From Mesotoga sp. Brook.08.105.5.1 (lineage in GTDB: Bacteria; Thermotogota; Thermotogae; Petrotogales; Kosmotogaceae), in assembly GCF_002752635.1 (NCBI RefSeq), contig NZ_AYTW01000035.1, positions 1 to 63,145 of the forward strand: DNA of 63,145 nt, given 5' to 3'. The stretch's first letter is position 1. Every line of letters begins with the position of its first letter. Below the pieces are notes generated by a model that had not been told where the DNA came from, searched no databases, and worked only from the letters and a program-made list of their open reading frames with translations. Positions 1 to 63,145 of the stretch are shown piece by piece. Made by a program: the position numbers and the translations under genes.

Positions 1-99
1 TGTGTGCTTTTTCAGGAAGCCCTACCTAGTTGAAACAGCTTTATCCCAGTCAAAACTGTGTCTCTTACGAACTGGCAACTACAAAAGGAGGCGAAAAAA

Positions 100-2601
100 G
101 TGAAGAGAAGACTAACAACTTCTGTGTTAGTGATGTTGTTGCTGCTCGGCGGGCTTGCGCTTGCAGTGCAGAAGGGGCCCTATCCTGATCTTGTCTATTT
201 CAACGTTAGGATGTCCGAAGATATCGCTCTGAAAGATACTGCGGAAGGGATGACCGATATCTTCATGTGGGGTCTATCTGGTCCTCAGATCTTCGGACTC
301 GATCAGGCCACCAGAGACAAGCTTGATTTGTATGCCGTTCCATCCGGTTCGTGGTCGCTACTGATGAACCCGATTCCCAACGAAGCGCCCTATGTAGTAG
401 AAGTTGGGGGCAAGGAGTACTTCAATGCCTTTGCTATCAGGGATATCAGGTTTGCGATTAACGACTTGATTAACAGACAGTACCTAGTCGATGAGATTCT
501 TGGAGGTGCAGGCACTCCGGCGTTCACTATGGCTACAACGGGACAGCCTGGAACGTACCGTTATAACCTTCTCGCAACGAAGTTTGGCTTTACAGCAGAG
601 GGTAACGAGGCAAGAGCTTTGGAAGTAATAGAAAGCTCTATGCAGGCTGCGGCTAATCTTCCGGAAAATGTCGGAAGGCTTGTGAAGAGAGCCGATGGCT
701 TCTGGTACTTTGACAATGAGCCCGTTACGATCAAAATCGCCATTAGAGTGGACGACCCTCAAGGCCGCCTAAAGGAAGGAGATTACATCGCCGATCAGCT
801 GGAAAAGGCAGGACTGAAGGCTGAAAGGCTTTACTGGGACAGGATCAAATGCAGCAGCGTTGTTTACGGTGGAGATCCGGCGGAATTCACCTGGCAGATG
901 TACACAGAAGGTTGGGGAGCAGGAGCAACAAGAGCCTTCTGGGAGCATATCGTCGCCCAGATGTACGCCCCGTGGTACGGGTACATGCCAGGTGGAATGA
1001 CGGAAGGCTTCTGGAACTATCAACAGGATGAGATTGATGAGGTTACACTGAATGCCTATACCGGAAACTTCCTGACCGAGGAGGAGTACTGGGAACTGGC
1101 GCTGAGAGGTCTTGAGCTGGGTCTTGAGGAAGCAGTCAGGATATATGTTGTAAATCAGTTGGATTTCTTCGTTGCCAACTCGGCGAGACTGAAGCAGAGA
1201 TTCGCTTATGGGCTTGGGGACGGTCTCAACACCTGGTCGATAAGAACTGCCGTTACAGATGACCGAACGCTATTCATAACGCAGTTCTCGGCTATGGGGT
1301 CGCTCTTCATGGATGCCTGGGACCCGATAGGGACGGACGGTTTTGACAGCGTATACTCGAATTACATAGCCGGAAACCTTTATGATTCCGCGATGTTCGA
1401 AAGTCCGGCATCAGCTATCCCCACACCTTTAAGAGCGGTACCGGTTGAAGTTGAAACCAGGGCAAGGCGTAACGAAGAGGGAGATGTAGTAGGCGACTTT
1501 GATGTTCCCGCAAATGCGATAAATTACTGCCCGTTCAACGAAGCCTGGCTGAAGGTTGGAGAAGGGAAAAAATCGATGTCTATGGCTACGTATGAGTTCA
1601 GATTCGGCAACTTACATCATGGACAACCAATTTCGGTAGTTGATTTTCTGTACGCTCAGGGCTTCCAGATGGAATGGGCCAACAAAGAGGGCGATGATGA
1701 CCTCCAGTACGAGCGGGCGTATTCCTCGTCGCTTAAGAATTCGTTGGATACTATAATAGGCTGGGTATTGAACGAGGATGATACCATAACGGTGTATTTC
1801 GACTACAACTTCCCCGCGAGCAAGGAAAGAGTTGCTAGTTGGGGAGCGCCGGGTATAAGTGTCTCTGCATCGGGCCATGCGGTCGGTTGTGCATGGGAGA
1901 TCGCAGAAGCAATGTCGTTGCTTGTAACTGAAGGCAGCAAGTCCGGCACTTCTTACTCAATAACTATGGATCCTGCCTTCACCGAAGTCGATGCTATTGC
2001 TCCTGCGTGTGTGAAAGACATCAGAGCTAAACTTGTCGAGATGAAGGAAAGGAAACACATTCCAAACTACATCAAGGAGTTTGTGGATGAGCAGTATGTT
2101 CTCGAGAGATACGATGCGGCGATCAAATTCATAGACAACTACGGTCATGCTTACATCAGCAACGGTCCGTTCTATCTCTCAAAGTTCGATTCAACATCTA
2201 ACTTCATGGAACTAAGAGCTTTCAGAGATCCAAGCTATCCATTTGAAGACACCTACTGGATAGAGGAACTGAAGACGCTAAGACTGGAGATTGAGAGTAT
2301 CGAAACCCCCGCCTTCATAGGGAAGGGTAGCGATCTTCCAGTAACGGTTCACGTCGCGGAAGTCACGTACCCGATTGACGAGGCGATTCCTGCGACAGTC
2401 GGAGAAGTAACGGTTTCTTTGATTATCGGTCAGGAAAGTGTCGAGTTCAAGGCTGTTATGGTCCAGCATGGCGTCTTCGAGTGCACGATACCGGCAAGTG
2501 TGTTTGAGAAACTCGAGTCTGGATCATACGTTATCATGGCTATTGCGGAGCTTGAAGGAGCTATCCCAGCTTCGGCTTCCACTTCGGTGGTCCTCTTCTG
2601 A
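100..2601 (+). CDS. Family 5 extracellular solute-binding protein, apparently circularly permuted
   Basis: This is a secreted peptide- or oligosaccharide-type binding protein of 833 residues. The GTG start is chosen because AAAGGAGG lies just upstream and a signal peptide (MKRRLTTSVLVMLLLLGG) follows at once. The family 5 motifs are all visible but in the wrong order. The mid-protein motif (GPYPDLVYF, then GMTDIF) comes first, at residues 26-55, followed by FAINDLINRQYLVDEILGG at about 117-135. The usual N-terminal motifs come later: NLYDSAMFESP near 426, HHGQPISVVDF near 506 and NGPFYLSKFD near 688. The last ~105 residues look like an Ig-like beta domain. No permease or ATPase gene is adjacent, so the partner transporter is unknown. 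Family membership is secure; the permutation is an inference from motif order. Confidence 0.85.
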   Translation: MKRRLTTSVLVMLLLLGGLALAVQKGPYPDLVYFNVRMSEDIALKDTAEGMTDIFMWGLSGPQIFGLDQATRDKLDLYAVPSGSWSLLMNPIPNEAPYVVEVGGKEYFNAFAIRDIRFAINDLINRQYLVDEILGGAGTPAFTMATTGQPGTYRYNLLATKFGFTAEGNEARALEVIESSMQAAANLPENVGRLVKRADGFWYFDNEPVTIKIAIRVDDPQGRLKEGDYIADQLEKAGLKAERLYWDRIKCSSVVYGGDPAEFTWQMYTEGWGAGATRAFWEHIVAQMYAPWYGYMPGGMTEGFWNYQQDEIDEVTLNAYTGNFLTEEEYWELALRGLELGLEEAVRIYVVNQLDFFVANSARLKQRFAYGLGDGLNTWSIRTAVTDDRTLFITQFSAMGSLFMDAWDPIGTDGFDSVYSNYIAGNLYDSAMFESPASAIPTPLRAVPVEVETRARRNEEGDVVGDFDVPANAINYCPFNEAWLKVGEGKKSMSMATYEFRFGNLHHGQPISVVDFLYAQGFQMEWANKEGDDDLQYERAYSSSLKNSLDTIIGWVLNEDDTITVYFDYNFPASKERVASWGAPGISVSASGHAVGCAWEIAEAMSLLVTEGSKSGTSYSITMDPAFTEVDAIAPACVKDIRAKLVEMKERKHIPNYIKEFVDEQYVLERYDAAIKFIDNYGHAYISNGPFYLSKFDSTSNFMELRAFRDPSYPFEDTYWIEELKTLRLEIESIETPAFIGKGSDLPVTVHVAEVTYPIDEAIPATVGEVTVSLIIGQESVEFKAVMVQHGVFECTIPASVFEKLESGSYVIMAIAELEGAIPASASTSVVLF

Positions 2602-2641
2602 TAGCTTTCTGAAGAGCTATTTGAAGAGTAGTTCGCAATTT

Positions 2642-2680
2642 GGAGAGGTAGTGTTTTTTGCACTGCCTCTCCTTCAGTTT
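2642..2680 (+). terminator. Hairpin after the permuted binding-protein gene
   Basis: The arms GGAGAGGTAGTG and CACTGCCTCTCC form 12 pairs, one of them G-T, around a TTTTTTG loop. The downstream stretch is only moderately T-rich (TTCAGTTT). It sits 40 bp after the stop codon, so it is a likely terminator. Confidence 0.6.
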
Positions 2681-2857
2681 CTCAAGGAAACGCGGGTTCG
2701 AGAAATGAGGTGCGATGAAAGAGATTTTGCTCTGTAAGGTAGATCTCGAGAATCTTCTGCTGTCTGCAAGACGGCAGTCACTGTTGGACAAACTCAACGT
2801 CTATCGATGAATGAGAATGGGACCAGTTCATGACCGAGTGAAGATAACTCAAGAGAT

Positions 2858-2880
2858 ACCCCAGAAAATCTGGGGTCTTG
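2858..2880. terminator. Perfect 8-bp hairpin with 3-nt loop
   Basis: ACCCCAGA and TCTGGGGT pair perfectly around an AAA loop and are followed by CTTGTTA. It could be a terminator for either convergent gene, but the T-tract is poor. Confidence 0.4.
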
Positions 2881-3034
2881 TTACTTCATGAAGCATGGCT
2901 ACAAGGAGAAGAACTCTTCTTAAGTCTCAAGAACTCTCTTTTGAACAGACCCGCAAATAGGGTATCGAAAGTCGTCTCAACATAAAAGAATCAGAAATCG
3001 CTCCAGTGAGATTAGTTTAGAACCTACGGTGCTT

Positions 3035-3658
3035 CTAGTATCCCCTAACTTTTCTCAAGAACCTTTCAACTTCTTCAGAAGGGATCTCCAGATGGCCGGG
3101 CCTTGCGCCTGAGAGATGGGTTATCTGCGCCAGAAATTCCAGTGTTTCGAGCTTGGCGTAAGCCTCTTCTATGCTTTTACCGGTAACAGTGACACCGTGA
3201 TTCCTGAGAACAAAGGTTCTCGAACCCTGCTTCAGGCCTTCACCGAATACCTCTGCGAAATCGTCTGTGCCTGGCATTTTGTAGGGCAGATAAGTTATTG
3301 GAGCCAGCATGAGCGCCGTTTCGGGCAGGACGTTTACCGGGAACTCCTTCTGTTGAACGGCCATAGTCGTTGCATGAACAGGATGAGCGTGAAAAACGGA
3401 TACAACTTCGTTACATTCTCTGTAAATCTTCAAGTGCATCCTGTATTCAGACGATGCTTCTCTTCTTCCTCTCACTTTGTTTCCCGCAAGATCGACCTCG
3501 ACCAGATCCTCTTCCGTCAAAAAATGCTTCACCATTGTTGTAGGAGTTATCACAATATGATCTCCGATTCGAACGCTCATGTTTCCACCGGTGCTTTCCG
3601 TTAGTCTTCTGTCCCACGCAAGCTTTGAAAATAGGACCAGTTCTTCTCTCAAATCCAT
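3035..3658 (-). CDS. Class II aldolase/adducin family protein (L-fuculose-phosphate aldolase-like)
   Basis: This is a predicted cytoplasmic zinc aldolase of 207 residues, the usual length for FucA- and AraD-like enzymes. The start at 3658 (MDLREELVLF) is chosen because GGAGG lies 6 nt upstream; a start 12 bp earlier would include that site in the coding region. Family metal-ligand motifs are visible: HAHPVHAT (paired His) and RNHGV (third His), with a conserved Glu in LPETALM. The N-terminal STGGNMSVR segment is the phosphate-binding loop typical of the family. The family cleaves or forms sugar phosphates with dihydroxyacetone phosphate or lactaldehyde, or epimerises them. The gene stands alone on the minus strand next to repeat-rich DNA, so the context does not identify the substrate. 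Confidence 0.85.
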   Translation of the reverse strand: MDLREELVLFSKLAWDRRLTESTGGNMSVRIGDHIVITPTTMVKHFLTEEDLVEVDLAGNKVRGRREASSEYRMHLKIYRECNEVVSVFHAHPVHATTMAVQQKEFPVNVLPETALMLAPITYLPYKMPGTDDFAEVFGEGLKQGSRTFVLRNHGVTVTGKSIEEAYAKLETLEFLAQITHLSGARPGHLEIPSEEVERFLRKVRGY

Positions 3659-3739
3659 AATGACCTCCATTCTGTTCGATATTCTGCTCTATATATAGAA
3701 TGAAATAATTATAAGTAGATTTTATTATAGCGAGTTACT

Positions 3740-4530
3740 TTTCGTTGCCGAGAACAGTTGCAAGTTGTCAGTTGCAGTGTGCCAAGATGACGTCAAGGAC
3801 TGTCATTCGAGAGTTTAAACTTCTGAGCCTGCGCTGGAATCCACTTGTTTAGTCATCCCGTGATGATTTTGCACGGGATCTCGCCCTGAAGATCCGCTGT
3901 GCACTTAAGAACGAGAACCCGCTGATCGCTGGAAGTTCCGCTGCACGCTTAAAAGCGGAGAACCCGCTGTACGCTGCTCAAAACAGCGGTGTCCGTCAAC
4001 GGGTCCACCGTCCTCCGAGAAGAGCGAGAGAGAGCCACCGCAGACCGAAATCGTAGTTAAAAACCACGAGAAGACGAGAAGCGAAAATAGGGACTGACGG
4101 GCTCCTGACGTCTGTACCGTTTTTCGCGTCCTCTCGCCCTCTCTTTCTCTCTCTTCCTCTCTCCTCTTCCCGCTCTTCCCAAGGAATGACTTAAGATCAG
4201 GATCATCAGGAGCCAAATACAGCATGCACTGCCAAGAGACAAGAAGCATAATATGATTTCTTTTTAGCTCCCTAGCTTATGGGTAATGATGAACTCTCGA
4301 GAGGGGACCAAGAGCTTTTCAAGGCTTTTGGAGATCCCGGACCCTTGCCTGCCCTCTTTGCTTTTCTCTTCTCTTTATTTAAATGGATGGTTTGACCAAA
4401 AACGAAGAACGGATCCTCGCTTTGGAACGAATAACGGGTTCTTTGTAACGAACGGAGAACATGTTTCTCTTGCTCTTTCGAACCCCCAATCACAAACCTC
4501 CGACCTCGGCCTTCGCTCTTACAACTAACA
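3740..4530. repeat. Diverged, expanded copy of the 422-bp interspersed repeat
   Basis: Segments match the two near-identical copies at 22861 and 31321. They include GTTGCAAGTTGTCA near 3760, ACCCGCTGATCGCTG near 3910, GTCCGTCAACGGGTCCACCG near 3991, CGAAGAACGGATCCTCGCT near 4402 and TTGCTCTTTCGAACCCCCAA near 4468. About 390 bp of unrelated purine- or pyrimidine-biased sequence lies between the 5' and 3' halves. Short open frames occur but have no start signals or recognisable domains. Confidence 0.7.
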
Positions 4531-4567
4531 ACTTGCAACTTGCAACTGATTTTTCGCTCTTTCCAAC

Positions 4568-4648
4568 CCCCAACCTGCAATCCCTGACCTCGGCTCTCCC
4601 TTCACAGCGTTCAGCGTATCCTAGCAAGCAGCGAGCGGCTCTTTTCGG
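4568..4648. repeat. 81-bp direct repeat, copy 1
   Basis: This 81-bp block is identical to 5045-5125. It begins CCCCAACCTGCAATCCCTGA and includes CAGCGTTCAGCGTATCC. The two copies bracket the tandem hairpin arrays between them. Confidence 0.9.
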
Positions 4649-4730
4649 AGAACGGAGAATCGCTCAACGGCGAAGCAATCCTTTTGCTCTGTCCAATCCC
4701 CAACCCGCTATCCGCAACCTCGGTAATTTC

Positions 4731-5040
4731 TTCTCCCTCCTGGCGCGAAGCGTCAGCATCACCTCCCCGGATGTTCCTCCGGGCATCACTTCCTCGCGCC
4801 AGCGAGCCTCACTTCCTGCCGGAGGCAGCATCGCTTCTGAATCTTGCAACTGATTTTCGCTCTTACCAACCCCCAACCTGCAATCCCTGACCTCGGTAGT
4901 TTTTTCTCCCTCCTGGCGCGAAAGCGTCAGCATCACCTCCCCGGATGTTCCTCCGGGCATCACTTCCTCGCGCCAGCGAGCCTCACTTCCTGCCGGAGGC
5001 AGCATCACTTCTGAATCTTGCAACTGATATTCACTCTTTC
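4731..5040. repeat. Modular hairpin array, two tandem units of 174 bp
   Basis: Two near-identical units start near 4735 and 4909. In each, inverted repeats alternate with short linkers. The inverted repeats are TGGCGC...GCGTCA, CCGG...CCGG, TCGCgccaGCGA and TGCCggaGGCA. The linkers are GCATCACTTCC and GCCTCACTTCC. The same architecture recurs at 22597-22835, 31846-32196 and 59125-59290. It shows no sign of being coding. Confidence 0.85.
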
Positions 5041-5044
5041 CACA

Positions 5045-5125
5045 CCCCAACCTGCAATCCCTGACCTCGGCTCTCCCTTCACAGCGTTCAGCGTATCCTA
5101 GCAAGCAGCGAGCGGCTCTTTTCGG
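5045..5125. repeat. 81-bp direct repeat, copy 2
   Basis: This block is identical to 4568-4648, offset by 477 bp. Together with the tandem hairpin units between the copies, it makes a symmetrical repeat block just downstream of the glcD-like gene. Confidence 0.9.
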
Positions 5126-5184
5126 CGAACCAGTCTCTTTTGCTCTTCCAACCTCTGACCACTGACCTCTAACCTCGGTCTATT

Positions 5185-6591
5185 TCAAAGATCGACAATC
5201 TTCCCTGGATTGAGCACATTGTTCGGGTCAAAGGCCTTCTTTATGCCGCGTATTAGTTCAAGCTGGGATTCATCGATTATCGATGCGAGATATTTCTTTC
5301 TCTTGATTCCTATACCATGTTCTCCGCTGATACAGCCCCCCAACTCTGTGGTTTCGTCAAAGAGCTCTTTCTCGGCCAGCGGGAGATTTCTGTCCCATTG
5401 GTCTTGAGGAAGGTTCCCCTTTATGAAGGTTACGTGCACATTTCCATCTCCTGCATGACCAAAGGAGATCATCTCAAGACCATACTTCTCGGCTATCTCT
5501 TCGGATGCTTTTATCAGTTTTGGTATACTTGCCATCGGAACGGAGACGTCTTCCATGCTGTGTATTGGGCTTATTGCAGCGAGGGCTTCAGCAATCGATT
5601 TTCTTGCCTTCCATAGTTTGTCTCTTGTATTTCTGTTGTCCGCCACGAAGGCCTCAAGACCACCGGCGGCCATAGCTGCCTCGCCTAGCTTCACATAGTC
5701 ATCAAAGATTGAATCCTTGCTGTTGCCTTCTACTTCAATTATCAGATGGGCTCCGGCATCTGCGTATGGGAACTCCACATTCAGGAATCTGCAGGCTGCT
5801 TTGATAGATGAGGCGTCCATGAATTCAAGAGAAGTCGGAACAACTCCGGAGCCGCTCATTAGTTTCGGCACTGCTGATATTGCAGTATCAATATCTGGAT
5901 AGGGCACGAGCAGTGCGACTGAGTACTTTGGCTTCGGAAGGAGCCTTAGGATAATTTTGGTCACTATTCCAAGAGTTCCTTCCGAACCGACCAAGAGGTG
6001 GACGAAGTCAAATCCGCTGACATCTTTGAGCCTCTTCCCGCCGAAAGTTGTCACCTCTCCTGAGGGCAGGACTACCTCAAGGCCGTAAACATGGTATCCC
6101 GTCGGTCCATATTTCATGACTTTGTTTCCTCCGGCGTTTTCCGCAACGTTGCCCCCGATCGAGGAGCTCTCGCTGCTGCAGGGATCCCCCCCGTAAACGA
6201 GGTTATGTCTGTCTGCCAGTTTCTGGATCTCTCCGGTGATAACCCCCGGCTCCAAAGTAATCATCATGTTGGCTTCGTCGAATTCAAGGATCTTGTTCAT
6301 CTTTTCAAAACTCATGACAATTCCCCGGAAAGACGGAACTGCACCTCCGGATAGTCCGGTTCCTGCTCCACGCGGAGTTACTGGAATCAGATGCTCGTTT
6401 GCAAATCTCATAATCTTCGAAACCTCGGCAGTGCTCACCGGGAAAGTAATTACCTCGGGTCTCACGGCTTTCACTTCTGCCGTCTCATCTCTCGAGTATC
6501 GATCCAGAGACTCTTCGTCGTACTTCACAGGGATTTGTAAAAGCCTTTGGAGCTCTTCTATTAGGTTGGCATTAAGCTGTCCGTATTTCAC
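5185..6591 (-). CDS. FAD-binding lactate/glycolate dehydrogenase, GlcD/LctD family
   Basis: This is a flavoprotein of 468 residues that oxidises a 2-hydroxy acid. The PCMH-type FAD domain is seen in PVTPRGAGTGLSGGAVPS (about 70-87) and GGNVAENAGGNKVMKYG (about 147-163). The C-terminal FAD-oxidase domain ends in SGEHGIGIKRKKYL. The GTG start overlaps the etfA stop (GTGA), with GGAGGTG upstream. It is the last gene of etfB-etfA-glcD. The same three genes form the electron-confurcating lactate dehydrogenase of Acetobacterium (LctBCD), and the length fits LctD. D-lactate is the best substrate guess because MurQ, encoded in this window, releases D-lactate; glycolate or 2-hydroxyglutarate remain possible. 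Confidence 0.88.
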   Translation of the reverse strand: MKYGQLNANLIEELQRLLQIPVKYDEESLDRYSRDETAEVKAVRPEVITFPVSTAEVSKIMRFANEHLIPVTPRGAGTGLSGGAVPSFRGIVMSFEKMNKILEFDEANMMITLEPGVITGEIQKLADRHNLVYGGDPCSSESSSIGGNVAENAGGNKVMKYGPTGYHVYGLEVVLPSGEVTTFGGKRLKDVSGFDFVHLLVGSEGTLGIVTKIILRLLPKPKYSVALLVPYPDIDTAISAVPKLMSGSGVVPTSLEFMDASSIKAACRFLNVEFPYADAGAHLIIEVEGNSKDSIFDDYVKLGEAAMAAGGLEAFVADNRNTRDKLWKARKSIAEALAAISPIHSMEDVSVPMASIPKLIKASEEIAEKYGLEMISFGHAGDGNVHVTFIKGNLPQDQWDRNLPLAEKELFDETTELGGCISGEHGIGIKRKKYLASIIDESQLELIRGIKKAFDPNNVLNPGKIVDL

Positions 6592-7586
6592 TTTTTCACC
6601 TCCGACTCAAGGGCTTCTACGAGATCGTTCAAGATCTCTACGGCATCTCCTACAAGCCCGATGTCTGCGAAGTTGAATATCGCTGCGTTTCTGTCTCTGT
6701 TTATTGCAACTATGAATTCAGCAGTCTGCATTCCTGCAATGTGCTGAACGGCTCCGGAAATTCCTGCAGCGATGTAGATCTTCGGCTTGACCGTGTGACC
6801 GCTTAGTCCTACCTGGGCTTCATGTCCGACCCACTTCGAATCTACTATCTTTCTGGAAGCACCTACGGTCCCATTAATCAGCTTTGTAAGTCTGTAGATC
6901 GGTTCCATGTTCTCAACTTTTCTGAGACCCATCCCTCCCGCGATTATTACCTCTGCGTCTTGAACGCCTTTCTTTCCTTCGCCTATTGGTTTGAACTGGA
7001 GAAGCGTTGCGTTTGTCTCGATCATCTCTGGAGTAACCTCGAAGGATTCCACTTCGCCGTTTCCCATGTAGGGTTCCTTCAAGGCCGAGAATGTCTTTGG
7101 CCTGACCGTTGCCATCTGGGGCCTGTGGTTAGGGGTCTTGATCGTAGCCATTATATTGCCCCCGATTGCCGGTCTGGTTTGCAGCAGATTTCCTGTGTCC
7201 TCCTCAATATCCAGTCCGGTGCAGTCCGCAGTAAGGCCGGTCTTCAACAGCGCCGCCAGTCCGGGCATGTAGGTTCTCCCCGAAGTCGTCGCCGGGGCAA
7301 GCACGATTTCCGGCGAGAGTTTCTTGACGATCGCGGCAAGAGTCTTTGTGTAGGGCTCAAAGTTGAATCTTCCAAGACTCTTATCTATAGCCATGATAAT
7401 TTTGTCGGCCCCACCGGAGAAGAGCGATGCCGTTGCATCTTCATCAAGTCGATTGTCAGAGAGGACCGCTACCGAAACGTTGAAGGGACGCTTGAGTGAA
7501 AGCTCGCGAGCCTTCCCCAGTAGTTCATATGTACTCGAATGGATTTCGCTTCCTCTTCTTTCTGCGATTACCAGAAGATCACTCAT
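6588..7586 (-). CDS. etfA: Electron transfer flavoprotein alpha subunit
   Basis: This is the FAD-binding subunit of an ETF heterodimer, 332 residues. The diagnostic C-terminal FAD motif is clear: GASRKIVDSKWVGHEAQVG followed by LSGHTVKPKIYIAAGISGA and VQHIAGM. It starts inside the 3' end of etfB (8-bp overlap) and overlaps the glcD start, so the three are translationally coupled. The protein begins directly with the ETF domain (MSDLLVIAERRG). I see no N-terminal Cys-rich ferredoxin domain of the kind known in Acetobacterium LctC. If the complex bifurcates electrons, ferredoxin must dock on it differently. The ETF assignment is secure; bifurcation is inference. Confidence 0.93.
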   Translation of the reverse strand: MSDLLVIAERRGSEIHSSTYELLGKARELSLKRPFNVSVAVLSDNRLDEDATASLFSGGADKIIMAIDKSLGRFNFEPYTKTLAAIVKKLSPEIVLAPATTSGRTYMPGLAALLKTGLTADCTGLDIEEDTGNLLQTRPAIGGNIMATIKTPNHRPQMATVRPKTFSALKEPYMGNGEVESFEVTPEMIETNATLLQFKPIGEGKKGVQDAEVIIAGGMGLRKVENMEPIYRLTKLINGTVGASRKIVDSKWVGHEAQVGLSGHTVKPKIYIAAGISGAVQHIAGMQTAEFIVAINRDRNAAIFNFADIGLVGDAVEILNDLVEALESEVKK

Positions 7587-8376
7587 GATTCACCACCAGA
7601 TATGGAAGCAGTCTCTTTTTTATCTCATCTATCCCATGTTTTAGATCGCTTCCTTCGTACATCTCTACCTTTCTTGAGAGTTTTGGGGTTCCTATCCTTA
7701 CTACTCTCGTAGGTGAACCAGTCAGACCGGTCTCCGATGGATCCATTGCAAGAGAATCGTTTCCGATTCTCTCAATGGGCGCATCTTTCGCCAGTTTCTT
7801 GCCACTCAGTGTCGGAAGTCTCGGCTCGTTAACGTCTTTTGTCACCGATATTAGTGAAGGCAGAGGGAGATTCCATATCTCTTTGCCGTCCTCTACTTCG
7901 CGTTCAACGGTAATCTCGTTATCCTCGAGATCGACTATGCTGGAAACATAGGTCGCTACCGGTATGCCCAGCATGGCTCCCGTCTCGGGTCCGACCTGCC
8001 CTGTCTCGCCGTCTGTTGCCTTTTCTCCAGCAAGGATCAGGTCAAACGGACCTTCTCTTTCCGCGAATCTCGCTAGAGCCATGGCTGTGGCCCATGTATC
8101 GGCTCCCGCAAATCTTCTGTCTGTAAGGAGAACCGCCCTGTCGGCTCCCATGGCAATCGCCTCTCTTACGGCCTCTTCTGCCACAGGAGGTCCCATAGAG
8201 ACCACGGTGATCGAATGATCACCTGCTTCCTTCAACCTCAAAGCGGTCTCCAGCGCATGAAGGTCAAGCGGATTAATAACTGTCCCAACTCCTTCTCTTA
8301 TCATCGTCCCCGTTTCGGGATTGAGCTTAACTTCATCGGTATCCGGAACTTGTTTTAGAAGAACAAGAATCTTCAA
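7579..8376 (-). CDS. etfB: Electron transfer flavoprotein beta subunit
   Basis: This is the ETF beta subunit, 265 residues, first gene of the etfB-etfA-glcD operon. It opens with the typical MKILVLLKQVPDTDEVKLNP and carries the nucleotide-binding segment GEKATDGETGQVGPETG near residue 120. In bifurcating ETFs this subunit binds an FAD that reacts with NADH; in simple ETFs it binds AMP. I cannot decide between these by eye. The gene order matches the EtfAB-linked lactate dehydrogenase of anaerobes, in which lactate oxidation by NAD+ is driven by reduced ferredoxin. Upstream is a 390-bp divergent spacer shared with the diguanylate cyclase gene. Confidence 0.93.
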   Translation of the reverse strand: MKILVLLKQVPDTDEVKLNPETGTMIREGVGTVINPLDLHALETALRLKEAGDHSITVVSMGPPVAEEAVREAIAMGADRAVLLTDRRFAGADTWATAMALARFAEREGPFDLILAGEKATDGETGQVGPETGAMLGIPVATYVSSIVDLEDNEITVEREVEDGKEIWNLPLPSLISVTKDVNEPRLPTLSGKKLAKDAPIERIGNDSLAMDPSETGLTGSPTRVVRIGTPKLSRKVEMYEGSDLKHGIDEIKKRLLPYLVVNHE

Positions 8377-8769
8377 AATGAACTCCCCCTCGAACTGTCA
8401 TCTCTATTCAATATTAATACACAGGTCGATCACTTTCTCGCAGGAGAGCAGCAGGTAAACAAACTCGGCTTGAGAGATTGGTTCTGTCTGATTCGGGAAG
8501 AAGAGAATCCGTGAAACCGTTACGGTTCAAGAAAACCAAACTAATGACTGAATAAAAAGAATGAAATACCAGCATTTTGTCGGAAGTGAACAAATCGATA
8601 GAGCACAATTTTGATTATATTACTCTTAAGTTAGGTGAGAACTTTCGAGATTTGCTACTTGTCATGAATATAGCTATTACAGACGATACTCAACAGACTG
8701 CTTTTCATGAAGACTTTCTTTTTTTGTAATGATCGTGATATGATATTTGGGACCGGGGTGAATCGAAAA
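8377..8769. promoter_or_regulatory. Divergent promoter region with palindrome
   Basis: This gap separates the divergent etfB and diguanylate cyclase genes. It contains a 13-bp palindrome, AACCGTTACGGTT, at 8515-8527. A TATAAT on the minus strand at 8614-8619 could serve etfB, with a leader of about 230 nt, but its -35 is weak. Nothing else is clear. Confidence 0.4.
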
Positions 8770-10629
8770 ATGAATAAAATCGTTCTTACATTGCTTGTAT
8801 CGATTCTGTTGTTTACATCAGTAATTGCAGATAAGCTCACTTTTGGCGGGGATAATGCTTATCCTCCGTATGAGTTTGTTGATAAAAACGGCGAGCCCAT
8901 CGGTTTCAATGTTGATTTGATGCGTGCGGTTGCAGACTCAGCCGAACTGGATATTGAGATTGAGCTTGGTGAGTGGAACAGTGTTGTCGAAAAGCTTCAG
9001 TCGGGAGAACTTAACGGTCTATTAGGGATGGCTGTTACTCCCGAGAGACAGAAGATATATAGCTTCTCGATTCCCCACAATACCCTCCATATGGGGATAT
9101 TCTATAGAAAGGGTCAAAAGGAAACGACAGTTGAAGACTTGTTCGGTAAAGAAATAGTAGTTCAGCGCAACGGAGTTATGCATGATTATCTGCTCGAGAA
9201 TTCAATTACAGACAAAATCATTGCCGTTGAATCTCCGATAGAGGGACTGAAGCTTCTATCCTCAGGAAGTGGCGACTTTGGTCTTTTCGAGAAGTACCAA
9301 TGTCTCTACTTTGTCAAGGAGAACAAGATCGATAATCTTGAAGTTTCGAGTACCGCGGTCTTCGACAGAGACTACGCTTTCGCAACGGCAAAAGACGACT
9401 TCGTTCTTCTCAATAAACTGAATAAGGGCCTCCTGCTTGTAAGAGAGAGCGGGGAATACGGCATGATTTTCGAGAAGTGGTTTGGCTCTGCAAACTGGTT
9501 CGAAGAGAACAAGAGGCATCTGTTGGTGGCCGCAGGAATTCTCGTTTTCTTTGCCATCGGTCTGTTTTTCCTCTGGATCTGGAATCACACTCTTAAAAGA
9601 CGTGTCAAGGCAAGAACCGAGGAGCTTGAGAAGAAGGCAACTGAAAACGAGCGCCTGAGGGCCAAGATAAGAAGTCTCCATGATATTGCCTTCAAGATGG
9701 AGAGCTGCACAGAAGAAGAGGAAGTCTATGATCTCATTGTTGAAGCAGCCACCGATATTCTGAGTTTCGACTATTACAGTCTGGATGTTGTTGAAGGAGA
9801 CTATCTAGTTGCCAAGAGACATTCTGGTAACATTGAGGTCAACTCTCGCGTTCCGAAGTATGAGGGGATTGCTGGAAAGACTTTGAAGACGGGGAAAACA
9901 ATAATAATCGATGACGTTTCGAAGGAAATCGATGCAAGACCTTCAAGCAGTAAGATCAAGGCAGTACTTAGTGTTCCTATTGGAGATTACGGTGTTTTTC
10001 AAACGGTCACCATTGAATCGGGAAGCTTCAAACAAGAAGATGCCGAGCTTGCCGAGTTGTTGATGCTTCACGCTCTTGGAGCCTTTGAAAAGATCAAGAA
10101 AAGTAAAGAAATACGTTTCCTTGCTTTCCACGATTCGCTGACTGGCCTCTACAACAGGACCTTCTTCGATGAAGAAGTGTCCAGGGTTGACACTTCGAGA
10201 AATCTTCCGATTTCAGTCATTTTTGCGGATGTCAACGGGCTGAAGGCACTAAACGATTCCTTCGGCCATTTCTACGGCGACGACTATCTGAAGACGATAT
10301 CTCGCACAATTAAGGAATCCTGCAGGCACGAGGATCTCGTCGTTCGATGGGGTGGAGATGAGTTTGTTGTCCTTCTTCTGAGAACAGACACCGAAAAGGC
10401 AGAGGAAATCGTCTCAAGGATAGAGGAAAACCTGAGCAAGGTGGGATGTTTCTCTGTGGAAGCTAGCGCCTCCTTTGGAGTTGCCACTAAGAAAGATCTT
10501 GTAACTGATTTTTATGACGTACTTAGGAATGCAGAACTTGCAATGTATTCGAAGAAAAGAGAAGTGAACAGTAAGACTGATTCCAGAGGGCCAAACTTTC
10601 CAGAAGCAATCCGCGATGATCAAGAGTGA
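8770..10629 (+). CDS. Membrane diguanylate cyclase with SBP_bac_3 sensor, GAF and GGDEF domains
   Basis: This protein of 619 residues is predicted to make c-di-GMP in response to a ligand outside the cytoplasm. The ATG start is preceded by GGGGTGA and followed by a signal sequence (MNKIVLTLLVSILLFTSVIA). Domain order: family 3 solute-binding domain (about 20-245, starting DNAYPPYEFVDKNGEPIGFN), a transmembrane segment (about 249-272), a short coiled coil, a GAF domain (about 304-444), and GGDEF (about 454-605). The active-site GGDEF is intact at 528-532. An RxxD motif (RHED, 519-522) lies exactly five residues before it, as expected for a product-inhibition I-site. The sensor resembles polar amino acid binding proteins. 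The HD-GYP protein at 59636-62287 could be its counterpart. Confidence 0.92.
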   Translation: MNKIVLTLLVSILLFTSVIADKLTFGGDNAYPPYEFVDKNGEPIGFNVDLMRAVADSAELDIEIELGEWNSVVEKLQSGELNGLLGMAVTPERQKIYSFSIPHNTLHMGIFYRKGQKETTVEDLFGKEIVVQRNGVMHDYLLENSITDKIIAVESPIEGLKLLSSGSGDFGLFEKYQCLYFVKENKIDNLEVSSTAVFDRDYAFATAKDDFVLLNKLNKGLLLVRESGEYGMIFEKWFGSANWFEENKRHLLVAAGILVFFAIGLFFLWIWNHTLKRRVKARTEELEKKATENERLRAKIRSLHDIAFKMESCTEEEEVYDLIVEAATDILSFDYYSLDVVEGDYLVAKRHSGNIEVNSRVPKYEGIAGKTLKTGKTIIIDDVSKEIDARPSSSKIKAVLSVPIGDYGVFQTVTIESGSFKQEDAELAELLMLHALGAFEKIKKSKEIRFLAFHDSLTGLYNRTFFDEEVSRVDTSRNLPISVIFADVNGLKALNDSFGHFYGDDYLKTISRTIKESCRHEDLVVRWGGDEFVVLLLRTDTEKAEEIVSRIEENLSKVGCFSVEASASFGVATKKDLVTDFYDVLRNAELAMYSKKREVNSKTDSRGPNFPEAIRDDQE

Positions 10630-10698
10630 TTAAAGACGATTATGTCTTCTTTCTGACTCCAAACTTCTAATTACGAAAATTTTCTCTGTTTTTCAAAT

Positions 10699-10727
10699 TT
10701 GTTGCGAGTTCGTTCGCTTGCTATAAT
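10699..10727 (+). promoter_or_regulatory. Promoter of the sugar operon
   Basis: TTGTTG at 10699-10704 and a perfect TATAAT at 10722-10727 are separated by 17 bp. Transcription would start near 10734, about 60 nt before the first start codon. Confidence 0.7.
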
Positions 10728-10736
10728 TATTTTGTT

Positions 10737-10766
10737 TGTACGTACATGTGTACGTGCGTATGTACA
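10737..10766. promoter_or_regulatory. Palindromic operator overlapping the transcription start
   Basis: A 30-bp near-palindrome has outer arms TGTACGTAC and GTATGTACA and repeated GTAC cores, including an internal ACATGT. It begins about 3 bp after the predicted transcription start, so a bound repressor would block initiation. The GntR/UTRA regulator encoded in the same operon at 18016 is the obvious candidate. That pairing is inference. Confidence 0.65.
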
Positions 10767-10794
10767 GAACAACCATATAAGGAGGGTTTTGCTT

Positions 10795-11763
10795 ATGCGT
10801 AAAGTACTTATGTTACTCGTTATGGCTTCTATCCTTTTCGGAGCCACTCTAGGTTTTGCAGTTTACGAAATTGCCTTTATAGTCAAGGCAACGGATTCTG
10901 ACTTCTGGCAGTACACAATTGTGGGTGGCAAGAATGCCGAACACGATCTCCAGGGACTAGTTAACGTCACGGTCTACGGACCTCCGTCCGAAGCCGATAT
11001 CGATCTTCAGATATCCATACTCGAAGATGTTGTTAACAAGAAGCCTGATGCAATAGTCATCTCTTCTACAAGTTCAGAAGCTCCTTCTCTGATTCTGGAC
11101 GAAGCATACAAACAGGGAATTAAGATAATTCTCATCGACAACTTCGTCTATGATACTGGTTTCAATTCATTCCTCGCAACGAACAACGCTGTTGGTGGAG
11201 CGGCGGCAGCCGACAAGCTCGTTGAGGCTCTAAAGGCTAACAACAAGCCTCTCGACGGAAAAGTTGGTTTGATTAGCGCCATGGCTGGTGTCCAGGTTCT
11301 TACCGACAGAGACACTGGTTTCATCAACAGACTGAAGGAGATCGCACCCAATCTGACAGTTCTTCCGACGATCTATGTTGACAATGACATTTCTAGAGCA
11401 GCCAACGCAGCAGAAGACCTTTTGATAGCCCATTCCGACCTGGTTGGTTTCTTCGCTGACAACAACCACACTGGTATCGGTGTTGCGAGAGTTATCGAAC
11501 AGAGAGGTCTAGAGAACCAGATAATGGCCGTTGCTTACGACTCGGATCCTCTGGAAATCGAGGCACTTGACAGCGGAGCACTTAAAGCCCTTATCGTTCA
11601 GGACCCCCATGGTATGGGATATAAGGGTGTTATGTACGCCTTCATGGCAATTCACGGCGAGCCTCTTCCCGAATACTATGACACTGGTGTCTATATCATC
11701 ACCAAGGACATTCTTGAAGAGTCTATGGAGATACTTGATCCATTTTCTAGAAAGAGGTATTGA
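10795..11763 (+). CDS. Ribose-type (CUT2) sugar ABC transporter substrate-binding protein
   Basis: This is a periplasmic sugar-binding protein of 322 residues. The ATG start has AAGGAGGG upstream, and the signal peptide ends near LGFA. The family 1 periplasmic fold is seen in YEIAFIVKATDSDFWQYTIVGG and in hinge-region motifs such as DAIVISSTSSEAPSLI and GFFADNNHTGIGVARVI. It is the first gene of the sugar operon and is followed by a strong stem-loop, then the aldolase, ATPase and permease genes. The ligand is probably a free pentose or hexose, but the fold does not say which. The operon's RbsD-type mutarotase suggests an aldose that exists as a pyranose. Confidence 0.9.
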   Translation: MRKVLMLLVMASILFGATLGFAVYEIAFIVKATDSDFWQYTIVGGKNAEHDLQGLVNVTVYGPPSEADIDLQISILEDVVNKKPDAIVISSTSSEAPSLILDEAYKQGIKIILIDNFVYDTGFNSFLATNNAVGGAAAADKLVEALKANNKPLDGKVGLISAMAGVQVLTDRDTGFINRLKEIAPNLTVLPTIYVDNDISRAANAAEDLLIAHSDLVGFFADNNHTGIGVARVIEQRGLENQIMAVAYDSDPLEIEALDSGALKALIVQDPHGMGYKGVMYAFMAIHGEPLPEYYDTGVYIITKDILEESMEILDPFSRKRY

Positions 11764-11788
11764 TTCTTAAGTTGTTTAAATGAACACG

Positions 11789-11814
11789 ATGGGCAGCGAA
11801 AGCTGCCCATTTTC
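11789..11814 (+). terminator. Post-binding-protein stem-loop in sugar operon
   Basis: ATGGGCAGC and GCTGCCCAT pair perfectly around a GAAA tetraloop, followed by TTTTC. It lies 26 bp after the binding-protein stop and upstream of the other operon genes, so it probably acts as an attenuator or as a 3' stabiliser of the first cistron. Confidence 0.8.
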
Positions 11815-11846
11815 AGAATTTTTGGCCACATGGAGGTAATTACTAG

Positions 11847-12542
11847 ATGAAAAACGAGCTGGCTTTCAATAGAAGATTTGATAATACCTTGCTTAATCCC
11901 GAGGCTAGGTGGGAAGATATCGAGAAGTTCGTTGATGAAACGCTGAAGTACAACTTCAGAAATGTCGTTGTACCTTGGTATGCTATCCCCACGTATGTAA
12001 TAGACAAAGTGCAGGGAACGGAAGTTGGGATTAACGTAGGGCCGGGGGGCTTCCCGCTCGGGATGGTTCCCACAGATATGAAGATGAGGGAAGTAGAGTA
12101 CTACCTTTCCCTGGGAGAAACAGTTACTGATTTCGATATTGTGATCAATGTTTCCGCTGTGAAGTCGAATAAATGGGATCTCGTTGAGAGAGAGTTTGTA
12201 GTTCTTTCTGAGAGAGTGAAGAAAGGAAACAGAATCTGCAAGTTTATAATAGAGACCAGCAGACTCACAGAAGATGAAATTGTGAAAGTCTGTGAACTTA
12301 TAGTTGATGTGCCAACAATAGATTTCGTTAAGACCGGGACTGGTTTTGGCCCAAGAGCAACGTCTTATCGCGATGTTGAACTAATAAACTCTGTCGTTGC
12401 CGGCAAGAAGAAGATCAAGGTTTCCGGTGGTGTTAGAACCCTTGAGCATGTTGAGAAGTTCATGGAGCTGGGAGCGACCGTTTTCGGCTCAAGTGCCAGT
12501 GTTTCAATTCTCAAAGAGTATGAGAAGAAATACGGGAGCTAA
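11847..12542 (+). CDS. DeoC family aldolase (deoxyribose-phosphate aldolase-like)
   Basis: This is a class I aldolase of 231 residues with a good GGAGG site. The catalytic pattern of DERA is present: an Asp in FDIVINVSAVKS, the Schiff-base Lys in FVKTGTGFGPRAT, and the second Lys in KVSGGVRT. The reference reaction is 2-deoxyribose-5-phosphate to glyceraldehyde-3-phosphate plus acetaldehyde. With the PfkB kinase at 15513 it could make a deoxyribose route, but its place beside a HxlA/HxlB-like pair and an FGGY kinase suggests that the true substrate may differ. Its position between the binding protein and the ATPase gene is unusual for a DERA gene and points to a role in the imported sugar's own pathway. 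Confidence 0.85.
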   Translation: MKNELAFNRRFDNTLLNPEARWEDIEKFVDETLKYNFRNVVVPWYAIPTYVIDKVQGTEVGINVGPGGFPLGMVPTDMKMREVEYYLSLGETVTDFDIVINVSAVKSNKWDLVEREFVVLSERVKKGNRICKFIIETSRLTEDEIVKVCELIVDVPTIDFVKTGTGFGPRATSYRDVELINSVVAGKKKIKVSGGVRTLEHVEKFMELGATVFGSSASVSILKEYEKKYGS

Positions 12543-12556
12543 AGGAGTGCGATGGC

Positions 12557-14080
12557 ATGCCTGATGAAAAGACTGTAATCGAGCTTGAAGGGATAAATAA
12601 GAGTTTCCCTGCTGTTAAGGCTCTTGACGACGTCTCCCTCTCCGTCAAGAGTGGTGAAGTAAGGGGTCTTGTAGGAGAGAACGGAGCAGGTAAATCAACT
12701 CTGATAAAGATAATTACAGGAGCTTACACGAAAGATTCGGGGACCATGATCTTCGAGGGAAGCGAAGTGACCAGGAACTCTCCTCTGATTTCCAAGGCAC
12801 TCGGGATATATGCTGTCTACCAGGACGTTATGGTAACGCCCGATCTTACCGTTGCGGAGAATTTCTTTCTTGGACAGCAGCCCATGATCGGTCCATTTGT
12901 CAACTGGAGAAAGATGTACAAAGAATCCAAGGACTTTCTTGATGAAATAGGGTTGGATATAAACGTTCACAGAAACATCAGAGAGCTAAGTATAGCCGAG
13001 AGCGAAATGATAACTATTGCCAAGGCGCTATGGCAGAAATCGAAACTGGTCATTTTCGACGAACCCACGGCCGTTTTGACAAGGAACGAAACGAAAATTC
13101 TGTTCAGGATCATTAGAGATCTAAAAAAGAAGGGGACTGCGATTATCTACATTTCCCATAACCTTGAAGAGGTCTTCGACATCTGCGATACGGTGACGGT
13201 TTTGAAGGACGGAGCTACAGTTGGAACATATACCACAGAGGAACTTGAAGATGTTGAGAAACTAATCCCCCTAATGGTTGGAAGATCGATAGAAGAAATG
13301 TACTATAAGAAAGATACGGAACCCGGCGAAGAGCTTTTGAGAGTAGAGAATCTCTCCGGCGACAGATTTGAGAATATCTCTTTCAAAGTAAGGGCCGGCG
13401 AAGTGGTCGGACTTTTCGGTCTTGTCGGTGCAGGAAGAACGGAAATAGCGAGAGCTATTTTCGGAGTCGACAACCGAAGTGAAGGACGTATCCATGTAAG
13501 GGGTTCAGATGTTCCAATCAAGAATCCTAAAGATGCATTGGTACACGGAATCGGTTATCTGCCGGAAGACAGAAGAAAACAGGGGATATTCTTGCAGCAG
13601 GATGTTGATTTCAATATAAACATAATCAATTTTGACAACACTATGACGGGTCCTCTAATCAACTATCGGAAAGCACACATGCAAGCAAGAGATTATGTCG
13701 ACAAACTCTCCATAAAGATCGGGAGCATATTCCAGAAAGTCTCTGAGCTGAGCGGTGGAAACCAACAAAAGGTTATTATCGCGAGATGGCTCTGCAAGAA
13801 CACTGATGTACTGATATTCGATGAACCGACTGTCGGAATCGACGTTGGAACTAAGTCTGAAATCTACAAGTTGTTCGGAGAGATTCTGGCATCCGGAAAG
13901 GGAATTATTCTAATCTCTTCCTATCTTCCCGAACTAATGGGAATGTCTGACAGAATCTACGTAATTTCGAACGGAAAGATGGCAGCCGAGGTAGAAAAGA
14001 AAGACTTCTCAGAGGAGTATCTCTTGACACTGGCAATGAAGAACCTTGTTTCGAAAGAAAAGATAAAGGAGGCAGTCTGA
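12557..14080 (+). CDS. Sugar ABC transporter ATP-binding protein (RbsA type, two ATPase domains)
   Basis: This is a double-ATPase subunit of 507 residues for a CUT2 sugar importer. Domain 1 has a complete Walker A (GENGAGKST, about 38-46) and Walker B (LVIFDEPTAVL). Domain 2 has the degenerate P-loop usual for this family (FGLVGAGRTE), an LSGGNQQK signature and Walker B VLIFDEPTVG. AAAGGAG precedes the start. It is followed after one base by the permease gene, and the two will act with the binding protein at 10795. Confidence 0.95.
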   Translation: MPDEKTVIELEGINKSFPAVKALDDVSLSVKSGEVRGLVGENGAGKSTLIKIITGAYTKDSGTMIFEGSEVTRNSPLISKALGIYAVYQDVMVTPDLTVAENFFLGQQPMIGPFVNWRKMYKESKDFLDEIGLDINVHRNIRELSIAESEMITIAKALWQKSKLVIFDEPTAVLTRNETKILFRIIRDLKKKGTAIIYISHNLEEVFDICDTVTVLKDGATVGTYTTEELEDVEKLIPLMVGRSIEEMYYKKDTEPGEELLRVENLSGDRFENISFKVRAGEVVGLFGLVGAGRTEIARAIFGVDNRSEGRIHVRGSDVPIKNPKDALVHGIGYLPEDRRKQGIFLQQDVDFNINIINFDNTMTGPLINYRKAHMQARDYVDKLSIKIGSIFQKVSELSGGNQQKVIIARWLCKNTDVLIFDEPTVGIDVGTKSEIYKLFGEILASGKGIILISSYLPELMGMSDRIYVISNGKMAAEVEKKDFSEEYLLTLAMKNLVSKEKIKEAV

Positions 14081-14081
14081 A

Positions 14082-15074
14082 ATGGCTAGAAAGAGGGATA
14101 GAAAGGCTTTTACCGAAAGAAACCTTCTGATAATCTTAGTTGTGATGTGGGTCTTTCTGGCCATCGCAACAAAAGGAAACTTCTCGTCATGGGCTAACAT
14201 TACTAATTTGATCAGGCAGTCCTCGATAAACGGTGTTGTTGCGATAGGAATGACTTTGATTATCATCACTGGAGGTATAGATCTATCTGTTGGTTCTATA
14301 GTAGGTCTCAGCGGAATGGTATTCGCGATATTCACTTCCACAAGAGGAGAGTTCCAGTTTCCGACCTTTGTAGGAATACTTATCGCTCTTGGAATAAGTG
14401 CGTTGGTAGGGCTGATAAATGCCGTGGCGGTTCATGACGGAAAAGTGCCTGCCTTCATAGCAACGCTTGGTATGATGACGCTTGTAAGAGGCGTTGTTAT
14501 GTACATCTCAAGCGGGAGAATGGTTACCGGTGTTCCTACTGAGTACAGGCAGTTTGCAGTTGCCGAATTTCTCGGGATACCGGCCCTGGCATGGACGTGG
14601 ATCGTTCTTGCAGCTTTTATGATGTTTGTGTTGAAGTATACGAAATTCGGAAGGAATCTGTATGCCATAGGAAGTAACGAGGAGGCAGCCAGACTATCCG
14701 GTATCAATATCCGACTTAATATGTATTCCTTCTACATCGTTGCTGCGATTTTCAGTGCTATAGCCGGTTTGATGCTCGGAACGAGAATGGCTGCAGGAGT
14801 ACCGACTGGAGGAAACGGCTACGAGCTGGACGCTATAGCCTCGGTCGTCATCGGCGGAGCCAGTCTTAGTGGTGGAGTCGGTACTGTTCTTGGTACGGCC
14901 ATGGGTGCCCTGATAATCCAGACGATCAGAAATGGCGGTAATCTGCTAGGAGTAGATCCCTTCATAATGCAGATTGTCATCGGAGCGATTATCATACTAG
15001 CAGTATTCTTCGACCAGTTTGTGAAGAGTAGAAAGAAGGGCGAAGGTCTGAAGAAACTCTTAAAAAAGGCGTGA
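14082..15074 (+). CDS. Sugar ABC transporter permease (RbsC type)
   Basis: This is an inner-membrane permease of 330 residues with roughly eight to ten hydrophobic segments. Family landmarks are INGVVAIGMTLIIITGGIDL and, in the cytoplasmic loop that docks the ATPase, AIGSNEEAARLSGIN. Near the C terminus GGASLSGGVGTVLGT is also typical. It probably forms a homodimer with the RbsA-type ATPase encoded immediately upstream. It is the only permease gene in the operon. Confidence 0.94.
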   Translation: MARKRDRKAFTERNLLIILVVMWVFLAIATKGNFSSWANITNLIRQSSINGVVAIGMTLIIITGGIDLSVGSIVGLSGMVFAIFTSTRGEFQFPTFVGILIALGISALVGLINAVAVHDGKVPAFIATLGMMTLVRGVVMYISSGRMVTGVPTEYRQFAVAEFLGIPALAWTWIVLAAFMMFVLKYTKFGRNLYAIGSNEEAARLSGINIRLNMYSFYIVAAIFSAIAGLMLGTRMAAGVPTGGNGYELDAIASVVIGGASLSGGVGTVLGTAMGALIIQTIRNGGNLLGVDPFIMQIVIGAIIILAVFFDQFVKSRKKGEGLKKLLKKA

Positions 15075-15080
15075 TAGATA

Positions 15081-15485
15081 ATGAAGATAAACAAGTTCTT
15101 TCATGTGGCAGTAGAAGTTCCAAATCTCGATGATGCGTTAGAGTTCTATATAGGTCTTCTCGGACTGAGACTTGTTAACAGAGAGAAGCTTCCTGAAAAG
15201 AAACTCGAAGTCGCATTTGTTGCCGGCGAGGGTTGTGAAATCGAGCTTATGTGTTATGAAGACAGCAAAGAGAGGGAGTTCGCTCCCGAATCACAGTCTC
15301 ACTTTCAGCACCTCTCTTTTGTTGTGGATGACATTGAAAAGGCAATGGATTACCTGAAGAGCAACGGCATTGAACTCGAATCGCCCGATCCCATCCCGGT
15401 TTTTGACGGAAAAATCTTCTACAACACGTTCAAGGGTCCGGGCGGTGAATTGCTGGAGATCGCTGAAGAGAAGAGACCCAGATAG
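15081..15485 (+). CDS. VOC superfamily protein (glyoxalase / methylmalonyl-CoA epimerase-like)
   Basis: This is a small cytoplasmic metalloprotein of 134 residues built from two beta-alpha-beta-beta-beta modules. Putative metal ligands are His in FFHVAVEV (about 8), Glu in CEIELM (about 55), His in HFQHLSF (about 74-77) and Glu in GELLEI near the C terminus. Homologues include lactoylglutathione lyase and epimerases. It lies between the permease and the PfkB kinase, so a sugar-related isomerase, epimerase or aldehyde-detoxifying role fits, but the substrate cannot be read from the sequence. Confidence 0.75.
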   Translation: MKINKFFHVAVEVPNLDDALEFYIGLLGLRLVNREKLPEKKLEVAFVAGEGCEIELMCYEDSKEREFAPESQSHFQHLSFVVDDIEKAMDYLKSNGIELESPDPIPVFDGKIFYNTFKGPGGELLEIAEEKRPR

Positions 15486-15512
15486 AATCATTAGATTGCT
15501 TGGAGGTATCAA

Positions 15513-16445
15513 ATGAATAAAGTGACGGTATTCGGTAGCTATGTCATGGATCTCACTACCCTTTCTCCCCACATTCCCGTTGTAGGAGAGACTGTCTTTT
15601 CCGGTCCATTCAAGATGGGCCCCGGAGGCAAGGGATTCAACCAGGCTGTGGCTGCCAGAAAGGCTGGATCTGATGTCAAGTTCATGACGAAGATCGGCAA
15701 AGACTTGTTTGCTCCATTTGTCAAGAATGCATTTGACAGATTTGGAATTACTAAGGAGTATCTTCTCGAGTCGGATACTGCCGGAACCGGTGTCGCTCTG
15801 ATAATAGTAGATGAGAACAACGGAAACAACGCTATTGCAGTTGCACCGGAGGCATGCAATGAGTTGACTATTGATGATGTAAAAAGGAATAGAGATATCT
15901 TCACTTCTTCCGATGTTTTTCTTACACAGTTTGAAGCAAATCTCGACGCAACTTATGAGGCGATAAAACTCGCCAGGGACTCCGGGGCAAGAGTCTTGTT
16001 AAATCCCGCACCCGTAAAGGAATTTGATCATTCGATCCTCAAATATGTCGACGTTATTATGCCAAACGAGATAGAGGCCAGCCTCATGACAGGGATTCCC
16101 CTCGACGGCATGGATTCGATAGAGGAAATAGCATCTGAATTGAAGAAGTCGGTGGACACTGTGCTCATAACTCTCGGAGGCAAGGGGGTCTACTGTCCAT
16201 CGGTCAATGGAGGGCTTGTCCCCGCCTGCAAGGTGAAGACTATCGATACAACCGGAGCTGGAGATGCATTTGCCGGCGTTTTTGCGGCATATCTCTCGAG
16301 GGGAGAGGGATTGGAGAGAGCTATAGACTACGCCCGTGCCGGAGCCGCTATTTCCACGACAAGATTCGGTACGTCTCCTTCAATGCCTGAAAGGGAAGAA
16401 ATCGAAGCTCTCGTTAATGAGATGATCGGGGGCGATAAGAAATGA
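15513..16445 (+). CDS. PfkB family sugar kinase (ribokinase-like)
   Basis: This is a cytoplasmic carbohydrate kinase of 310 residues. It has the N-terminal PfkB signature GPGGKGFNQAVAARKAG and the C-terminal signature DTTGAGDAFAGVFAAYL with the catalytic Asp. TTGGAGGT precedes the start. Its 3' end overlaps the FGGY kinase start (ATGA). Ribokinase and 2-deoxyribokinase share this sequence type, and the DeoC aldolase upstream makes a deoxysugar kinase plausible. The presence of two kinases of different families in one operon suggests sequential or alternative phosphorylations. Confidence 0.88.
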   Translation: MNKVTVFGSYVMDLTTLSPHIPVVGETVFSGPFKMGPGGKGFNQAVAARKAGSDVKFMTKIGKDLFAPFVKNAFDRFGITKEYLLESDTAGTGVALIIVDENNGNNAIAVAPEACNELTIDDVKRNRDIFTSSDVFLTQFEANLDATYEAIKLARDSGARVLLNPAPVKEFDHSILKYVDVIMPNEIEASLMTGIPLDGMDSIEEIASELKKSVDTVLITLGGKGVYCPSVNGGLVPACKVKTIDTTGAGDAFAGVFAAYLSRGEGLERAIDYARAGAAISTTRFGTSPSMPEREEIEALVNEMIGGDKK

Positions 16446-17971
16446 AATACGTCATTGCATACGATCTGGGAACTACCGGGAACAAGGCGACACTCTATGG
16501 AGTGGACGGAAAACTCCTGGCGAGTTCCTTCTCAGGTTACAAGACCTATCATCCCGGTCCGAATCAGGTAGAGCAAGATCCTCTGGAATGGTGGGAGTCC
16601 GTAAAAAAAACCACCTCGGAGCTCATCGCCAGGGCTGCTGTCAATCCTGAAGAGATAGTCTCTATAAGCTTCAGCGGACAGATGATGGGAGCCATCCCTG
16701 TGGACAGGGACGGAAAGCTTCTTAGAAGAGCCATCATATGGGCCGATCAGAGAAGCGTCGAACAGTCGGAAAGGCTTGAAGACGTCGGCAACGATTTCGT
16801 CTACAGGCTTACAGGATCGAGGATAACACCAACGTACTCCGGTCCGAAGATTGCCTGGATAAAAGACAACGAACCTGAAATATACAACAAGGCACATAAA
16901 TTCCTGAATGCGAAGGATTACATCGTCTCCAGATTCACCGGAGAGTTCGGGACTGACCATTCAGATGCGTCGATGACGCTTCTATTCGATATCGAGAATC
17001 TGAAGTGGTCGGAAAAACTCGTTGAGGTTCTCGGACTTGATATGGAGAAACTTCCTGCCGTGACCTCCTCAACGAATGTCGTCTCAAAGATTCTTCCGAA
17101 AGTGGCTGAGGAACTTGGACTGTCGAAGAAGACTCTAATAGTCCGCGGCGGCGGAGACGGCGCCTGCGCCTGCCTGGGAGCAGGGATTGTCAGTCCAGAC
17201 GAGGCTTATCTCTATCTCGGTTCGTCGAGCTGGGTCAGCACATGCTCCACGGAACCGCTCTTCGACGAGAAGTCGAGGACATTTAACTTCGCATATCCCA
17301 TTGAGGGTTTCTATTGCCCGACTGGAACAATGCAGGCCGGGGGAGCTTCGTATCACTGGGCTAAGGACGCTCTCTGTCAGCACGAAGAAGAGAAGGCAAA
17401 GGCACTTGGGCTGAGCGCCTTCACTATTATGGACGATCTTGTTGACCAGACCAGACCCGGAGCGGGAAACCTAGTCTTCCTGCCTTATTTGCTTGGGGAG
17501 AGAAGCCCGAGGTGGAACATAAATGCTAGAGGCGCCTTTATAGGACTGTCCTCGACACATAGAAAGGCCGACATGTTGAGAGCGGTACTTGAAGGAGTTG
17601 CCTTCAACCTGAAAATAGTCCTCGATATTCTCGAGACTAAGGGGAAATTCGACAAGATTCGTCTTATCGGCGGAGGAGCAAAAGGAAGGAACTGGAAACA
17701 GATTGTGGCCGATATCTTCGGTAAGACGGTTACGGTACCTGAGTATCTTGAAGAGGCAACGTCAATGGGAGCGGCCATTATTGGGGCTGTTGGAGCCGGA
17801 GAGATGACGTTCAAGGAAGCGTCTACTTTTGTGAGGGATGTTCAGTTCATCGAGTACAACCCAGAGAATCACAGGTACTACGAAAGGCTTTTCGAAGTTT
17901 TTGATAAGGCCTACGGTTCTCTCATAGAGACCTATGAAGACCTTGCCAAACTGAGACAGTATTCGAATTAG
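16442..17971 (+). CDS. FGGY family carbohydrate kinase (xylulokinase-like)
   Basis: This is a cytoplasmic kinase of 509 residues, the usual size for xylulokinase-type FGGY proteins. The N-terminal phosphate loop YDLGTTGNKATLY, the substrate loop (SFSGQMMGAIPVD, then IIWADQRS) and the C-terminal ATP motif RLIGGGAKGRNWKQI are all visible. The start overlaps the preceding kinase gene, so the two are translationally coupled. The family acts on ketoses, polyols, ribulose and the autoinducer AI-2. Given the HxlA/HxlB-like pair further on, a ketohexose or ketopentose substrate is plausible. Confidence 0.88.
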   Translation: MKYVIAYDLGTTGNKATLYGVDGKLLASSFSGYKTYHPGPNQVEQDPLEWWESVKKTTSELIARAAVNPEEIVSISFSGQMMGAIPVDRDGKLLRRAIIWADQRSVEQSERLEDVGNDFVYRLTGSRITPTYSGPKIAWIKDNEPEIYNKAHKFLNAKDYIVSRFTGEFGTDHSDASMTLLFDIENLKWSEKLVEVLGLDMEKLPAVTSSTNVVSKILPKVAEELGLSKKTLIVRGGGDGACACLGAGIVSPDEAYLYLGSSSWVSTCSTEPLFDEKSRTFNFAYPIEGFYCPTGTMQAGGASYHWAKDALCQHEEEKAKALGLSAFTIMDDLVDQTRPGAGNLVFLPYLLGERSPRWNINARGAFIGLSSTHRKADMLRAVLEGVAFNLKIVLDILETKGKFDKIRLIGGGAKGRNWKQIVADIFGKTVTVPEYLEEATSMGAAIIGAVGAGEMTFKEASTFVRDVQFIEYNPENHRYYERLFEVFDKAYGSLIETYEDLAKLRQYSN

Positions 17972-18015
17972 CCTATTCGTTTCTCGAGTACCGTAAAGAA
18001 GGATGTGATTTCATC

Positions 18016-18765
18016 ATGCTTTTCAATGCAGATAGAAGAATAGCCCTTGATAGAGCAAGTCCGGTTCCACTATACTACCAGATTTATAGAATAATTTCGG
18101 ATTATATGAAGGAACCAGGCGCCGTTGGAAGGAAACTTCCAACGGAAGAAGCAATGATGAAAGTCTTTGATGTCAGTAGGGCGACCGTGAGGAGAGCCTT
18201 GCAGGCTCTGGAAAGCAGCGGTCAGATCTCCAGATCCCGCGGAAAAGGGACGATAGTCACGAACAGTGCTTCGCAGGAGCAGCTTACGACCATCAGGAGT
18301 TTTACCGAACAGATGAGGCTCGAGAACCATGTGCCGATAACGAAGGTTGTTGAGGTAAAAAAAGTCAAGGCCGGTCCGGAAATGGCAAAAATCCTCCATG
18401 TCTCGGAAGACGAAGAGTTGCTTCATGTTACCAGACTGAGGGGAAATGAGTCTTATTTTCCCCTTGCTCTATTCATATCCTTTCTCACTTCTCGCTCGAA
18501 CCTCACTGGAGAAGAGAACTTCGAGGGTTCACTATATGAACTTATGAGAGAAAGGGGAACGGCCGTTGTTGAAGGAGACGCGATAATCGAGGGGAGGCTC
18601 GCAGAAGGAAGAATTGCGAAACTCCTGAAGATCGAAGAAGGGGCACCGATACTATACTACGAGAGAGTCGGTTGTGCAGCCAATGGCGAACACATGGAAC
18701 TGGTGCAATGCTGGTATGAGGCTACACACTACAAGTTTCGAATACATTTGACTACTAAGATTTGA
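18016..18765 (+). CDS. GntR family regulator, HutC/UTRA subfamily (sugar operon)
   Basis: This is a transcription factor of 249 residues. The N-terminal winged helix (about 13-80) has PLYYQIYRIISDYM, LPTEEAMMKVFDVSRATVRR and the wing RGKGTIV. The C-terminal UTRA effector domain (about 100-240) ends VQCWYEATHYKFRI. UTRA domains usually sense a sugar phosphate or other pathway intermediate. The gene sits in the middle of the operon, so it probably controls its own expression through the palindrome at 10737-10766. Confidence 0.9.
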   Translation: MLFNADRRIALDRASPVPLYYQIYRIISDYMKEPGAVGRKLPTEEAMMKVFDVSRATVRRALQALESSGQISRSRGKGTIVTNSASQEQLTTIRSFTEQMRLENHVPITKVVEVKKVKAGPEMAKILHVSEDEELLHVTRLRGNESYFPLALFISFLTSRSNLTGEENFEGSLYELMRERGTAVVEGDAIIEGRLAEGRIAKLLKIEEGAPILYYERVGCAANGEHMELVQCWYEATHYKFRIHLTTKI

Positions 18766-18779
18766 AGGGAGAGATGATC

Positions 18780-19181
18780 ATGAAGAAAAGTGGAATTCTG
18801 AATAAGGAGATATGCAATCTAATTGGTTCGATGGGTCATACCGATCTTCTTGTTGTCTCGGACTCGGGACTGCCTATTGCTTCAGACAGATACAGGATAG
18901 ATGTAAGTATTGTAGGCGGAAAGCCAGGGGTCTTCGATGTTCTTGATCCTGTGCTCGAAGAGCTCGAAGTCGAGAAGGTCATCTTTTCGGAAGAGATGAA
19001 AACCGTGAGTCCCAAGTGTCTCGAAGAGACTATGAAGCATCTACCCGAAGGTATAGAAGTGGAATTCGTTCCTCATGTTGAATTCAAGGAACTGACAAAT
19101 ACAAAATCAAAGGGAGTAATCAGAACCGGGGAGCAGATACCTTATTCCAGTATCATTCTCGTCGGCGGGGTAACCTATTGA
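18780..19181 (+). CDS. RbsD/FucU family sugar mutarotase
   Basis: This is a cytoplasmic protein of 133 residues. It shows the family hallmarks MGHTDLLVVSDSGLPI near the N terminus, with the catalytic His of RbsD in GHTD, and RTGEQIPYSSIILVGGVTY at the C terminus. The start at 18780 is chosen for the GGGAGAG site upstream. RbsD interconverts pyranose and furanose forms of ribose, and FucU acts on fucose. It suggests that the imported sugar arrives as a pyranose and must be opened or converted before phosphorylation. The stop codon overlaps the start of the next gene. Confidence 0.88.
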   Translation: MKKSGILNKEICNLIGSMGHTDLLVVSDSGLPIASDRYRIDVSIVGGKPGVFDVLDPVLEELEVEKVIFSEEMKTVSPKCLEETMKHLPEGIEVEFVPHVEFKELTNTKSKGVIRTGEQIPYSSIILVGGVTY

Positions 19182-19834
19182 TGATACTTCTACAGCTCGC
19201 AAACGATACCCATGTCAAGTCCGATTTCATTCGCACTGCCGAAGAAGTTGCAGATTACATAGATATCATAGAAGTCGGGACCCCTGCTATTCTTGCCCAC
19301 GGCACGTCGCTGGTTCGAGAGATTAGCGATAGACTCCCCGATCATACTATTCTTGCAGATATGAAGATCGTTGACGGAGGATATGTCGAGGCGGTCATGG
19401 CTTTTGAGAATGGGGCCGATATAGTAACGGTTTTGGGATTTGCCTCTTTCAAGACGATTTCAGAGGTGAGAAGAGCGGCAGACGAATTTGGTGGAGAAAT
19501 GATGCTTGATACGATCGAGATCTCCGATCTCGAATCATTTGCGGAGAAGGTATCTCCACTGTCGCCTGAGTATGTCTGCGTTCACACTTCTGCCGATCTG
19601 AGCGGTGTGGGGGAGAGCATGCATCTGCTCGAATATGCGAAAAAGATAGAAATTATAAGGAGAGTCCTTCCAGAGGCAAAGATCGCCGTTGCGGGTGGGA
19701 TTTCTTCCGACAATCTCTCCCATGTCTTCCCGTTGAAGCCCAATGTAGTGATCGCGGGACGATCGATCTGGGAAGCTGAGGACCCTGCAAGAGTAGCATC
19801 GGAGATAAAGAAGAGACTGGAGAAGGGCTCATGA
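19181..19834 (+). CDS. 3-hexulose-6-phosphate synthase / 3-keto-L-gulonate-6-P decarboxylase family (HxlA-like)
   Basis: This is an OMP-decarboxylase-superfamily TIM barrel of 217 residues. It begins ILLQLANDTHVKS and carries the superfamily D-x-K-x-x-D motif in ADMKIVDGG (about 67-75), then GADIVTVLGFAS, YVCVHTSADLSG and VAGGISSDN. It is fused to nothing but is coupled to an HxlB-like gene by a 4-bp overlap. The pair is the hallmark of the ribulose monophosphate pathway (ribulose-5-P plus formaldehyde to 3-hexulose-6-P). Relatives without formaldehyde chemistry (UlaD, SgbH) decarboxylate keto-gulonate-6-P. Placement in a sugar-uptake operon suggests a catabolic, possibly reverse, use. Confidence 0.8.
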   Translation: MILLQLANDTHVKSDFIRTAEEVADYIDIIEVGTPAILAHGTSLVREISDRLPDHTILADMKIVDGGYVEAVMAFENGADIVTVLGFASFKTISEVRRAADEFGGEMMLDTIEISDLESFAEKVSPLSPEYVCVHTSADLSGVGESMHLLEYAKKIEIIRRVLPEAKIAVAGGISSDNLSHVFPLKPNVVIAGRSIWEAEDPARVASEIKKRLEKGS

Positions 19835-20391
19835 AATTCGAAAGCACGCTTGACATTGTTATTGACGAGATAAGATCCGTCCTTTCGGGAGTTAAGGATT
19901 CATCGATCGAAGAGCTCTCCGAAAGTATTCTAAGGGCAAGAAGAGTCTTTCTCTTTGCAATGGGCAGGTCTGGTCTGGTAATCAAGGCATTTGCGATGAG
20001 ACTAATGCATTTGGGATTGAAGGTCCATGTTGTGGGGGAAGTAACTACTCCTTCTTTGGGAGAGGGAGACCTCTTAATCATCGGATCCGCTTCGGGGGAG
20101 ACTCCTTCAGTGGTTCTAAACTGCAAAAAGGCTCGAAAATTAGGAGCCGCAATAGCTTCTATAACTGCCAGCAAGGAATCTACAGTGGCGGGACATAGCG
20201 ACATAGTCATTACAATCCCCACGAAGACACCCAAAGTGCCCGACAGGGCTGGTGTCTCTTCGGTTCAACCGATGGGGAATCTATTCGAACAATCACTGTT
20301 GATATTGACGGATATCATCGTAATGGACTTAATGGAGAGCTTGAGCATAGATTCGGAAATGATGTTCAAGAACCACGCAAATCTCGAATAA
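19831..20391 (+). CDS. SIS-domain 6-phospho-3-hexuloisomerase (HxlB-like)
   Basis: This is a sugar isomerase of 186 residues made of a single SIS domain. Family features are FLFAMGRSGLVIKAFAMRLM, the phosphate loop GSASGETPSVV, QPMGNLFEQSLLI and the C-terminal NHANLE, which is typical of HxlB. The known reaction interconverts 3-hexulose-6-phosphate and fructose-6-phosphate. The ATGA overlap with the HxlA-like gene indicates coupled synthesis. Together they would link the operon's sugar to fructose-6-P, to ribulose-5-P, or to both. Confidence 0.85.
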   Translation: MKFESTLDIVIDEIRSVLSGVKDSSIEELSESILRARRVFLFAMGRSGLVIKAFAMRLMHLGLKVHVVGEVTTPSLGEGDLLIIGSASGETPSVVLNCKKARKLGAAIASITASKESTVAGHSDIVITIPTKTPKVPDRAGVSSVQPMGNLFEQSLLILTDIIVMDLMESLSIDSEMMFKNHANLE

Positions 20392-20405
20392 GGGAGGTTA
20401 GAAAA

Positions 20406-21392
20406 TTGAAGTATAAAAAAGTGGAAAAGATAGAAGAGAAACTGTCGGCACTCGGTTACGGCTGTTGGGGAATTTCCGGTCCTTCTTTCTGGGATGGAAC
20501 GACCGACGAAGACTCGATCAAGACGATCCAGAGGGCGATAAGCGGAGGAATAAACTTCTTTGATGTAGCGCCAGTATACGGTCTCGGACATGCAGAGGAG
20601 GTCCTCGGAAAGGCAATGAAAGGCTCTAGGGATAAGATCTTCATTGCAACCAAGTGCGGTCTTCTCTGGGACGATCAGGGAAGAACGAGAAACTGTCTCA
20701 AACCGGAGAGCATAAGAAGAGAGATCGAAGATAGTCTCCGAAGACTCGGAACGGATCATGTAGATCTCTATCAGCTACACTGGCCCGATCCAGAGGTCGA
20801 AATCGAAGAGACAATGGAGACTATGGTCGAGCTGAAGAAAGAGGGGAAGATCAGATACATAGGGCTGTCAAACTTTTCAATTCCCGAGGCAAAAAGGGCG
20901 ATGAAGGTTGGAGAGGTATGCAGCATGCAGGGTCTCTACAACATGCTCGAAAGGAATCCAAAGAGCTACCACAATATTCCGCTCGATTACAGAGTCGAAA
21001 AGGAAGTCCTTCCCTTTGTTCTGGAGAATGGAATGGCCTTTCTGCCATACAGTCCGCTCTTCCAGGGCCTCTTGGCTGGAGCGATAAGCGACAAGAAAAA
21101 GTTCAGCGAACACGATGTACGGGCAGCGAATCCGAAGCTGAATACACCTGAGTTCAACAAGTACTTCGAAGTCGTCGTAGAACTGAACAGGCTGGCGAAT
21201 GAGATAGGGAAGCCTCTGAGTCATATAGCCATCAATTGGCTTATCCGAAATGAAGCGGTGACATCGGTTATAGCCGGTGCCCAGAAAGTCGAGCAGCTCG
21301 AAGAAAACCTCGGCGCTGTCGAATGGGATATGGATGACGGATTATACGAAAGGATAGAAGAGATAATCTCTAATTCCAATTTGGAGCTCTAG
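20406..21392 (+). CDS. Aldo/keto reductase
   Basis: This is an NAD(P)H-dependent oxidoreductase of 328 residues with the AKR tetrad: Asp and Tyr in FFDVAPVYGLG (about 55-60), Lys in ATKCGLLW and His in YQLHWPDP. GLSNFSIPEAKRAM and VIAGAQKVEQLEENL match the cofactor-binding region. It starts at TTG with GGGAGGT upstream. In this operon it may reduce or oxidise a sugar aldehyde or ketose before phosphorylation. The substrate is not evident from the sequence. Confidence 0.9.
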   Translation: MKYKKVEKIEEKLSALGYGCWGISGPSFWDGTTDEDSIKTIQRAISGGINFFDVAPVYGLGHAEEVLGKAMKGSRDKIFIATKCGLLWDDQGRTRNCLKPESIRREIEDSLRRLGTDHVDLYQLHWPDPEVEIEETMETMVELKKEGKIRYIGLSNFSIPEAKRAMKVGEVCSMQGLYNMLERNPKSYHNIPLDYRVEKEVLPFVLENGMAFLPYSPLFQGLLAGAISDKKKFSEHDVRAANPKLNTPEFNKYFEVVVELNRLANEIGKPLSHIAINWLIRNEAVTSVIAGAQKVEQLEENLGAVEWDMDDGLYERIEEIISNSNLEL

Positions 21393-21403
21393 GGGGTGTC
21401 TAT

Positions 21404-22432
21404 GTGAAAGCCGCGTTTGTAAAATCACCATTCAAATTCGAGATCCGTGACGTAGATCTTCCCTCTCTGAAACCGAATGACGTGTTGCTTAAGATAAAGG
21501 CCTCAGGAATCTGCGGGACAGATCTTCACACAGCTAGAACGGAAGCCAAAGACTGGCAGACTTTCGGCCACGAGATAGTCGGCATTGTGGAACAGATCGG
21601 TTCAAATGTCGAAAATGTGGAAGTCGGCCAGAGCGTACTGGTAGAGAGCGGCTCCTTTTGCGGGACATGCGAGGACTGTAGAAACGGGCGAGTCGATCTC
21701 TGCCATGACAGAGCACCTAACGTCTTTATAAGAGCCGAGAGAGAAAATCTGACCATGGGCTTTGCCGAGCAGGTAATAATCGATAAACAGAATGCGGTGC
21801 CATTCGAAGGAGTTCCGTTCGAAGAAGCTTCTCTCGTCGAGCCAATGGGAGTAGCGCTCGATCTGACATACACTGTCGATCCAAAGTTCAACGATGATGT
21901 CCTTGTCGTTGGTCTTGGTCCCATAGGTCTCATGGCCGTTCAGATAGTCAAGGCCATGGGAGCGAGAAAGGTCTTCGTTGCCAATCATTCCAGATCTAAG
22001 ATAAGGATAGATGTTGCAAAGAGCTTCGGAGTGGAGGATGTCATACTCGTCGACAAAACCCCGATTGGCTCCTACAGATTTCCCAAGGGCGGCGTTGATA
22101 GAGCTCTTGTCACCGCACCTCCTTACGTAATCCCCGAAGTGCTCGATGTCATGAATTTTGGAGGAGTCGTCGGCTTCATAGGAATCGATTACGGCGAAGG
22201 CCGCTTCATAAAGTTCGATGCCAACAAGTTCCATTTCAACAAACTTCAGTTGAGAGCCTCCCACGCAGTTCCAGCTCTGTACTTCCCCAGATGCATCGAT
22301 ATGATAAAGAGCGGAGCTGTAAATGTGAAGCCTTTGATAACAGACACCTTCAAGCTGGAAGAAATCGGTGAGATGATGGTCAAGGCGGAAAATGAAAGAG
22401 ACAAAGTAATAAAGGCAGTCATGATTGATTGA
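21404..22432 (+). CDS. Zinc-dependent alcohol/polyol dehydrogenase (sorbitol dehydrogenase-like)
   Basis: This is an MDR-family dehydrogenase of 342 residues. Catalytic zinc ligands are Cys in GICGTDLH and His-Glu in FGHEIVG. The structural zinc motif is complete: CGTCEDCRNGRVDLC. The NAD-binding motif is VGLGPIGLMAVQ. GTG is the start, with GGGGGTG upstream. It is the last gene of the operon and a terminator follows 16 bp later. Relatives oxidise polyols or sugars at a secondary hydroxyl, so it could create the 2- or 3-keto group handled by the kinases or the HxlA/HxlB-like enzymes. Confidence 0.9.
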   Translation: MKAAFVKSPFKFEIRDVDLPSLKPNDVLLKIKASGICGTDLHTARTEAKDWQTFGHEIVGIVEQIGSNVENVEVGQSVLVESGSFCGTCEDCRNGRVDLCHDRAPNVFIRAERENLTMGFAEQVIIDKQNAVPFEGVPFEEASLVEPMGVALDLTYTVDPKFNDDVLVVGLGPIGLMAVQIVKAMGARKVFVANHSRSKIRIDVAKSFGVEDVILVDKTPIGSYRFPKGGVDRALVTAPPYVIPEVLDVMNFGGVVGFIGIDYGEGRFIKFDANKFHFNKLQLRASHAVPALYFPRCIDMIKSGAVNVKPLITDTFKLEEIGEMMVKAENERDKVIKAVMID

Positions 22433-22447
22433 GTATAGTCTGAACGG

Positions 22448-22475
22448 CCCGCCAAGACGGCGGGTCTTTTTCTTT
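22448..22475 (+). terminator. Terminator of the sugar operon
   Basis: CCCGCC and GGCGGG pair around an AAGAC loop, followed by TCTTTTTCTTT. It is a typical intrinsic terminator 16 bp after the dehydrogenase stop. Confidence 0.9.
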
Positions 22476-22596
22476 GAGATCAAAAAACCTTAGATGTCAG
22501 AGGTATGAGGAAAGAGGTCAGAAAACCAATATCCTTCTGAGAACTCCCACATTTCTTCATGCTAAAGTAGGAGGTGTCTTTCGATAAGAGAGAGAC

Positions 22597-22835
22597 GCAA
22601 GGCGGTGAAGAACATCTGCGGACGCAATGCACTGAGGAGCATCAGTGGACGCAAGGCTGGCGAAGACCACGCCAGGACGCAAGGCTGCCTTCGGCAGGAA
22701 GTGAGGCCCGAAAGAACATCCGGGGAAGTGATGCGGCGAAGAGCGTCGCCGGAAGTGAGGCTCGCTAGCGCGAGGAAGTGATGCCCGGAGAAACGTCCGG
22801 GGAAGTGATGCCGCTTCGCAGGAAGCAAAAAAAAA
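22597..22835. repeat. Modular hairpin array, inverted orientation
   Basis: Linkers GGACGCAATGC, GGACGCAAGGC, GGAAGTGAGGC and GGAAGTGATGC alternate with inverted repeats. The inverted repeats include CACTGaggagcatCAGTG, TGGCG...CGCCA, CTGCCttcGGCAG, GGCGaagagcgtCGCC, TCGCtagcGCGA and CCGGagaaacgtCCGG. It runs opposite to the arrays at 4731 and 31846 and has no coding character. Confidence 0.85.
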
Positions 22836-22860
22836 GAGCTGCTGAACGCTGTGAAGAGTC

Positions 22861-23282
22861 GTCCTTAGTCCTTCGTCCCAGATCATGGACCCGTCCTTCG
22901 AAAGAGCAGTTGCAAGTTGTCAAAGAACCGCTGTACGCTTAAGAGCAAAAACCCGCTGGTCGCTGATGAAAACCACGTTGCCCGTCAACGGGCCACCGCC
23001 AAGAAGACCGGTTCTTCGTTCCGACGCTACGCGTCCAGGTTGTTCGTTCTTGGAACCGGATCCCTTATCAAGTCTGGGATACAGCAAATGGTTATTCCGA
23101 AAAGGCTAGATTCCGTCATTCCGACAAAGCTCCTGGTCGGAATCTTGATGCTATTGCTTCAATGGTCCTAACCAAGAACGAAGAACAGATCCTCGCTCTG
23201 GAACGAATAACAGATTCTCCTGGTGAACGGATAACCGCTCAACGGTGAACCGGTTTCTCTTGCTCTTTCGAACCCCCAACCC
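22861..23282. repeat. 422-bp interspersed repeat, copy A
   Basis: By my count this matches 31321-31742 at all but 11 positions, with no gaps and a constant offset of 8460 bp. The copies are in the same orientation and flank the operon from 31284 to 23239. Its 3' end runs into the coding region of oppF. Small open frames are present in both copies, but 3 of 5 differences in the longest frame change the amino acid, so coding is unlikely. Confidence 0.93.
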
Positions 23283-24279
23283 CGGTCTTACAACTCCTCT
23301 CATGAAGCCAGCATGCGGCTGTATGGCCATCAGCCACTTCGAAGCTGTCGGGCATCTCTTTGCTGCAGATGTCGATCTTATATGGGCATCTCGGGTGAAA
23401 CGGGCAGCCGGGAGGCGGATTGATCGGGCTGGGAGGTTCCCCTTCAAGCTTGATGTTCTGGAGCTTCCTTTCCTGAGGATCCCAGTTTGGAATTGACGCC
23501 ATCAGAGCCTTTGTGTAGGGGTGAGCAGGGTAATCGAACAGCTCCTTCGCTCCGGCAGTTTCAACAACATTTCCAAGATACATTACCATTATCCTATCGC
23601 TCATATGATGTACGACATCAAGGTTATGTGAGATGAATATATACGACATCTTGATCTCGTCTCTTAGCTCCTGCAGCAAGTTGATGATCTGGCTCTGAAC
23701 AGAGACGTCAAGAGCTGAAGTCGGCTCGTCGCAGATTATCAACCTCGGGCTGACCGAGATAGAACGAGCTATCGCGATTCTCTGCCTCTGCCCTCCTGAA
23801 AACTCGTGAGGGTAGCGCTGAGCGTATTCTGGATACATGCCCACCTTCATCAGAAGCTCTCCGACATAATCGTCTATCTCATCTTTTGAAAGTAGATTGT
23901 GTGCTTCTATAGGTTCCTTGATAATGTCTCTTACCGTCATTCTGGGATCCAGCGAGTCAAACGGATTCTGGAAAATCATCTGAACGTCGCGTCGGAATTT
24001 CGAGCGGACGTTCTTTGCAAGCCCTTTGGTGATGTCGTATTCATTTCCCTTATCGTCATGATAGATTATCCTTCCTCCGGTCGGTTCATAGATCTTCACT
24101 ATTGTTCTACCTAGAGTGCTCTTCCCGCAACCCGACTCGCCGACAATGCCGATAGTTTCGCCCTTACTTATCTCCATGGTTACAGATTGCATAGCTCTTA
24201 CGTAGCCAACAACCTGGAGAAAGACCCCGGCCTTAATCGGGAAGAACTTCCTAAGCCCTTCGGTCGAAAGTATCTTCAT
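23239..24279 (-). CDS. Peptide ABC transporter ATP-binding protein (OppF-like)
   Basis: This is the second ATPase of an oligopeptide-type importer, 346 residues. The ATG at 24279 overlaps the oppD stop (ATGA) and has GGGAGGT upstream; a longer frame exists but lacks a site. Walker A is GESGCGKST, the signature is FSGGQRQRIAIARS, and Walker B is LIICDEPTSALD. The C-terminal oligopeptide motif with four Cys residues (PGCPFHPRCPYKIDICS) is typical of OppF/DppF and may hold an Fe-S cluster. The last ~15 residues and the stop codon lie inside repeat copy A, so the repeat seems to have replaced the original 3' end. Confidence 0.93.
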   Translation of the reverse strand: MKILSTEGLRKFFPIKAGVFLQVVGYVRAMQSVTMEISKGETIGIVGESGCGKSTLGRTIVKIYEPTGGRIIYHDDKGNEYDITKGLAKNVRSKFRRDVQMIFQNPFDSLDPRMTVRDIIKEPIEAHNLLSKDEIDDYVGELLMKVGMYPEYAQRYPHEFSGGQRQRIAIARSISVSPRLIICDEPTSALDVSVQSQIINLLQELRDEIKMSYIFISHNLDVVHHMSDRIMVMYLGNVVETAGAKELFDYPAHPYTKALMASIPNWDPQERKLQNIKLEGEPPSPINPPPGCPFHPRCPYKIDICSKEMPDSFEVADGHTAACWLHERSCKTGVGGSKEQEKPVHR

Positions 24280-25253
24280 GTTTCCGACCTCCCATCGAAC
24301 AGCCAGCAGGCGACCGAATGGCCGGCATTCAAAGAAAACTCGGGAGGATCTTTCTCTCGGCAGATCTCCATTACATGAGGACATCTGGGGTTGAATCGGC
24401 AGCCGTCAGGGAACTCGTAAGCTCTTGGAACATAACCCTCAATATACGGCAGCTTCTTTCCCTTGTAGGATCTCATCACTCTGGAGTTCAGCAAGCCCTT
24501 TGTGTAAGGATGAGAAGGAGATGAATAAAGTTCATTCACGCCTGCCTTCTCGACTATCTTTCCGGCGTACATTACGTGAACTCTGTCAGCCAGCTCCGCA
24601 ACTACCCCGAGATCATGGGTGATGAAGATTATAGAACTGCCGAATTCGCCTTGGAGCTCCCGCATAATGTTGAGGACTTGAGCCTGTATTGTAACATCCA
24701 GTGCGGTGGTTGGTTCGTCCGCTATGACTATCTCTGGATTGGTTATTAGAGCCATTGCAATCATGATTCTCTGGAGCATTCCGCCGCTCATTTCGTGGGG
24801 ATACTCCTTGCATCTCTTCTCGGGTTCAGGAATGTTGATTCTACGAAGAATCGAAATAATCTCTTCATAGGTTTTGCCTTCATCCCAGGGCATGTGTGCC
24901 CTTGCAACTTCCTTCAGCTGGTAGCCTATGGTGAATAGAGGATCGAACGTCGACATGGGTTCCTGGAATATCATGCTGATTTCCTTGCCCCTTATGTCTC
25001 TGTACGCCTTGTTCGACAGTCCTGCCAGGTTCTTTCCCTTGTAATAGATCTCTCCTTCGACCTTTGCGGGAGGTACCTTGATAAGCCCCAGTATAGTCTG
25101 GACGGTTACGCTCTTTCCGCATCCTGATTCTCCAACCAGAGCCAAGATCTCTCCCTTCTCGACTTTGAAGCTGATGTCATCTACTGCCTTAACCAGACCA
25201 TCTGGGGTTCTGAAATATGTCTTAAGGTTCTTGACTTCAAGAATTGTGCTCAT
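24276..25253 (-). CDS. Peptide ABC transporter ATP-binding protein (OppD-like)
   Basis: This is the first ATPase of the importer, 325 residues. Walker A is GESGCGKSV, the signature region is MSGGMLQRIMIAMAL, and Walker B is IVIADEPTTALD. The C-terminal Cys motif FNPRCPHVMEIC is present. It is coupled to the permease gene upstream (4-bp overlap) and to oppF downstream. With the binding protein and two permeases it completes an importer whose operon starts with peptidoglycan-recycling genes, so muropeptides are the likely cargo. Confidence 0.94.
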   Translation of the reverse strand: MSTILEVKNLKTYFRTPDGLVKAVDDISFKVEKGEILALVGESGCGKSVTVQTILGLIKVPPAKVEGEIYYKGKNLAGLSNKAYRDIRGKEISMIFQEPMSTFDPLFTIGYQLKEVARAHMPWDEGKTYEEIISILRRINIPEPEKRCKEYPHEMSGGMLQRIMIAMALITNPEIVIADEPTTALDVTIQAQVLNIMRELQGEFGSSIIFITHDLGVVAELADRVHVMYAGKIVEKAGVNELYSSPSHPYTKGLLNSRVMRSYKGKKLPYIEGYVPRAYEFPDGCRFNPRCPHVMEICREKDPPEFSLNAGHSVACWLFDGRSET

Positions 25254-26341
25254 ACTTTTTCCACCGCCCTGTAAGGATCAACTGCATCTCTCAAGGCGTC
25301 TCCTACGAAGTTGAAGGAGAGAACAGCCACTATTATGAATAGCCCTGGAATCATCAGCCAGGGATGAGCCTCCAGTTCAGATAGAGACTGCGCCTGCTTC
25401 AGCAGCAACCCCCAGCTGGTCATAGGCTCCTTTATGCCAAGGCCGAGAAAGCTAATAGCGCTCTCACCCAAAATCATTCCCGGTATTGAAAGAGTCGAAA
25501 CGACTATCAGATAACTGATTGTGTTTGGGATAAGGTGACGCGTTATTATCTTCATGTTCGAAACACCGGATACTTTGGCGGCAAGAATGAATTCCTTCTC
25601 TCTCAGGCTCAAGACCATTCCCCTAACAACACGTGCAACCCCCATCCAGCCGATCAGCGACAGGACAATTACGATTCCGAAATAGACCCACGTGCTAGGC
25701 CACTGAGGAGGTAGTATCGTGGCTAGTGCCAGCCACAGCGGTATCCTAGGGAAGGATCTTAAGAGTTCTATGAAACGTTGTATCAATACGTCGATAGTCC
25801 CGCCATAGTAACCTGAGAGGGCCCCCACTATGGCGCCTATGAAAACGCTTATCAGGGTGCCCACAAGACCCACGGTCATTGACACCTTGCCGCCAACAAG
25901 AACTCTAGAGAAGAGGTCTCTTCCAAACCTGTCCCCTCCAAATAGAAGTACCATTGCTACATCTGAAGACTCCTCGACACCAAAGAGATGAAGATCGGTC
26001 TTGAAAAGTCCCCAGAAAGTGTATTCTTCACCCCTTACGAAGAGTTTTATCGGTACTACGTTGTTCTTGTCTTCCGTGAATTCCAGTCTATACGTAACGG
26101 GGTTTCTGACCTTGGTCATTCCGTACACGAAAGGACCCCGCCAGTTGCCTTCTTCATCGAAGAAACGTATCTTTGAAGGAGGGGCATAGACGAAGTTTCT
26201 GTGTGCCGTTATGTAGTTGTAAGGAGCTATGAAATCGGCGAAGACGACCAGCAAATACATGATCGAGAGGGCGATAAGCCCAACGACTCCAAGTTTATGC
26301 TTAAGGAAGTTTTTTGCAATTCGTTCTTTCGTACTCTGCAT
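25250..26341 (-). CDS. Peptide ABC transporter permease (OppC-like)
   Basis: This is an inner-membrane permease of 363 residues. It has an N-terminal transmembrane helix (LGVVGLIALSIMYLLVVFAD), a periplasmic segment of about 90 residues that is longer than in most OppC proteins, and then the five-helix BPD_transp_1 domain. The ATPase-docking EAA loop reads ARVVRGMVLSLREKEFILAA. GDALRDAVDP at the C terminus is typical of the family. It overlaps oppD by 4 bp and follows oppB after one base. Confidence 0.93.
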   Translation of the reverse strand: MQSTKERIAKNFLKHKLGVVGLIALSIMYLLVVFADFIAPYNYITAHRNFVYAPPSKIRFFDEEGNWRGPFVYGMTKVRNPVTYRLEFTEDKNNVVPIKLFVRGEEYTFWGLFKTDLHLFGVEESSDVAMVLLFGGDRFGRDLFSRVLVGGKVSMTVGLVGTLISVFIGAIVGALSGYYGGTIDVLIQRFIELLRSFPRIPLWLALATILPPQWPSTWVYFGIVIVLSLIGWMGVARVVRGMVLSLREKEFILAAKVSGVSNMKIITRHLIPNTISYLIVVSTLSIPGMILGESAISFLGLGIKEPMTSWGLLLKQAQSLSELEAHPWLMIPGLFIIVAVLSFNFVGDALRDAVDPYRAVEKV

Positions 26342-26342
26342 G

Positions 26343-27311
26343 TCAGCTCATCCTTATCCTTGGATCGAGAATAGCCAGAGCTATGTCTGCAAGTAGATTT
26401 CCGATCTGGGTTATGATGGCTATGAACATCAAAAATGTCATAACTAAATATTGATCGTGGTTAAGAAGCGCATTATAGAAGAAGGGCCCCATTGTCGGAA
26501 GGTTCAATACGATAGCGGCGATTATAGTTCCGCTGAACACATTCGGTAGCTCCGTTCCGGCTATGCTGACCATAGGATTCAGAGCGTTCTTGATCGCGTG
26601 TTTCTTGACGGTTTTCTCATCGAGGCCATGCGCTCTAAGGGAAGTCACGAAAGGAGAAGAGATCACGTCTAGCATGTTTCCTCGCATTACCCTCATTAGC
26701 CCGGCGAGACCGCTCATTCCAACGACTATGAGAGGAACCCAAATGTGTTTCAGAAGGTCGACAAATTTTGCCAGACTGAAGGGCGCCCCGACAAACTGGG
26801 GCGAGAAGAGACCCCCAACCGATGCCGCCCCCATCTGCAACATTAGATACATCAAGATCAGTGCCATGAAAAAGTCGGGTATGGAGACTCCTATGAAACC
26901 GATCACTGTTAAGGTGTAATCCCCAAATGAATATGGATGCAGCGCCGAATAGATACCCATAGGAACTGCAAGAATCCACTGAAACACAATCGCCCCAAGC
27001 GCAATGAATATGGTCCAGCCCATTCGCTCCCATATCAGTTCTCCAACTGGTCTCTGGAAGGCGAAAGAATATCCGAAATCCCCGCGGGTGACTATTCCCT
27101 TTATCCAGTTCCAGTATCTGACATGTGCGGGTTCGTCTAGGCCGAGGTTCTTTCTAAGCAATTCGATCTGAGCCGGCGAGATTCTCGGATTATCGAGGTA
27201 CTGGCTTACGAAATCGCCCGGCTGAAGCTCGGTAATGACGAAACAGATCACCGATATGAAGAACATCATTGGAATCATGATAAGCAATCTTCTTACGATA
27301 AAAGACCACAT
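26343..27311 (-). CDS. Peptide ABC transporter permease (OppB-like)
   Basis: This is an inner-membrane permease of 322 residues. It opens with a membrane helix (FIVRRLLIMIPMMFFISVIC) followed by the family segment RISPAQIELLRKNLGLDEP. The EAA loop is MRGNMLDVISSPFVTSLRAHG. It ends LADIALAILDPRIRMS, the standard OppB/DppB terminus. It lies downstream of the binding-protein gene, separated by a perfect hairpin. Confidence 0.94.
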   Translation of the reverse strand: MWSFIVRRLLIMIPMMFFISVICFVITELQPGDFVSQYLDNPRISPAQIELLRKNLGLDEPAHVRYWNWIKGIVTRGDFGYSFAFQRPVGELIWERMGWTIFIALGAIVFQWILAVPMGIYSALHPYSFGDYTLTVIGFIGVSIPDFFMALILMYLMLQMGAASVGGLFSPQFVGAPFSLAKFVDLLKHIWVPLIVVGMSGLAGLMRVMRGNMLDVISSPFVTSLRAHGLDEKTVKKHAIKNALNPMVSIAGTELPNVFSGTIIAAIVLNLPTMGPFFYNALLNHDQYLVMTFLMFIAIITQIGNLLADIALAILDPRIRMS

Positions 27312-27333
27312 AACCTTCCTCCAGAGAAATGAA

Positions 27334-27356
27334 GCGGGAGGAGCTTCTCCTCCCGC
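27334..27356 (-). terminator. Post-binding-protein stem-loop in the Opp operon
   Basis: GCGGGAGGAG and CTCCTCCCGC form a perfect 10-bp stem with a 3-nt loop, 11 bp after the binding-protein stop and upstream of oppB. There is no strong T-tract, so it is better read as a processing or stabilising element than as a full terminator. Confidence 0.75.
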
Positions 27357-27366
27357 AAATTACCAA

Positions 27367-29112
27367 CTACTTCTTAAAGACAGTCCAGGAAGCGTAAGAG
27401 AGAAGACCCTCTTCGTTCTGTTCGACATTTCCAAGAGACTTGTTGGCAGCATAAAGATTCATACCTTTACACACAAATATCACGGGTAAGTACTCTGCGT
27501 AAATCTCCTGCCATTCGTCGTAGAAGGTCTTTCTGACTGCGTGGTCCATTGCGACTTGACCGAGTTCAAAGAGCTCATATACTCTCTTCTCCCAGTCAAG
27601 CATGTTCTCGAATATCGGAAGATTTGTCTCGGGATCCCTTGTCGTTCTGTGCCAGTAATACAGTTGTGTGCCCGGCTGCCATATAGCCTTTCTCAACTGA
27701 GGATCGGGTTGGTTTCCGAATGCCCTGAGCCCGGCTTCGAAGCTACCTGCGCCGAACATCTGACCGGTAAGAGAACTATCGAGTATCTGCAGGTTCACCT
27801 TAATTCCGATGCTAAGTAGATCCTGGGAGTATATGTAGGCGATATCCTGATATTCTTGAGGAGAGCTCTGAAGAGTCAGGACGAATTCGAACTTGCTTCC
27901 GTCTGGGTACTCTCTCAGGCCATCACCGTTGACGTCCTTGAAGCCTAATTCGTCAAGGAGCCTTGCTGCTTCGGCAAGGTTGAACGGTCTTCGGATCTCT
28001 TCAATCTTTGGGTTGTAGAAGGCCTTATTCGAAGGAAGAACGGGCACTCCTCCGAGAACGGCCAAACCGTTGTAGACCTCATCGATTATTCTTTCTCTGT
28101 CCAGAGCATACTCCATTGCCTGGCGGAACTCGGTTGTCTTGAAGACTTCTCTCAGTTTTGGATTCTCAGCATCGAAATTGAAGGCGATGTGAATAGGGCT
28201 TGGGGTCGGCTGGGTCGGCTCGGCGAGGAAGACTCTAAATGGACCGCCGGCAAGTTCTCTCTCCTTCAGTATCGGGAAGTCATTTCCCGAGACGGCCATG
28301 TAATCGAGTTCACCGGCCATGAACTTCGCCAGCCTTACCTGAGCGTCGCTCACGATAATGTATTCAACCTTGTCGACATACGGCAGTTTGTTTCCGTGAG
28401 AATCGACTTTCCAGTAATTGGGGTTCTTCGTCATAACTACTTTCTGATCGATTATGTATTCCGAAAGAACGAACGGGCCGTTTGCCGGAATCTCGCTTGG
28501 AGGAGTGTTTGTGAGCCATAGATCGTTAACGGAGTCGGGTCTGTCTTTGTCTATCTTGTCCTCAAGTGCGTGTGAAGGGTAGATATAAGCGTGCGAGAGA
28601 ACGGTGAAAAAGGCTGCGTAAGGTGCGGGAAGAATTGCTTTGACGGTGCTGTCATCTACCTTCACCCACTCTATGGGCTGTGCTTCGATCGTGAATCGAT
28701 CAACAGAATTTCCCCTTGCGACCGGGTTCATGATGAAGTACTTGAAGGTGAAGATTACGTCGTCTGCTGTAAGGGGTACCCCATCTGACCATTTCACATC
28801 TCTCAGATGGAAGGTGACCTCTTTGTTATTCTCCGAAACTACCCAAGACTCTGCCAGGGCCGGTCTGATTGCCGATGTGACGGGATGAGCCTCGACAAGT
28901 CCTGTTAGCATCTGACCTACCACCGTGTATGCGTTGTTGTCAAGGGTACCGTAGAAGTTGAATGATTGCGGAGATCCGGTAAGAGCTAGATATAGGGTAC
29001 CTCCCATCTTCGGGTTTGGATCCGGAGTAAGCAGAGTATCTTCCACAAATGGAGCTGCCATCAACATGGCGGTGAAAAGAACCGCGAGAATCAACAGAAA
29101 GATTCGCCTCAC
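27367..29112 (-). CDS. Family 5 peptide-type substrate-binding protein (probable muropeptide binder)
   Basis: This is a secreted binding protein of 581 residues. The GTG start has AAAGGAGGT upstream and opens a signal peptide (MRRIFLLILAVLFTAMLMAA). The motifs are in normal order: DVKWSDGVPLTADDVIFTF, then NGPFVLSEY, LPYVDKVEYIIV, MAGELDYMAV and FRQAMEYALDRERIIDEV. It lies 40 bp after anmK and before the Opp permeases. In Escherichia coli MppA plays this role for murein tripeptide; a muropeptide or anhydro-muropeptide ligand here is inferred from the operon. Confidence 0.9.
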   Translation of the reverse strand: MRRIFLLILAVLFTAMLMAAPFVEDTLLTPDPNPKMGGTLYLALTGSPQSFNFYGTLDNNAYTVVGQMLTGLVEAHPVTSAIRPALAESWVVSENNKEVTFHLRDVKWSDGVPLTADDVIFTFKYFIMNPVARGNSVDRFTIEAQPIEWVKVDDSTVKAILPAPYAAFFTVLSHAYIYPSHALEDKIDKDRPDSVNDLWLTNTPPSEIPANGPFVLSEYIIDQKVVMTKNPNYWKVDSHGNKLPYVDKVEYIIVSDAQVRLAKFMAGELDYMAVSGNDFPILKERELAGGPFRVFLAEPTQPTPSPIHIAFNFDAENPKLREVFKTTEFRQAMEYALDRERIIDEVYNGLAVLGGVPVLPSNKAFYNPKIEEIRRPFNLAEAARLLDELGFKDVNGDGLREYPDGSKFEFVLTLQSSPQEYQDIAYIYSQDLLSIGIKVNLQILDSSLTGQMFGAGSFEAGLRAFGNQPDPQLRKAIWQPGTQLYYWHRTTRDPETNLPIFENMLDWEKRVYELFELGQVAMDHAVRKTFYDEWQEIYAEYLPVIFVCKGMNLYAANKSLGNVEQNEEGLLSYASWTVFKK

Positions 29113-29152
29113 TGTAAAAACCTCCTTTATGATTTCTCTCCCGTCGGGGAGA

Positions 29153-30268
29153 TTAAGGTAATGCCAGTTTTCCAAGGACAACTCTTTGTCTCGCCCCTGT
29201 TACTGAGGGAACGTTTGCCCCGACGCCATTGAAGAACTCCTGGGCAAGGACGGCCATCCCCATGGCTTCCTTGGCCTGCAGAAAGGTTCTATCGGGTACG
29301 ACTACCTCCAATCCGCTCAAGCGTTGTAGATCTTCAAGCATGACAGGATTCAGGGCGCCTCCTCCGGTAACAATCATTCTCTTCCCCATAGGCAAATAAG
29401 AAGTAATACTCTCAACTAATCGTCTTACACTGAACCTTACAAGTGTTCTAACTAGGTCTTCGGGTTTTGTTGCAGAGATCCCTTCCAGGAAAACCTCGTT
29501 GTAGAGCTCCCTTCCCGTTGACTTTGGAGGTCTTCTTTCGAAATAGCTTCTGTCTCTCTCTAGAAGGGCATTGAGGATCTCATCATCGACCGCACCGCTG
29601 GCCGCTATCTTACCGTTTTCATCAAACTCAAGGTTGTAATGCTTCTTCGTGACCAGATCTAAAAGGCAGTTGGCCGGCCCCGTGTCAAAGGCCTTCACAT
29701 TCTCAAGATCATCGTCTACATAAGTCACGTTTGCAATGCCCCCGAGGTTTACTGCGTAAGAGCCGCTTTCAAAATAGATCCAGTCGAAATACGGGATGAT
29801 TGGTGCCCCTTCCCCTCCGTAAACCATATCCTTCTTCCTGAAATCGAACACAACGGGAAGACCAGTTTCTGATGAGATAACGTCGGCCTCTCCTATCTGA
29901 AGAGTCGCCCGATTTTCAGGGTCATGGTAGACGGTCTGCCCATGATAAGCAATAGCTTCCACTACTACTCTCGTCTTCTCAAGATAAGACTTTATTGCCG
30001 CTGCGTGCCTTCTGCCAATTACGAAGTTCATCAAATTGACCCTGTCAACGCCGGAAAGGTCAGGATCGTACGTCTTCACTATCTCATCGTGAAAAAAAGA
30101 ATCGAACCGAACGGAAAAATGGTCAAGAAGTTCGATCTTCATTGACTTTCCGCTGCCAGAACAGCTTACCAGAGCCAGCTCCAGCCCATCGGCCGAAGTC
30201 CCCGACATTACGCCGAGGATATTCCTTCTCCTGCTGGCGAGCAGTCCTCTCATTCGATTCCAGATCAT
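29153..30268 (-). CDS. anmK: Anhydro-N-acetylmuramic acid kinase
   Basis: This is a cytoplasmic kinase of 371 residues that opens the 1,6-anhydro ring of anhydroMurNAc and phosphorylates it to MurNAc-6-P. Family motifs are complete: the ATP loop GVMSGTSADG, YHGQTVYHDP, NLGGIANVTYV, FDTGPANCLLD with the catalytic Asp, and TGGGALNPVM. The start overlaps the stop of the upstream hydrolase gene (ATGA). AnmK implies a source of anhydro-muropeptides made by lytic transglycosylases. Its product is the substrate of MurQ encoded at 33979 on the other strand. Confidence 0.96.
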   Translation of the reverse strand: MIWNRMRGLLASRRRNILGVMSGTSADGLELALVSCSGSGKSMKIELLDHFSVRFDSFFHDEIVKTYDPDLSGVDRVNLMNFVIGRRHAAAIKSYLEKTRVVVEAIAYHGQTVYHDPENRATLQIGEADVISSETGLPVVFDFRKKDMVYGGEGAPIIPYFDWIYFESGSYAVNLGGIANVTYVDDDLENVKAFDTGPANCLLDLVTKKHYNLEFDENGKIAASGAVDDEILNALLERDRSYFERRPPKSTGRELYNEVFLEGISATKPEDLVRTLVRFSVRRLVESITSYLPMGKRMIVTGGGALNPVMLEDLQRLSGLEVVVPDRTFLQAKEAMGMAVLAQEFFNGVGANVPSVTGARQRVVLGKLALP

Positions 30269-31284
30269 CCAAGACTCCCAAAGACCAAATTATGAAGCCG
30301 TCTTCTAATTCTCTGCATCTGAGGTATAGTGTCTCTTCTGCTTATATTAGTCCGATTAGACAACAGTATCACATACAGCCCGGTAACTGGATCGACCCAA
30401 AGCGAGGTTCCGGTGAAACCAGTGTGCCCAAATGCATCTTCTCCAAGAATATCGCCCGCACTGGATCCTCTGGAGGGAGCCAGCCATCCCAGATGTCTTC
30501 TATCTCCTCCAATGCATACCGTCTCGGATACGAACGTTTCAAAGACCCTGGATGGTACAAGTCCTGCACACATTAGACTGGAGACAAACCTGAAAAGATC
30601 TCTTCCCGTTGAAAAGACGCCCGCATTTCCGCTGACCCCTCCAAGATAATATGCCAGCTCATCGTCCGGAAGCCCCTTCAATACTTTTCCATCGCGTTTG
30701 CATGTCGGTGCTACATTCGACAGTTCTTTTGGAAGAAAGCCAGAGGAATTCATTCCAAGAGGTCTGAAAACCTCCTCTGAACAGAACTCGGCGAATGACA
30801 TCGAAGTTGTCTTCTCTACAACTGCCATCAGAGTTATGAAGTTGAGACATGAGTAGTTTATCTTCTCCATCAGACCGTTTTCCGGTTCGAGAGAAATGAT
30901 CGACTCAAGAAGTTCTCTTCCCTTGAGATCGCGCCATGCTTCCGAGTAGGGCTGCATGCCAGAAGTGTGAGTCAGCAAGTGAAAGACCGAAATACCTTTC
31001 TTTGACTCAGGGACATCGAGAAGATCGCCCAGAGTATCCCAAAGCGAAAGATCGCCCCGAGAAACCAGAAGCATGATGGCGCTAGTGGTTGCTACGACCT
31101 TGCTCATACTCGCGATGTCATATACGGTCTCAAGCGTGACGGGAGTATTGTCATCGACAGCAAGGAAGCCGTATGGTTTCTCGTAGAGAATCTCGGTATC
31201 CTTCCCGACAACGACGACGGCTCCAGGGTACACTGCCTTTTCAATACCACAGGATACTATCTCATCAACTTTATTCCAGATCAA
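30265..31284 (-). CDS. Beta-lactamase-fold serine hydrolase (AmiE-like muropeptide amidase candidate)
   Basis: This protein of 339 residues has the class C beta-lactamase/DD-peptidase fold. The SxxK motif is SMSK at 59-62, followed by INYSCLN (Y-x-N region) and HTGFTG (third motif). HLLTHTSGMQPY is the usual family segment. It has no signal peptide, so it should act in the cytoplasm. It heads the operon with anmK and the Opp genes. In Bacillus subtilis the related AmiE (YbbE) is encoded beside NagZ, NamZ and MurQ and removes peptides from MurNAc; that role is the best inference here. The start lies 37 bp from repeat copy B, so the promoter may lie in the repeat. Confidence 0.8.
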   Translation of the reverse strand: MIWNKVDEIVSCGIEKAVYPGAVVVVGKDTEILYEKPYGFLAVDDNTPVTLETVYDIASMSKVVATTSAIMLLVSRGDLSLWDTLGDLLDVPESKKGISVFHLLTHTSGMQPYSEAWRDLKGRELLESIISLEPENGLMEKINYSCLNFITLMAVVEKTTSMSFAEFCSEEVFRPLGMNSSGFLPKELSNVAPTCKRDGKVLKGLPDDELAYYLGGVSGNAGVFSTGRDLFRFVSSLMCAGLVPSRVFETFVSETVCIGGDRRHLGWLAPSRGSSAGDILGEDAFGHTGFTGTSLWVDPVTGLYVILLSNRTNISRRDTIPQMQRIRRRLHNLVFGSLG

Positions 31285-31320
31285 AATAGACCTCCTTTTG
31301 TATTACGTTCAATGTAAGCC

Positions 31321-31742
31321 GTCCTTGGTCCTTCGTCCAAGATCATGAACCCGTCCTTCGAAAGAGCAGTTGCAAGTTGTCAAAGAACCGCTGTGCGCTT
31401 AAGAGCAAAAACCCGCTGGTCGCTGATGAAAACCACGTTGTCCGTCAACGGTCCACCGCCAAGAAGACCGGTTCTTCGTTCCGACGCTACGCGTCCAGGT
31501 TGTTCGTTCTTGGAACCGGATCCCTTATCAAGTATGGGATACAGCAAATGGTTATTCCGAAAAGGCTAGATTCCGTCATTCCGACAAAGCTCCTGGTCGG
31601 AATCTTGATGCTCTTGCTTCAATGGCCCTAACCAAGAACGAAGAACAGATCCTCGCTCTGGAACGAATAACAGATTCTCCTGGTGAACGGAGAACCGCTC
31701 AACGGTGAACCGGTTTCTCTTGCTCTTTCGAACCCCTAACCA
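31321..31742. repeat. 422-bp interspersed repeat, copy B
   Basis: This is the near-identical partner of 22861-23282, in the same orientation. It lies immediately upstream of the salvage operon's first gene, so the promoter of that operon may be inside or next to the repeat. Confidence 0.93.
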
Positions 31743-31752
31743 CGGTTTCTCG

Positions 31753-32200
31753 AAAGCCCAGATCCTGAACAGGAGCGCTTCAGGATGACAGAATAGGTTC
31801 GTCCTGATCAGATTACTTTAATTTGCTTGCTATTTTTCTTTGGTTTTTGCCTCCTGGTGCGTAAGCGCCAGCATCACTTCCCCGGATGCTCTTCCGGGTA
31901 TCACTTCCTCGCGCCAGCGAGCCTCACTTCCTGGCGTAGCCAGCCTTGCATCTCATTCCGCTCTTTCGAACCCCCAACCCCGGTTCCTCCAAAGCCCAGA
32001 TCCTGAACAGGAGCACTTCAGGATGACAAAATAGATTCGTTCTGATCAGATTACTTTAATTTGCTTGCTCTTTTTCTTTGGTTTTTGCCTCCTGGTGCGT
32101 AAGCGCCAGCATCACTTCCCCGGATTCCCTTCCGGGCATCACTTCCTCGCGCCAGCGAGCCTCACTTCCTGCCGGAGGCAGCATCACTTCTGTTCTTGCT
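31753..32200. repeat. 238-bp tandem repeat containing modular hairpin arrays
   Basis: Two units starting at 31753 and 31991 share AAAGCCCAGATCCTGAACAG, TTTAATTTGCTTGCT and a hairpin array. The arrays (31846-31941 and 32086-32196) use linkers GCATCACTTCC and GCCTCACTTCC. In one equivalent slot the first unit has TGGCgtaGCCA where the second has TGCCggaGGCA: the sequence changes but the pairing is kept. Confidence 0.88.
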
Positions 32201-32438
32201 CTTACCAACCCCCTACGGCTACCCCCGACCACGGTTCTCCCAACAGCAATGCTATCTCATTTTCGTTTTTCCTCCAAGTTTTTCCTAGGCTGGTTAGCTG
32301 GAACTATAGTCAACTAAGGTCGATGAGCAAGTGTATTATTGATTATGTATATTCATACTAGACAAATATACAATTGACAATACAACCAATTAGAAATTAG
32401 AATTGAGCTGTCGAAAGTGAATGAAGGAGAGTTTTCAT
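32201..32438. promoter_or_regulatory. nagZ upstream region with promoter and inverted repeat
   Basis: TTGACA at 32374-32379 and TAGAAT at 32398-32403 are 18 bp apart and form a good promoter, with a start near 32410. Just upstream is the inverted repeat GTATAT-N13-ATATAC (32347-32371), which contains TCATACTA, also found near the promoter of the CUT1 binding-protein gene. Confidence 0.65.
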
Positions 32439-33977
32439 TTGAATCTAGATGAAGCCGTTGGACGGCTGTTTCTTATTGGAATTCCCGGACCGGAAATCGA
32501 TAGCGACACGGAGAAGACGCTTGTACAAGTCAAGCCCGGAGCGGTGATTCTCTTTTCGAAAAACATTGTCGATGCAGCTCAGGTTAGGGCTCTGGTAGAC
32601 GAGATTGAGAGAGTACTGGGATACAAGCCCGCAATAGCTATAGATCAGGAAGGCGGAATTGTGAGCAGACTCAGGGAAGGCTTCTCTGTTTCTCCTGGCG
32701 CGATGGCAATAGCGGCAACCAATAGAGTTGAGAATTGCTTTCTTGCGGGTAGTATCATGGCCAGAGAGATGAGAGCTATCGGTGTCAACTGGAATCTTGC
32801 TCCTGTAGTTGATGTAAACTGCAATCCAAAAAACCCTGGAATTGGAGTTCGAAGCTTTGGAGATTCTCCGGAGCAGGTAATCTCTTACGCAAGGGCATTT
32901 GTTGATGCTATGAGTGAAAATGGTGTTATGAGCTGCCTTAAGCACTTCCCTGGCAAGGGAAGGGTGGACGTAGACGCTCATCTGGATCTGCCGGTACTGG
33001 ACGTTCCACTCAGCACCCTTGATTCTGAAGAACTGAGGCCGTTCAAAGAAGTTCCTGCCGATTCTATAATGCCCTCTCACATATTCATGCCGCAGCTTCA
33101 AGTTAGGCGCGTTCCGGCCTCAATGTCTAGAGAGATCCTAACCGATCTCGCGAGGGATTACTTGAAGTATCAGGGAGTGTTGGTCGCTGACGATCTTGGC
33201 ATGGGCGGAGTGAGCAATTACTTCAAACCCGAGGAGGCCGCGATAGAGGGTCTGAAAAACGGTATGGATTATCTTACTTACTGCCATGAACCGGAAATTC
33301 AAAGAAGAGTCAAGAAGATTCTGATAAAGGAAATTGAGAGATCTTCCGAGCTTGAAGGTCGTCTTCAGCAGTCGTTGAGCAGAGTAGAGAGATTCAGGAT
33401 GAAGGCTGTCTCATCGGCGAGAGTATCGCTCGAAGGGATAGGTTCACCGGAAAGCCTTGAGACGATGCAAGAGATCTCAGACAATTCAATTACGGCCATT
33501 CTGAATGACAGGTCTCTGCTTCCTCTACCAGTAAGCGATGTCATCACGATATTCGCGGTCAGACTTTCCAGATTGGTCCAGGTAGAGGATGGTCCCCAGA
33601 AAGGGGTTCCTGCTGTGGCCAGAGAGATCGCACAAATAACGGACAGTCCAGTAGTTGATTTTGCACCTAATCTCACCGTTGATGAAGCGGCCAGAATAGC
33701 AGCTAGTGCCCCCGGAAAAGGCATAAAATTGGTTTTCACCGAGAACGCTCACCTGCACGATGGTCAAAGGGAGCTACTCTTTAGGCTTTCGCAGAGAACG
33801 GGAAGGATGCTTGTGATCGCTTTGAGAAACCCATACGATGCGTTTGTGAACGGTGTGAAGAACTGCATTATAAGTTACGGCTACGAAGCCGTTTCGCAAA
33901 AGAGCATCATGAAGGTCTTGAAGGGTACGATAGTGGCCGAAGGAAAACTTCCGGTCAAGATACCGCGGGAGGTCTAG
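32439..33977 (+). CDS. nagZ: Beta-N-acetylhexosaminidase, glycoside hydrolase family 3
   Basis: This enzyme of 512 residues removes GlcNAc from GlcNAc-MurNAc muropeptides. The TTG start at 32439 is chosen because AAGGAGAG lies 7 nt upstream; an ATG at 32421 would place that site inside the gene. The GH3 domain shows AIDQEGGIVSRL, KHFPGKGRVDVDAHLDLP with the Asp-His general acid/base dyad of NagZ enzymes, and VLVADDLGMGGVS with the nucleophile Asp. The usual KHFPGHG has Lys in place of the second His. A C-terminal domain of about 170 residues follows, as in Bacillus NagZ. No signal peptide is visible, so it should act inside the cell. It is the first gene of nagZ-murQ-gntR-kinase. Confidence 0.9.
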   Translation: MNLDEAVGRLFLIGIPGPEIDSDTEKTLVQVKPGAVILFSKNIVDAAQVRALVDEIERVLGYKPAIAIDQEGGIVSRLREGFSVSPGAMAIAATNRVENCFLAGSIMAREMRAIGVNWNLAPVVDVNCNPKNPGIGVRSFGDSPEQVISYARAFVDAMSENGVMSCLKHFPGKGRVDVDAHLDLPVLDVPLSTLDSEELRPFKEVPADSIMPSHIFMPQLQVRRVPASMSREILTDLARDYLKYQGVLVADDLGMGGVSNYFKPEEAAIEGLKNGMDYLTYCHEPEIQRRVKKILIKEIERSSELEGRLQQSLSRVERFRMKAVSSARVSLEGIGSPESLETMQEISDNSITAILNDRSLLPLPVSDVITIFAVRLSRLVQVEDGPQKGVPAVAREIAQITDSPVVDFAPNLTVDEAARIAASAPGKGIKLVFTENAHLHDGQRELLFRLSQRTGRMLVIALRNPYDAFVNGVKNCIISYGYEAVSQKSIMKVLKGTIVAEGKLPVKIPREV

Positions 33978-33978
33978 G

Positions 33979-34887
33979 ATGAAGTTTGATAAGCTTGATA
34001 CGGAGAGGTCGAATCCCAAATCAATGAATTTGGATGAACTATCGACTTATGAAATGTTGAGGATCATGAACGAAGAGGATGCAACGGTACCTCTTTCTGT
34101 GAGAGAGGTCCTCGAAGAAATCGCTTCTGCGGTTGAACTGTGCGTTGAATCTCTTCAGTCGGGAGGAAGAATAGTCTATGCAGGGGCAGGTACCAGTGGC
34201 CGTCTAGGAGTCTTGGATGCTGCGGAGGTCGTTCCGACTTTCGGTGTTTCAAAGGAGCTATTCGTGACACTTATGGCTGGAGGACAGGAAGCTCTTGCCA
34301 ACCCCGTGGAGCACGCCGAAGACAGTGTTGAACTCGGAGAGCAAGAGGCTGAGAAAGTTGCTATATCTGAAAGAGATGCTGTAATCGGGATTTCGGCTTC
34401 GGGCCGGACACCTTACGTTGAAGGAATACTGAGACACGCAAGAAAGCAGGGAGCAAGAACGATAATCATATGTAACGTAGGGAATCCTCGCCTTGCGGAG
34501 CTAGCAGATGTCACTATTGCCGTGCGAACCGGTCCGGAGGTAGTTACGGGCAGCACGAGATTGAAGGCTGGGACGGCTCAGAAGATGGTCCTGAATATGA
34601 TAAGCACTATAACGATGGTCAGGGTAGGAAGGGTTTTCGGAAACTACATGATAGGCGTGAAGATTCTTAACCGAAAACTGGTCGATCGTGCAACAAGAAT
34701 AATCTCGGAAATCAGTGACCTTTCTTATGAAGAGTCCGCGAAGATACTCGATGCCTCCGGCAGGGAGGTCCCTCTTGCGATTCTCATGGCACTGACGGGG
34801 CTCGGAAAGGGTCAGTGCGAGGAATCTTTGAAGCGTAACAGAGGCCATGTGCGTTCGGCTCTAAAAGAACTTGGAGAAGTGAAGTGA
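33979..34887 (+). CDS. murQ: N-acetylmuramic acid 6-phosphate etherase
   Basis: This is a SIS-domain lyase of 302 residues that splits the lactyl ether of MurNAc-6-P, giving GlcNAc-6-P and D-lactate. Diagnostic motifs are GAGTSGRLGVLDAAEVVPTF, which includes the catalytic Glu, SASGRTPYVEGILRHAR, GPEVVTGSTRLKAGTAQKM and the C-terminal helical domain ending near GHVRSAL. It follows nagZ after one base and overlaps the next gene. It is the convergence point for AnmK and the MurNAc kinase candidate. Confidence 0.97.
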   Translation: MKFDKLDTERSNPKSMNLDELSTYEMLRIMNEEDATVPLSVREVLEEIASAVELCVESLQSGGRIVYAGAGTSGRLGVLDAAEVVPTFGVSKELFVTLMAGGQEALANPVEHAEDSVELGEQEAEKVAISERDAVIGISASGRTPYVEGILRHARKQGARTIIICNVGNPRLAELADVTIAVRTGPEVVTGSTRLKAGTAQKMVLNMISTITMVRVGRVFGNYMIGVKILNRKLVDRATRIISEISDLSYEESAKILDASGREVPLAILMALTGLGKGQCEESLKRNRGHVRSALKELGEVK

Positions 34888-35609
34888 GAGAGGCTGGAGC
34901 TCCGGTTTACTACCGAATCTACAAAGAGCTTAAACGGCGAATAGGCAAAGGCGTTTACTCAAAGAAACTTCCTACTGAGAAGGAGCTTTGCGGCGAGTTC
35001 AAGGTAAGCAGGTTGACGCTGCGGAGAGCGCTCGACGAACTGAAGAGAGAATCCGTTATCGAGTCTTCTAAAGGTCGGGGGACCTTCGTCGTCGAAGAAA
35101 AACACGAGGAAAGTATCAGTACCCTCACAGGATTCACCGAAGAAGCTGCCAGAGACAATCGTAAAGCGAAGTCGATAGTATTGAAAGACGGTCTCATCGT
35201 TCCTCCTGTAGAGATCGCAGAGCTATTCGGTATTCCCGTGGACGGTATGGTAGTGTTGCTCCAAAGAGTTAGGTATCTCGATGATGAACCGTATGGAATT
35301 GAGAGAGCCTACCTCAATCCGCTGGCAGATATAAGGATTCTCAACATAGTGAATAGAGATATGAGTGAAGAATCGCTCTACGCAATTCTGAAAAACGAGT
35401 TTTCCATTGTCCTCGATCATGCCCAGGAGAACATCGAGGTCTGCAGGTTGTCGAGAGAAGAGGCGAAGCATCTAAAAGTCAAAGAGGACAGCTACGCAAT
35501 ATCTAGAGAGAGACAGACATTTACCAATAAGAATCTATGTGTGGAAGTGGTCAGATCTGTTTACAGAGGGGATCGCTACAGACTAAAAGTTGTGAGGAGA
35601 GTAGAATGA
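34884..35609 (+). CDS. GntR family regulator, HutC/UTRA subfamily (MurNAc operon)
   Basis: This is a regulator of 241 residues. The winged helix (about 8-75) has PVYYRIYKELKRRI, LPTEKELCGEFKVSRLTLRR and the wing GRGTFVV. The UTRA domain follows (about 95-238). The GTG start overlaps the murQ stop, and the stop overlaps the kinase start, so all four genes are coupled. It probably responds to MurNAc-6-P or GlcNAc-6-P. It is a different family from the RpiR-type MurR that controls murQ in Escherichia coli and Bacillus. The candidate operator is the inverted repeat at 32347-32371. Confidence 0.88.
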   Translation: MREAGAPVYYRIYKELKRRIGKGVYSKKLPTEKELCGEFKVSRLTLRRALDELKRESVIESSKGRGTFVVEEKHEESISTLTGFTEEAARDNRKAKSIVLKDGLIVPPVEIAELFGIPVDGMVVLLQRVRYLDDEPYGIERAYLNPLADIRILNIVNRDMSEESLYAILKNEFSIVLDHAQENIEVCRLSREEAKHLKVKEDSYAISRERQTFTNKNLCVEVVRSVYRGDRYRLKVVRRVE

Positions 35610-36472
35610 GTAAGAAAATCATCGCGATGGACGGAGGCGGAACTAATCTTAGAGTCACTGCAATCTCAAGTGAAGGTAAGATAAGAAAGAACTACGGCAC
35701 CGGGGTTAATATAACTGCGGTCAGCAGTAGCAATCTCATATCGATTTTCTCGTTAGTTCGCGACGACATATGGGTCCCGGATGTGATAGTCGCTGCCTTC
35801 TCCGGTGCGGGAGACAGAACTCGCGAAGGAAAGCTCGTTCAGGCGCTGGAATCGGTTTTCAGAGGAGCTAGCATCGAAGTGATTATGGACATCGAGGGAC
35901 TTTACAGAGCGGCAGTCGGCGAAGGAAGAGGTGTTGTTGTCGTTTCTGGAACCGGTTCTACTGTTTACGGTCATGACTATGCGGGAGAAGCCGTGAAGTC
36001 TGGCGGCTGGGGACACATATTCGATGACGAGGGAAGCGCCTATTGGATTTCCATGAAGCTGATCACCGCAGCGCTCAAGTATAGAGATGGATTGATTCCT
36101 CACGATCCCGTTTTCGATCGGCTTGTAGAATTCTTTGAGATGGAGAGCATAGAGGAACTTGTCAATCTTACGCTTCTGCCTGATATGAAAACGAAGATCG
36201 CCTCATTCAGCAGAGTTGCTCTAGAAGACCCTTCGGAACTGACTAAAAGAGTTGCAGATGAGGGAATAGAGATACTGGCAAAAAGGACTCTCAACGTTCT
36301 TGAGAGAACAGGTGAGGTCGATACAATCCACACATTTGGCGGCTCATTTGCCTCCGCCTATTATAACGAGAGATTCTCGGAGATGATAAACAACCACAGG
36401 ACCTCACTCTTCACGGGGAACGTGGATGAGATCCTTGCAGAACAGGCATTTGAGAAACTCAATAGATCCTGA
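35606..36472 (+). CDS. BadF/BcrA-type amino sugar kinase (MurNAc/GlcNAc kinase candidate)
   Basis: This is an ASKHA-fold sugar kinase of 288 residues. ATP-binding motifs are AMDGGGTNLRVTAIS and VVVSGTGSTVYGHD, then GGWGHIFDDEGSAYWI and FGGSFASAYY. The ATG start overlaps the regulator stop and has AGGAG upstream. Homologues phosphorylate GlcNAc; MurK of Clostridium acetobutylicum, from the same family, also phosphorylates MurNAc. With MurQ next door and no PTS transporter in sight, a MurK role that makes MurNAc-6-P from free MurNAc is the best inference. Its 3' end overlaps the convergent NamZ-like gene by 14 bp. Confidence 0.85.
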   Translation: MSKKIIAMDGGGTNLRVTAISSEGKIRKNYGTGVNITAVSSSNLISIFSLVRDDIWVPDVIVAAFSGAGDRTREGKLVQALESVFRGASIEVIMDIEGLYRAAVGEGRGVVVVSGTGSTVYGHDYAGEAVKSGGWGHIFDDEGSAYWISMKLITAALKYRDGLIPHDPVFDRLVEFFEMESIEELVNLTLLPDMKTKIASFSRVALEDPSELTKRVADEGIEILAKRTLNVLERTGEVDTIHTFGGSFASAYYNERFSEMINNHRTSLFTGNVDEILAEQAFEKLNRS

Positions 36473-37634
36473 ATTCTTCGATCAGACTCTCAAACTCTCT
36501 CTGTTCACCTTCCCATAAGCGGGAAAGCTCTGCTGAAGTTGCTCCCTTCAGCAACTCTTCTCTATACCTTTCTTCTCCCATTATCAGGTCGAAATGGTAT
36601 CTGCCGTCCCACATCTTGTTTAGAGGGATGCTGGTCCCGTGATAATGCACATCCCAGTCAAATTTCTCTGGCCACAATCTTATTAGAGTGGCGATTATGT
36701 CTAAAGCAAGTTCCAAGGGTTTAATGGTGTTTCTATCGGCAACATAGAACTCAAGACCATTACAAGACTGGTCGTGCAACTTGAATGCCCCAGGAATGAA
36801 ACTCCTCTCTCTGAAGGCAACACCGGGATGATCATGCTTTTTCAGTTCCTTATAAAGCGATGAGGAGTCAATCCATGGCGCTCCTATGTATTTGAATGGA
36901 TGAACAGTGCCGCGCCCCATGGATAGGTTCGTGCCCTCGAAGAGACAGAAGCCCGAGTATAGTATCGCATGTTCAAGAGAAGGTATATTTGGAGAGGGAG
37001 TACTCCATAGATGGCCGGTCTCATCATAATACATGTCTTTGTCGTAGTTCTCCATGGGGATTACGATCAGATCTGCGCCGATGTCAAAAACCTTGTTGAA
37101 GTACTTCGCAACTTCTCCCACTGTCATACCGTACCTCAGAGCCAAACCGTAGCCACCAACGATGCTGTCCAATCTCTTCTTAATTGTTGGGCCGACGACT
37201 TTGCAGGACAGAGGATTGGGTCGATCGAGAACAACTACCTCTATTCCCCGCTTTGCACACTCTTCCATCGAATATACAAGAGAGTAGAGGTATGTATAGA
37301 AGCGAAGTCCGACATCCTGGATATCATAAACAAAGGAGTCAATTCCCGAAAGCATTTCTTCTGTAGGACGTATGACATCTCCGAAGAGCGAATAGATTGG
37401 GATGCCGTACTTAGGGTCGACCGCATTGGCTACACTTACTCCATCTGCCGCGGCTCCCGAGATTCCATGTTCGGGACCGAACAACTTCACGACGTTGAAT
37501 CTGTTACTGAGCAACAGGTCAACGTTGATTCGTAAATCTCCATTTACACCGCTGGAATTGGTTAACAAACCGATCCGTTTACTCTTCAGCTGGTTTCCAG
37601 CCAGAAGACAGTCGATTCCAAGCTTCACTTTCAC
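36459..37634 (-). CDS. DUF1343 exo-beta-N-acetylmuramidase (NamZ-like)
   Basis: This protein of 391 residues matches the DUF1343 family throughout. It has KRIGLLTNSSGVNG, LFGPEHGISG with the Glu proposed as catalytic in NamZ, YDIQDVGLRFYTYLYSL, DRPNPL, SPNIPSLEHAILYSG and CLFEGTNLSMGRGT. The family member NamZ of Bacillus subtilis removes terminal MurNAc from peptidoglycan fragments. The GTG at 37634 is chosen because GAGGTG lies 6 nt upstream; a GTG at 37643 is an alternative. There is no signal peptide, unlike the secreted Bacillus enzyme. It is the last gene of the CUT1 importer operon, so it probably trims imported MurNAc-GlcNAc saccharides. Confidence 0.88.
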   Translation of the reverse strand: MKVKLGIDCLLAGNQLKSKRIGLLTNSSGVNGDLRINVDLLLSNRFNVVKLFGPEHGISGAAADGVSVANAVDPKYGIPIYSLFGDVIRPTEEMLSGIDSFVYDIQDVGLRFYTYLYSLVYSMEECAKRGIEVVVLDRPNPLSCKVVGPTIKKRLDSIVGGYGLALRYGMTVGEVAKYFNKVFDIGADLIVIPMENYDKDMYYDETGHLWSTPSPNIPSLEHAILYSGFCLFEGTNLSMGRGTVHPFKYIGAPWIDSSSLYKELKKHDHPGVAFRERSFIPGAFKLHDQSCNGLEFYVADRNTIKPLELALDIIATLIRLWPEKFDWDVHYHGTSIPLNKMWDGRYHFDLIMGEERYREELLKGATSAELSRLWEGEQREFESLIEEFRIY

Positions 37635-37644
37635 GCCAGACACC

Positions 37645-38472
37645 TCACTTTATAGCTCCCTGCGTCATACCTGTTATGAATTGCCTTGAGAACAACAAGA
37701 AGAGTATTATCGTCGGGGCCACTGCGAGAGTAAGGCCCGAGAAGAGGAGGTGCCACTGATTGACGTATTCTCCGAAGAAGATCGAGACTGCGAGAGTTAT
37801 AGTTGCCTTGGATCTGTCGGTTATGAAGATCAGTGGGAAGAAGAAATCGTTCCACACATTGACGAAACTGACAATCGATACTATGGAGAGAGCCGGTTTG
37901 ACCAGTGGAAGTACAATCTTCCAGTATATCTGCATCGGAGAAGCTCCATCGATTCTGGCTGCTTCAGAAAGCTCATTCGGAACCCCGTCAATGAAATTCT
38001 TGAGAAGAAAGACAGAGAAAGGGATATTTACGGAGGTGTAGATTAGAATCAGTCCAAGCAGAGAGTTCGTGAGATGAAAGTTTCTCAGTAGTATGAATAT
38101 GGGGATTATTGCGAGCCTCGCCGGAAAGGCCAGACCTAGCATCGAGTAAATGAAGAGAAATCTTCTTCCCTTGAAGGTATACTTAGAAATTGCATAGGCG
38201 AACATAGAGGATACTATAACAATTCCAATTACCGAGGTTCCGGCAACAATCAGACTGTTTTTGTACCCCGTCCCTATACCGGCCTGTTGCCAGGCCTTTG
38301 AATAGTTCTCGAACATAACCTTTGACGGAAAGGAGAAGGGTTGAAGATAGATCTCCCTCATCGACTTGAGAGAGTTCAAAATCATCATGAAAAAAGGAAC
38401 AAGTATGACCAGGCAGTAGACGGCCAGAAGGAAGTAGACGATTATCTTTCCGAAAAGACTTAGCTTCAGCAT
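37645..38472 (-). CDS. CUT1 sugar ABC transporter permease (MalG type)
   Basis: This is an inner-membrane permease of 275 residues with six predicted helices. The EAA loop that contacts the ATPase reads FIDGVPNELSEAARIDGASP. The C terminus, RQFITGMTQGAIK, is typical of MalG-like proteins. It follows the partner permease after 3 bp and precedes the NamZ-like gene by 10 bp. No ATPase gene is present in this operon, so the importer presumably borrows a shared MsmX/MalK-type ATPase encoded elsewhere. Confidence 0.93.
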   Translation of the reverse strand: MLKLSLFGKIIVYFLLAVYCLVILVPFFMMILNSLKSMREIYLQPFSFPSKVMFENYSKAWQQAGIGTGYKNSLIVAGTSVIGIVIVSSMFAYAISKYTFKGRRFLFIYSMLGLAFPARLAIIPIFILLRNFHLTNSLLGLILIYTSVNIPFSVFLLKNFIDGVPNELSEAARIDGASPMQIYWKIVLPLVKPALSIVSIVSFVNVWNDFFFPLIFITDRSKATITLAVSIFFGEYVNQWHLLFSGLTLAVAPTIILFLLFSRQFITGMTQGAIK

Positions 38473-38475
38473 GTT

Positions 38476-39378
38476 TCAAGCACTCCTTTGTCTCTTCTCG
38501 ACAATGTATACATACAGAATCGAGACGGGCATAACTATGGTGAAGATGAAGACTGTTACCGAAGCTCCCAGTCCCATGTCGACTGCCCCGCTGCCAAGTC
38601 CTCCGAAAGCCGTCCTGTAGAAGAGAGTCCCGAGAACGTCAGTAGTTCTGTAAGGACCAGCCTGTACGCCCACAAGAGCGTATACCATGTCGAATATATT
38701 GAAACTCCATATGAAAATGAGAATTGCTAGCGTTCTGAAAGTTGAAAACGTCAGAGGGAATATTATTCTCCACGTAATCTTCCAGTTGTTGGCACCATCA
38801 ATGTAAGCGGCCTCTATCAATTCAGGCGATATATCAAGTATCGCAGCGAGAATAACGAGTACATAGAACCCAAGATTTCGCCAAACATTCACCAGAATAA
38901 TCGTCGTGAGAGCAGTACTTGCCTGACCCAGCCACGGCTGTGCGAATCTTCCAAGCCCTACAAGTTTTAGAAGCTGGTTAACAAGGCCTGCTTGAGGATT
39001 CAGGAAGAGCACCCACATGAATCCCACAAGAACCAGAGGTATCATATTCGGAATGTATGTGACCACTCTGAACACTCCGGCTCCCTTTATCTTGCTTGCC
39101 AGCATAAGTGCAATAAGGAATCCGAGTCCCAGCTCAAAGATTACAAGCATGATGAAGAAATAAACGTTATGTGAGAATGCATTGAACAGTTCTTTGGAAA
39201 AGCTTCCGGTAAAAAGCGTACGGAAGTTCTTTAAACCGACGAAGGTCCTCGGCCCTACACCAGACCAGCTGAAAAAGCTCAGTATGAGGCTGTCGATCAG
39301 TGGGTATATTATGAACATAGAGTACAGAATCAGGGCAGGTAAGATGAAAACAAGAAGGTATCTAAGTTTAATCTGCAT
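38476..39378 (-). CDS. CUT1 sugar ABC transporter permease (MalF type)
   Basis: This is an inner-membrane permease of 300 residues. It has an N-terminal helix (FILPALILYSMFIIYPLIDS), the FSWSGVGPRTFVGLKNF segment and the EAA loop ILDISPELIEAAYIDGANN. It pairs with the MalG-type permease downstream. Upstream, a perfect 11-bp hairpin separates it from the binding-protein gene. Confidence 0.93.
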   Translation of the reverse strand: MQIKLRYLLVFILPALILYSMFIIYPLIDSLILSFFSWSGVGPRTFVGLKNFRTLFTGSFSKELFNAFSHNVYFFIMLVIFELGLGFLIALMLASKIKGAGVFRVVTYIPNMIPLVLVGFMWVLFLNPQAGLVNQLLKLVGLGRFAQPWLGQASTALTTIILVNVWRNLGFYVLVILAAILDISPELIEAAYIDGANNWKITWRIIFPLTFSTFRTLAILIFIWSFNIFDMVYALVGVQAGPYRTTDVLGTLFYRTAFGGLGSGAVDMGLGASVTVFIFTIVMPVSILYVYIVEKRQRSA

Positions 39379-39398
39379 CTTCGTTTCTCCTCAATGAA

Positions 39399-39426
39399 CT
39401 CTTCCCCGCTGGCTGGCGGGGAAGAG
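39399..39426 (-). terminator. Post-binding-protein stem-loop in the CUT1 operon
   Basis: CTCTTCCCCGC and GCGGGGAAGAG form a perfect 11-bp stem with a 6-nt loop. It lies 13 bp after the binding-protein stop and 20 bp before the permease start. It is probably an attenuator or mRNA 3' stabiliser. Confidence 0.8.
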
Positions 39427-39439
39427 AAGAATTAACTGA

Positions 39440-40678
39440 TTACTTGTTCATCAAAGGCGGGTACCACTGAGAAATAGCGTCCTGAGCCATCTGAGAGAGT
39501 CCTTCGGGAGTAAGCTGCCCTGCGTAAAGAGCTTGCATTCCTGGGCTAAGAACGTCGTCATAGAGAGAAGGTTTCTGTGTTGTGAATACAGAGCCTACCC
39601 AGTAAACCCATGGAGAGGCGTTGTTGTTGTAAACATCAAGAACCTCTTCTAGAAGAGGATCGGGCGGGATTTCTGCGCCAACAACGGCAGGAATATTGTA
39701 AGTGATTCCGGCGAATATCGTACCGAATTCAGGAGTGGCACAGAATTTGATGATCTCTTTTGAGTCCTCGAGATTCTTGACGTTTGATGTCAAAGCGATC
39801 GCTCCATCGAGATATGTGTAGGCGTAAGGTGTCTGGTCTTTTGTTTCCGGAGGAACCATGAAGTAGCCGACATTTAGATCGGGATTGAGATCCTTCCATG
39901 TCTGGTAGCCCCATGCTCCGTAGAACACCATTGCAGCCTGTCCAAATGCGAAAGCAGCATCCTGATCTACGGTCGAATTACCCATGAATCCATCCTGATA
40001 GTAAACTTTGAGGTCGTTAAGTTTCTTGTTGAGGTCGGTGAACTTTGGATCTAGGAAGTTCGTTTCGCCATCAGTGAGCGCCTTTATCCAGTCTGGTCCC
40101 AGAATGCTGACGCCACACATCGCATGCTGCATTGCCAGCGCCCAGGCTTCCTTTCCGTAAAGGAAGAATGGGGTGATACCGTTCTTCTTGAACACTTCAG
40201 CATTAGCGATTAGTTCGTCCCAGGTTTCAGGTTCTTCAAGTCCGAACTGGTCGTAGTAGTCCTTGTTGTAGAATATTCCGACCACCTGAACTGCGAAAGG
40301 AACTCCATAAACTTCGTCTTCCCATGTAACAGAGTTCAGCGAAGCCTGAGGGAAGTTTGACATGTCCGTGAAATCACCGATCGGAAGATAGAGCCCGTTT
40401 TCAATTAGAACCTGAGTTCTTCCTCCAGGAAGTCTTCTGGAGTAGACAATATCTGGACCTTCACCGGTCTGCAGAGCGAGAGCTACCTTTGAATCGTATT
40501 CCGTCGGAGCAAAGGCTGTGAATTCGATCGTTATGTTGAGTCCCTGACTCCTGAGTGCGGCCTCAACATCTCTCCAGACCTGAGCATCTTGTGTCCGCCA
40601 GCTCCAGATCGTTACCTTACCGGCAAACGCACTAACTACGAGAATCGCAATTAAAGCGACTAGCAAGAATTTCTTCAT
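39440..40678 (-). CDS. CUT1 sugar ABC transporter substrate-binding protein (probable amino-sugar saccharide binder)
   Basis: This is a secreted family 1 binding protein of 412 residues with a signal peptide (MKKFLLVALIAILVVSAFAG). Family features include TIWSWRTQD at the start of the mature protein, LQTGEGPDIVYSR, WEDEVYGVPFAVQVVGIFYN and ETWDELIANAEVFKKNGITP. It is the first gene of an operon with two permeases and the NamZ-like muramidase. A MurNAc- or GlcNAc-containing saccharide is the inferred ligand. AGGAAG precedes the start. Confidence 0.9.
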   Translation of the reverse strand: MKKFLLVALIAILVVSAFAGKVTIWSWRTQDAQVWRDVEAALRSQGLNITIEFTAFAPTEYDSKVALALQTGEGPDIVYSRRLPGGRTQVLIENGLYLPIGDFTDMSNFPQASLNSVTWEDEVYGVPFAVQVVGIFYNKDYYDQFGLEEPETWDELIANAEVFKKNGITPFFLYGKEAWALAMQHAMCGVSILGPDWIKALTDGETNFLDPKFTDLNKKLNDLKVYYQDGFMGNSTVDQDAAFAFGQAAMVFYGAWGYQTWKDLNPDLNVGYFMVPPETKDQTPYAYTYLDGAIALTSNVKNLEDSKEIIKFCATPEFGTIFAGITYNIPAVVGAEIPPDPLLEEVLDVYNNNASPWVYWVGSVFTTQKPSLYDDVLSPGMQALYAGQLTPEGLSQMAQDAISQWYPPLMNK

Positions 40679-41187
40679 CTTTCGCTTCCTAACAAATTAA
40701 AGTGAGAACACATTACTTGTTATGCTATCGTGAATCTATTGAGTGACACATACAACGCATAGATAAACCATTCTGTCTTGTCAGCAAGAGGGACATCCCG
40801 GATCGGCGAATGATATTGTTAGTATGATTATACAATATATGTCTAAGCGAAAAAAACAGTAATTAGCATTGAACAGGCACGATCATTGGAGCTCAATGCT
40901 AAAAATTGGCGTTAGGCATTCCTCAACGAAAGAAGATGGGTGTAATTACTTTCGTTGTTCTCTATTACCTAAACATTGACTACGAAAGGACGAACAGATC
41001 GAGAGCGTTTGGAGGAAGTTTGAAGAGCAAGTTTGGCGTTTTTCGACTGCTCTATCGGTAAGCACATAGTTCAGGTGAAAACAAGACTTCATAATATCAG
41101 GATAATCATATAGAATCGTTATATAGTTCTGACAGGACCGCGGATATTGGAAAGAGTCACTAGATTATTTTCTGCCGGAGGCGACTG
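40679..41187. promoter_or_regulatory. Divergent spacer with CUT1 operon promoter
   Basis: On the minus strand a perfect TATAAT lies at 40832-40827, with a T-rich but weak -35. The start would be near 40820, giving a leader of about 140 nt. TCATACTA, shared with the nagZ upstream region, overlaps and follows the -10. I see nothing definite between 40862 and 41187 apart from GCCGGAGGCG just before the next gene. Confidence 0.45.
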
Positions 41188-41496
41188 ATGGAGAGAGTGA
41201 CGGTTACGATTGAAGCAAGTATGGAGGGTGCTGTTGACAGCTTCTTGATAAGAAGGCATGGTGACGTTGAATCCCTCAAAGAAGCAATTGTTGCCGATGA
41301 TTTCGAAAGAATGGGGAAAATCGCCGAATTCATGAAGAATGAGGGCAGCTGTTGCGGTTTCGATCTCATCTCCTCATTGGGTGCAAAGCTCTCTTTTGCC
41401 GCTTCAGAGAAGAATAGACTGGCAGCCGAGATCTGTGTTGACATTCTCAACTGGTACATGACAAGAATAAGGACAGAGATATTCGGAGAGGGATAG
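41188..41496 (+). CDS. HPt-like four-helix protein lacking the phospho-acceptor histidine
   Basis: This is a small cytoplasmic protein of 102 residues with a good start site (CCGGAGGCGACTG before ATG). The pattern SLKEAIVADDFERMGKIAEF, then GSCCGFDLISSLGAKLSFAA and LNWYMTRI matches the histidine phosphotransfer (HPt) domain pattern. In HPt proteins the central helix reads H-x-L-K-G-S; here it reads E47-F-M-K-N-E, so the phosphorylated His is replaced by Glu. It may be an inhibitor or scaffold rather than a phosphorelay protein. Assignment is by eye and moderate. It stands alone, 34 bp before the PdxA-family gene. Confidence 0.55.
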   Translation: MERVTVTIEASMEGAVDSFLIRRHGDVESLKEAIVADDFERMGKIAEFMKNEGSCCGFDLISSLGAKLSFAASEKNRLAAEICVDILNWYMTRIRTEIFGEG

Positions 41497-41530
41497 AAAC
41501 GAACGCGTCTACAATGCACGGGGGTTAGTA

Positions 41531-42565
41531 TTGCTTCTGAAACCTATGGAAAAGCCGGTTCTACCGGAAAGGCTTTCTGGAAAACCTTTGATAGCGATAA
41601 CTATTGGCGACCCCGCAGGCATCGGCCCCGAGATCGTCTGTAAAGCTATAGCACACGGGGAAATCCTCGAGATCTGCAGGCCGGTTGTTATTGGGGACCG
41701 CAAGATCATTCAGCGAGAGATCTACAGAAATAAGCTGTCGCTTGACATAACTCTGGTTGAGGGCCTAAATGAAGAGATGGAATCAACTTCAGGCAATATC
41801 TCGTTGATTGACATGGGGAATGCTGATGTGCTACCCGATTACGGAAAGATCTGCGGTGGATGCGGAAGGGCCGCCTATGAATACCTCGAGAAGGCTGCGG
41901 AACTGGCGCAAAAGGGAAAGATTTCTGCAATTACGACTGCACCGATTAACAAAATGTCCATCAAGGCTGCAGGAGTTCCCTTTGCAGGACATACCGAGAT
42001 TCTGGGCTCGCTATTGGGGGCGAGAGACCCGCTGACGATGTTTGAAATAGCCGGTGAGCTACGAGTCTTCTTTCTTTCCAGACACGTTTCACTTATGGAG
42101 GCCTGTCGCATGGTGAAGAGAGACAGAATATTCGATTATATAGTTAGATGTGACGCAGCCCTTAAGCAGCTGGACATCGAGCAGCGAAGGCCAATTGGTG
42201 TTGCAGCCTTGAACCCACATGGCGGAGAAGGTGGACTCTTCGGGCGCGAGGAACTCGATGAAATTATTCCCGCCGTTGAGCTAGCAAGGCAGAAAGGGAT
42301 TGATGTCCTCGGACCGATAGGGGCAGACTCGATCTTCTCTATGGCAAGAAGAGGCGCATTTTCTGCAGTTCTCTCTATGTACCATGACCAGGGCCACATA
42401 GCAACGAAGACACTGGATTTCGATAGGACCGTATCGATTACCCTTGGAATGCCAATTCTGAGGACTTCCGTAGATCACGGAACGGCCTTCGACATTGCGG
42501 GAAGGGGAATTGCCGATCCCACGAATTTGATCGAAGCCGTTAAGGCCGCTGCCCGCTATTCATAA
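41531..42565 (+). CDS. PdxA-family 4-phosphate dehydrogenase (probably PdxA2 type)
   Basis: This is an NAD-dependent dehydrogenase-decarboxylase of 344 residues. It shows IAITIGDPAGIGPEI, the metal-ligand His residues in FAGHTEILG, NPHGGEGGLFG and MYHDQGH, and the C-terminal ITLGMPILRTSVDHGTAFD. The TTG start is weak; ATG at 41546 is an alternative. Classical PdxA makes vitamin B6 through the DXP-dependent route. This window also encodes PdxS and PdxT, the alternative route, so this gene more likely belongs to the PdxA2 group that oxidises D-threonate- or D-erythronate-4-phosphate. No DUF1537 kinase gene is adjacent to confirm that. Confidence 0.82.
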   Translation: MLLKPMEKPVLPERLSGKPLIAITIGDPAGIGPEIVCKAIAHGEILEICRPVVIGDRKIIQREIYRNKLSLDITLVEGLNEEMESTSGNISLIDMGNADVLPDYGKICGGCGRAAYEYLEKAAELAQKGKISAITTAPINKMSIKAAGVPFAGHTEILGSLLGARDPLTMFEIAGELRVFFLSRHVSLMEACRMVKRDRIFDYIVRCDAALKQLDIEQRRPIGVAALNPHGGEGGLFGREELDEIIPAVELARQKGIDVLGPIGADSIFSMARRGAFSAVLSMYHDQGHIATKTLDFDRTVSITLGMPILRTSVDHGTAFDIAGRGIADPTNLIEAVKAAARYS

Positions 42566-42886
42566 GAGCCGCCGATAACCTCAAAAGACTTCTTCAACTA
42601 TGATGCGGCTCCCGGAGGATTAATAGGGCACAGCTCCGGAAGGCACGCTCCCCTCACCTTCCTGAAATATCCCTGGATTGATCTCATTGTTTCTATTATC
42701 TCAATTTCACGCCTTTCTCTCTCATCCATTAAATGGCAGAGAGTCTCCCCTTACTGTTCTCTTTATCGAGTAGTTTCCATTTCGATGCACCGTTACAGAG
42801 TACTCATGCTGAATACTTACTCTTTGTCGCGAAGCGCGGGCTGGGCTATAATAGATGATCAAATACTTTTCCAGAAAGGAAGCTTC
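42566..42886. promoter_or_regulatory. Intergenic region with promoter for the hemolysin III-family gene
   Basis: TTGTCG at 42824-42829 and TATAAT at 42847-42852 are 17 bp apart. Transcription would begin near 42859, 28 nt before the GTG start. The rest of the gap shows nothing recognisable. Confidence 0.65.
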
Positions 42887-43579
42887 GTGAGCACAATAGA
42901 AGGCCGAAAACTCGACCCCATGGTTACGAGCGAGAACTCAAATGAAGGATTCAATGCGATTAGTCATATAGTGGCAGCGGTTCTCGGACTTGCCGGGCTG
43001 GTGTTCTTGATAGTCTTCTCTGCTATTCAGGGTAAATGGTTACATCTTGTAAGCTTCGCGATATACGGGACAACCGTAGTCGTCTCAATGACCTTTAGCG
43101 GACTCCTTCACTTTTTCTTGTGGTTTAGAAAGTATTTCAAGGTCTTCGCTATCCTCGACCACACTGCGATATACTTTCTTATCGCCGGCACCTATACGCC
43201 TTTCTGTCTCGTTGTCGTCGGCGGTTGGGTTGGCTGGACGGTCTTCGTGATAATATGGAGTCTTGCCATCCTTAACGTCGTGCTGAAGTCGGTATTCTTT
43301 TCCACGATGCCCCTTTGGTTATCAATGGCGGGATACCTCTCAATGGGCTGGCTCTCGCTTGCGCTGGTTTACAGTGTGTATATAAGGTTGGGGCTTTCTG
43401 CCATCCTGTTGCTGCTTCTCGGCGGCGCCTTCTATACGGTTGGCGCAGTGATTTTCATAAGGGAGAAACCGAACCCATTTCCAGGGAAATTCGGAAACCA
43501 TGAACTCTGGCATATTCTGGTCATACTCGGTAATCTCACCTTTCTCATGATGATGTTTTTCTATGTACTTCCATACTAA
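42887..43579 (+). CDS. Hemolysin III / PAQR family membrane protein
   Basis: This is an integral membrane protein of 230 residues with seven predicted helices. The GTG start at 42887 is chosen because it lies behind AAAGGA and just downstream of a good promoter; an earlier ATG would precede that promoter. Family motifs are NAISHIVAAVLGLAG, SGLLHF, ILDHTAIYFLIAGTYTPFC and, near the C terminus, FGNHELWHILVILGNL. The conserved His and Asp residues probably bind a metal, as in adiponectin-receptor relatives. The physiological function of bacterial members is unclear. Confidence 0.9.
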   Translation: MSTIEGRKLDPMVTSENSNEGFNAISHIVAAVLGLAGLVFLIVFSAIQGKWLHLVSFAIYGTTVVVSMTFSGLLHFFLWFRKYFKVFAILDHTAIYFLIAGTYTPFCLVVVGGWVGWTVFVIIWSLAILNVVLKSVFFSTMPLWLSMAGYLSMGWLSLALVYSVYIRLGLSAILLLLLGGAFYTVGAVIFIREKPNPFPGKFGNHELWHILVILGNLTFLMMMFFYVLPY

Positions 43580-43902
43580 TTCATTTGGAACAGCAATAGT
43601 TCTTCGTAAGTAATCGAAAATATGAGTGTCGATCAATCTCAAAGTCTTAGTTCCATCGGGAATGAGGCTTTTTATTGGAAATTGAGGCTCATATGTCTTT
43701 CGCCATCCCTTCAGATAACGCTTACGAAAGTTAATAAACGAAACGGACTCAACTCTTATCTTGAATTAATTGAAGTCTAATACAATAAATTGAAGTGGAT
43801 CTAAATATATTTAAGTTATAGTTTGACTTTTTGAGTCGGAAGTTGTATAATGAACTCAGTTGAAGGTGATATTTGTTCAACTTATGTTTTGGAGGTGGAC
43901 CG
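43580..43902. promoter_or_regulatory. Promoter and candidate operator of the DUF2089 operon
   Basis: TTGACT (43823-43828) and a perfect TATAAT (43846-43851) are 17 bp apart. GACTttttgAGTC overlaps the -35. A second inverted repeat, GTTGAA-N11-TTCAAC (43859-43881), begins at the expected transcription start. Both are candidate sites for the DUF2089 protein. Confidence 0.75.
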
Positions 43903-44277
43903 ATGAAATACTCAATTAGCAACTGTCCCGTCTGTGGAGGGAAGATGACGATCACAGAGTACAAGTGTGATAGTTGTGGCACAACGATTAGGGGAAGATT
44001 TGAGCTTGACGATATCATGAAGCTATCAGCCGAGCAGCTCGACTACCTGAAGACTTTCATCAAGAATAGAGGCAATCTATCCGAGGTTCAGAAGGAACTG
44101 GATATTTCCTATCCGACGGCTAGAAACAGACTCGAAGATATTGTTAGGGCAATGGGCTACCAGGTTGTCGACAAAGATAGGGAGGAGGCTTCAAGAATCC
44201 TTGAAAGACTTGAATCCGGAGAACTACAGCCAGATGAAGCCCTTGAGATGTTAAGAAAAGTCAGAAAAAAGAAGTAG
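43903..44277 (+). CDS. DUF2089 family protein: zinc ribbon plus helix-turn-helix
   Basis: This is a probable transcription factor of 124 residues. A four-Cys zinc ribbon (CPVCGG, then CDSCGTTIRG; residues 8-27) is followed by a helical domain. The segment LKTFIKNRGNLSEVQKELDI and then SYPTARNRLEDIVRAMGY resembles a helix-turn-helix. The last ~25 residues (ILERLESGELQPDEALEMLR) repeat a short helical-hairpin motif also present in the next two proteins. TTGGAGGTGG precedes the start. It is the first gene of a four-gene operon with its own strong promoter and probably regulates itself. Confidence 0.85.
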   Translation: MKYSISNCPVCGGKMTITEYKCDSCGTTIRGRFELDDIMKLSAEQLDYLKTFIKNRGNLSEVQKELDISYPTARNRLEDIVRAMGYQVVDKDREEASRILERLESGELQPDEALEMLRKVRKKK

Positions 44278-44286
44278 GTGATCAAA

Positions 44287-44649
44287 GTGGATAGAGAAGA
44301 AGTCTTAAAGATCCTGAAGCTCGTTGCCGATGGAAAGGTTTCTCCCGAGCAGGGCAGGGACTTGCTAGAGGAGTTCTTTGAATCATATGAAGAAGCAAAG
44401 TCAGGAGGGAAATTCACCATAGAGGTTGTGGATAACTTCACCGGAAAAGTGGAAGCAAATATTAAGTTACCCGTTAGGTTGGCAAGGTTTGTAGGAAACT
44501 TCGTTAAAGAAAAAGACGCGAATTTTAGAATCGGTGGAAGAGTGGTAGACTACAATCTCAAGGAAGTGCTTGAAGAGGTAATCAAGACTAGAGAGTCGGT
44601 TGAAATTGAAACCGAGGACAAGAGAGTAACGATAAAGGTAGAGGATTGA
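44287..44649 (+). CDS. Small SHOCT-like protein of the envelope module
   Basis: This is an uncharacterised cytoplasmic protein of 120 residues. Its N terminus (VLKILKLVADGKVSPEQGRDLLEEF) is the same short helical-hairpin motif that ends the DUF2089 and DUF4097 neighbours. The rest is mixed alpha/beta with no recognised active site. The GTG at 44287 is preferred because AGGTGAT lies just before it; another GTG at 44278 directly abuts the upstream stop. Tight packing in the operon implies a shared role. Confidence 0.7.
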   Translation: MDREEVLKILKLVADGKVSPEQGRDLLEEFFESYEEAKSGGKFTIEVVDNFTGKVEANIKLPVRLARFVGNFVKEKDANFRIGGRVVDYNLKEVLEEVIKTRESVEIETEDKRVTIKVED

Positions 44650-44661
44650 GGAGGTATGGTC

Positions 44662-45726
44662 GTGGAGAAAAAGTTTGAATTCGACAGCTCGGGTATTGAG
44701 ATTTTGAAGACAACCTCGGCTAGCGCGGATCTTCAGATCGACCTTGTTGAAGAGGGAAATGTGATTGCGTACGTCGAAGTGGATTCGAACGATTATGTTC
44801 CCGAAGCCGAAAGGTCAGGAAAGAAGCTTACGATAAGATTCCAGAAGGGTACTAACATCAATATTCCTTTTATAAAGAATCTCTTTGACGGCGGAGCGGA
44901 TGTCAAGAATATAAGGCTTCTGGTGCCAAGAAGCATCCAGGAACTTGATGTAAACAACGCTTCCGGCGACATAAGTATTACTGATTTTGATCTTAGAGGC
45001 CTTAAGATAAACAACGTCAGCGGTGATGTCAAGATAGAGAACTGTTCGATGAACGAGTTCAATTTCAGCACAGTAAGCGGAGACTTGACATTCGTCGCTT
45101 CGAACTACCGAAGGGGTAAATTCGGCTCAGTTTCTGGCGATCTGAACATAAAGGGGCTTCCTCCGATGGAAAGAGACACAAGTGTTTCTACGGTAAGCGG
45201 GGATGCAATTATCTCTTATTCCGATGAGCCAAGATTTGATGCCACTATCTCATCGGTAAGCGGTGATGTCTCCTCTGACGTAGGACTTGTTAAAGTAGAC
45301 AAGAAGCATTACAGGTCGGGAAACGGAGAGCCACAGGAATATCTGAAAATGAGCAGCGTGTCGGGAGATCTCATTATAAATGCCAAGTACAGGGGAACGC
45401 CTGCCAAAGAAGTCAAGGTTGAGACGGCACCAAAGGTTTCGGAAGAGCGAAGATCCGATCGAGCGACCGTGGAAGAGAATCTCCAGGATCAGGAGACCAA
45501 GAAGATACTTCTGCTTTTCAAAGAAGGGAAACTTACGAAAGAGTATGCTGTCGAGATGCTGGGAATACTTGGATACTCCGAAAAGGAGATTGAAGAGATG
45601 CTAGAAGTCGACGAGGAGCTTAAGAAGCTTAAAGACTCAGTAGATGTAGTAATGACAGAGGAAGATGCTGAAAGCGAAGAGTCTTCCGAAGAGCCAGAGG
45701 CACCTGAAAAACCGAAATCGACCTGA
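44662..45726 (+). CDS. DUF4097 beta-helix protein with SGD repeats and C-terminal SHOCT-like motif
   Basis: This protein of 354 residues has a central region of repeated strands in which a V-S-G-D-type turn recurs seven times (NASGD, NVSGD, TVSGD, SVSGD, TVSGD, SVSGD, SVSGD), about residues 95-245. This is the DUF4097 adhesin-like right-handed beta solenoid. A linker leads to KILLLFKEGKLTKEYAVEML, the same motif as in the two upstream proteins, and an acidic tail ends the protein. No signal peptide or membrane helix is visible. Related YvlB proteins occur in envelope-stress operons of Firmicutes. The GTG at 44662 has GGAGGT 7 nt upstream. Confidence 0.82.
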   Translation: MEKKFEFDSSGIEILKTTSASADLQIDLVEEGNVIAYVEVDSNDYVPEAERSGKKLTIRFQKGTNINIPFIKNLFDGGADVKNIRLLVPRSIQELDVNNASGDISITDFDLRGLKINNVSGDVKIENCSMNEFNFSTVSGDLTFVASNYRRGKFGSVSGDLNIKGLPPMERDTSVSTVSGDAIISYSDEPRFDATISSVSGDVSSDVGLVKVDKKHYRSGNGEPQEYLKMSSVSGDLIINAKYRGTPAKEVKVETAPKVSEERRSDRATVEENLQDQETKKILLLFKEGKLTKEYAVEMLGILGYSEKEIEEMLEVDEELKKLKDSVDVVMTEEDAESEESSEEPEAPEKPKST

Positions 45727-45749
45727 CTAAAGGAAGAGGGTGATAAGAG

Positions 45750-46715
45750 ATGAGATTTGGAGCACTATTTGCGATTTTCCTGGGAATACTGATCATTCTT
45801 TCGGTAACCCATATAATACCGAGCTTTGCCTTCACAATTGAAATCTTCTTTGCCATTATCTTCATCTATCATGGGCTTAAGGTGTTTAGAAGATTTAAGT
45901 CGGAACATATGGGTAGTTTGATATTCGGAGGAATTCTCGTTATTGACCTTCTGATAGGCTGGAATATTATCAAAGGGTTCAGAGGATGGGGTTTCTGGGA
46001 ACTCATTGTAGCCATGATTGGATCTTACATAGTGGGATGGGGTGTAGTGACGCTTTTCAAGAAGAGTTTCAAGCTTGGAAAGGCGCCGAGCTCGACCAGA
46101 CAGATTCTCAATATGTCAAGACCCAAAGAATTCGACGAACTAGATATTGAACTGGATGCTAACCTTACGAAGGTGCTGCTTATGGACAACACATCCAACG
46201 GAGTTGATGCAAACGTAAGTTTCGATAGAATGAGCTTTAACGGGGATCTGAAATACGATATGGATAAGGGAAAGGGCATTGTAAGGGCGAGGTGCAAAGC
46301 AAAGTCCGGTGTTTCAAGTGTCTTGTCAAAGTCGAGAATGAACATCGAAGTCAATTCGGAGCCGGTTGTAAGGGTCGAGGCTACGCTTGATGGAGCCGAT
46401 ACAGTTCTTGATTTTTCGAATCTCAATCTGGATAGGGCTACAATCAAGACATCGCTCTCCAGATTGTCTATAATCCCCTCCCAACTGAGAGACTCGATCG
46501 TGGATATAGATTGTGAAGTGACTTCTCTGAATATAAGGGCTCCCAAAGACGTTGCTTTAAGCATTCTTCACGAAGGAGAGTTGAACTGGAGCAATTTCAA
46601 CAATCTTATGGAGAGAGAAAAGGGCTATGTCTCGACCAACATAGATAAGGCAGTAACGACCTGTCAGATCAATGTGAAATCGGATATGTCAAAGATATCG
46701 ATAGACTGGATATAG
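45750..46715 (+). CDS. LiaF-like membrane protein with four N-terminal helices
   Basis: This protein of 321 residues has about four transmembrane helices in residues 1-110 (for example FAIFLGILIILSVTHIIPSF and ELIVAMIGSYIVGWGVVTLF). A soluble beta-rich C-terminal domain of about 190 residues follows, rich in evenly spaced short strands (DELDIELDANLTKVLL, VDANVSFDRMSF). The layout resembles LiaI/LiaF-type envelope-stress proteins, but I cannot make a firm family call. It is the last gene of the DUF2089 operon and is followed by a strong terminator. It may be the membrane anchor or sensor of the module. Confidence 0.7.
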   Translation: MRFGALFAIFLGILIILSVTHIIPSFAFTIEIFFAIIFIYHGLKVFRRFKSEHMGSLIFGGILVIDLLIGWNIIKGFRGWGFWELIVAMIGSYIVGWGVVTLFKKSFKLGKAPSSTRQILNMSRPKEFDELDIELDANLTKVLLMDNTSNGVDANVSFDRMSFNGDLKYDMDKGKGIVRARCKAKSGVSSVLSKSRMNIEVNSEPVVRVEATLDGADTVLDFSNLNLDRATIKTSLSRLSIIPSQLRDSIVDIDCEVTSLNIRAPKDVALSILHEGELNWSNFNNLMEREKGYVSTNIDKAVTTCQINVKSDMSKISIDWI

Positions 46716-46733
46716 AGCAGATAACGTCTTGGG

Positions 46734-46760
46734 AACCGGCCTTGTGGCCGGTTTCTTTTT
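46734..46760 (+). terminator. Terminator of the DUF2089 operon
   Basis: AACCGGCC and GGCCGGTT pair perfectly around a TTGT loop and are followed by TCTTTTT. It is a typical intrinsic terminator 18 bp after the stop codon. Confidence 0.9.
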
Positions 46761-46891
46761 GGACTTGTCTGATTCATGGGGATCAGCAGCGGTCGCGAGC
46801 CGAAAGTGACTTATTATTATATAATCAGGTTACCGGATATATTTCTCCGGAATTTTCGCTCGCGAATGAGGGTAGAGACAGGGGGCGTTCC

Positions 46892-48208
46892 GTGGATAAG
46901 TGCAGAATCGACCCGAGGGTCTTCAAAGTACCGATTGACAAGATGAGAGCCGGATACTATTCTGACAAATACTTCACGAGACTTGTCGAAGTCCTCAAAA
47001 AGGCAGATAAGAAATCAAGGGTGTTATACCAGCTCTTCCCGAGAAGAGACGCGACAATAGTGGGAATTGACGAAGCGCTCGCCATTCTTCGTTTTGGGAC
47101 CGGTTATTACTCGAATGAAGAAGAGGCGAAGAGGCTCTTCGAAGAGGTATTAGAGATTGAGAAGGAAGTCAACCACGCAGCCTGGGAGATGAATCGGCAT
47201 GGACTGGTGGAGCTGACCGCTCGAAAATGGGATCTGAAGATGAAGCTGAATGATCTCTGGGTTGACAAATGGCCAGAACTCGAAGTTCGCGCCTTGTATG
47301 ATGGTGATGAAGCAAAGGATATGGAACCTGTTATGACGATAGAAGGCGACCCCAGATATTTCTCGTATCTCGAAACCATATTGCTGGGTGTTATTGCGAG
47401 AGCCTCCTCAACTGCGACTGCCGTCAAGTCCGTCGTGAAGGCAGCCAGAGGCAAGGAGATACTCTTCTTCAGCGCGCGATTCGATCATTTCTGGACTCAG
47501 GCAACGGACGGATACGCGGCGCTCAAGGCCGGGGCCTTCGGAGTCTCTACCGATGCGAATGCAGATTACTGGGGCGTTGAGAGCATGGGGACGATACCTC
47601 ACGCGCTTATCGCAGTATATAAAGGCGATACGGCCGAGGCCGCAATGGCTTTCGATCGTTACATAGAGGGCGGAGTCAATCGAATAATCTTGGTCGATTG
47701 GGACAACGACGTAATCGGAACTTCGGTCGATTGCGTTGCCCGCACTTACAAGGCCGAGACCGGTGAGGATTTCGTACCTGGCAAGACCGACCCTTCGGTT
47801 GTTATAGGTCCGGGAAAGGGAAAGATATGGGGCGTGAGATTCGATACGTCTGGCAGTTTGAGAGACGTTTCGGTCGTCCCGAAAGACGCTTCCTCCCTGG
47901 GAGTCTGTCCCGAACTGGTCTGGAGGGCTAGAAGGGAATTCGACAGGTGCGGAATGAAAGATTTGAAGATAGTCGTCTCGGGCGGTTTCACGGCGGAGAA
48001 GATAGATCTCTTCGAAAAGCTCAATGTTCCAGCAGATGTTTACGGAGTTGGTTCGTCTCTACTGAAAAACAAGCTGGACTTCACGGCAGATATCGTGGAG
48101 GTCGAAGGAAAACCCTGCGCAAAAGTCGGGAGAGGGAAGAAAGATGCTCCAGGATTGGAAAGAGTAGAGAGCAACTATTGGAACAACGATAAAGAGGAGA
48201 GGTGTTGA
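46892..48208 (+). CDS. Nicotinate phosphoribosyltransferase
   Basis: This is a cytoplasmic enzyme of 438 residues that converts nicotinate to nicotinate mononucleotide for NAD salvage. It has [20 protein letters not shown] with the putative phosphorylated His, [14 protein letters not shown], the phosphate-binding [11 protein letters not shown] and [11 protein letters not shown] at 46892 is chosen because AGGGGG lies upstream and because a longer frame would run through the preceding terminator. It is followed at once by pdxS, making a cofactor operon. Confidence 0.87.
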
Positions 48209-48210
48209 AA

Positions 48211-49089
48211 ATGGAAGCAAAGGGAACCTGGACAGTGAAAAAAGGGTTCGCTGAAATGTTCAAGAACGGCGTAATCATGGACGTCACGAATCCCGAGCAG
48301 GCAAAGATAGCTCAGGATGCCGGCGCCACGGCAGTAATGGCTCTTGAGAGAGTACCGGCAGATATAAGAAAAGAAGGCGGAGTAGCCCGGATGGCCAAAA
48401 TTGGCCTTATCAAAGAGATAATGGATTCCGTTACGATTCCAGTCATGGCTAAGGCAAGGATCGGCCATATCGCCGAAGCGAAGATCCTTGAAGCCATCGG
48501 AGTTGACTTCATAGATGAATCTGAAGTCCTTACACCGGCTGATGACAGATATCACATAGACAAGCGGATATTCACCGTTCCCTTCGTCTGTGGAGCCAGA
48601 AATCTCGGCGAGGCGGTTAGGAGAATCGCAGAGGGAGCCGCGATGATTCGTACAAAAGGAGAGGCCGGTACCGGTAATATCATCGAAGCCGTCAAGCACA
48701 TGAGAACGGTCAATGAAGAAGTCAGAAAGGTTCAGATGATGAATGATGCCGAGCTCGTCCACTACGGAAAGGAGATCGGTGCGCCTGTCGAAATCCTCAG
48801 TCAGGTAAGAGAACTGGGAAGGCTTCCCGTCGTCAATTTCGCCGCAGGAGGAGTAGCCACGCCGGCTGACGCTGCGCTCATGATGATGCTCGGCTGTGAT
48901 GGAGTCTTTGTCGGCTCGGGAGTCTTCAAATCCAAAGACCCTGCAAGAATGGCTAAGGCAATAGTGGAAGCAGTTCTGCACTATGATAACCCCGAAAAGC
49001 TAGCCGAAATCTCTGAAGACGTTGGGGATGCCATGGACGGTCTCGAGATCGGGACTCTCGAAGTCCGGATGGAAGAAAGAGGCTGGTAA
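48211..49089 (+). CDS. pdxS: Pyridoxal 5'-phosphate synthase lyase subunit
   Basis: This is the TIM-barrel synthase subunit of 292 residues that makes PLP from ribose-5-P, glyceraldehyde-3-P and ammonia. The sequence is strongly conserved: [32 protein letters not shown] with the substrate Lys, [20 protein letters not shown] with the second Lys, and [17 protein letters not shown]. The ATG at 48211 has GAGAGGTG upstream. It forms a dodecamer with PdxT, which is encoded 3 bp downstream. Confidence 0.97.
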
Positions 49090-49092
49090 GAG

Positions 49093-49671
49093 TTGAAAAT
49101 AGGAGTTCTCGGAATTCAGGGTGCAATTCAGGAACATCTTTTGGCTCTGAATAGTGCGGGGGCGGAAGCTATTTGGGTGAAGGATTCAAAGGAGCTATCT
49201 TCCGTCAAAGCACTGGTTATGCCTGGTGGCGAATCTACCACGATGATCAGACTCCTGAAGAGATTTGAGATGTGGGAGCTTCTTAAGGAGAGGTTGAAGA
49301 GCGGAATGCCTGCCTTCGCTACTTGCGCGGGCATGATTCTCCTCTCGAAGGCTATCGAAAACGTCTCTAATCAGGACTCTTTAAGCGCTCTGGATATTAG
49401 TGTGAAAAGGAATGGATACGGAAGACAGATCAACAGTTTCGAGGCCGATATCCAGATAGATGAGATCGGTGCGGAACCGTTTAGAGCTGTATTCATAAGG
49501 GCTCCGAAGATTGAATCAACAGGAAGAGAAGTGGCAGTTCTTGCAAGCTACGATGGCTCGCCTGTACTTGTTAGGCAGAACAGAGTGATAGCCGCTTCCT
49601 TTCATCCCGAACTGACAGATGATCTGAGAATTCACAAGTATTTTCTCGAGATAGCAGAGTCAGTCAAATAG
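49093..49671 (+). CDS. pdxT: Pyridoxal 5'-phosphate synthase glutaminase subunit
   Basis: This is a class I glutamine amidotransferase of 192 residues that supplies ammonia to PdxS. It has MKIGVLGIQGAIQEHL, MPGGESTTMIRLL, the nucleophile Cys in FATCAGMILLSK, and the His-Glu pair in SFHPELTDD. The start is TTG, and the gap to pdxS is only 3 bp. The pair defines the DXP-independent vitamin B6 route in this organism. Confidence 0.97.
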   Translation: MKIGVLGIQGAIQEHLLALNSAGAEAIWVKDSKELSSVKALVMPGGESTTMIRLLKRFEMWELLKERLKSGMPAFATCAGMILLSKAIENVSNQDSLSALDISVKRNGYGRQINSFEADIQIDEIGAEPFRAVFIRAPKIESTGREVAVLASYDGSPVLVRQNRVIAASFHPELTDDLRIHKYFLEIAESVK

Positions 49672-49682
49672 AGGAATGAAAA

Positions 49683-50339
49683 ATGTGCAGAATGCTGGCC
49701 TTCAAAGCAGTTGAAGATATCGACACAAGCTGGATATTCGCCCTTCTAAGCAGCATCTCCGAGAAGGGAATCTCAAGTCCTCACAGAGACGGCTGGGGTT
49801 ATGCCGTGCGCGGCGAAGGAAGAGAGACATTCAATAGCTCGGGCGCGATCTTTGAGAGTGATGTGAAGTTGCCGATTTGCAGAGTGGGCATAATCCACTC
49901 GAGAAAGGCATCGAAGGGATACACAGTCAATCTAGAGCATGTACATCCCTTCTATTCAACCGTTAGGGGAAGGAATTACGCCTTCTGTCACAACGGTACG
50001 ATTTATGATTTTGCAAGTGACGAAGGAACTACAGATACCCAGAGATACTTCGAAATACTCGTCGGTAATCTTGAGCGGTATGAGCCGAAGACAGCTCTAG
50101 AAATCACATCGGGCTTCGTGGCTGCCAACTATAAGTACACATCCATTAACGCTTTTCTTACTGACTATGAGAACGTATGGGCCATAAGACAGAATTCCGA
50201 GAGAGATGACACGGAACACGCCCTGTTCCTCTATGAGAGGGATGGAGTAAGAATAGTGGCAAGCGAACCCATAGAAAAATTCGGAGCTTTGCAGGGGAGC
50301 TCCATAGAGATAAAGAACGGCGAATCTGTCATATTGTGA
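49683..50339 (+). CDS. Class II glutamine amidotransferase (YafJ-like)
   Basis: This is an Ntn-hydrolase of 218 residues. Cys2 (MCRMLAFK) would be the nucleophile after removal of Met1. Other family features are HRDGWGYAV, IIHSRKASKG and the glutamine-binding HVHPFYSTVRGRNYAFCHNG. It has no synthase domain, so it either acts alone or supplies a separate partner. It is the last gene of the cofactor operon and is followed by a terminator. Its acceptor substrate is not known. Confidence 0.88.
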   Translation: MCRMLAFKAVEDIDTSWIFALLSSISEKGISSPHRDGWGYAVRGEGRETFNSSGAIFESDVKLPICRVGIIHSRKASKGYTVNLEHVHPFYSTVRGRNYAFCHNGTIYDFASDEGTTDTQRYFEILVGNLERYEPKTALEITSGFVAANYKYTSINAFLTDYENVWAIRQNSERDDTEHALFLYERDGVRIVASEPIEKFGALQGSSIEIKNGESVIL

Positions 50340-50352
50340 TAAATGATTTAAG

Positions 50353-50380
50353 GCGCCTGGAGGATCTCCAGGCGCTTCTT
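50353..50380. terminator. Bidirectional terminator between convergent operons
   Basis: GCGCCTGGAG and CTCCAGGCGC form a perfect 10-bp stem around a GAT loop, followed by TTCTTTT on the plus strand. It can serve both the cofactor operon and the convergent aldolase operon. Confidence 0.9.
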
Positions 50381-50392
50381 TTGTTGAGAGAG

Positions 50393-51304
50393 CTAGAAAT
50401 CAATGCCTATCTCATGCATAACGGCAACAAGATTATTGTCAAGTAATTCTATTTCCGCATCTGTGAGGTTTTTCAGAGGTGTCTTGACTCCTCCCATTTT
50501 CAAACCCCTTCTTTCTAGAACATGTTTCATGTATGGAATATTCGCGCCGTTTCCCACTGCCATCGTCAGCTTTGTCAAAGCCTTCTGATAATCAAATGCC
50601 TTGTCGAAGTCACCATCTTTCACTGCATCGCGGACCTTGACGAAGAATTCCGGAAAGACTGCTCCGGGGCCTGAAACACAGCCTCTGGCTCCGGCGATTA
50701 GAACGGATACGAAAGCCGCATCGCATCCAACGACCGTACTGAACGTCGACGGCAGAGCCTGAATCACGGTCAACGAATTCACGAAATCGCCGCTGCTGTC
50801 TTTCAAACCGACTATATTCTTATGTTTTTCGTGGAGTCTGGCAATTACATCGACACTCACCGGGTTTTTTGTTAGAGAGGGAATGTTGTAAATGTACAGA
50901 GGAAAGTCGCTAACAGCTTCCGCTATCTTGTCGTAGAAACTGAAGAGCTCCTCCTGCTTGTGGTTGAAAAAGAAAGGCGAAACTACTGCTGCCGCATCTG
51001 CTCCACATTCCTTTGAGTGTTTTAGCAGTTCGATAATATCTTCAAGCACTGCAGCTCCACAATGAGAAACAACCGTCATTCTCCCTTTGTTTGCCTCGAG
51101 GAACGACTCTAGAGTCTTCTTTCTTTCCGCCAATGGGAGGGACGTCCCCTCACCGGTCGTGCCGAGCACAAACATTCCGTCGACACCTTTCTCAGCCAGG
51201 AAGTCTACATAAGACTTTATTGCATTGTAGTCAACACAGGAACCATCATCATTCATCGGAGTCAGCGGAGCTACACCGACCCCTTCAAGTAATCTTCTCA
51301 CCAT
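50393..51304 (-). CDS. DHDPS/N-acetylneuraminate lyase family pyruvate aldolase
   Basis: This is a class I aldolase of 303 residues. It has LGTTGEGTSLPLAER, the catalytic Tyr in LYIYNIPSLTKNP and the Schiff-base Lys in IVGLKDSSGD. True dihydrodipicolinate synthases have Arg in the N-x-P-x-R-T segment; this protein has Leu (NIPSLT), so lysine biosynthesis is unlikely. N-acetylneuraminate lyase and keto-deoxy-sugar or 4-hydroxy-2-oxo-acid aldolases are closer possibilities. It is the last gene of an amino acid import operon with an aminotransferase, so it may cleave a 4-hydroxy-2-oxo acid formed by transamination. Confidence 0.85.
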   Translation of the reverse strand: MVRRLLEGVGVAPLTPMNDDGSCVDYNAIKSYVDFLAEKGVDGMFVLGTTGEGTSLPLAERKKTLESFLEANKGRMTVVSHCGAAVLEDIIELLKHSKECGADAAAVVSPFFFNHKQEELFSFYDKIAEAVSDFPLYIYNIPSLTKNPVSVDVIARLHEKHKNIVGLKDSSGDFVNSLTVIQALPSTFSTVVGCDAAFVSVLIAGARGCVSGPGAVFPEFFVKVRDAVKDGDFDKAFDYQKALTKLTMAVGNGANIPYMKHVLERRGLKMGGVKTPLKNLTDAEIELLDNNLVAVMHEIGIDF

Positions 51305-52464
51305 GATCTCCCTTCTGCCAATCTTCTGGCCGCCTCTTTCATTACTTCAAGCTCCTGTACCAGGCCCATTCTAACCTTCCTAGAACCGTTAGCACCATAA
51401 GCGGTTCCAGGAACAACGAGAATACCGTATTCTCTGTATAGTTTTTCGGTGAAACTCCAGGGATCAGTGCCTTCCGGAGTGGAAACCCATACATACATCG
51501 CCCCCTGTGGAGCGGTGAAAGTCAATCCCGACGCCTTTAGACCTTCAATAATCGCATCCCGCCTGCCCTGATATATTCCTCTGAGCTCACGATAATAGGA
51601 ATCGGGGGTAGACTTCAAAGCTGCCGCAGCGGCGAGCTGTATAGGGTAAAAGACATTTGAGTCGATCTTCGATTTGTAAAGTTTCACTGCGTCCAGAAGA
51701 CGTTTCTCGGCCACTATCGCCCCAACTCTCCATCCGGCCATGTTATAGGTCTTTGAGAAGGCGAAGTACTCCAGCCCAAGTTCCAGATTCTGTTGTGCTT
51801 CGAAGTAACTGTTCACTTCCAGACCGTCAAAGGCGATTTCCGAGTAAGCGAGATCGCTCATCACAACAAAACCGTATTTACACGAAAGCTCGGAGAGCCT
51901 CTCATAATACTCTTTGCTCGCCACTCTACCGGTGGGATTGGATGGATAATTGACGATTACCATTTTCGGCTTGTGCAACCTGGCAAGACTCTCGATCTCG
52001 CCGAGAGTAGCAATAGGATCAACATCTCCATCGTAAGTGATAAGCTTCCCGCCGGTGAAAAGAACAGCTTCGAAATAGGTTGGATAACCGGGATCGGGAA
52101 CAAGGATCGAATCGCCTGCGTTTACCAAAGCATGAAGCGCATTGAAAATCGCCTCTTTGATTCCCACCGTAACGAGCACGTTCTCTTCGGGCTTGACAGT
52201 TACTCCGAAGCGTTTCTTGTACCAGTTTGCAACACCTTCCAATAGTTCAGGAGCACCATGCTGCGGCGGGTAAGTGTGGTAGGCCGGGTTTGACAGGTTC
52301 TCCTTCATTACCTCCACTATCCATTTCGGGGTGGGCCTGTTCGGGGCACCTATTGAAAGGTTGATCATTTTCTGCTTTGGTGGTTCTTTCTTCAGGCCAT
52401 TTATGAATCCAAAGGCATCGGGCCTGAAAAACTCAAGCTTTGAAGACTCGAGCTGAAACTTCAT
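51298..52464 (-). CDS. PLP-dependent class I aminotransferase
   Basis: This is a fold type I aminotransferase of 388 residues. It has NLSIGAPNRPTP, HTYPPQHGAPELLEGVANWY, VNYPSNPTG, MSDLAYSEIAFD and the PLP-binding Lys in FAFSKTYNMAGWRVGA. The sequence type is that of aspartate or LL-diaminopimelate aminotransferases. It overlaps the permease upstream (4 bp) and the aldolase downstream (7 bp), so it is coupled to both. It probably deaminates the imported amino acid to a 2-oxo acid, which the aldolase then splits. Confidence 0.9.
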   Translation of the reverse strand: MKFQLESSKLEFFRPDAFGFINGLKKEPPKQKMINLSIGAPNRPTPKWIVEVMKENLSNPAYHTYPPQHGAPELLEGVANWYKKRFGVTVKPEENVLVTVGIKEAIFNALHALVNAGDSILVPDPGYPTYFEAVLFTGGKLITYDGDVDPIATLGEIESLARLHKPKMVIVNYPSNPTGRVASKEYYERLSELSCKYGFVVMSDLAYSEIAFDGLEVNSYFEAQQNLELGLEYFAFSKTYNMAGWRVGAIVAEKRLLDAVKLYKSKIDSNVFYPIQLAAAAALKSTPDSYYRELRGIYQGRRDAIIEGLKASGLTFTAPQGAMYVWVSTPEGTDPWSFTEKLYREYGILVVPGTAYGANGSRKVRMGLVQELEVMKEAARRLAEGRSW

Positions 52465-53108
52465 CTGTTACTCCCTCCCTCTAGTTTTTTAGATACGACA
52501 ATTAGCGGATAGCACACAAGTATGAAGAACATAGACACAATACTGAATGCCGTAAAAGGACTTAGAGTCAACTGCATTATCTGTCTGGAGGTTCTTACGA
52601 TCTCAACCATTCCGACGAGTGAGACAATCGAAGTGTCCTTTATTGTCATTACTATCTGGCCGACAATTGACGGCATGGTACTCTTTATGATCTGAGGCAA
52701 AACTACATGCATCAGTTTTTGAAAGTAGTTCATTCCAAGAGCTTCGGCCGCTTCAAACTGCCCTTTATCTAGAGACATAAGACCGCTTCTGAAGACCTCT
52801 GAAAGATATGCCGTTGCCGTAACTGAAAGAACGACTATTCCCGTCTGAAACGCGCCCAATTCAATTCCAACGTACGGCAGCGCAAAGTAGATAGCATAGA
52901 CGATTATCAAGAAGGGCGATCCCCTGATTATCTCTACAACAATGGCTAGAAGTTGCGATGCGACGGGGATTCGATGGAAGCGAATCAGGGCGATCGCAAT
53001 TCCCAGCACTATACCGATACCCAGAACGAATGGAAGGAAAGCCAGGTTATTGAGGAAGGCAACTCCGAGTCTGAATATTTGCTGCAATAAAGATATGTCT
53101 TGCATCAT
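52461..53108 (-). CDS. Polar amino acid ABC transporter permease
   Basis: This is a HisMQ/GlnP-type inner-membrane permease of 215 residues. It has VEIIRGSPFLIIVYAIYFAL, the EAA loop MSLDKGQFEAAEALGMNYFQ and IKDTSIVSLVGMVEIVRTSR. The start overlaps the partner permease's stop. The two will form a heterodimer. Confidence 0.93.
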   Translation of the reverse strand: MMQDISLLQQIFRLGVAFLNNLAFLPFVLGIGIVLGIAIALIRFHRIPVASQLLAIVVEIIRGSPFLIIVYAIYFALPYVGIELGAFQTGIVVLSVTATAYLSEVFRSGLMSLDKGQFEAAEALGMNYFQKLMHVVLPQIIKSTMPSIVGQIVMTIKDTSIVSLVGMVEIVRTSRQIMQLTLSPFTAFSIVSMFFILVCYPLIVVSKKLEGGSNR

Positions 53109-53797
53109 ACCACCTTCTTAAAACCGAACCATCGCTTCGCATCCGATTGTCCCGACTTCTGATTTCTGCTTATAATACCGCTTAAAAGAGCAAGAATCAG
53201 ATATATTCCAAAGTACATAAGCATCGGTACACCGAATGATTCGAATGGCATATAGGTTCTCGCGGCAATCTTTCGAGCAGTATAAGTAAGCTCGGGGATA
53301 ACAAGAACTGCCGCAAGACTTGTGTCTTTTATCAAATACGAGAATTGGCTGATCAGTGGTGGCAGAATACTTCTAAAAACTTGCGGCAAGATTACCTTTC
53401 GCATCGTCTGGAACCACGACAAACCGAGAGCCTTTGAGGCTTCTGTCTGTCCTCTGTCAATTGAGTTGAGACCGCCACGTACTATCTCAGATATATAGGC
53501 GCCGCTGTTCAGAGAAAACGCAACTATGGCGCTCTGAAAGGAAGTTAACATCAGACCGGTAATTGGAAGGCCATAGTGGACGAAGTACAACTGCACAAGC
53601 AGAGGCGTCGACCTGATGAATCCAGTGTATATTCCTACGGGAATAATGGCGAACTTCGATTTCATTGTTGATAGTATTCCTACCACTGTTCCTATTAGAA
53701 GTGAAAAGACACCGCTCAGGGCCGCTACCTTTAATGTTTCCAATAAGGCCTCAAAAAAGTCAGGGAGATACTGTGAGATCATTCTCATGTCAAGCAT
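53105..53797 (-). CDS. Polar amino acid ABC transporter permease
   Basis: This is the second permease of the importer, 230 residues. It has FIRSTPLLVQLYFVHYGLP, the EAA loop GGLNSIDRGQTEASKALGLS and IKDTSLAAVLVIPELTYTAR. It follows the ATPase gene after 8 bp. Having two different permeases with one ATPase is usual for the polar amino acid (HAAT) family. Confidence 0.93.
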   Translation of the reverse strand: MLDMRMISQYLPDFFEALLETLKVAALSGVFSLLIGTVVGILSTMKSKFAIIPVGIYTGFIRSTPLLVQLYFVHYGLPITGLMLTSFQSAIVAFSLNSGAYISEIVRGGLNSIDRGQTEASKALGLSWFQTMRKVILPQVFRSILPPLISQFSYLIKDTSLAAVLVIPELTYTARKIAARTYMPFESFGVPMLMYFGIYLILALLSGIISRNQKSGQSDAKRWFGFKKVV

Positions 53798-53805
53798 GAT
53801 ATCAC

Positions 53806-54537
53806 CTAAAGTATCTTACTCAGGAATTCCTTGGTTCTGTCACTCCTGGGATTGTTGAAGAACTCATCCTTAGGGGTGAGCTCGACTATCTTCCCGTCAT
53901 CCAGGAAACCGATTTTGTTGGCAACCTGACGCGCAAAACCCATCTCATGGCTGACAATGATCATCGTCATTCCTCCGCGTGCCAGGTTAGTCATGACATC
54001 CAGTACTTCCTTGATCATCTCTGGATCCAGTGCTGACGTTGGTTCATCAAAAAGCATTAGTTTAGGATCCATTGCCAAAGCTCGCGCTATCGCAACTCTC
54101 TGCTTTTGCCCTCCTGAAAGCTGAGGAGGAAAGGCATCGTACTTAGCAGATAATCCGACTTGATCAAGTAGTTTCCTGGCTTTTTCAAGAGCTTCATCCT
54201 TGGGCACCTTCTTTACGAGTATGGGTGCCAGGGCAACATTGTCTACTACTGAAATGTGAGGGAATAGGTTGAAATGCTGAAAAACCATTCCAGTGTTCTT
54301 TCTAACAAAACTCAAATTGGCTCTCGCCTGCTTAATGTCTTTTCCGAGAACTTCGATCGATCCCTCATGAAAGTTTTCAAGCATGTTTATGCAGCGAAGA
54401 AGGGTGCTCTTCCCAGCACCGCTCGGTCCACAAAGAACCAGTACATCGCTTTCGAATACATCTAGCTCGATGTCTTTTAGAACGTGCAGTTTTCCGAAGG
54501 ATTTGTTGAGACCCCGGATTCGAACAATTGGTTCCAT
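53806..54537 (-). CDS. Polar amino acid ABC transporter ATP-binding protein
   Basis: This is a GlnQ/HisP-type ATPase of 243 residues. Walker A is GPSGAGKST, the signature is LSGGQKQRVAIARAL, Walker B is LMLFDEPTSALDPE, and the switch is IVSHEMGFARQVA. The ATG at 54537 is chosen because AAAGGGGA lies upstream; a longer frame would run through the hairpin after the binding-protein gene. Confidence 0.95.
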   Translation of the reverse strand: MEPIVRIRGLNKSFGKLHVLKDIELDVFESDVLVLCGPSGAGKSTLLRCINMLENFHEGSIEVLGKDIKQARANLSFVRKNTGMVFQHFNLFPHISVVDNVALAPILVKKVPKDEALEKARKLLDQVGLSAKYDAFPPQLSGGQKQRVAIARALAMDPKLMLFDEPTSALDPEMIKEVLDVMTNLARGGMTMIIVSHEMGFARQVANKIGFLDDGKIVELTPKDEFFNNPRSDRTKEFLSKIL

Positions 54538-54567
54538 TAGAATTCCCCTTTCGACTCCTAAAATGAA

Positions 54568-54585
54568 ATGGGGGCTAGCCCCCAT
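54568..54585 (-). terminator. Post-binding-protein stem-loop in the amino acid operon
   Basis: ATGGGGGCTAGCCCCCAT is a perfect 18-bp palindrome, 28 bp after the binding-protein stop and before the ATPase gene. The loop must use the central bases. It lacks a strong T-tract on either side. Confidence 0.7.
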
Positions 54586-54613
54586 CTCGTCTTGAATTAA
54601 CTACTCTCCAGGC

Positions 54614-55399
54614 TTAGTCAATAATGAAAGAAGGTTCCCAGGCTTTGCCTACGTACTTCTCGTAGATCTTTCCGTACTCGCCAGTCAGCTTCTCCCACTT
54701 GAGGAACCAGTTGAACCATTCAACCAGTGAGTCGGAATCCTTGTCCTGCCTGAAAGCGAGTCCATAAGTGTCGGGTCTCACATACCCATCAAGGATCTTC
54801 AGATCTGGGTTCTTGTTAACTAACTCAATACAGATCATTTCGTCGTCCATAACCGAGTCGATTCTACCCAACTTGATATCAGTCATCCATTCGGCAAGAT
54901 TGTCGTATAGAGACGCCTTTTTGCCCCATTCATCTTCAATGAAGTCTGCGTGAACAGAACCCATTGTCGCACCCATTTTGACTGAAGGATCGGCCAGATC
55001 TCTCCAGCTCTCCAGAGGAGAGTCTTTTCTAGCAATCGCGACAATTCCTGTCAGGAAGAAAGGATCGGAGAATCTTATCGACTTCATCCTTGTTAGAGTC
55101 ATGGACATGTTTGCTGCTATCATATCTACTTTTCCTGAGAGCAATGACGGAATAAGACTTTCCCATGCCACGTCTTGCCAGACCAGTTCAACACCCATTT
55201 CTCTTGCAGCAAGTTCCATCAACTCAACGGTAAACCCAGTCGGCTTCCCTGATGCGTCCCTGTACTGCATCGGTACTGCAGTCATATCAGTTGCAACGGT
55301 TAACTTTCCGCTCTTAACTACGTTTTCCAGTGTTGTAGCTGCAAGACCAAACGAAACAAACATACAGGCTACAACGATCAAAACAAACAGTTTTTTCAT
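54614..55399 (-). CDS. Polar amino acid ABC transporter substrate-binding protein
   Basis: This is a secreted family 3 binding protein of 261 residues with a signal peptide (MKKLFVLIVVACMFVSFGLA). It has LTVATDMTAVPMQYRDASGK, PTGFTVELMELAAREMG, LLSGKVDMIAANMSMT and MGATMGSVHADFIE. The usual ligand Arg after the TxT segment is not obvious (MSMTLTRMKSI), so the ligand cannot be named. It is the first gene of the importer operon, 275 bp downstream of the IclR regulator gene. Confidence 0.91.
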   Translation of the reverse strand: MKKLFVLIVVACMFVSFGLAATTLENVVKSGKLTVATDMTAVPMQYRDASGKPTGFTVELMELAAREMGVELVWQDVAWESLIPSLLSGKVDMIAANMSMTLTRMKSIRFSDPFFLTGIVAIARKDSPLESWRDLADPSVKMGATMGSVHADFIEDEWGKKASLYDNLAEWMTDIKLGRIDSVMDDEMICIELVNKNPDLKILDGYVRPDTYGLAFRQDKDSDSLVEWFNWFLKWEKLTGEYGKIYEKYVGKAWEPSFIID

Positions 55400-55674
55400 C
55401 TCAATTCCCCTTTCACGAATGGATTGCGTCTTAAAAAAGTACGCATTGGAAATGGTTTGAATAGTTCAATAATATGGAACAACATTCAACAATGTGGTAA
55501 CTACATCTAAATTTACCAAATCGGTTGAGTTATCTCCAAAACCATTTATGAACGTCTGGGAAGTATCTGGGTTGATTATGACTGTTAAACAGAAGCAATC
55601 TCTCTCCTGCGGGGTGATCTTGAAAGAAGGGAGTTATTCCTAGAAGTAATGCAGAATCAAACTTCTTCGAGTCT
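55400..55674. promoter_or_regulatory. Spacer between iclR-type gene and importer operon with inverted repeats
   Basis: GTTC-N9-GAAC (55464-55480) and ACATTcaacAATGT (55482-55495) lie side by side about 65-95 bp upstream of the binding-protein start. They are candidate sites for the IclR-type regulator. No convincing -10/-35 pair was found. Confidence 0.4.
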
Positions 55675-56427
55675 TCACGTCTCGAAATCGATAAACAGCT
55701 TGTTCAGCTTTTCTATTGTCTTCAAAAAGGGTTCCTTATATCTTTCAATTGCTTCGTCGGTCATTCTATTAGAAGGCCCGGCAATACTGACGGCATACTT
55801 CGCGACTCCGTGATTGTCCAGTATGGGTGCGGCAATGCACTTTATGCTTTCTTCCTGTTCTATTCTGTCGTACGCATATCCGTGCTCTCTTATCCATTGT
55901 ATTTCCTTTCTGAGCTGTTCCTTATCTGTTATGGTGTTCTTCGTTCTTCTCGCAAGAGTCACTCTCTCGAGATATCCGTCTATGTAAGAATCCGGCTGAA
56001 ATGCGAGCAGGGCCTTCCCCACGCCTGTACAATACATAGATGCAGTAACTCCTACGGTCGAATGGGGGCGCAGAGCGTGCGTTGGGTGCAGACATTCGAG
56101 ATAAATTACTTGATCTCTGAACAGAGATGTGAGATGAATCGTCTCATTTATTTCGTTCCTTAGTTCCTCAAGGTACGGCAAAGCCACTTCTCTGAATTCG
56201 AGGTTCCTCCGCATGAGACCACTCAGTTGAAGGATCCTGTTTCCGAGCATGTAGAAGCTCTTGTCTTTTGTAAGGTAGTCAAGTTCAGTCATTGCAGACA
56301 AAATATGATGCACAGTTGCTTTGGGATAACCTAGCTTGGCCACTATGTCGGTAAGCCTCCATTTGCTTTGCTCAAAGAACAGCTCGAATATCTCGTCCAC
56401 TTTTCTGAATGCTTTGAAGTGTTCCAT
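55675..56427 (-). CDS. IclR family transcriptional regulator
   Basis: This is a regulator of 250 residues. The N-terminal winged helix (about 5-65) has WRLTDIVAKLGYPKATVHHI and MTELDYLTKDKSFYMLG. The C-terminal GAF-like effector domain shows CTGVGKALLAF and IREHGYAYDRIEQEESIKCIA, the family hallmark. The ATG at 56427 has GGAG upstream. It is encoded in the same direction and just upstream of the amino acid import and aldolase operon, which it probably controls in response to a 2-oxo acid or related metabolite. Confidence 0.9.
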   Translation of the reverse strand: MEHFKAFRKVDEIFELFFEQSKWRLTDIVAKLGYPKATVHHILSAMTELDYLTKDKSFYMLGNRILQLSGLMRRNLEFREVALPYLEELRNEINETIHLTSLFRDQVIYLECLHPTHALRPHSTVGVTASMYCTGVGKALLAFQPDSYIDGYLERVTLARRTKNTITDKEQLRKEIQWIREHGYAYDRIEQEESIKCIAAPILDNHGVAKYAVSIAGPSNRMTDEAIERYKEPFLKTIEKLNKLFIDFET

Positions 56428-56651
56428 AGTGTTGACTCCGATCAATGATGTTGATAATAGAATATCAGAAAATGCTTTCAATAGCAAATCTTCGATCTCC
56501 GGGGAGCAAAGGAATTAATAGGCTTCGCGGCCGCGATGACTTTCACGGCAGGGTAGCGATAGACAGAAACGGAAAGTGATATGCATCCTGGCAAAACTCG
56601 ACTATCCATTATTGGAGGGCCACACTTTAGCAAGAATCGGCCGAGGAATCA

Positions 56652-56678
56652 CTTGACGGCCGCAGCGTGGCCGTCAAG
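56652..56678 (-). terminator. Hairpin downstream of the beta-barrel candidate gene
   Basis: CTTGACGGCC and GGCCGTCAAG form a perfect 10-bp stem with a 7-nt loop, 19 bp beyond the stop of the minus-strand gene. There is no clear T-tract. Confidence 0.6.
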
Positions 56679-56696
56679 GAAATCATGAAGACAGTG

Positions 56697-57518
56697 TCAT
56701 TTCAGCTGAAAGCCTATGCTGAAGTTTATGGTAGCCAGCTTGTTGTCTGTGAAACCGTCGGGGCTGCTCGCGTTTTCGGAGGTGCCTTTCGCAGTTCCTC
56801 CTATGAAACGGATGTTGAAATGGGTCTCGAGATAATCTGTGAGAAGCAGCCCTACCCTCAATGAAGCGTCAAGGACCAATCCTTCGAAGTCGAAATCCGC
56901 CCCGTTAATGAACCTGCTGGATGCGTAGAACCCGTCGATATCTGTTGCGAAGTAAGCCTTTTCGCCTAGCCAAAGTTCGCCTTTAATTTTGATAATCGGT
57001 ACTGGACCGACGTTCTTGTTCGCGATTAACTGAGGTCCGTTCAGTGATTCGAAGTAGATGTCGGCATTTCTCAACTGAAGAGACAGACCGAGAGCCAGAT
57101 AGCTGTTGCCCTTCCTCAACACGTCATAGGTGTAACTCACTCTGTAGGAGGGAAAACCGTAATTCAGAAGAACACCGCTTCCTGCAGGAAAGGTGACACC
57201 GTCAACAACGAGGTTGTTCTTAAGCTGAACCTTGGACTGAACGGTGAGCGGCTGGTACAGAAAGTGAACCGTGTGTTTGCCGATACTCAGTCCGGCGGTG
57301 TACCTTTGATACGGAAATAGAACGTCCTGCCCGCAGTCCTTCACATAGTTCAGAACTGTTCCAGTCTGACCGAACTGAATGGTGTGGAAGATCACTCCCG
57401 TGAAGCCGATCTCGTAATCAAGCTCGAGTTTGAACCTGTTCTCGGGGTTGTTCAGTAATCCTGCCGATGAAATAACTGCGATAAGAAGAACCACTATCAG
57501 TGCGGACCTAGTCTTCAC
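56697..57518 (-). CDS. Predicted outer-membrane beta-barrel protein
   Basis: This is an exported protein of 273 residues of unknown family. A signal peptide (MKTRSALIVVLLIAVISSAG) is followed by alternating hydrophobic/polar strands such as FKLELDYEIGFTGVIFH, YRVSYTYDV and LALGLSLQLRNADIYF. The C-terminal strand LATINFSIGFQLK resembles the end of an outer-membrane barrel, though the last residue is Lys rather than aromatic. In Thermotogota it would lie in the outer toga. GTG start with GAGGTGA upstream. It stands alone and is divergent from the nucleoside phosphorylase gene. Confidence 0.65.
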   Translation of the reverse strand: MKTRSALIVVLLIAVISSAGLLNNPENRFKLELDYEIGFTGVIFHTIQFGQTGTVLNYVKDCGQDVLFPYQRYTAGLSIGKHTVHFLYQPLTVQSKVQLKNNLVVDGVTFPAGSGVLLNYGFPSYRVSYTYDVLRKGNSYLALGLSLQLRNADIYFESLNGPQLIANKNVGPVPIIKIKGELWLGEKAYFATDIDGFYASSRFINGADFDFEGLVLDASLRVGLLLTDYLETHFNIRFIGGTAKGTSENASSPDGFTDNKLATINFSIGFQLK

Positions 57519-57635
57519 GATTTCACCTCGTTTATACTGATTACAATTATAAAGCTTCCGGTTACAAAAGTGTCAGGTCATTCGGCGACTGTCGATCTCT
57601 TCTTCGCTGCTAGAATAGTCGCAGAGGGGGCGTAT

Positions 57636-58403
57636 ATGGAGAAGCGTTTACCTATTCTGGAACATGATTATGAAAGACCGGCCGTCATAGAACCGACGAA
57701 GGTCATCTCCTCGATACCTGAGATGCTCGAAAGAGCTGTGATTCTCTTCTATCAGGGCGTGATAGAGAGTCTCTTGAAGAAGGGTCTTCTGAAGAAGATC
57801 GTTGACAGGAGAAGTGAGGTAGGATTGTTCCCCGTCTACGAGATCGAACACAAAGGAGAAAGAGTTGCCCTGTTGAATCCAGGACTTGGAGCACCATCCG
57901 CTGCGGGCTTCTATGAAGAGCTGATCACCCTGGGAGTAAGAAAGACAGTAGCCTGCGGTTCCTGCGGAGTGTTGAAGAGAGAAATTCCGAGAGGAGAGAT
58001 CATCGTAGTGGAATCGGCAGTCAGGGATGAGGGGACCTCATTCCATTACGTGGAGCCCTCAAGAGAGATTTCAGTCGATAAGAGTGTGATCGAGATGATC
58101 GAATCTACATTGAGAAGGCTGTCTATACCTTATGTAAAGGGAAAGACCTGGACAACCGATGCCTTCTACAGGGAGACTAAGCGGATAGTCAGCAGAAGAA
58201 TTGACGAAGGGTGCATAACAGTCGAGATGGAGGCTTCGGCCCTCATGGCCGTCTCTAAGTTCAGAAATGTGGCCTTTGGCCAGCTCCTTTCGTCCGGAGA
58301 CGATGTGAGCGGAGAAGAGTGGGACATACGATTTCATCCCGAGGCTTCGAATCACAAAGAGCGTGTATTCTGGGCAGCTCTAGAGTGTTGCCTGAGATTA
58401 TAA
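57636..58403 (+). CDS. Nucleoside phosphorylase (uridine phosphorylase-like)
   Basis: This is a PNP/UDP-family phosphorylase of 255 residues. It has LLNPGLGAPSAAGFYEELI, VACGSCGVL, SAVRDEGTSFHYVEPS and the nucleoside-binding TVEMEASALMAV with its M-E pair. It splits a nucleoside with phosphate to base plus pentose-1-phosphate. The ATG at 57636 is chosen because AGAGGGGG lies upstream; the longer frame is not supported. Whether uridine, a purine nucleoside or another ligand is used cannot be settled by eye. Confidence 0.87.
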   Translation: MEKRLPILEHDYERPAVIEPTKVISSIPEMLERAVILFYQGVIESLLKKGLLKKIVDRRSEVGLFPVYEIEHKGERVALLNPGLGAPSAAGFYEELITLGVRKTVACGSCGVLKREIPRGEIIVVESAVRDEGTSFHYVEPSREISVDKSVIEMIESTLRRLSIPYVKGKTWTTDAFYRETKRIVSRRIDEGCITVEMEASALMAVSKFRNVAFGQLLSSGDDVSGEEWDIRFHPEASNHKERVFWAALECCLRL

Positions 58404-58462
58404 CTCCGTCGGTAGTATATTCCTTCGCTTCACAGAGTGGAAAGTTGAGAGTGGGTGATGGT

Positions 58463-59056
58463 ATGGTCGAACCGATTAAGGTTTCCTCGAAAAAACACGG
58501 AAAGGCAATAGAACTACTTGCCGAAGCATTTGCTAATGACCCGATGATCAAATACGTATTAAGTGAGAAAGTAAGAAAGTACGTAAATAGGATCTATGGA
58601 GTAATGTTCAAGACTTATCTGAAGAAAGGATCCGCGTACTTTGATTCATCCGAGATGAACGGAATAATTCTCTGGATTGACTCTAAAGAAGATCCGGGCC
58701 TTGGCGTCTGGATAAGGAGCGGAGCCTTGAAGATGCTGACATTTCCTGGAAGATCACTAAATCGCCTTATGAAGGTCGGTAGGGCGATTTCGAGGGCTCA
58801 CAAGAAATGCATAAAGGAACATCACCTTCACCTGATTTTCATTGCTGTTTCGCCAGCTTCTCAGGGGAAAGGTATCGGCAAACAACTTCTTAGCCTTCTT
58901 GCGCATGAAGCAGACTCAAAAGGTCTTCCCTGTTATCTTGAAACGCAGAATCCTTCAAACTTAGGTTTCTATGAATCCTTTGGGTTCTACGTTGCGAAGG
59001 AAATCGAAATCTCGCGCGAACTCAGATCGTGGAGTATGGTCAGACCAATTTCGTGA
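58463..59056 (+). CDS. GNAT family N-acetyltransferase
   Basis: This is an acetyl-CoA-dependent acetyltransferase of 197 residues. The acetyl-CoA loop is FIAVSPASQGKGIGKQLLSLL (about 136-156), followed by LETQNPSNLGFYESFGFYV, the usual motif B. The ATG at 58463 follows GGGTGATGG. The substrate is unknown. Its 3' end borders a repeat array, so the gene may have lost or gained a terminator there. Confidence 0.88.
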   Translation: MVEPIKVSSKKHGKAIELLAEAFANDPMIKYVLSEKVRKYVNRIYGVMFKTYLKKGSAYFDSSEMNGIILWIDSKEDPGLGVWIRSGALKMLTFPGRSLNRLMKVGRAISRAHKKCIKEHHLHLIFIAVSPASQGKGIGKQLLSLLAHEADSKGLPCYLETQNPSNLGFYESFGFYVAKEIEISRELRSWSMVRPIS

Positions 59057-59635
59057 AGAGCAACAGGGATCGGCTGAACGCTGGGAAGAGCCACTGCCCA
59101 GAGAAGCTCTGGTAAGCAAGGCGTCGAAGAACATCGGCCGACGCAATGCACTGAGGAGCATCAGTGGACGCAAGGCTGCCCTCGGCAGGAGGCGAGGCCG
59201 ACTACGTCGGGAAGTGAGGCTCGCTGGCGCGAGGAAGTGATGCCCGGAGAAACATCCGGGGAAGTGATGCCGCTTTCAGCGGGAGGATTCAGAAGCCAGT
59301 CTTTGCTTCGCAAAGGCAAGTTCTGCTTCGCGGGCAAAGAATCCGCTTGGGCAGAAAACGCTGTACGCTGTTAAGAGAGAATAAGAGCAGCAGGAAATGA
59401 TGACGCTTTCAGCGGGAGGCTCAAGACCCCTGGATCCCGGATCAGGTCCGAAATGACTCTGAACAGGAGCCCCAAACAGCACAGTTACCCAGCAAGGATA
59501 TTGGAGATAAATAGAACAGATAGGGTGGAAGTGCTGTTCTTGCTGTTCTTTCACTTCTAGATAAATAGAAGAGCAGATAGTATAGAAGCAGGCTGGAAGC
59601 ATAAGCAAAACCCAAATGGCGCAGAAAAAGACTTC
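59057..59635. repeat. Modular hairpin array (inverted orientation) and repeat fragments
   Basis: Between 59125 and 59290, linkers of the GGACGCAATGC and GGAAGTGATGC type alternate with inverted repeats. The inverted repeats are CACTGaggagcatCAGTG, CTGCCctcGGCAG, CCGACtacGTCGG, TCGCtggcGCGA, CCGGagaaacatCCGG and CCGCtttcaGCGG. Fragments related to the 422-bp repeat follow (AACGCTGTACGCTG near 59358). No gene was seen. Confidence 0.85.
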
Positions 59636-62287
59636 CTAGGAATTTTCGAAAGTATAGCCTTCTTCGATCAGATCCACACAGACTTTTACCACTAACGGAT
59701 CGTACAGTCTGCCTGAATTTTCCTTTATCTCATTAAGGGCGAATTCAATTCCCAGGGCCGCCCTGTAGGGTCTGTGGGAAGTTATAGCCTCAACGACATC
59801 GGCAACGGCTATTATTTTTGATTCGAGCCTTATTTGATCGTCTTTCAAACTTCCTGGATAACCAGATCCATCGAGTCTTTCGTGATGCTGTAACACTATA
59901 TCGGCAATGGGCCAGGGAAGATCTATATCCTTGAGTATATTATAGCCATTCTTCGAATGTTCCCTTACTAGTCTGAACTCAATATCGCTCAGCTTTCCTG
60001 GTTTAGACAGAATTTCCGTAGGAACTGAGATCTTCCCTATATCGTGAAGTAGACCGGCAACCTTAAGACAGTTGCAAGTCTCATGATCTAGACCCATTTT
60101 CTTTCCTATCGCCACGGCCAGATCGCTCACATTTTTCTGATGGCCGGCCGTGTAAGGATCCTTGGCGCTAACAATGTCCGAAGCGGCACGAACAAGAGCT
60201 TCGAAAGCTGATTCTAGGCTGCTAGATAGTCGATTTCTTTCTGTTATGTCTTCGCAGATTTCAACAACGCCGGTAATCTTCCCGTCTGCATCCCTAACCG
60301 GATAAGCCCTTATGTACAATGCTGTGGCGAACTTGGTAATTATTTCTCCAACTTCCTGAGAGCCCGTGTCAAGAACCTTTCTCAGGATGCAGTTATCGGA
60401 CTTCTTGCCACGCTGCCAAACATCGACACAGCTCATGCCGACAAGCTTTTCTATGCTTGTTCCAAAAAGCTCTGCCATAGCTCTGTTCGCCCAGATTATG
60501 TTAAGATCGGTGTCGTAATAGACTATTATTTCCTTAGTTGTGTTAAGTATGAGTGATTTCTCTTCTTCGGATTTCTTCAGGGCCTCCTGGCTTATGACGA
60601 GATCGGTTACGTCTCTGGTGAACCCGATGAAGCTCGAATCGTCGAGCCTTACGGCTCTGACATTCCAGTATCTCTTCTCGCCTGTCTTCTTAACGAAGGC
60701 AGTAATGCCTTCTGCCACGCCGGCTTCGACAGTCCTCCTGAAATGGTTTTCGGCCTCCAGAAGACTCTCGGGAGCCGCCAACTGTTTGAAGTTCATTTTC
60801 AGCAGCTCTTCTCTTGAATAGCCGGTGATTAGACAGGACGCTTCGTTAACATCTGTATAATTGCCTCTTTCATCTGCGACGAATATTCCGTCCGGGGCAT
60901 TCTCAACATATCTTCTGAACCTGCTCTCCTTTTCTTCAATCATTTGAAGAAATCCGTCTCTTTCGGAGAGAGCCTTGGCTAGCTTCATATTCGAAAAACT
61001 CAGTCTCGAGAGCCTTTGTGCAAACTTTGAGTAGAAGGTCATTGCTGTCATGACTGTATCGCGATTCCACCTGGGCACTTTGTCCAGAGCCTCAATATAC
61101 TCTTTTTCGTTAAAACCGTATCTTCTCGCCTGTTCCCTGAAGACATCGTAATCCACGCTCTCATCTTCCATGAAGAACTGTCCCAAAAATAGATTCCCCA
61201 TATGGGTATTGCCCACGATTATTGGGGTACTCATATCCCACATATTGTTGGCACATTTGTAGAGCTTGAACGCTCCCGGCTCTATGCCCTTCGAAAGCTC
61301 TATATCACTGTAAAGACAGTTCTTGAGAGTCCCAGGATTCACACGGTGATACTTTGTGCATATTTCCTGCCAACCGGTCTCGACGAGGACATTTCCGTGA
61401 GTATCGACGATCGCTACTCCAATATTGGTCAGTTTGAAGAAGTCGTTCATGATAGACTGGATAGTCTCGACATCCAGTAGATAATCGAGTTCCATATTCT
61501 CAATTTCGCCTTCGGGATCGAGAATCACCTCGAGTTTTTTACTTGCTCTTCTCTCGCTATCCTTCAATCTATCTTCAGCATTCTTTCTTGCAGTTATATC
61601 TTCTGAAAAGAGAACAAGACTTTCGACCTGCCCGTTCCTTCCGAATACCGGGTATATGGTTGTTTTAAGTACAATTCCATCTCGACGGTCTTCCATTGTC
61701 TTCTGGTTTCCTGTTTTCAGAACCTCTTCGATATGGATCTTTCTTACTTCGGCGAGTTCTTGCGGGATGAAATCATACAGATTCTTGCCGATCAGCGTCT
61801 CCAGATCAGTACCAAGCCTCTTGGAGAGGGTCTGATTGGCAGTTATAACCTTTCCTGAAGGATCTATCTGAAACAGCGATTCGGTTGGAGCATTAGCGAG
61901 AGCCTGAAGCTGAAGATTCTTCTCTTCAAGAAGCTTTTCATCTCGCTTTCGCTGTGTTATATCTCTTACAGTGCTTACGACCAGTCTTTCGCCGCCGTCT
62001 TCAATCAAGACAGAATGTATCTCGACTGGAACAGAACCACAGTCTCTGTAGTAGTGCTGGCCATTGATCGTTCTAGAAGTACCGACGGCGGCTTTCGACC
62101 AGAATTCTCTGAACGATGCTTCTGTAATCTTTGTTTCAATGGTCGACAAGGACTTACCGAGCAGCTCCTCTCTCGAGAAACCGTTATTGTTTGTAACGGC
62201 ATCGTTTACATAGACTATACTGGCTTCCATGTCGGAAACGAATACCATGTCCACTATATAATTAACAAGATCGGGAAATTGCCTCAT
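59636..62287 (-). CDS. PAS/PocR sensor protein with HD-GYP c-di-GMP phosphodiesterase domain
   Basis: This is a multidomain protein of 883 residues. The ATG at 62287 has GGAGG upstream. Domain order: PAS (about 5-115), PAS (about 120-235), PocR ligand-binding domain (about 267-435, with WQEICTKYHRVNPGTLKNC and MWDMSTPIIVGNTHMGNLF), PAS (about 450-570), PAS (about 575-690) and HD-GYP (about 705-883). The HD motif LLHDIGKI and the HHERLDGSGYP motif are intact, so it should hydrolyse c-di-GMP. No membrane helix is evident, so sensing is probably cytoplasmic. PocR domains are known or predicted to bind small organic ligands such as 1,2-propanediol, and the Cys residues here may hold a metal. Confidence 0.92.
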   Translation of the reverse strand: MRQFPDLVNYIVDMVFVSDMEASIVYVNDAVTNNNGFSREELLGKSLSTIETKITEASFREFWSKAAVGTSRTINGQHYYRDCGSVPVEIHSVLIEDGGERLVVSTVRDITQRKRDEKLLEEKNLQLQALANAPTESLFQIDPSGKVITANQTLSKRLGTDLETLIGKNLYDFIPQELAEVRKIHIEEVLKTGNQKTMEDRRDGIVLKTTIYPVFGRNGQVESLVLFSEDITARKNAEDRLKDSERRASKKLEVILDPEGEIENMELDYLLDVETIQSIMNDFFKLTNIGVAIVDTHGNVLVETGWQEICTKYHRVNPGTLKNCLYSDIELSKGIEPGAFKLYKCANNMWDMSTPIIVGNTHMGNLFLGQFFMEDESVDYDVFREQARRYGFNEKEYIEALDKVPRWNRDTVMTAMTFYSKFAQRLSRLSFSNMKLAKALSERDGFLQMIEEKESRFRRYVENAPDGIFVADERGNYTDVNEASCLITGYSREELLKMNFKQLAAPESLLEAENHFRRTVEAGVAEGITAFVKKTGEKRYWNVRAVRLDDSSFIGFTRDVTDLVISQEALKKSEEEKSLILNTTKEIIVYYDTDLNIIWANRAMAELFGTSIEKLVGMSCVDVWQRGKKSDNCILRKVLDTGSQEVGEIITKFATALYIRAYPVRDADGKITGVVEICEDITERNRLSSSLESAFEALVRAASDIVSAKDPYTAGHQKNVSDLAVAIGKKMGLDHETCNCLKVAGLLHDIGKISVPTEILSKPGKLSDIEFRLVREHSKNGYNILKDIDLPWPIADIVLQHHERLDGSGYPGSLKDDQIRLESKIIAVADVVEAITSHRPYRAALGIEFALNEIKENSGRLYDPLVVKVCVDLIEEGYTFENS

Positions 62288-62854
62288 AGAACCTCCGGCG
62301 ACACCTGTCGCTCCCCGGTGTGTACAGAATGGCAAGCCGTTAACGGATTCATCCTCGAGAAAACAAAGCTGAAAGCAAAGGAATGAATCACTGCCAAGCG
62401 CGCCGCCACGATTACCATAATTCCAAAAATCCTAACTGCAGTCATTGAGCTTCGCATACACTGTTATCAAACGATTTCTGAAAAGAAGTGTGCTTTACAT
62501 AAATGTTATCTATGTTAATTTAATAATAATCGTACTCAAAATATAGTTACATATCTATTATAAACTTGTTTCCTTAGATAAGTGTGACTTTTAGTGACGA
62601 AAGGACGGGCTTTTTCCACACATTATTGAGTAAGAGTTTGAATGCCTTCAATGTAAGCATCAAATGAACATCTCCCACACTTAATTTCCTAGATCATTTC
62701 GATAAGAGAGAAACCAAGAAAAAGTCTCGACGAGATCTTCGCTTCGATAAATGAAGTGAAGACTGGGTAATCGTATTCTTTTATATAGATACAGATACCC
62801 CTATGTGATACGAATAATCCAAAAGGAGTACAGTTTGAAACGCGCTTCAAAGAG

Positions 62855-62900
62855 CACACTCCCCACCGCAAGCGGTCCCCCCCGCTCAAGCGGGGATTTA
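62855..62900 (-). repeat. REP-like double hairpin, copy 1
   Basis: Two adjacent stems, ACCGCaaGCGGT (62865-62876) and CCCCGCtcaaGCGGGG (62880-62895), are preceded by GCACACTCCCC. Read on the minus strand this is hairpin with TTGA loop, hairpin, then GGGGAGTGTGC. Confidence 0.75.
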
Positions 62901-63066
62901 ATATCAAGAGCAGAAGAACGGTTCATCGTTGACACTCCGTGTCCAGGTTCTTGATCATCAGCTCCAAGTTCCAAGATTCAAGTTGAATAAGAAAATGGTT
63001 GTCCGTTATCGGTTCTCCGAGCAGAGCTTCAAGACCTATCAAGCTCTTTGGATGATGATCTTAGGT

Positions 63067-63111
63067 CCTCCCTTGAGGGAGGAAGGCCACAAAGTGGCGG
63101 AGGGTGTGCAC
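63067..63111 (+). repeat. REP-like double hairpin, copy 2
   Basis: CCTCCCttgaGGGAGG (63067-63082) and GCCACaaaGTGGC (63086-63098) are followed by GGAGGGTGTGC. It has the same design as the element at 62855-62900, in the opposite orientation and with different stem sequences. Confidence 0.75.
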
Positions 63112-63145
63112 GTCCAGCTAAGGCAAGAATGTTCAGTGGGAGAAA

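Follow-up and report, generated by a model that had tools for sequence, protein, structure and literature searches.

The window, that is, the whole 63,145-nucleotide stretch of Mesotoga sp. Brook.08.105.5.1 DNA analyzed here, contains a zinc alcohol dehydrogenase-like gene that is followed, in this order, by a terminator-like hairpin, an array of short hairpins, and a convergent gene for an oligopeptide-transporter ATPase. The hairpin (GGCCCGCC..GGCGGG plus a T-run; 22432..22470, + strand), which resembles an intrinsic terminator, as read from the sequence, belongs to the upstream dehydrogenase-like gene, and the array sits past it. We found that the array has nine linkers, eight inter-linker hairpins of 12, 13, 17, or 18 nt, and one terminal hairpin, which bears out the proposal of a first-pass annotation that constant linkers alternate here with different hairpins that pair. 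That annotation had placed the array at 22597-22835; it is present there, with bounds that we amend to 22594-22827 (+ strand). The last hairpin ends in GGAAGC, and the ends of the array coincide with a stop or change of similarity to two paralogous arrays.

The left half of the array (22594..22697, + strand) has four GACGCAA[GT]GC linkers and the hairpins GGTGA..TCTGC, ACTGA..TCAGT, TGGCG..CGCCA, and TGCC-TTC-GGCA, in the linker/hairpin order GACGCAAGGC/ggtgaagaacatctgcg, GACGCAATGC/actgaggagcatcagtg, GACGCAAGGC/tggcgaagaccacgccag, and GACGCAAGGC/tgccttcggcag. The right half (22698..22827, + strand) has five GAAGTGA[TG]GC linkers and the hairpins CCGAA..TCCGG, GGCGA..TCGCC, TCGC-TAGC-GCGA, CCGGA..TCCGG, and the terminal CGCTTCGCAG, in the order GAAGTGAGGC/ccgaaagaacatccggg, GAAGTGATGC/ggcgaagagcgtcgccg, GAAGTGAGGC/tcgctagcgcgag, GAAGTGATGC/ccggagaaacgtccggg, and GAAGTGATGC/cgcttcgcaggaagc. 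The first hairpin of the array (GGTGAAGAACATCTGC) is degraded, with two mismatches.

In the window, the linker consensus GGAMGYRAKGC is matched 21 times compared to 0.47 expected (0 of 100 shuffles), and these matches represent about six arrays at four places. The consensus as first proposed is amended by a third linker form, GGTCGCAATGC, and by a different linker, GGCCAGTC, which occurs with the same linker-and-hairpin design elsewhere in the host genome. Two of the sister arrays in the window, at 4937..5011 and 4763..4837 (both − strand), are near-copies, the former having linkers with TGCC, TCGC, and CCGG hairpins. The same three hairpins, with the terminal TGGCGCTTACGCACCA, are found at 32092..32190 (− strand), while the array at 31868..31953 (− strand) has GATGCAAGGC-TGGCTACGCCA as its module 1 in place of GAAGTGATGC-TGCCTCCGGCA, a module exchange. 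The fifth sister array, at 59140..59283 (+ strand), mixes GACGC and GAAGTG linkers and ends in the hairpin CGCTTTCAGCG. Palindromes with a CGTC/TGTC tag, consistent with the REP kind known from M. prima, adjoin arrays at window positions 23114, 31574, 31790, and 32028; they were found by a simple scan, and their loop length varies.

The arrays are almost confined to Mesotoga

We took a census of the host genome (G000; 2.99 Mb in 61 contigs) from pattern counts and sampled stretches. It contains 68 linker-hairpin-linker units of the GAAGTG type and 113 of the GACGC type, with no matches to the reversed-motif and reversed-pattern controls, respectively. Within the family, the GAAGTG type is found in the host's genus only (7 of 10 genomes), and the GACGC type is found in that genus, apart from two matches in a single genome from a different genus. 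The named relatives with arrays in a collection-wide scan were Mesotoga and one unclassified Kosmotogaceae bin, and the arrays are almost confined to the genus Mesotoga. Contigs labeled Bacteroidales or Acidobacteriota that carry Mesotoga-type arrays look misbinned, and matches in Epulonipiscium, a planctomycete, Streptomyces, and IMG/VR were rejected as unrelated tandem repeats or chance. The plasmid and phage collections that we scanned gave no matches.

Further repeats were seen in the sampled stretches. A second array family, with the linker GGCCAGTC and CTTCG-loop hairpins that have different stems, lies at 850-916 and 7819-7887 of stretch L200. In stretches L114 and L157, strings of CGGGTT units, a few bases apart, often come after GCCAGT arrays in the same order and are followed by a GAGATCCCG..CGGGATGAC palindrome.

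Hairpin stems vary while linkers and loops are nearly constant

For module anatomy, we used stretches from three genomes that were chosen mainly around GAAGTG-type pairs, and this sample is therefore biased to that type. It comprises 124 arrays with 521 linkers and 397 modules, among which there are 174 distinct hairpins. The main, 17-nt hairpin class has the form NNN-GA-RRANCR-TC-N'N'N', and the 12-nt class is mostly NNN-CTTCG-N'N'N'. In this sample the outer stem is variable while the linker and loop are near-constant; the stems are approximately 4 to 6 bp long, and their outermost pair is almost always C-G. Hairpin type is linked to linker type (1.33 bits, compared to 0.31 bits after shuffling), and common hairpins are nevertheless found with several linkers.

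The covariation across many copies that the first-pass annotation predicted is seen in both classes. In the main length classes, 87 to 97% of stem positions are paired, and pairing drops to 24 to 50% in slid controls. Paired cells make up 92.9% of the 17-nt class (71.5% when shuffled) and 97.1% of the 12-nt class (73.8% when shuffled), and the covariation scores are 0.478 for the 17-nt class (91 distinct hairpins) and 0.695 for the 12-nt class, compared to 0.110 and 0.215, respectively, in shuffles that ignore shared descent (0 of 500 shuffles each); the paired fractions likewise exceed every shuffle. Counts of pairs with two-sided changes and of pair types showed no clear excess over shuffles, so the covariation signal reflects a restricted repertoire of paired stem types. 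There are 94 distinct module orders among 134 arrays, which argues against the drift of one ancestral block as a sufficient explanation of the pattern.

Whole modules are exchanged at paralogous and orthologous loci

The first-pass annotation had read TGGCgtaGCCA and TGCCggaGGCA, in equivalent slots of different arrays, as a compensatory change. We found that the linkers preceding these hairpins differ as well (GATGCAAGGC versus GAAGTGATGC), and thus the whole module has been exchanged. The right-half block of the window array has approximately 90% identity with two paralogues in the host genome, which share its right-hand modules and differ in the left-hand ones, and in paralogues C45 and C41 other modules take the place of those in the left half. 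The number of units varies between arrays, and the modules at the ends recur without being fixed.

At orthologous loci, whole linker-plus-hairpin modules are gained, lost, or exchanged, with breakpoints in the linkers. In an orthologous pair from the host genome and sister genome G008, for example, one member has TGGCTTCGCCA as module 1 whereas the other has TGCCTCCGGCA, and the linker changes too. At the junction that holds the window array, the upstream gene is present in all of the sister species and both flanking genes in several; the array is present in the host genome and absent from G011, G008, G007, and G013, and G012 has a different array. The terminator-like hairpin is also found at sister-species loci with the same junction. 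Besides the junction of the window array, two gene ends have arrays in some sister species, while other sister species lack them. At a second gene end, two modules are common to G008 and G012 inside otherwise different arrays; both G008 copies have decayed without compensation (CAACTCCGTCGG versus CGACTCCGTCGG; GCCAAAAAGCATCAGCG versus GCCGAAAAGCATCGGCG), and neither G011 nor G007 has an array at this site. Neither a readable target duplication or clean insertion nor terminal inverted repeats were seen at the compared loci, where several repeat families make up mosaic spacers and other repeats blur the boundaries. In G008, repeat matches recur at offsets of approximately 76.3 and 86.5 kb within an apparent set of large segmental duplications (contig C1, 1.77-1.93 Mb).

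In a small set of 38 aligned orthologous modules, changes per site were 0.9% in linkers, 3.2% in stems, and 9.7% in loops. The rate of change in stems was about one-third of that in loops (Fisher p 0.002), which leaves room for some selection on the stems in place. There were 11 one-sided stem changes and 1 two-sided change, and the latter comes from the repeat-rich pairing L114/L157, which is probably not orthologous. We found no clear in-place double stem change at orthologous loci; the trustworthy stem changes are one-sided, and the idea of compensatory change in equivalent slots is not upheld.

The arrays show little sign of a site-specific RNA function

An RNA or mRNA-level function (an attenuator, a stabilizer, or a protein sponge such as a Csr-type GGA array) would be in keeping with the strong covariation, with stems that change less than loops, and with the predicted fold of the reverse-strand RNA, in which separate hairpins are joined by unpaired linkers. 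However, the orientation of arrays to neighboring genes is mixed, with none fixed; within one array, the linkers all point in the same direction. Mismatches in stems were G.T in 14 cases and A.C in 21 (p 0.31), so there is no preference for the G.U-compatible kind, and the attempt to assign an RNA strand from G.U tolerance was dropped. Fold z-scores were a modest −1.75 and −1.92, and no Rfam family matched above its gathering threshold (the best match, 13.9 bits compared to 57, lies outside the array). The mixed orientation, equal tolerance of G.T and A.C, modest folding, and lack of an Rfam family speak against the arrays acting at each site as a conserved RNA or cis-regulatory element. With the window array lying past a terminator-like hairpin, and with the same junction lacking an array in sister species, we regard a functional RNA as quite unlikely. 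A replication-strand rule was also considered for G008 (dnaA at base 65), where the two halves had 9 +/9 − and 4 +/15 − arrays after neighbors were merged and a duplicated block was dropped by hand (Fisher p 0.09); such a rule is not shown by these counts.

Neither RAYT nor IVP genes track the arrays

The first-pass annotation had suggested a search for a protein gene that always accompanies such arrays; neither of the two candidates, a RAYT transposase and an IVP gene, tracks them. In principle, a RAYT (Y1) transposase could mobilize the arrays as BIMEs. The host genome, G011, and G012 have Y1 transposases of RAYT size, and a decayed Y1 copy lies approximately 400 bp from an array on contig C16. 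In contrast, array-bearing G008 (near complete) and G007 have no Y1 match, and these arrays are missing from G006 and G009, which do have Y1 genes. The examined flanks of the two intact host-genome Y1 genes have no array linker, and an aligned upstream flank carries a different palindrome (GATCCCG..CGGGAT), so we consider mobilization by RAYT improbable.

The IVP family (PF05635, four-helix bundle) was rejected as a partner, with most IVP genes having no array nearby and the arrays of G007 and G014 occurring without an IVP match. One tandem IVP set is located inside arrays. Three tandem IVP-family genes with arrays between them occur in stretch L199 (16858-18504; host genome C8:36858-38504) and also in L113 and L156, and one tandem IVP gene is far more similar between species than the other shared genes compared, which suggests recent transfer. 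The host genome has 20 PF05635 matches, several of them in polysaccharide-type gene clusters without arrays.

A defense-type island at 36-66 kb of contig C8 in the host genome (L199-L201) contains 18 array clusters, all in one orientation (+), among genes that run both ways. Its genes encode AAA/OLD-like ATPases and Fic and, as judged by eye, AbiE-like and HEPN/MNT-like pairs.

Discussion

Taken together, we think it probable that the window array is a single copy of an interspersed repeat that is non-autonomous, specific to the genus, and built from exchangeable linker-plus-hairpin modules. Our best reading is that this repeat is of the BIME/BOX kind; it differs from the CGTC REPs known from M. 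prima. The first-pass annotation knew of no described element of this design, which is nearly true: our search, of a literature that misses most subscription journals, found no published account of such an array, but BIMEs and BOX elements, the known systems nearest to the arrays, are broadly similar mosaics of modular palindromes.

Like BIMEs, which are made of REPs, the arrays are intergenic, high-copy mosaics of palindromic units and conserved spacer motifs with a variable number of units, and the palindromes of Stenotrophomonas BIMEs are likewise preserved despite sequence change (PMC2817692). Unlike BIMEs, whose REPs alternate in orientation, the arrays have palindromes of 10 to 18 nt, one constant directed linker, and a single direction per array, and they lack a GTAG or REP head motif and a flanking RAYT. 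They also differ from the RAYT/REP system, in which a rayt gene lies between two inverted repeat copies, in that the examined flanks of the two intact host-genome Y1 genes are free of the linker. BOX elements of Streptococcus pneumoniae, which are probably parasitic, are similarly modular composites whose inner modules vary in number and kind and between strains (PMC3049150); however, boxB modules are copies of one sequence, and the terminal inverted repeats and target duplications of BOX were not seen at the array loci compared, where the boundaries are blurred. The CGTC-3 REPs described from M. prima and Kosmotoga olearia (PMC3733652) share the genus and the intergenic spaces of the arrays and adjoin them, but these REPs are mostly head-to-head dimers with one 8- to 9-bp stem opening with A-T pairs, a CGTC/TGTC tag, and a loop of 4 to 5, features that the arrays lack. 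A table in the RepRanger paper lists M. prima, with 1,814 in what we read as the REP count column (PMC12306157).

The likeness to a CRISPR array noted earlier lies in the alternation of constant and variable units and is superficial, with "spacers" that recur from a shared pool (397 modules reduce to 174 sequences) and a constant unit of 11 nt. The uniform direction of arrays among the defense-type genes of contig C8 would also suit a CRISPR-like adaptive array or a cassette array, including an attC-like recombination array. Against this, the variable units are palindromes that recur among many loci and species, orientation is mixed outside that island, and the phage and plasmid collections have no match, which leaves this reading with hardly any probability.

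Alternatively, the arrays could be passive products of replication, in which the polymerase switches templates and recombination occurs at the repeated linkers and quasi-palindrome correction matches the arms, with neither mobility nor selection. The strand symmetry of the mismatches, the duplication of modules in neighboring arrays, and the locally coherent orientation on C8 (18 clusters in 30 kb) are consistent with this account. However, dozens of unlinked sites and distant near-identical module strings require a copying mechanism, and the linkers are more conserved than the loops, so we consider purely passive origins unlikely. We give similarly tentative weight to an undescribed class of mobile element whose recognized parts would be the unpaired linker and loop, whose stem could be any paired sequence, and which a host or element enzyme would move; the linker dialects in the genus would then be GGAAGTGATGC, GGACGC/GGTCGCAATGC, and GGCCAGTC.

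For the interspersed repeat that we favor, we infer that only paired modules are copied onward, so that pairing would be kept by selection at propagation, probably acting on a single-stranded hairpin with the linker and loop as the recognized parts. Pairing might instead be restored by hairpin-templated repair during replication. Arrays would be extended and rearranged when identical linkers recombine or serve for template switching, and they would play no fixed part where they are inserted.

The arrays thus offer a natural case in which hundreds of short hairpins still pair while their sequence changes. Orthologous loci show that the apparent covariation arises from the swapping of ready-made modules, and covariation among dispersed repeats should be taken with care as a sign of RNA function. 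The arrays also provide a starting point for asking how mosaics of this kind spread when no transposase is in sight.
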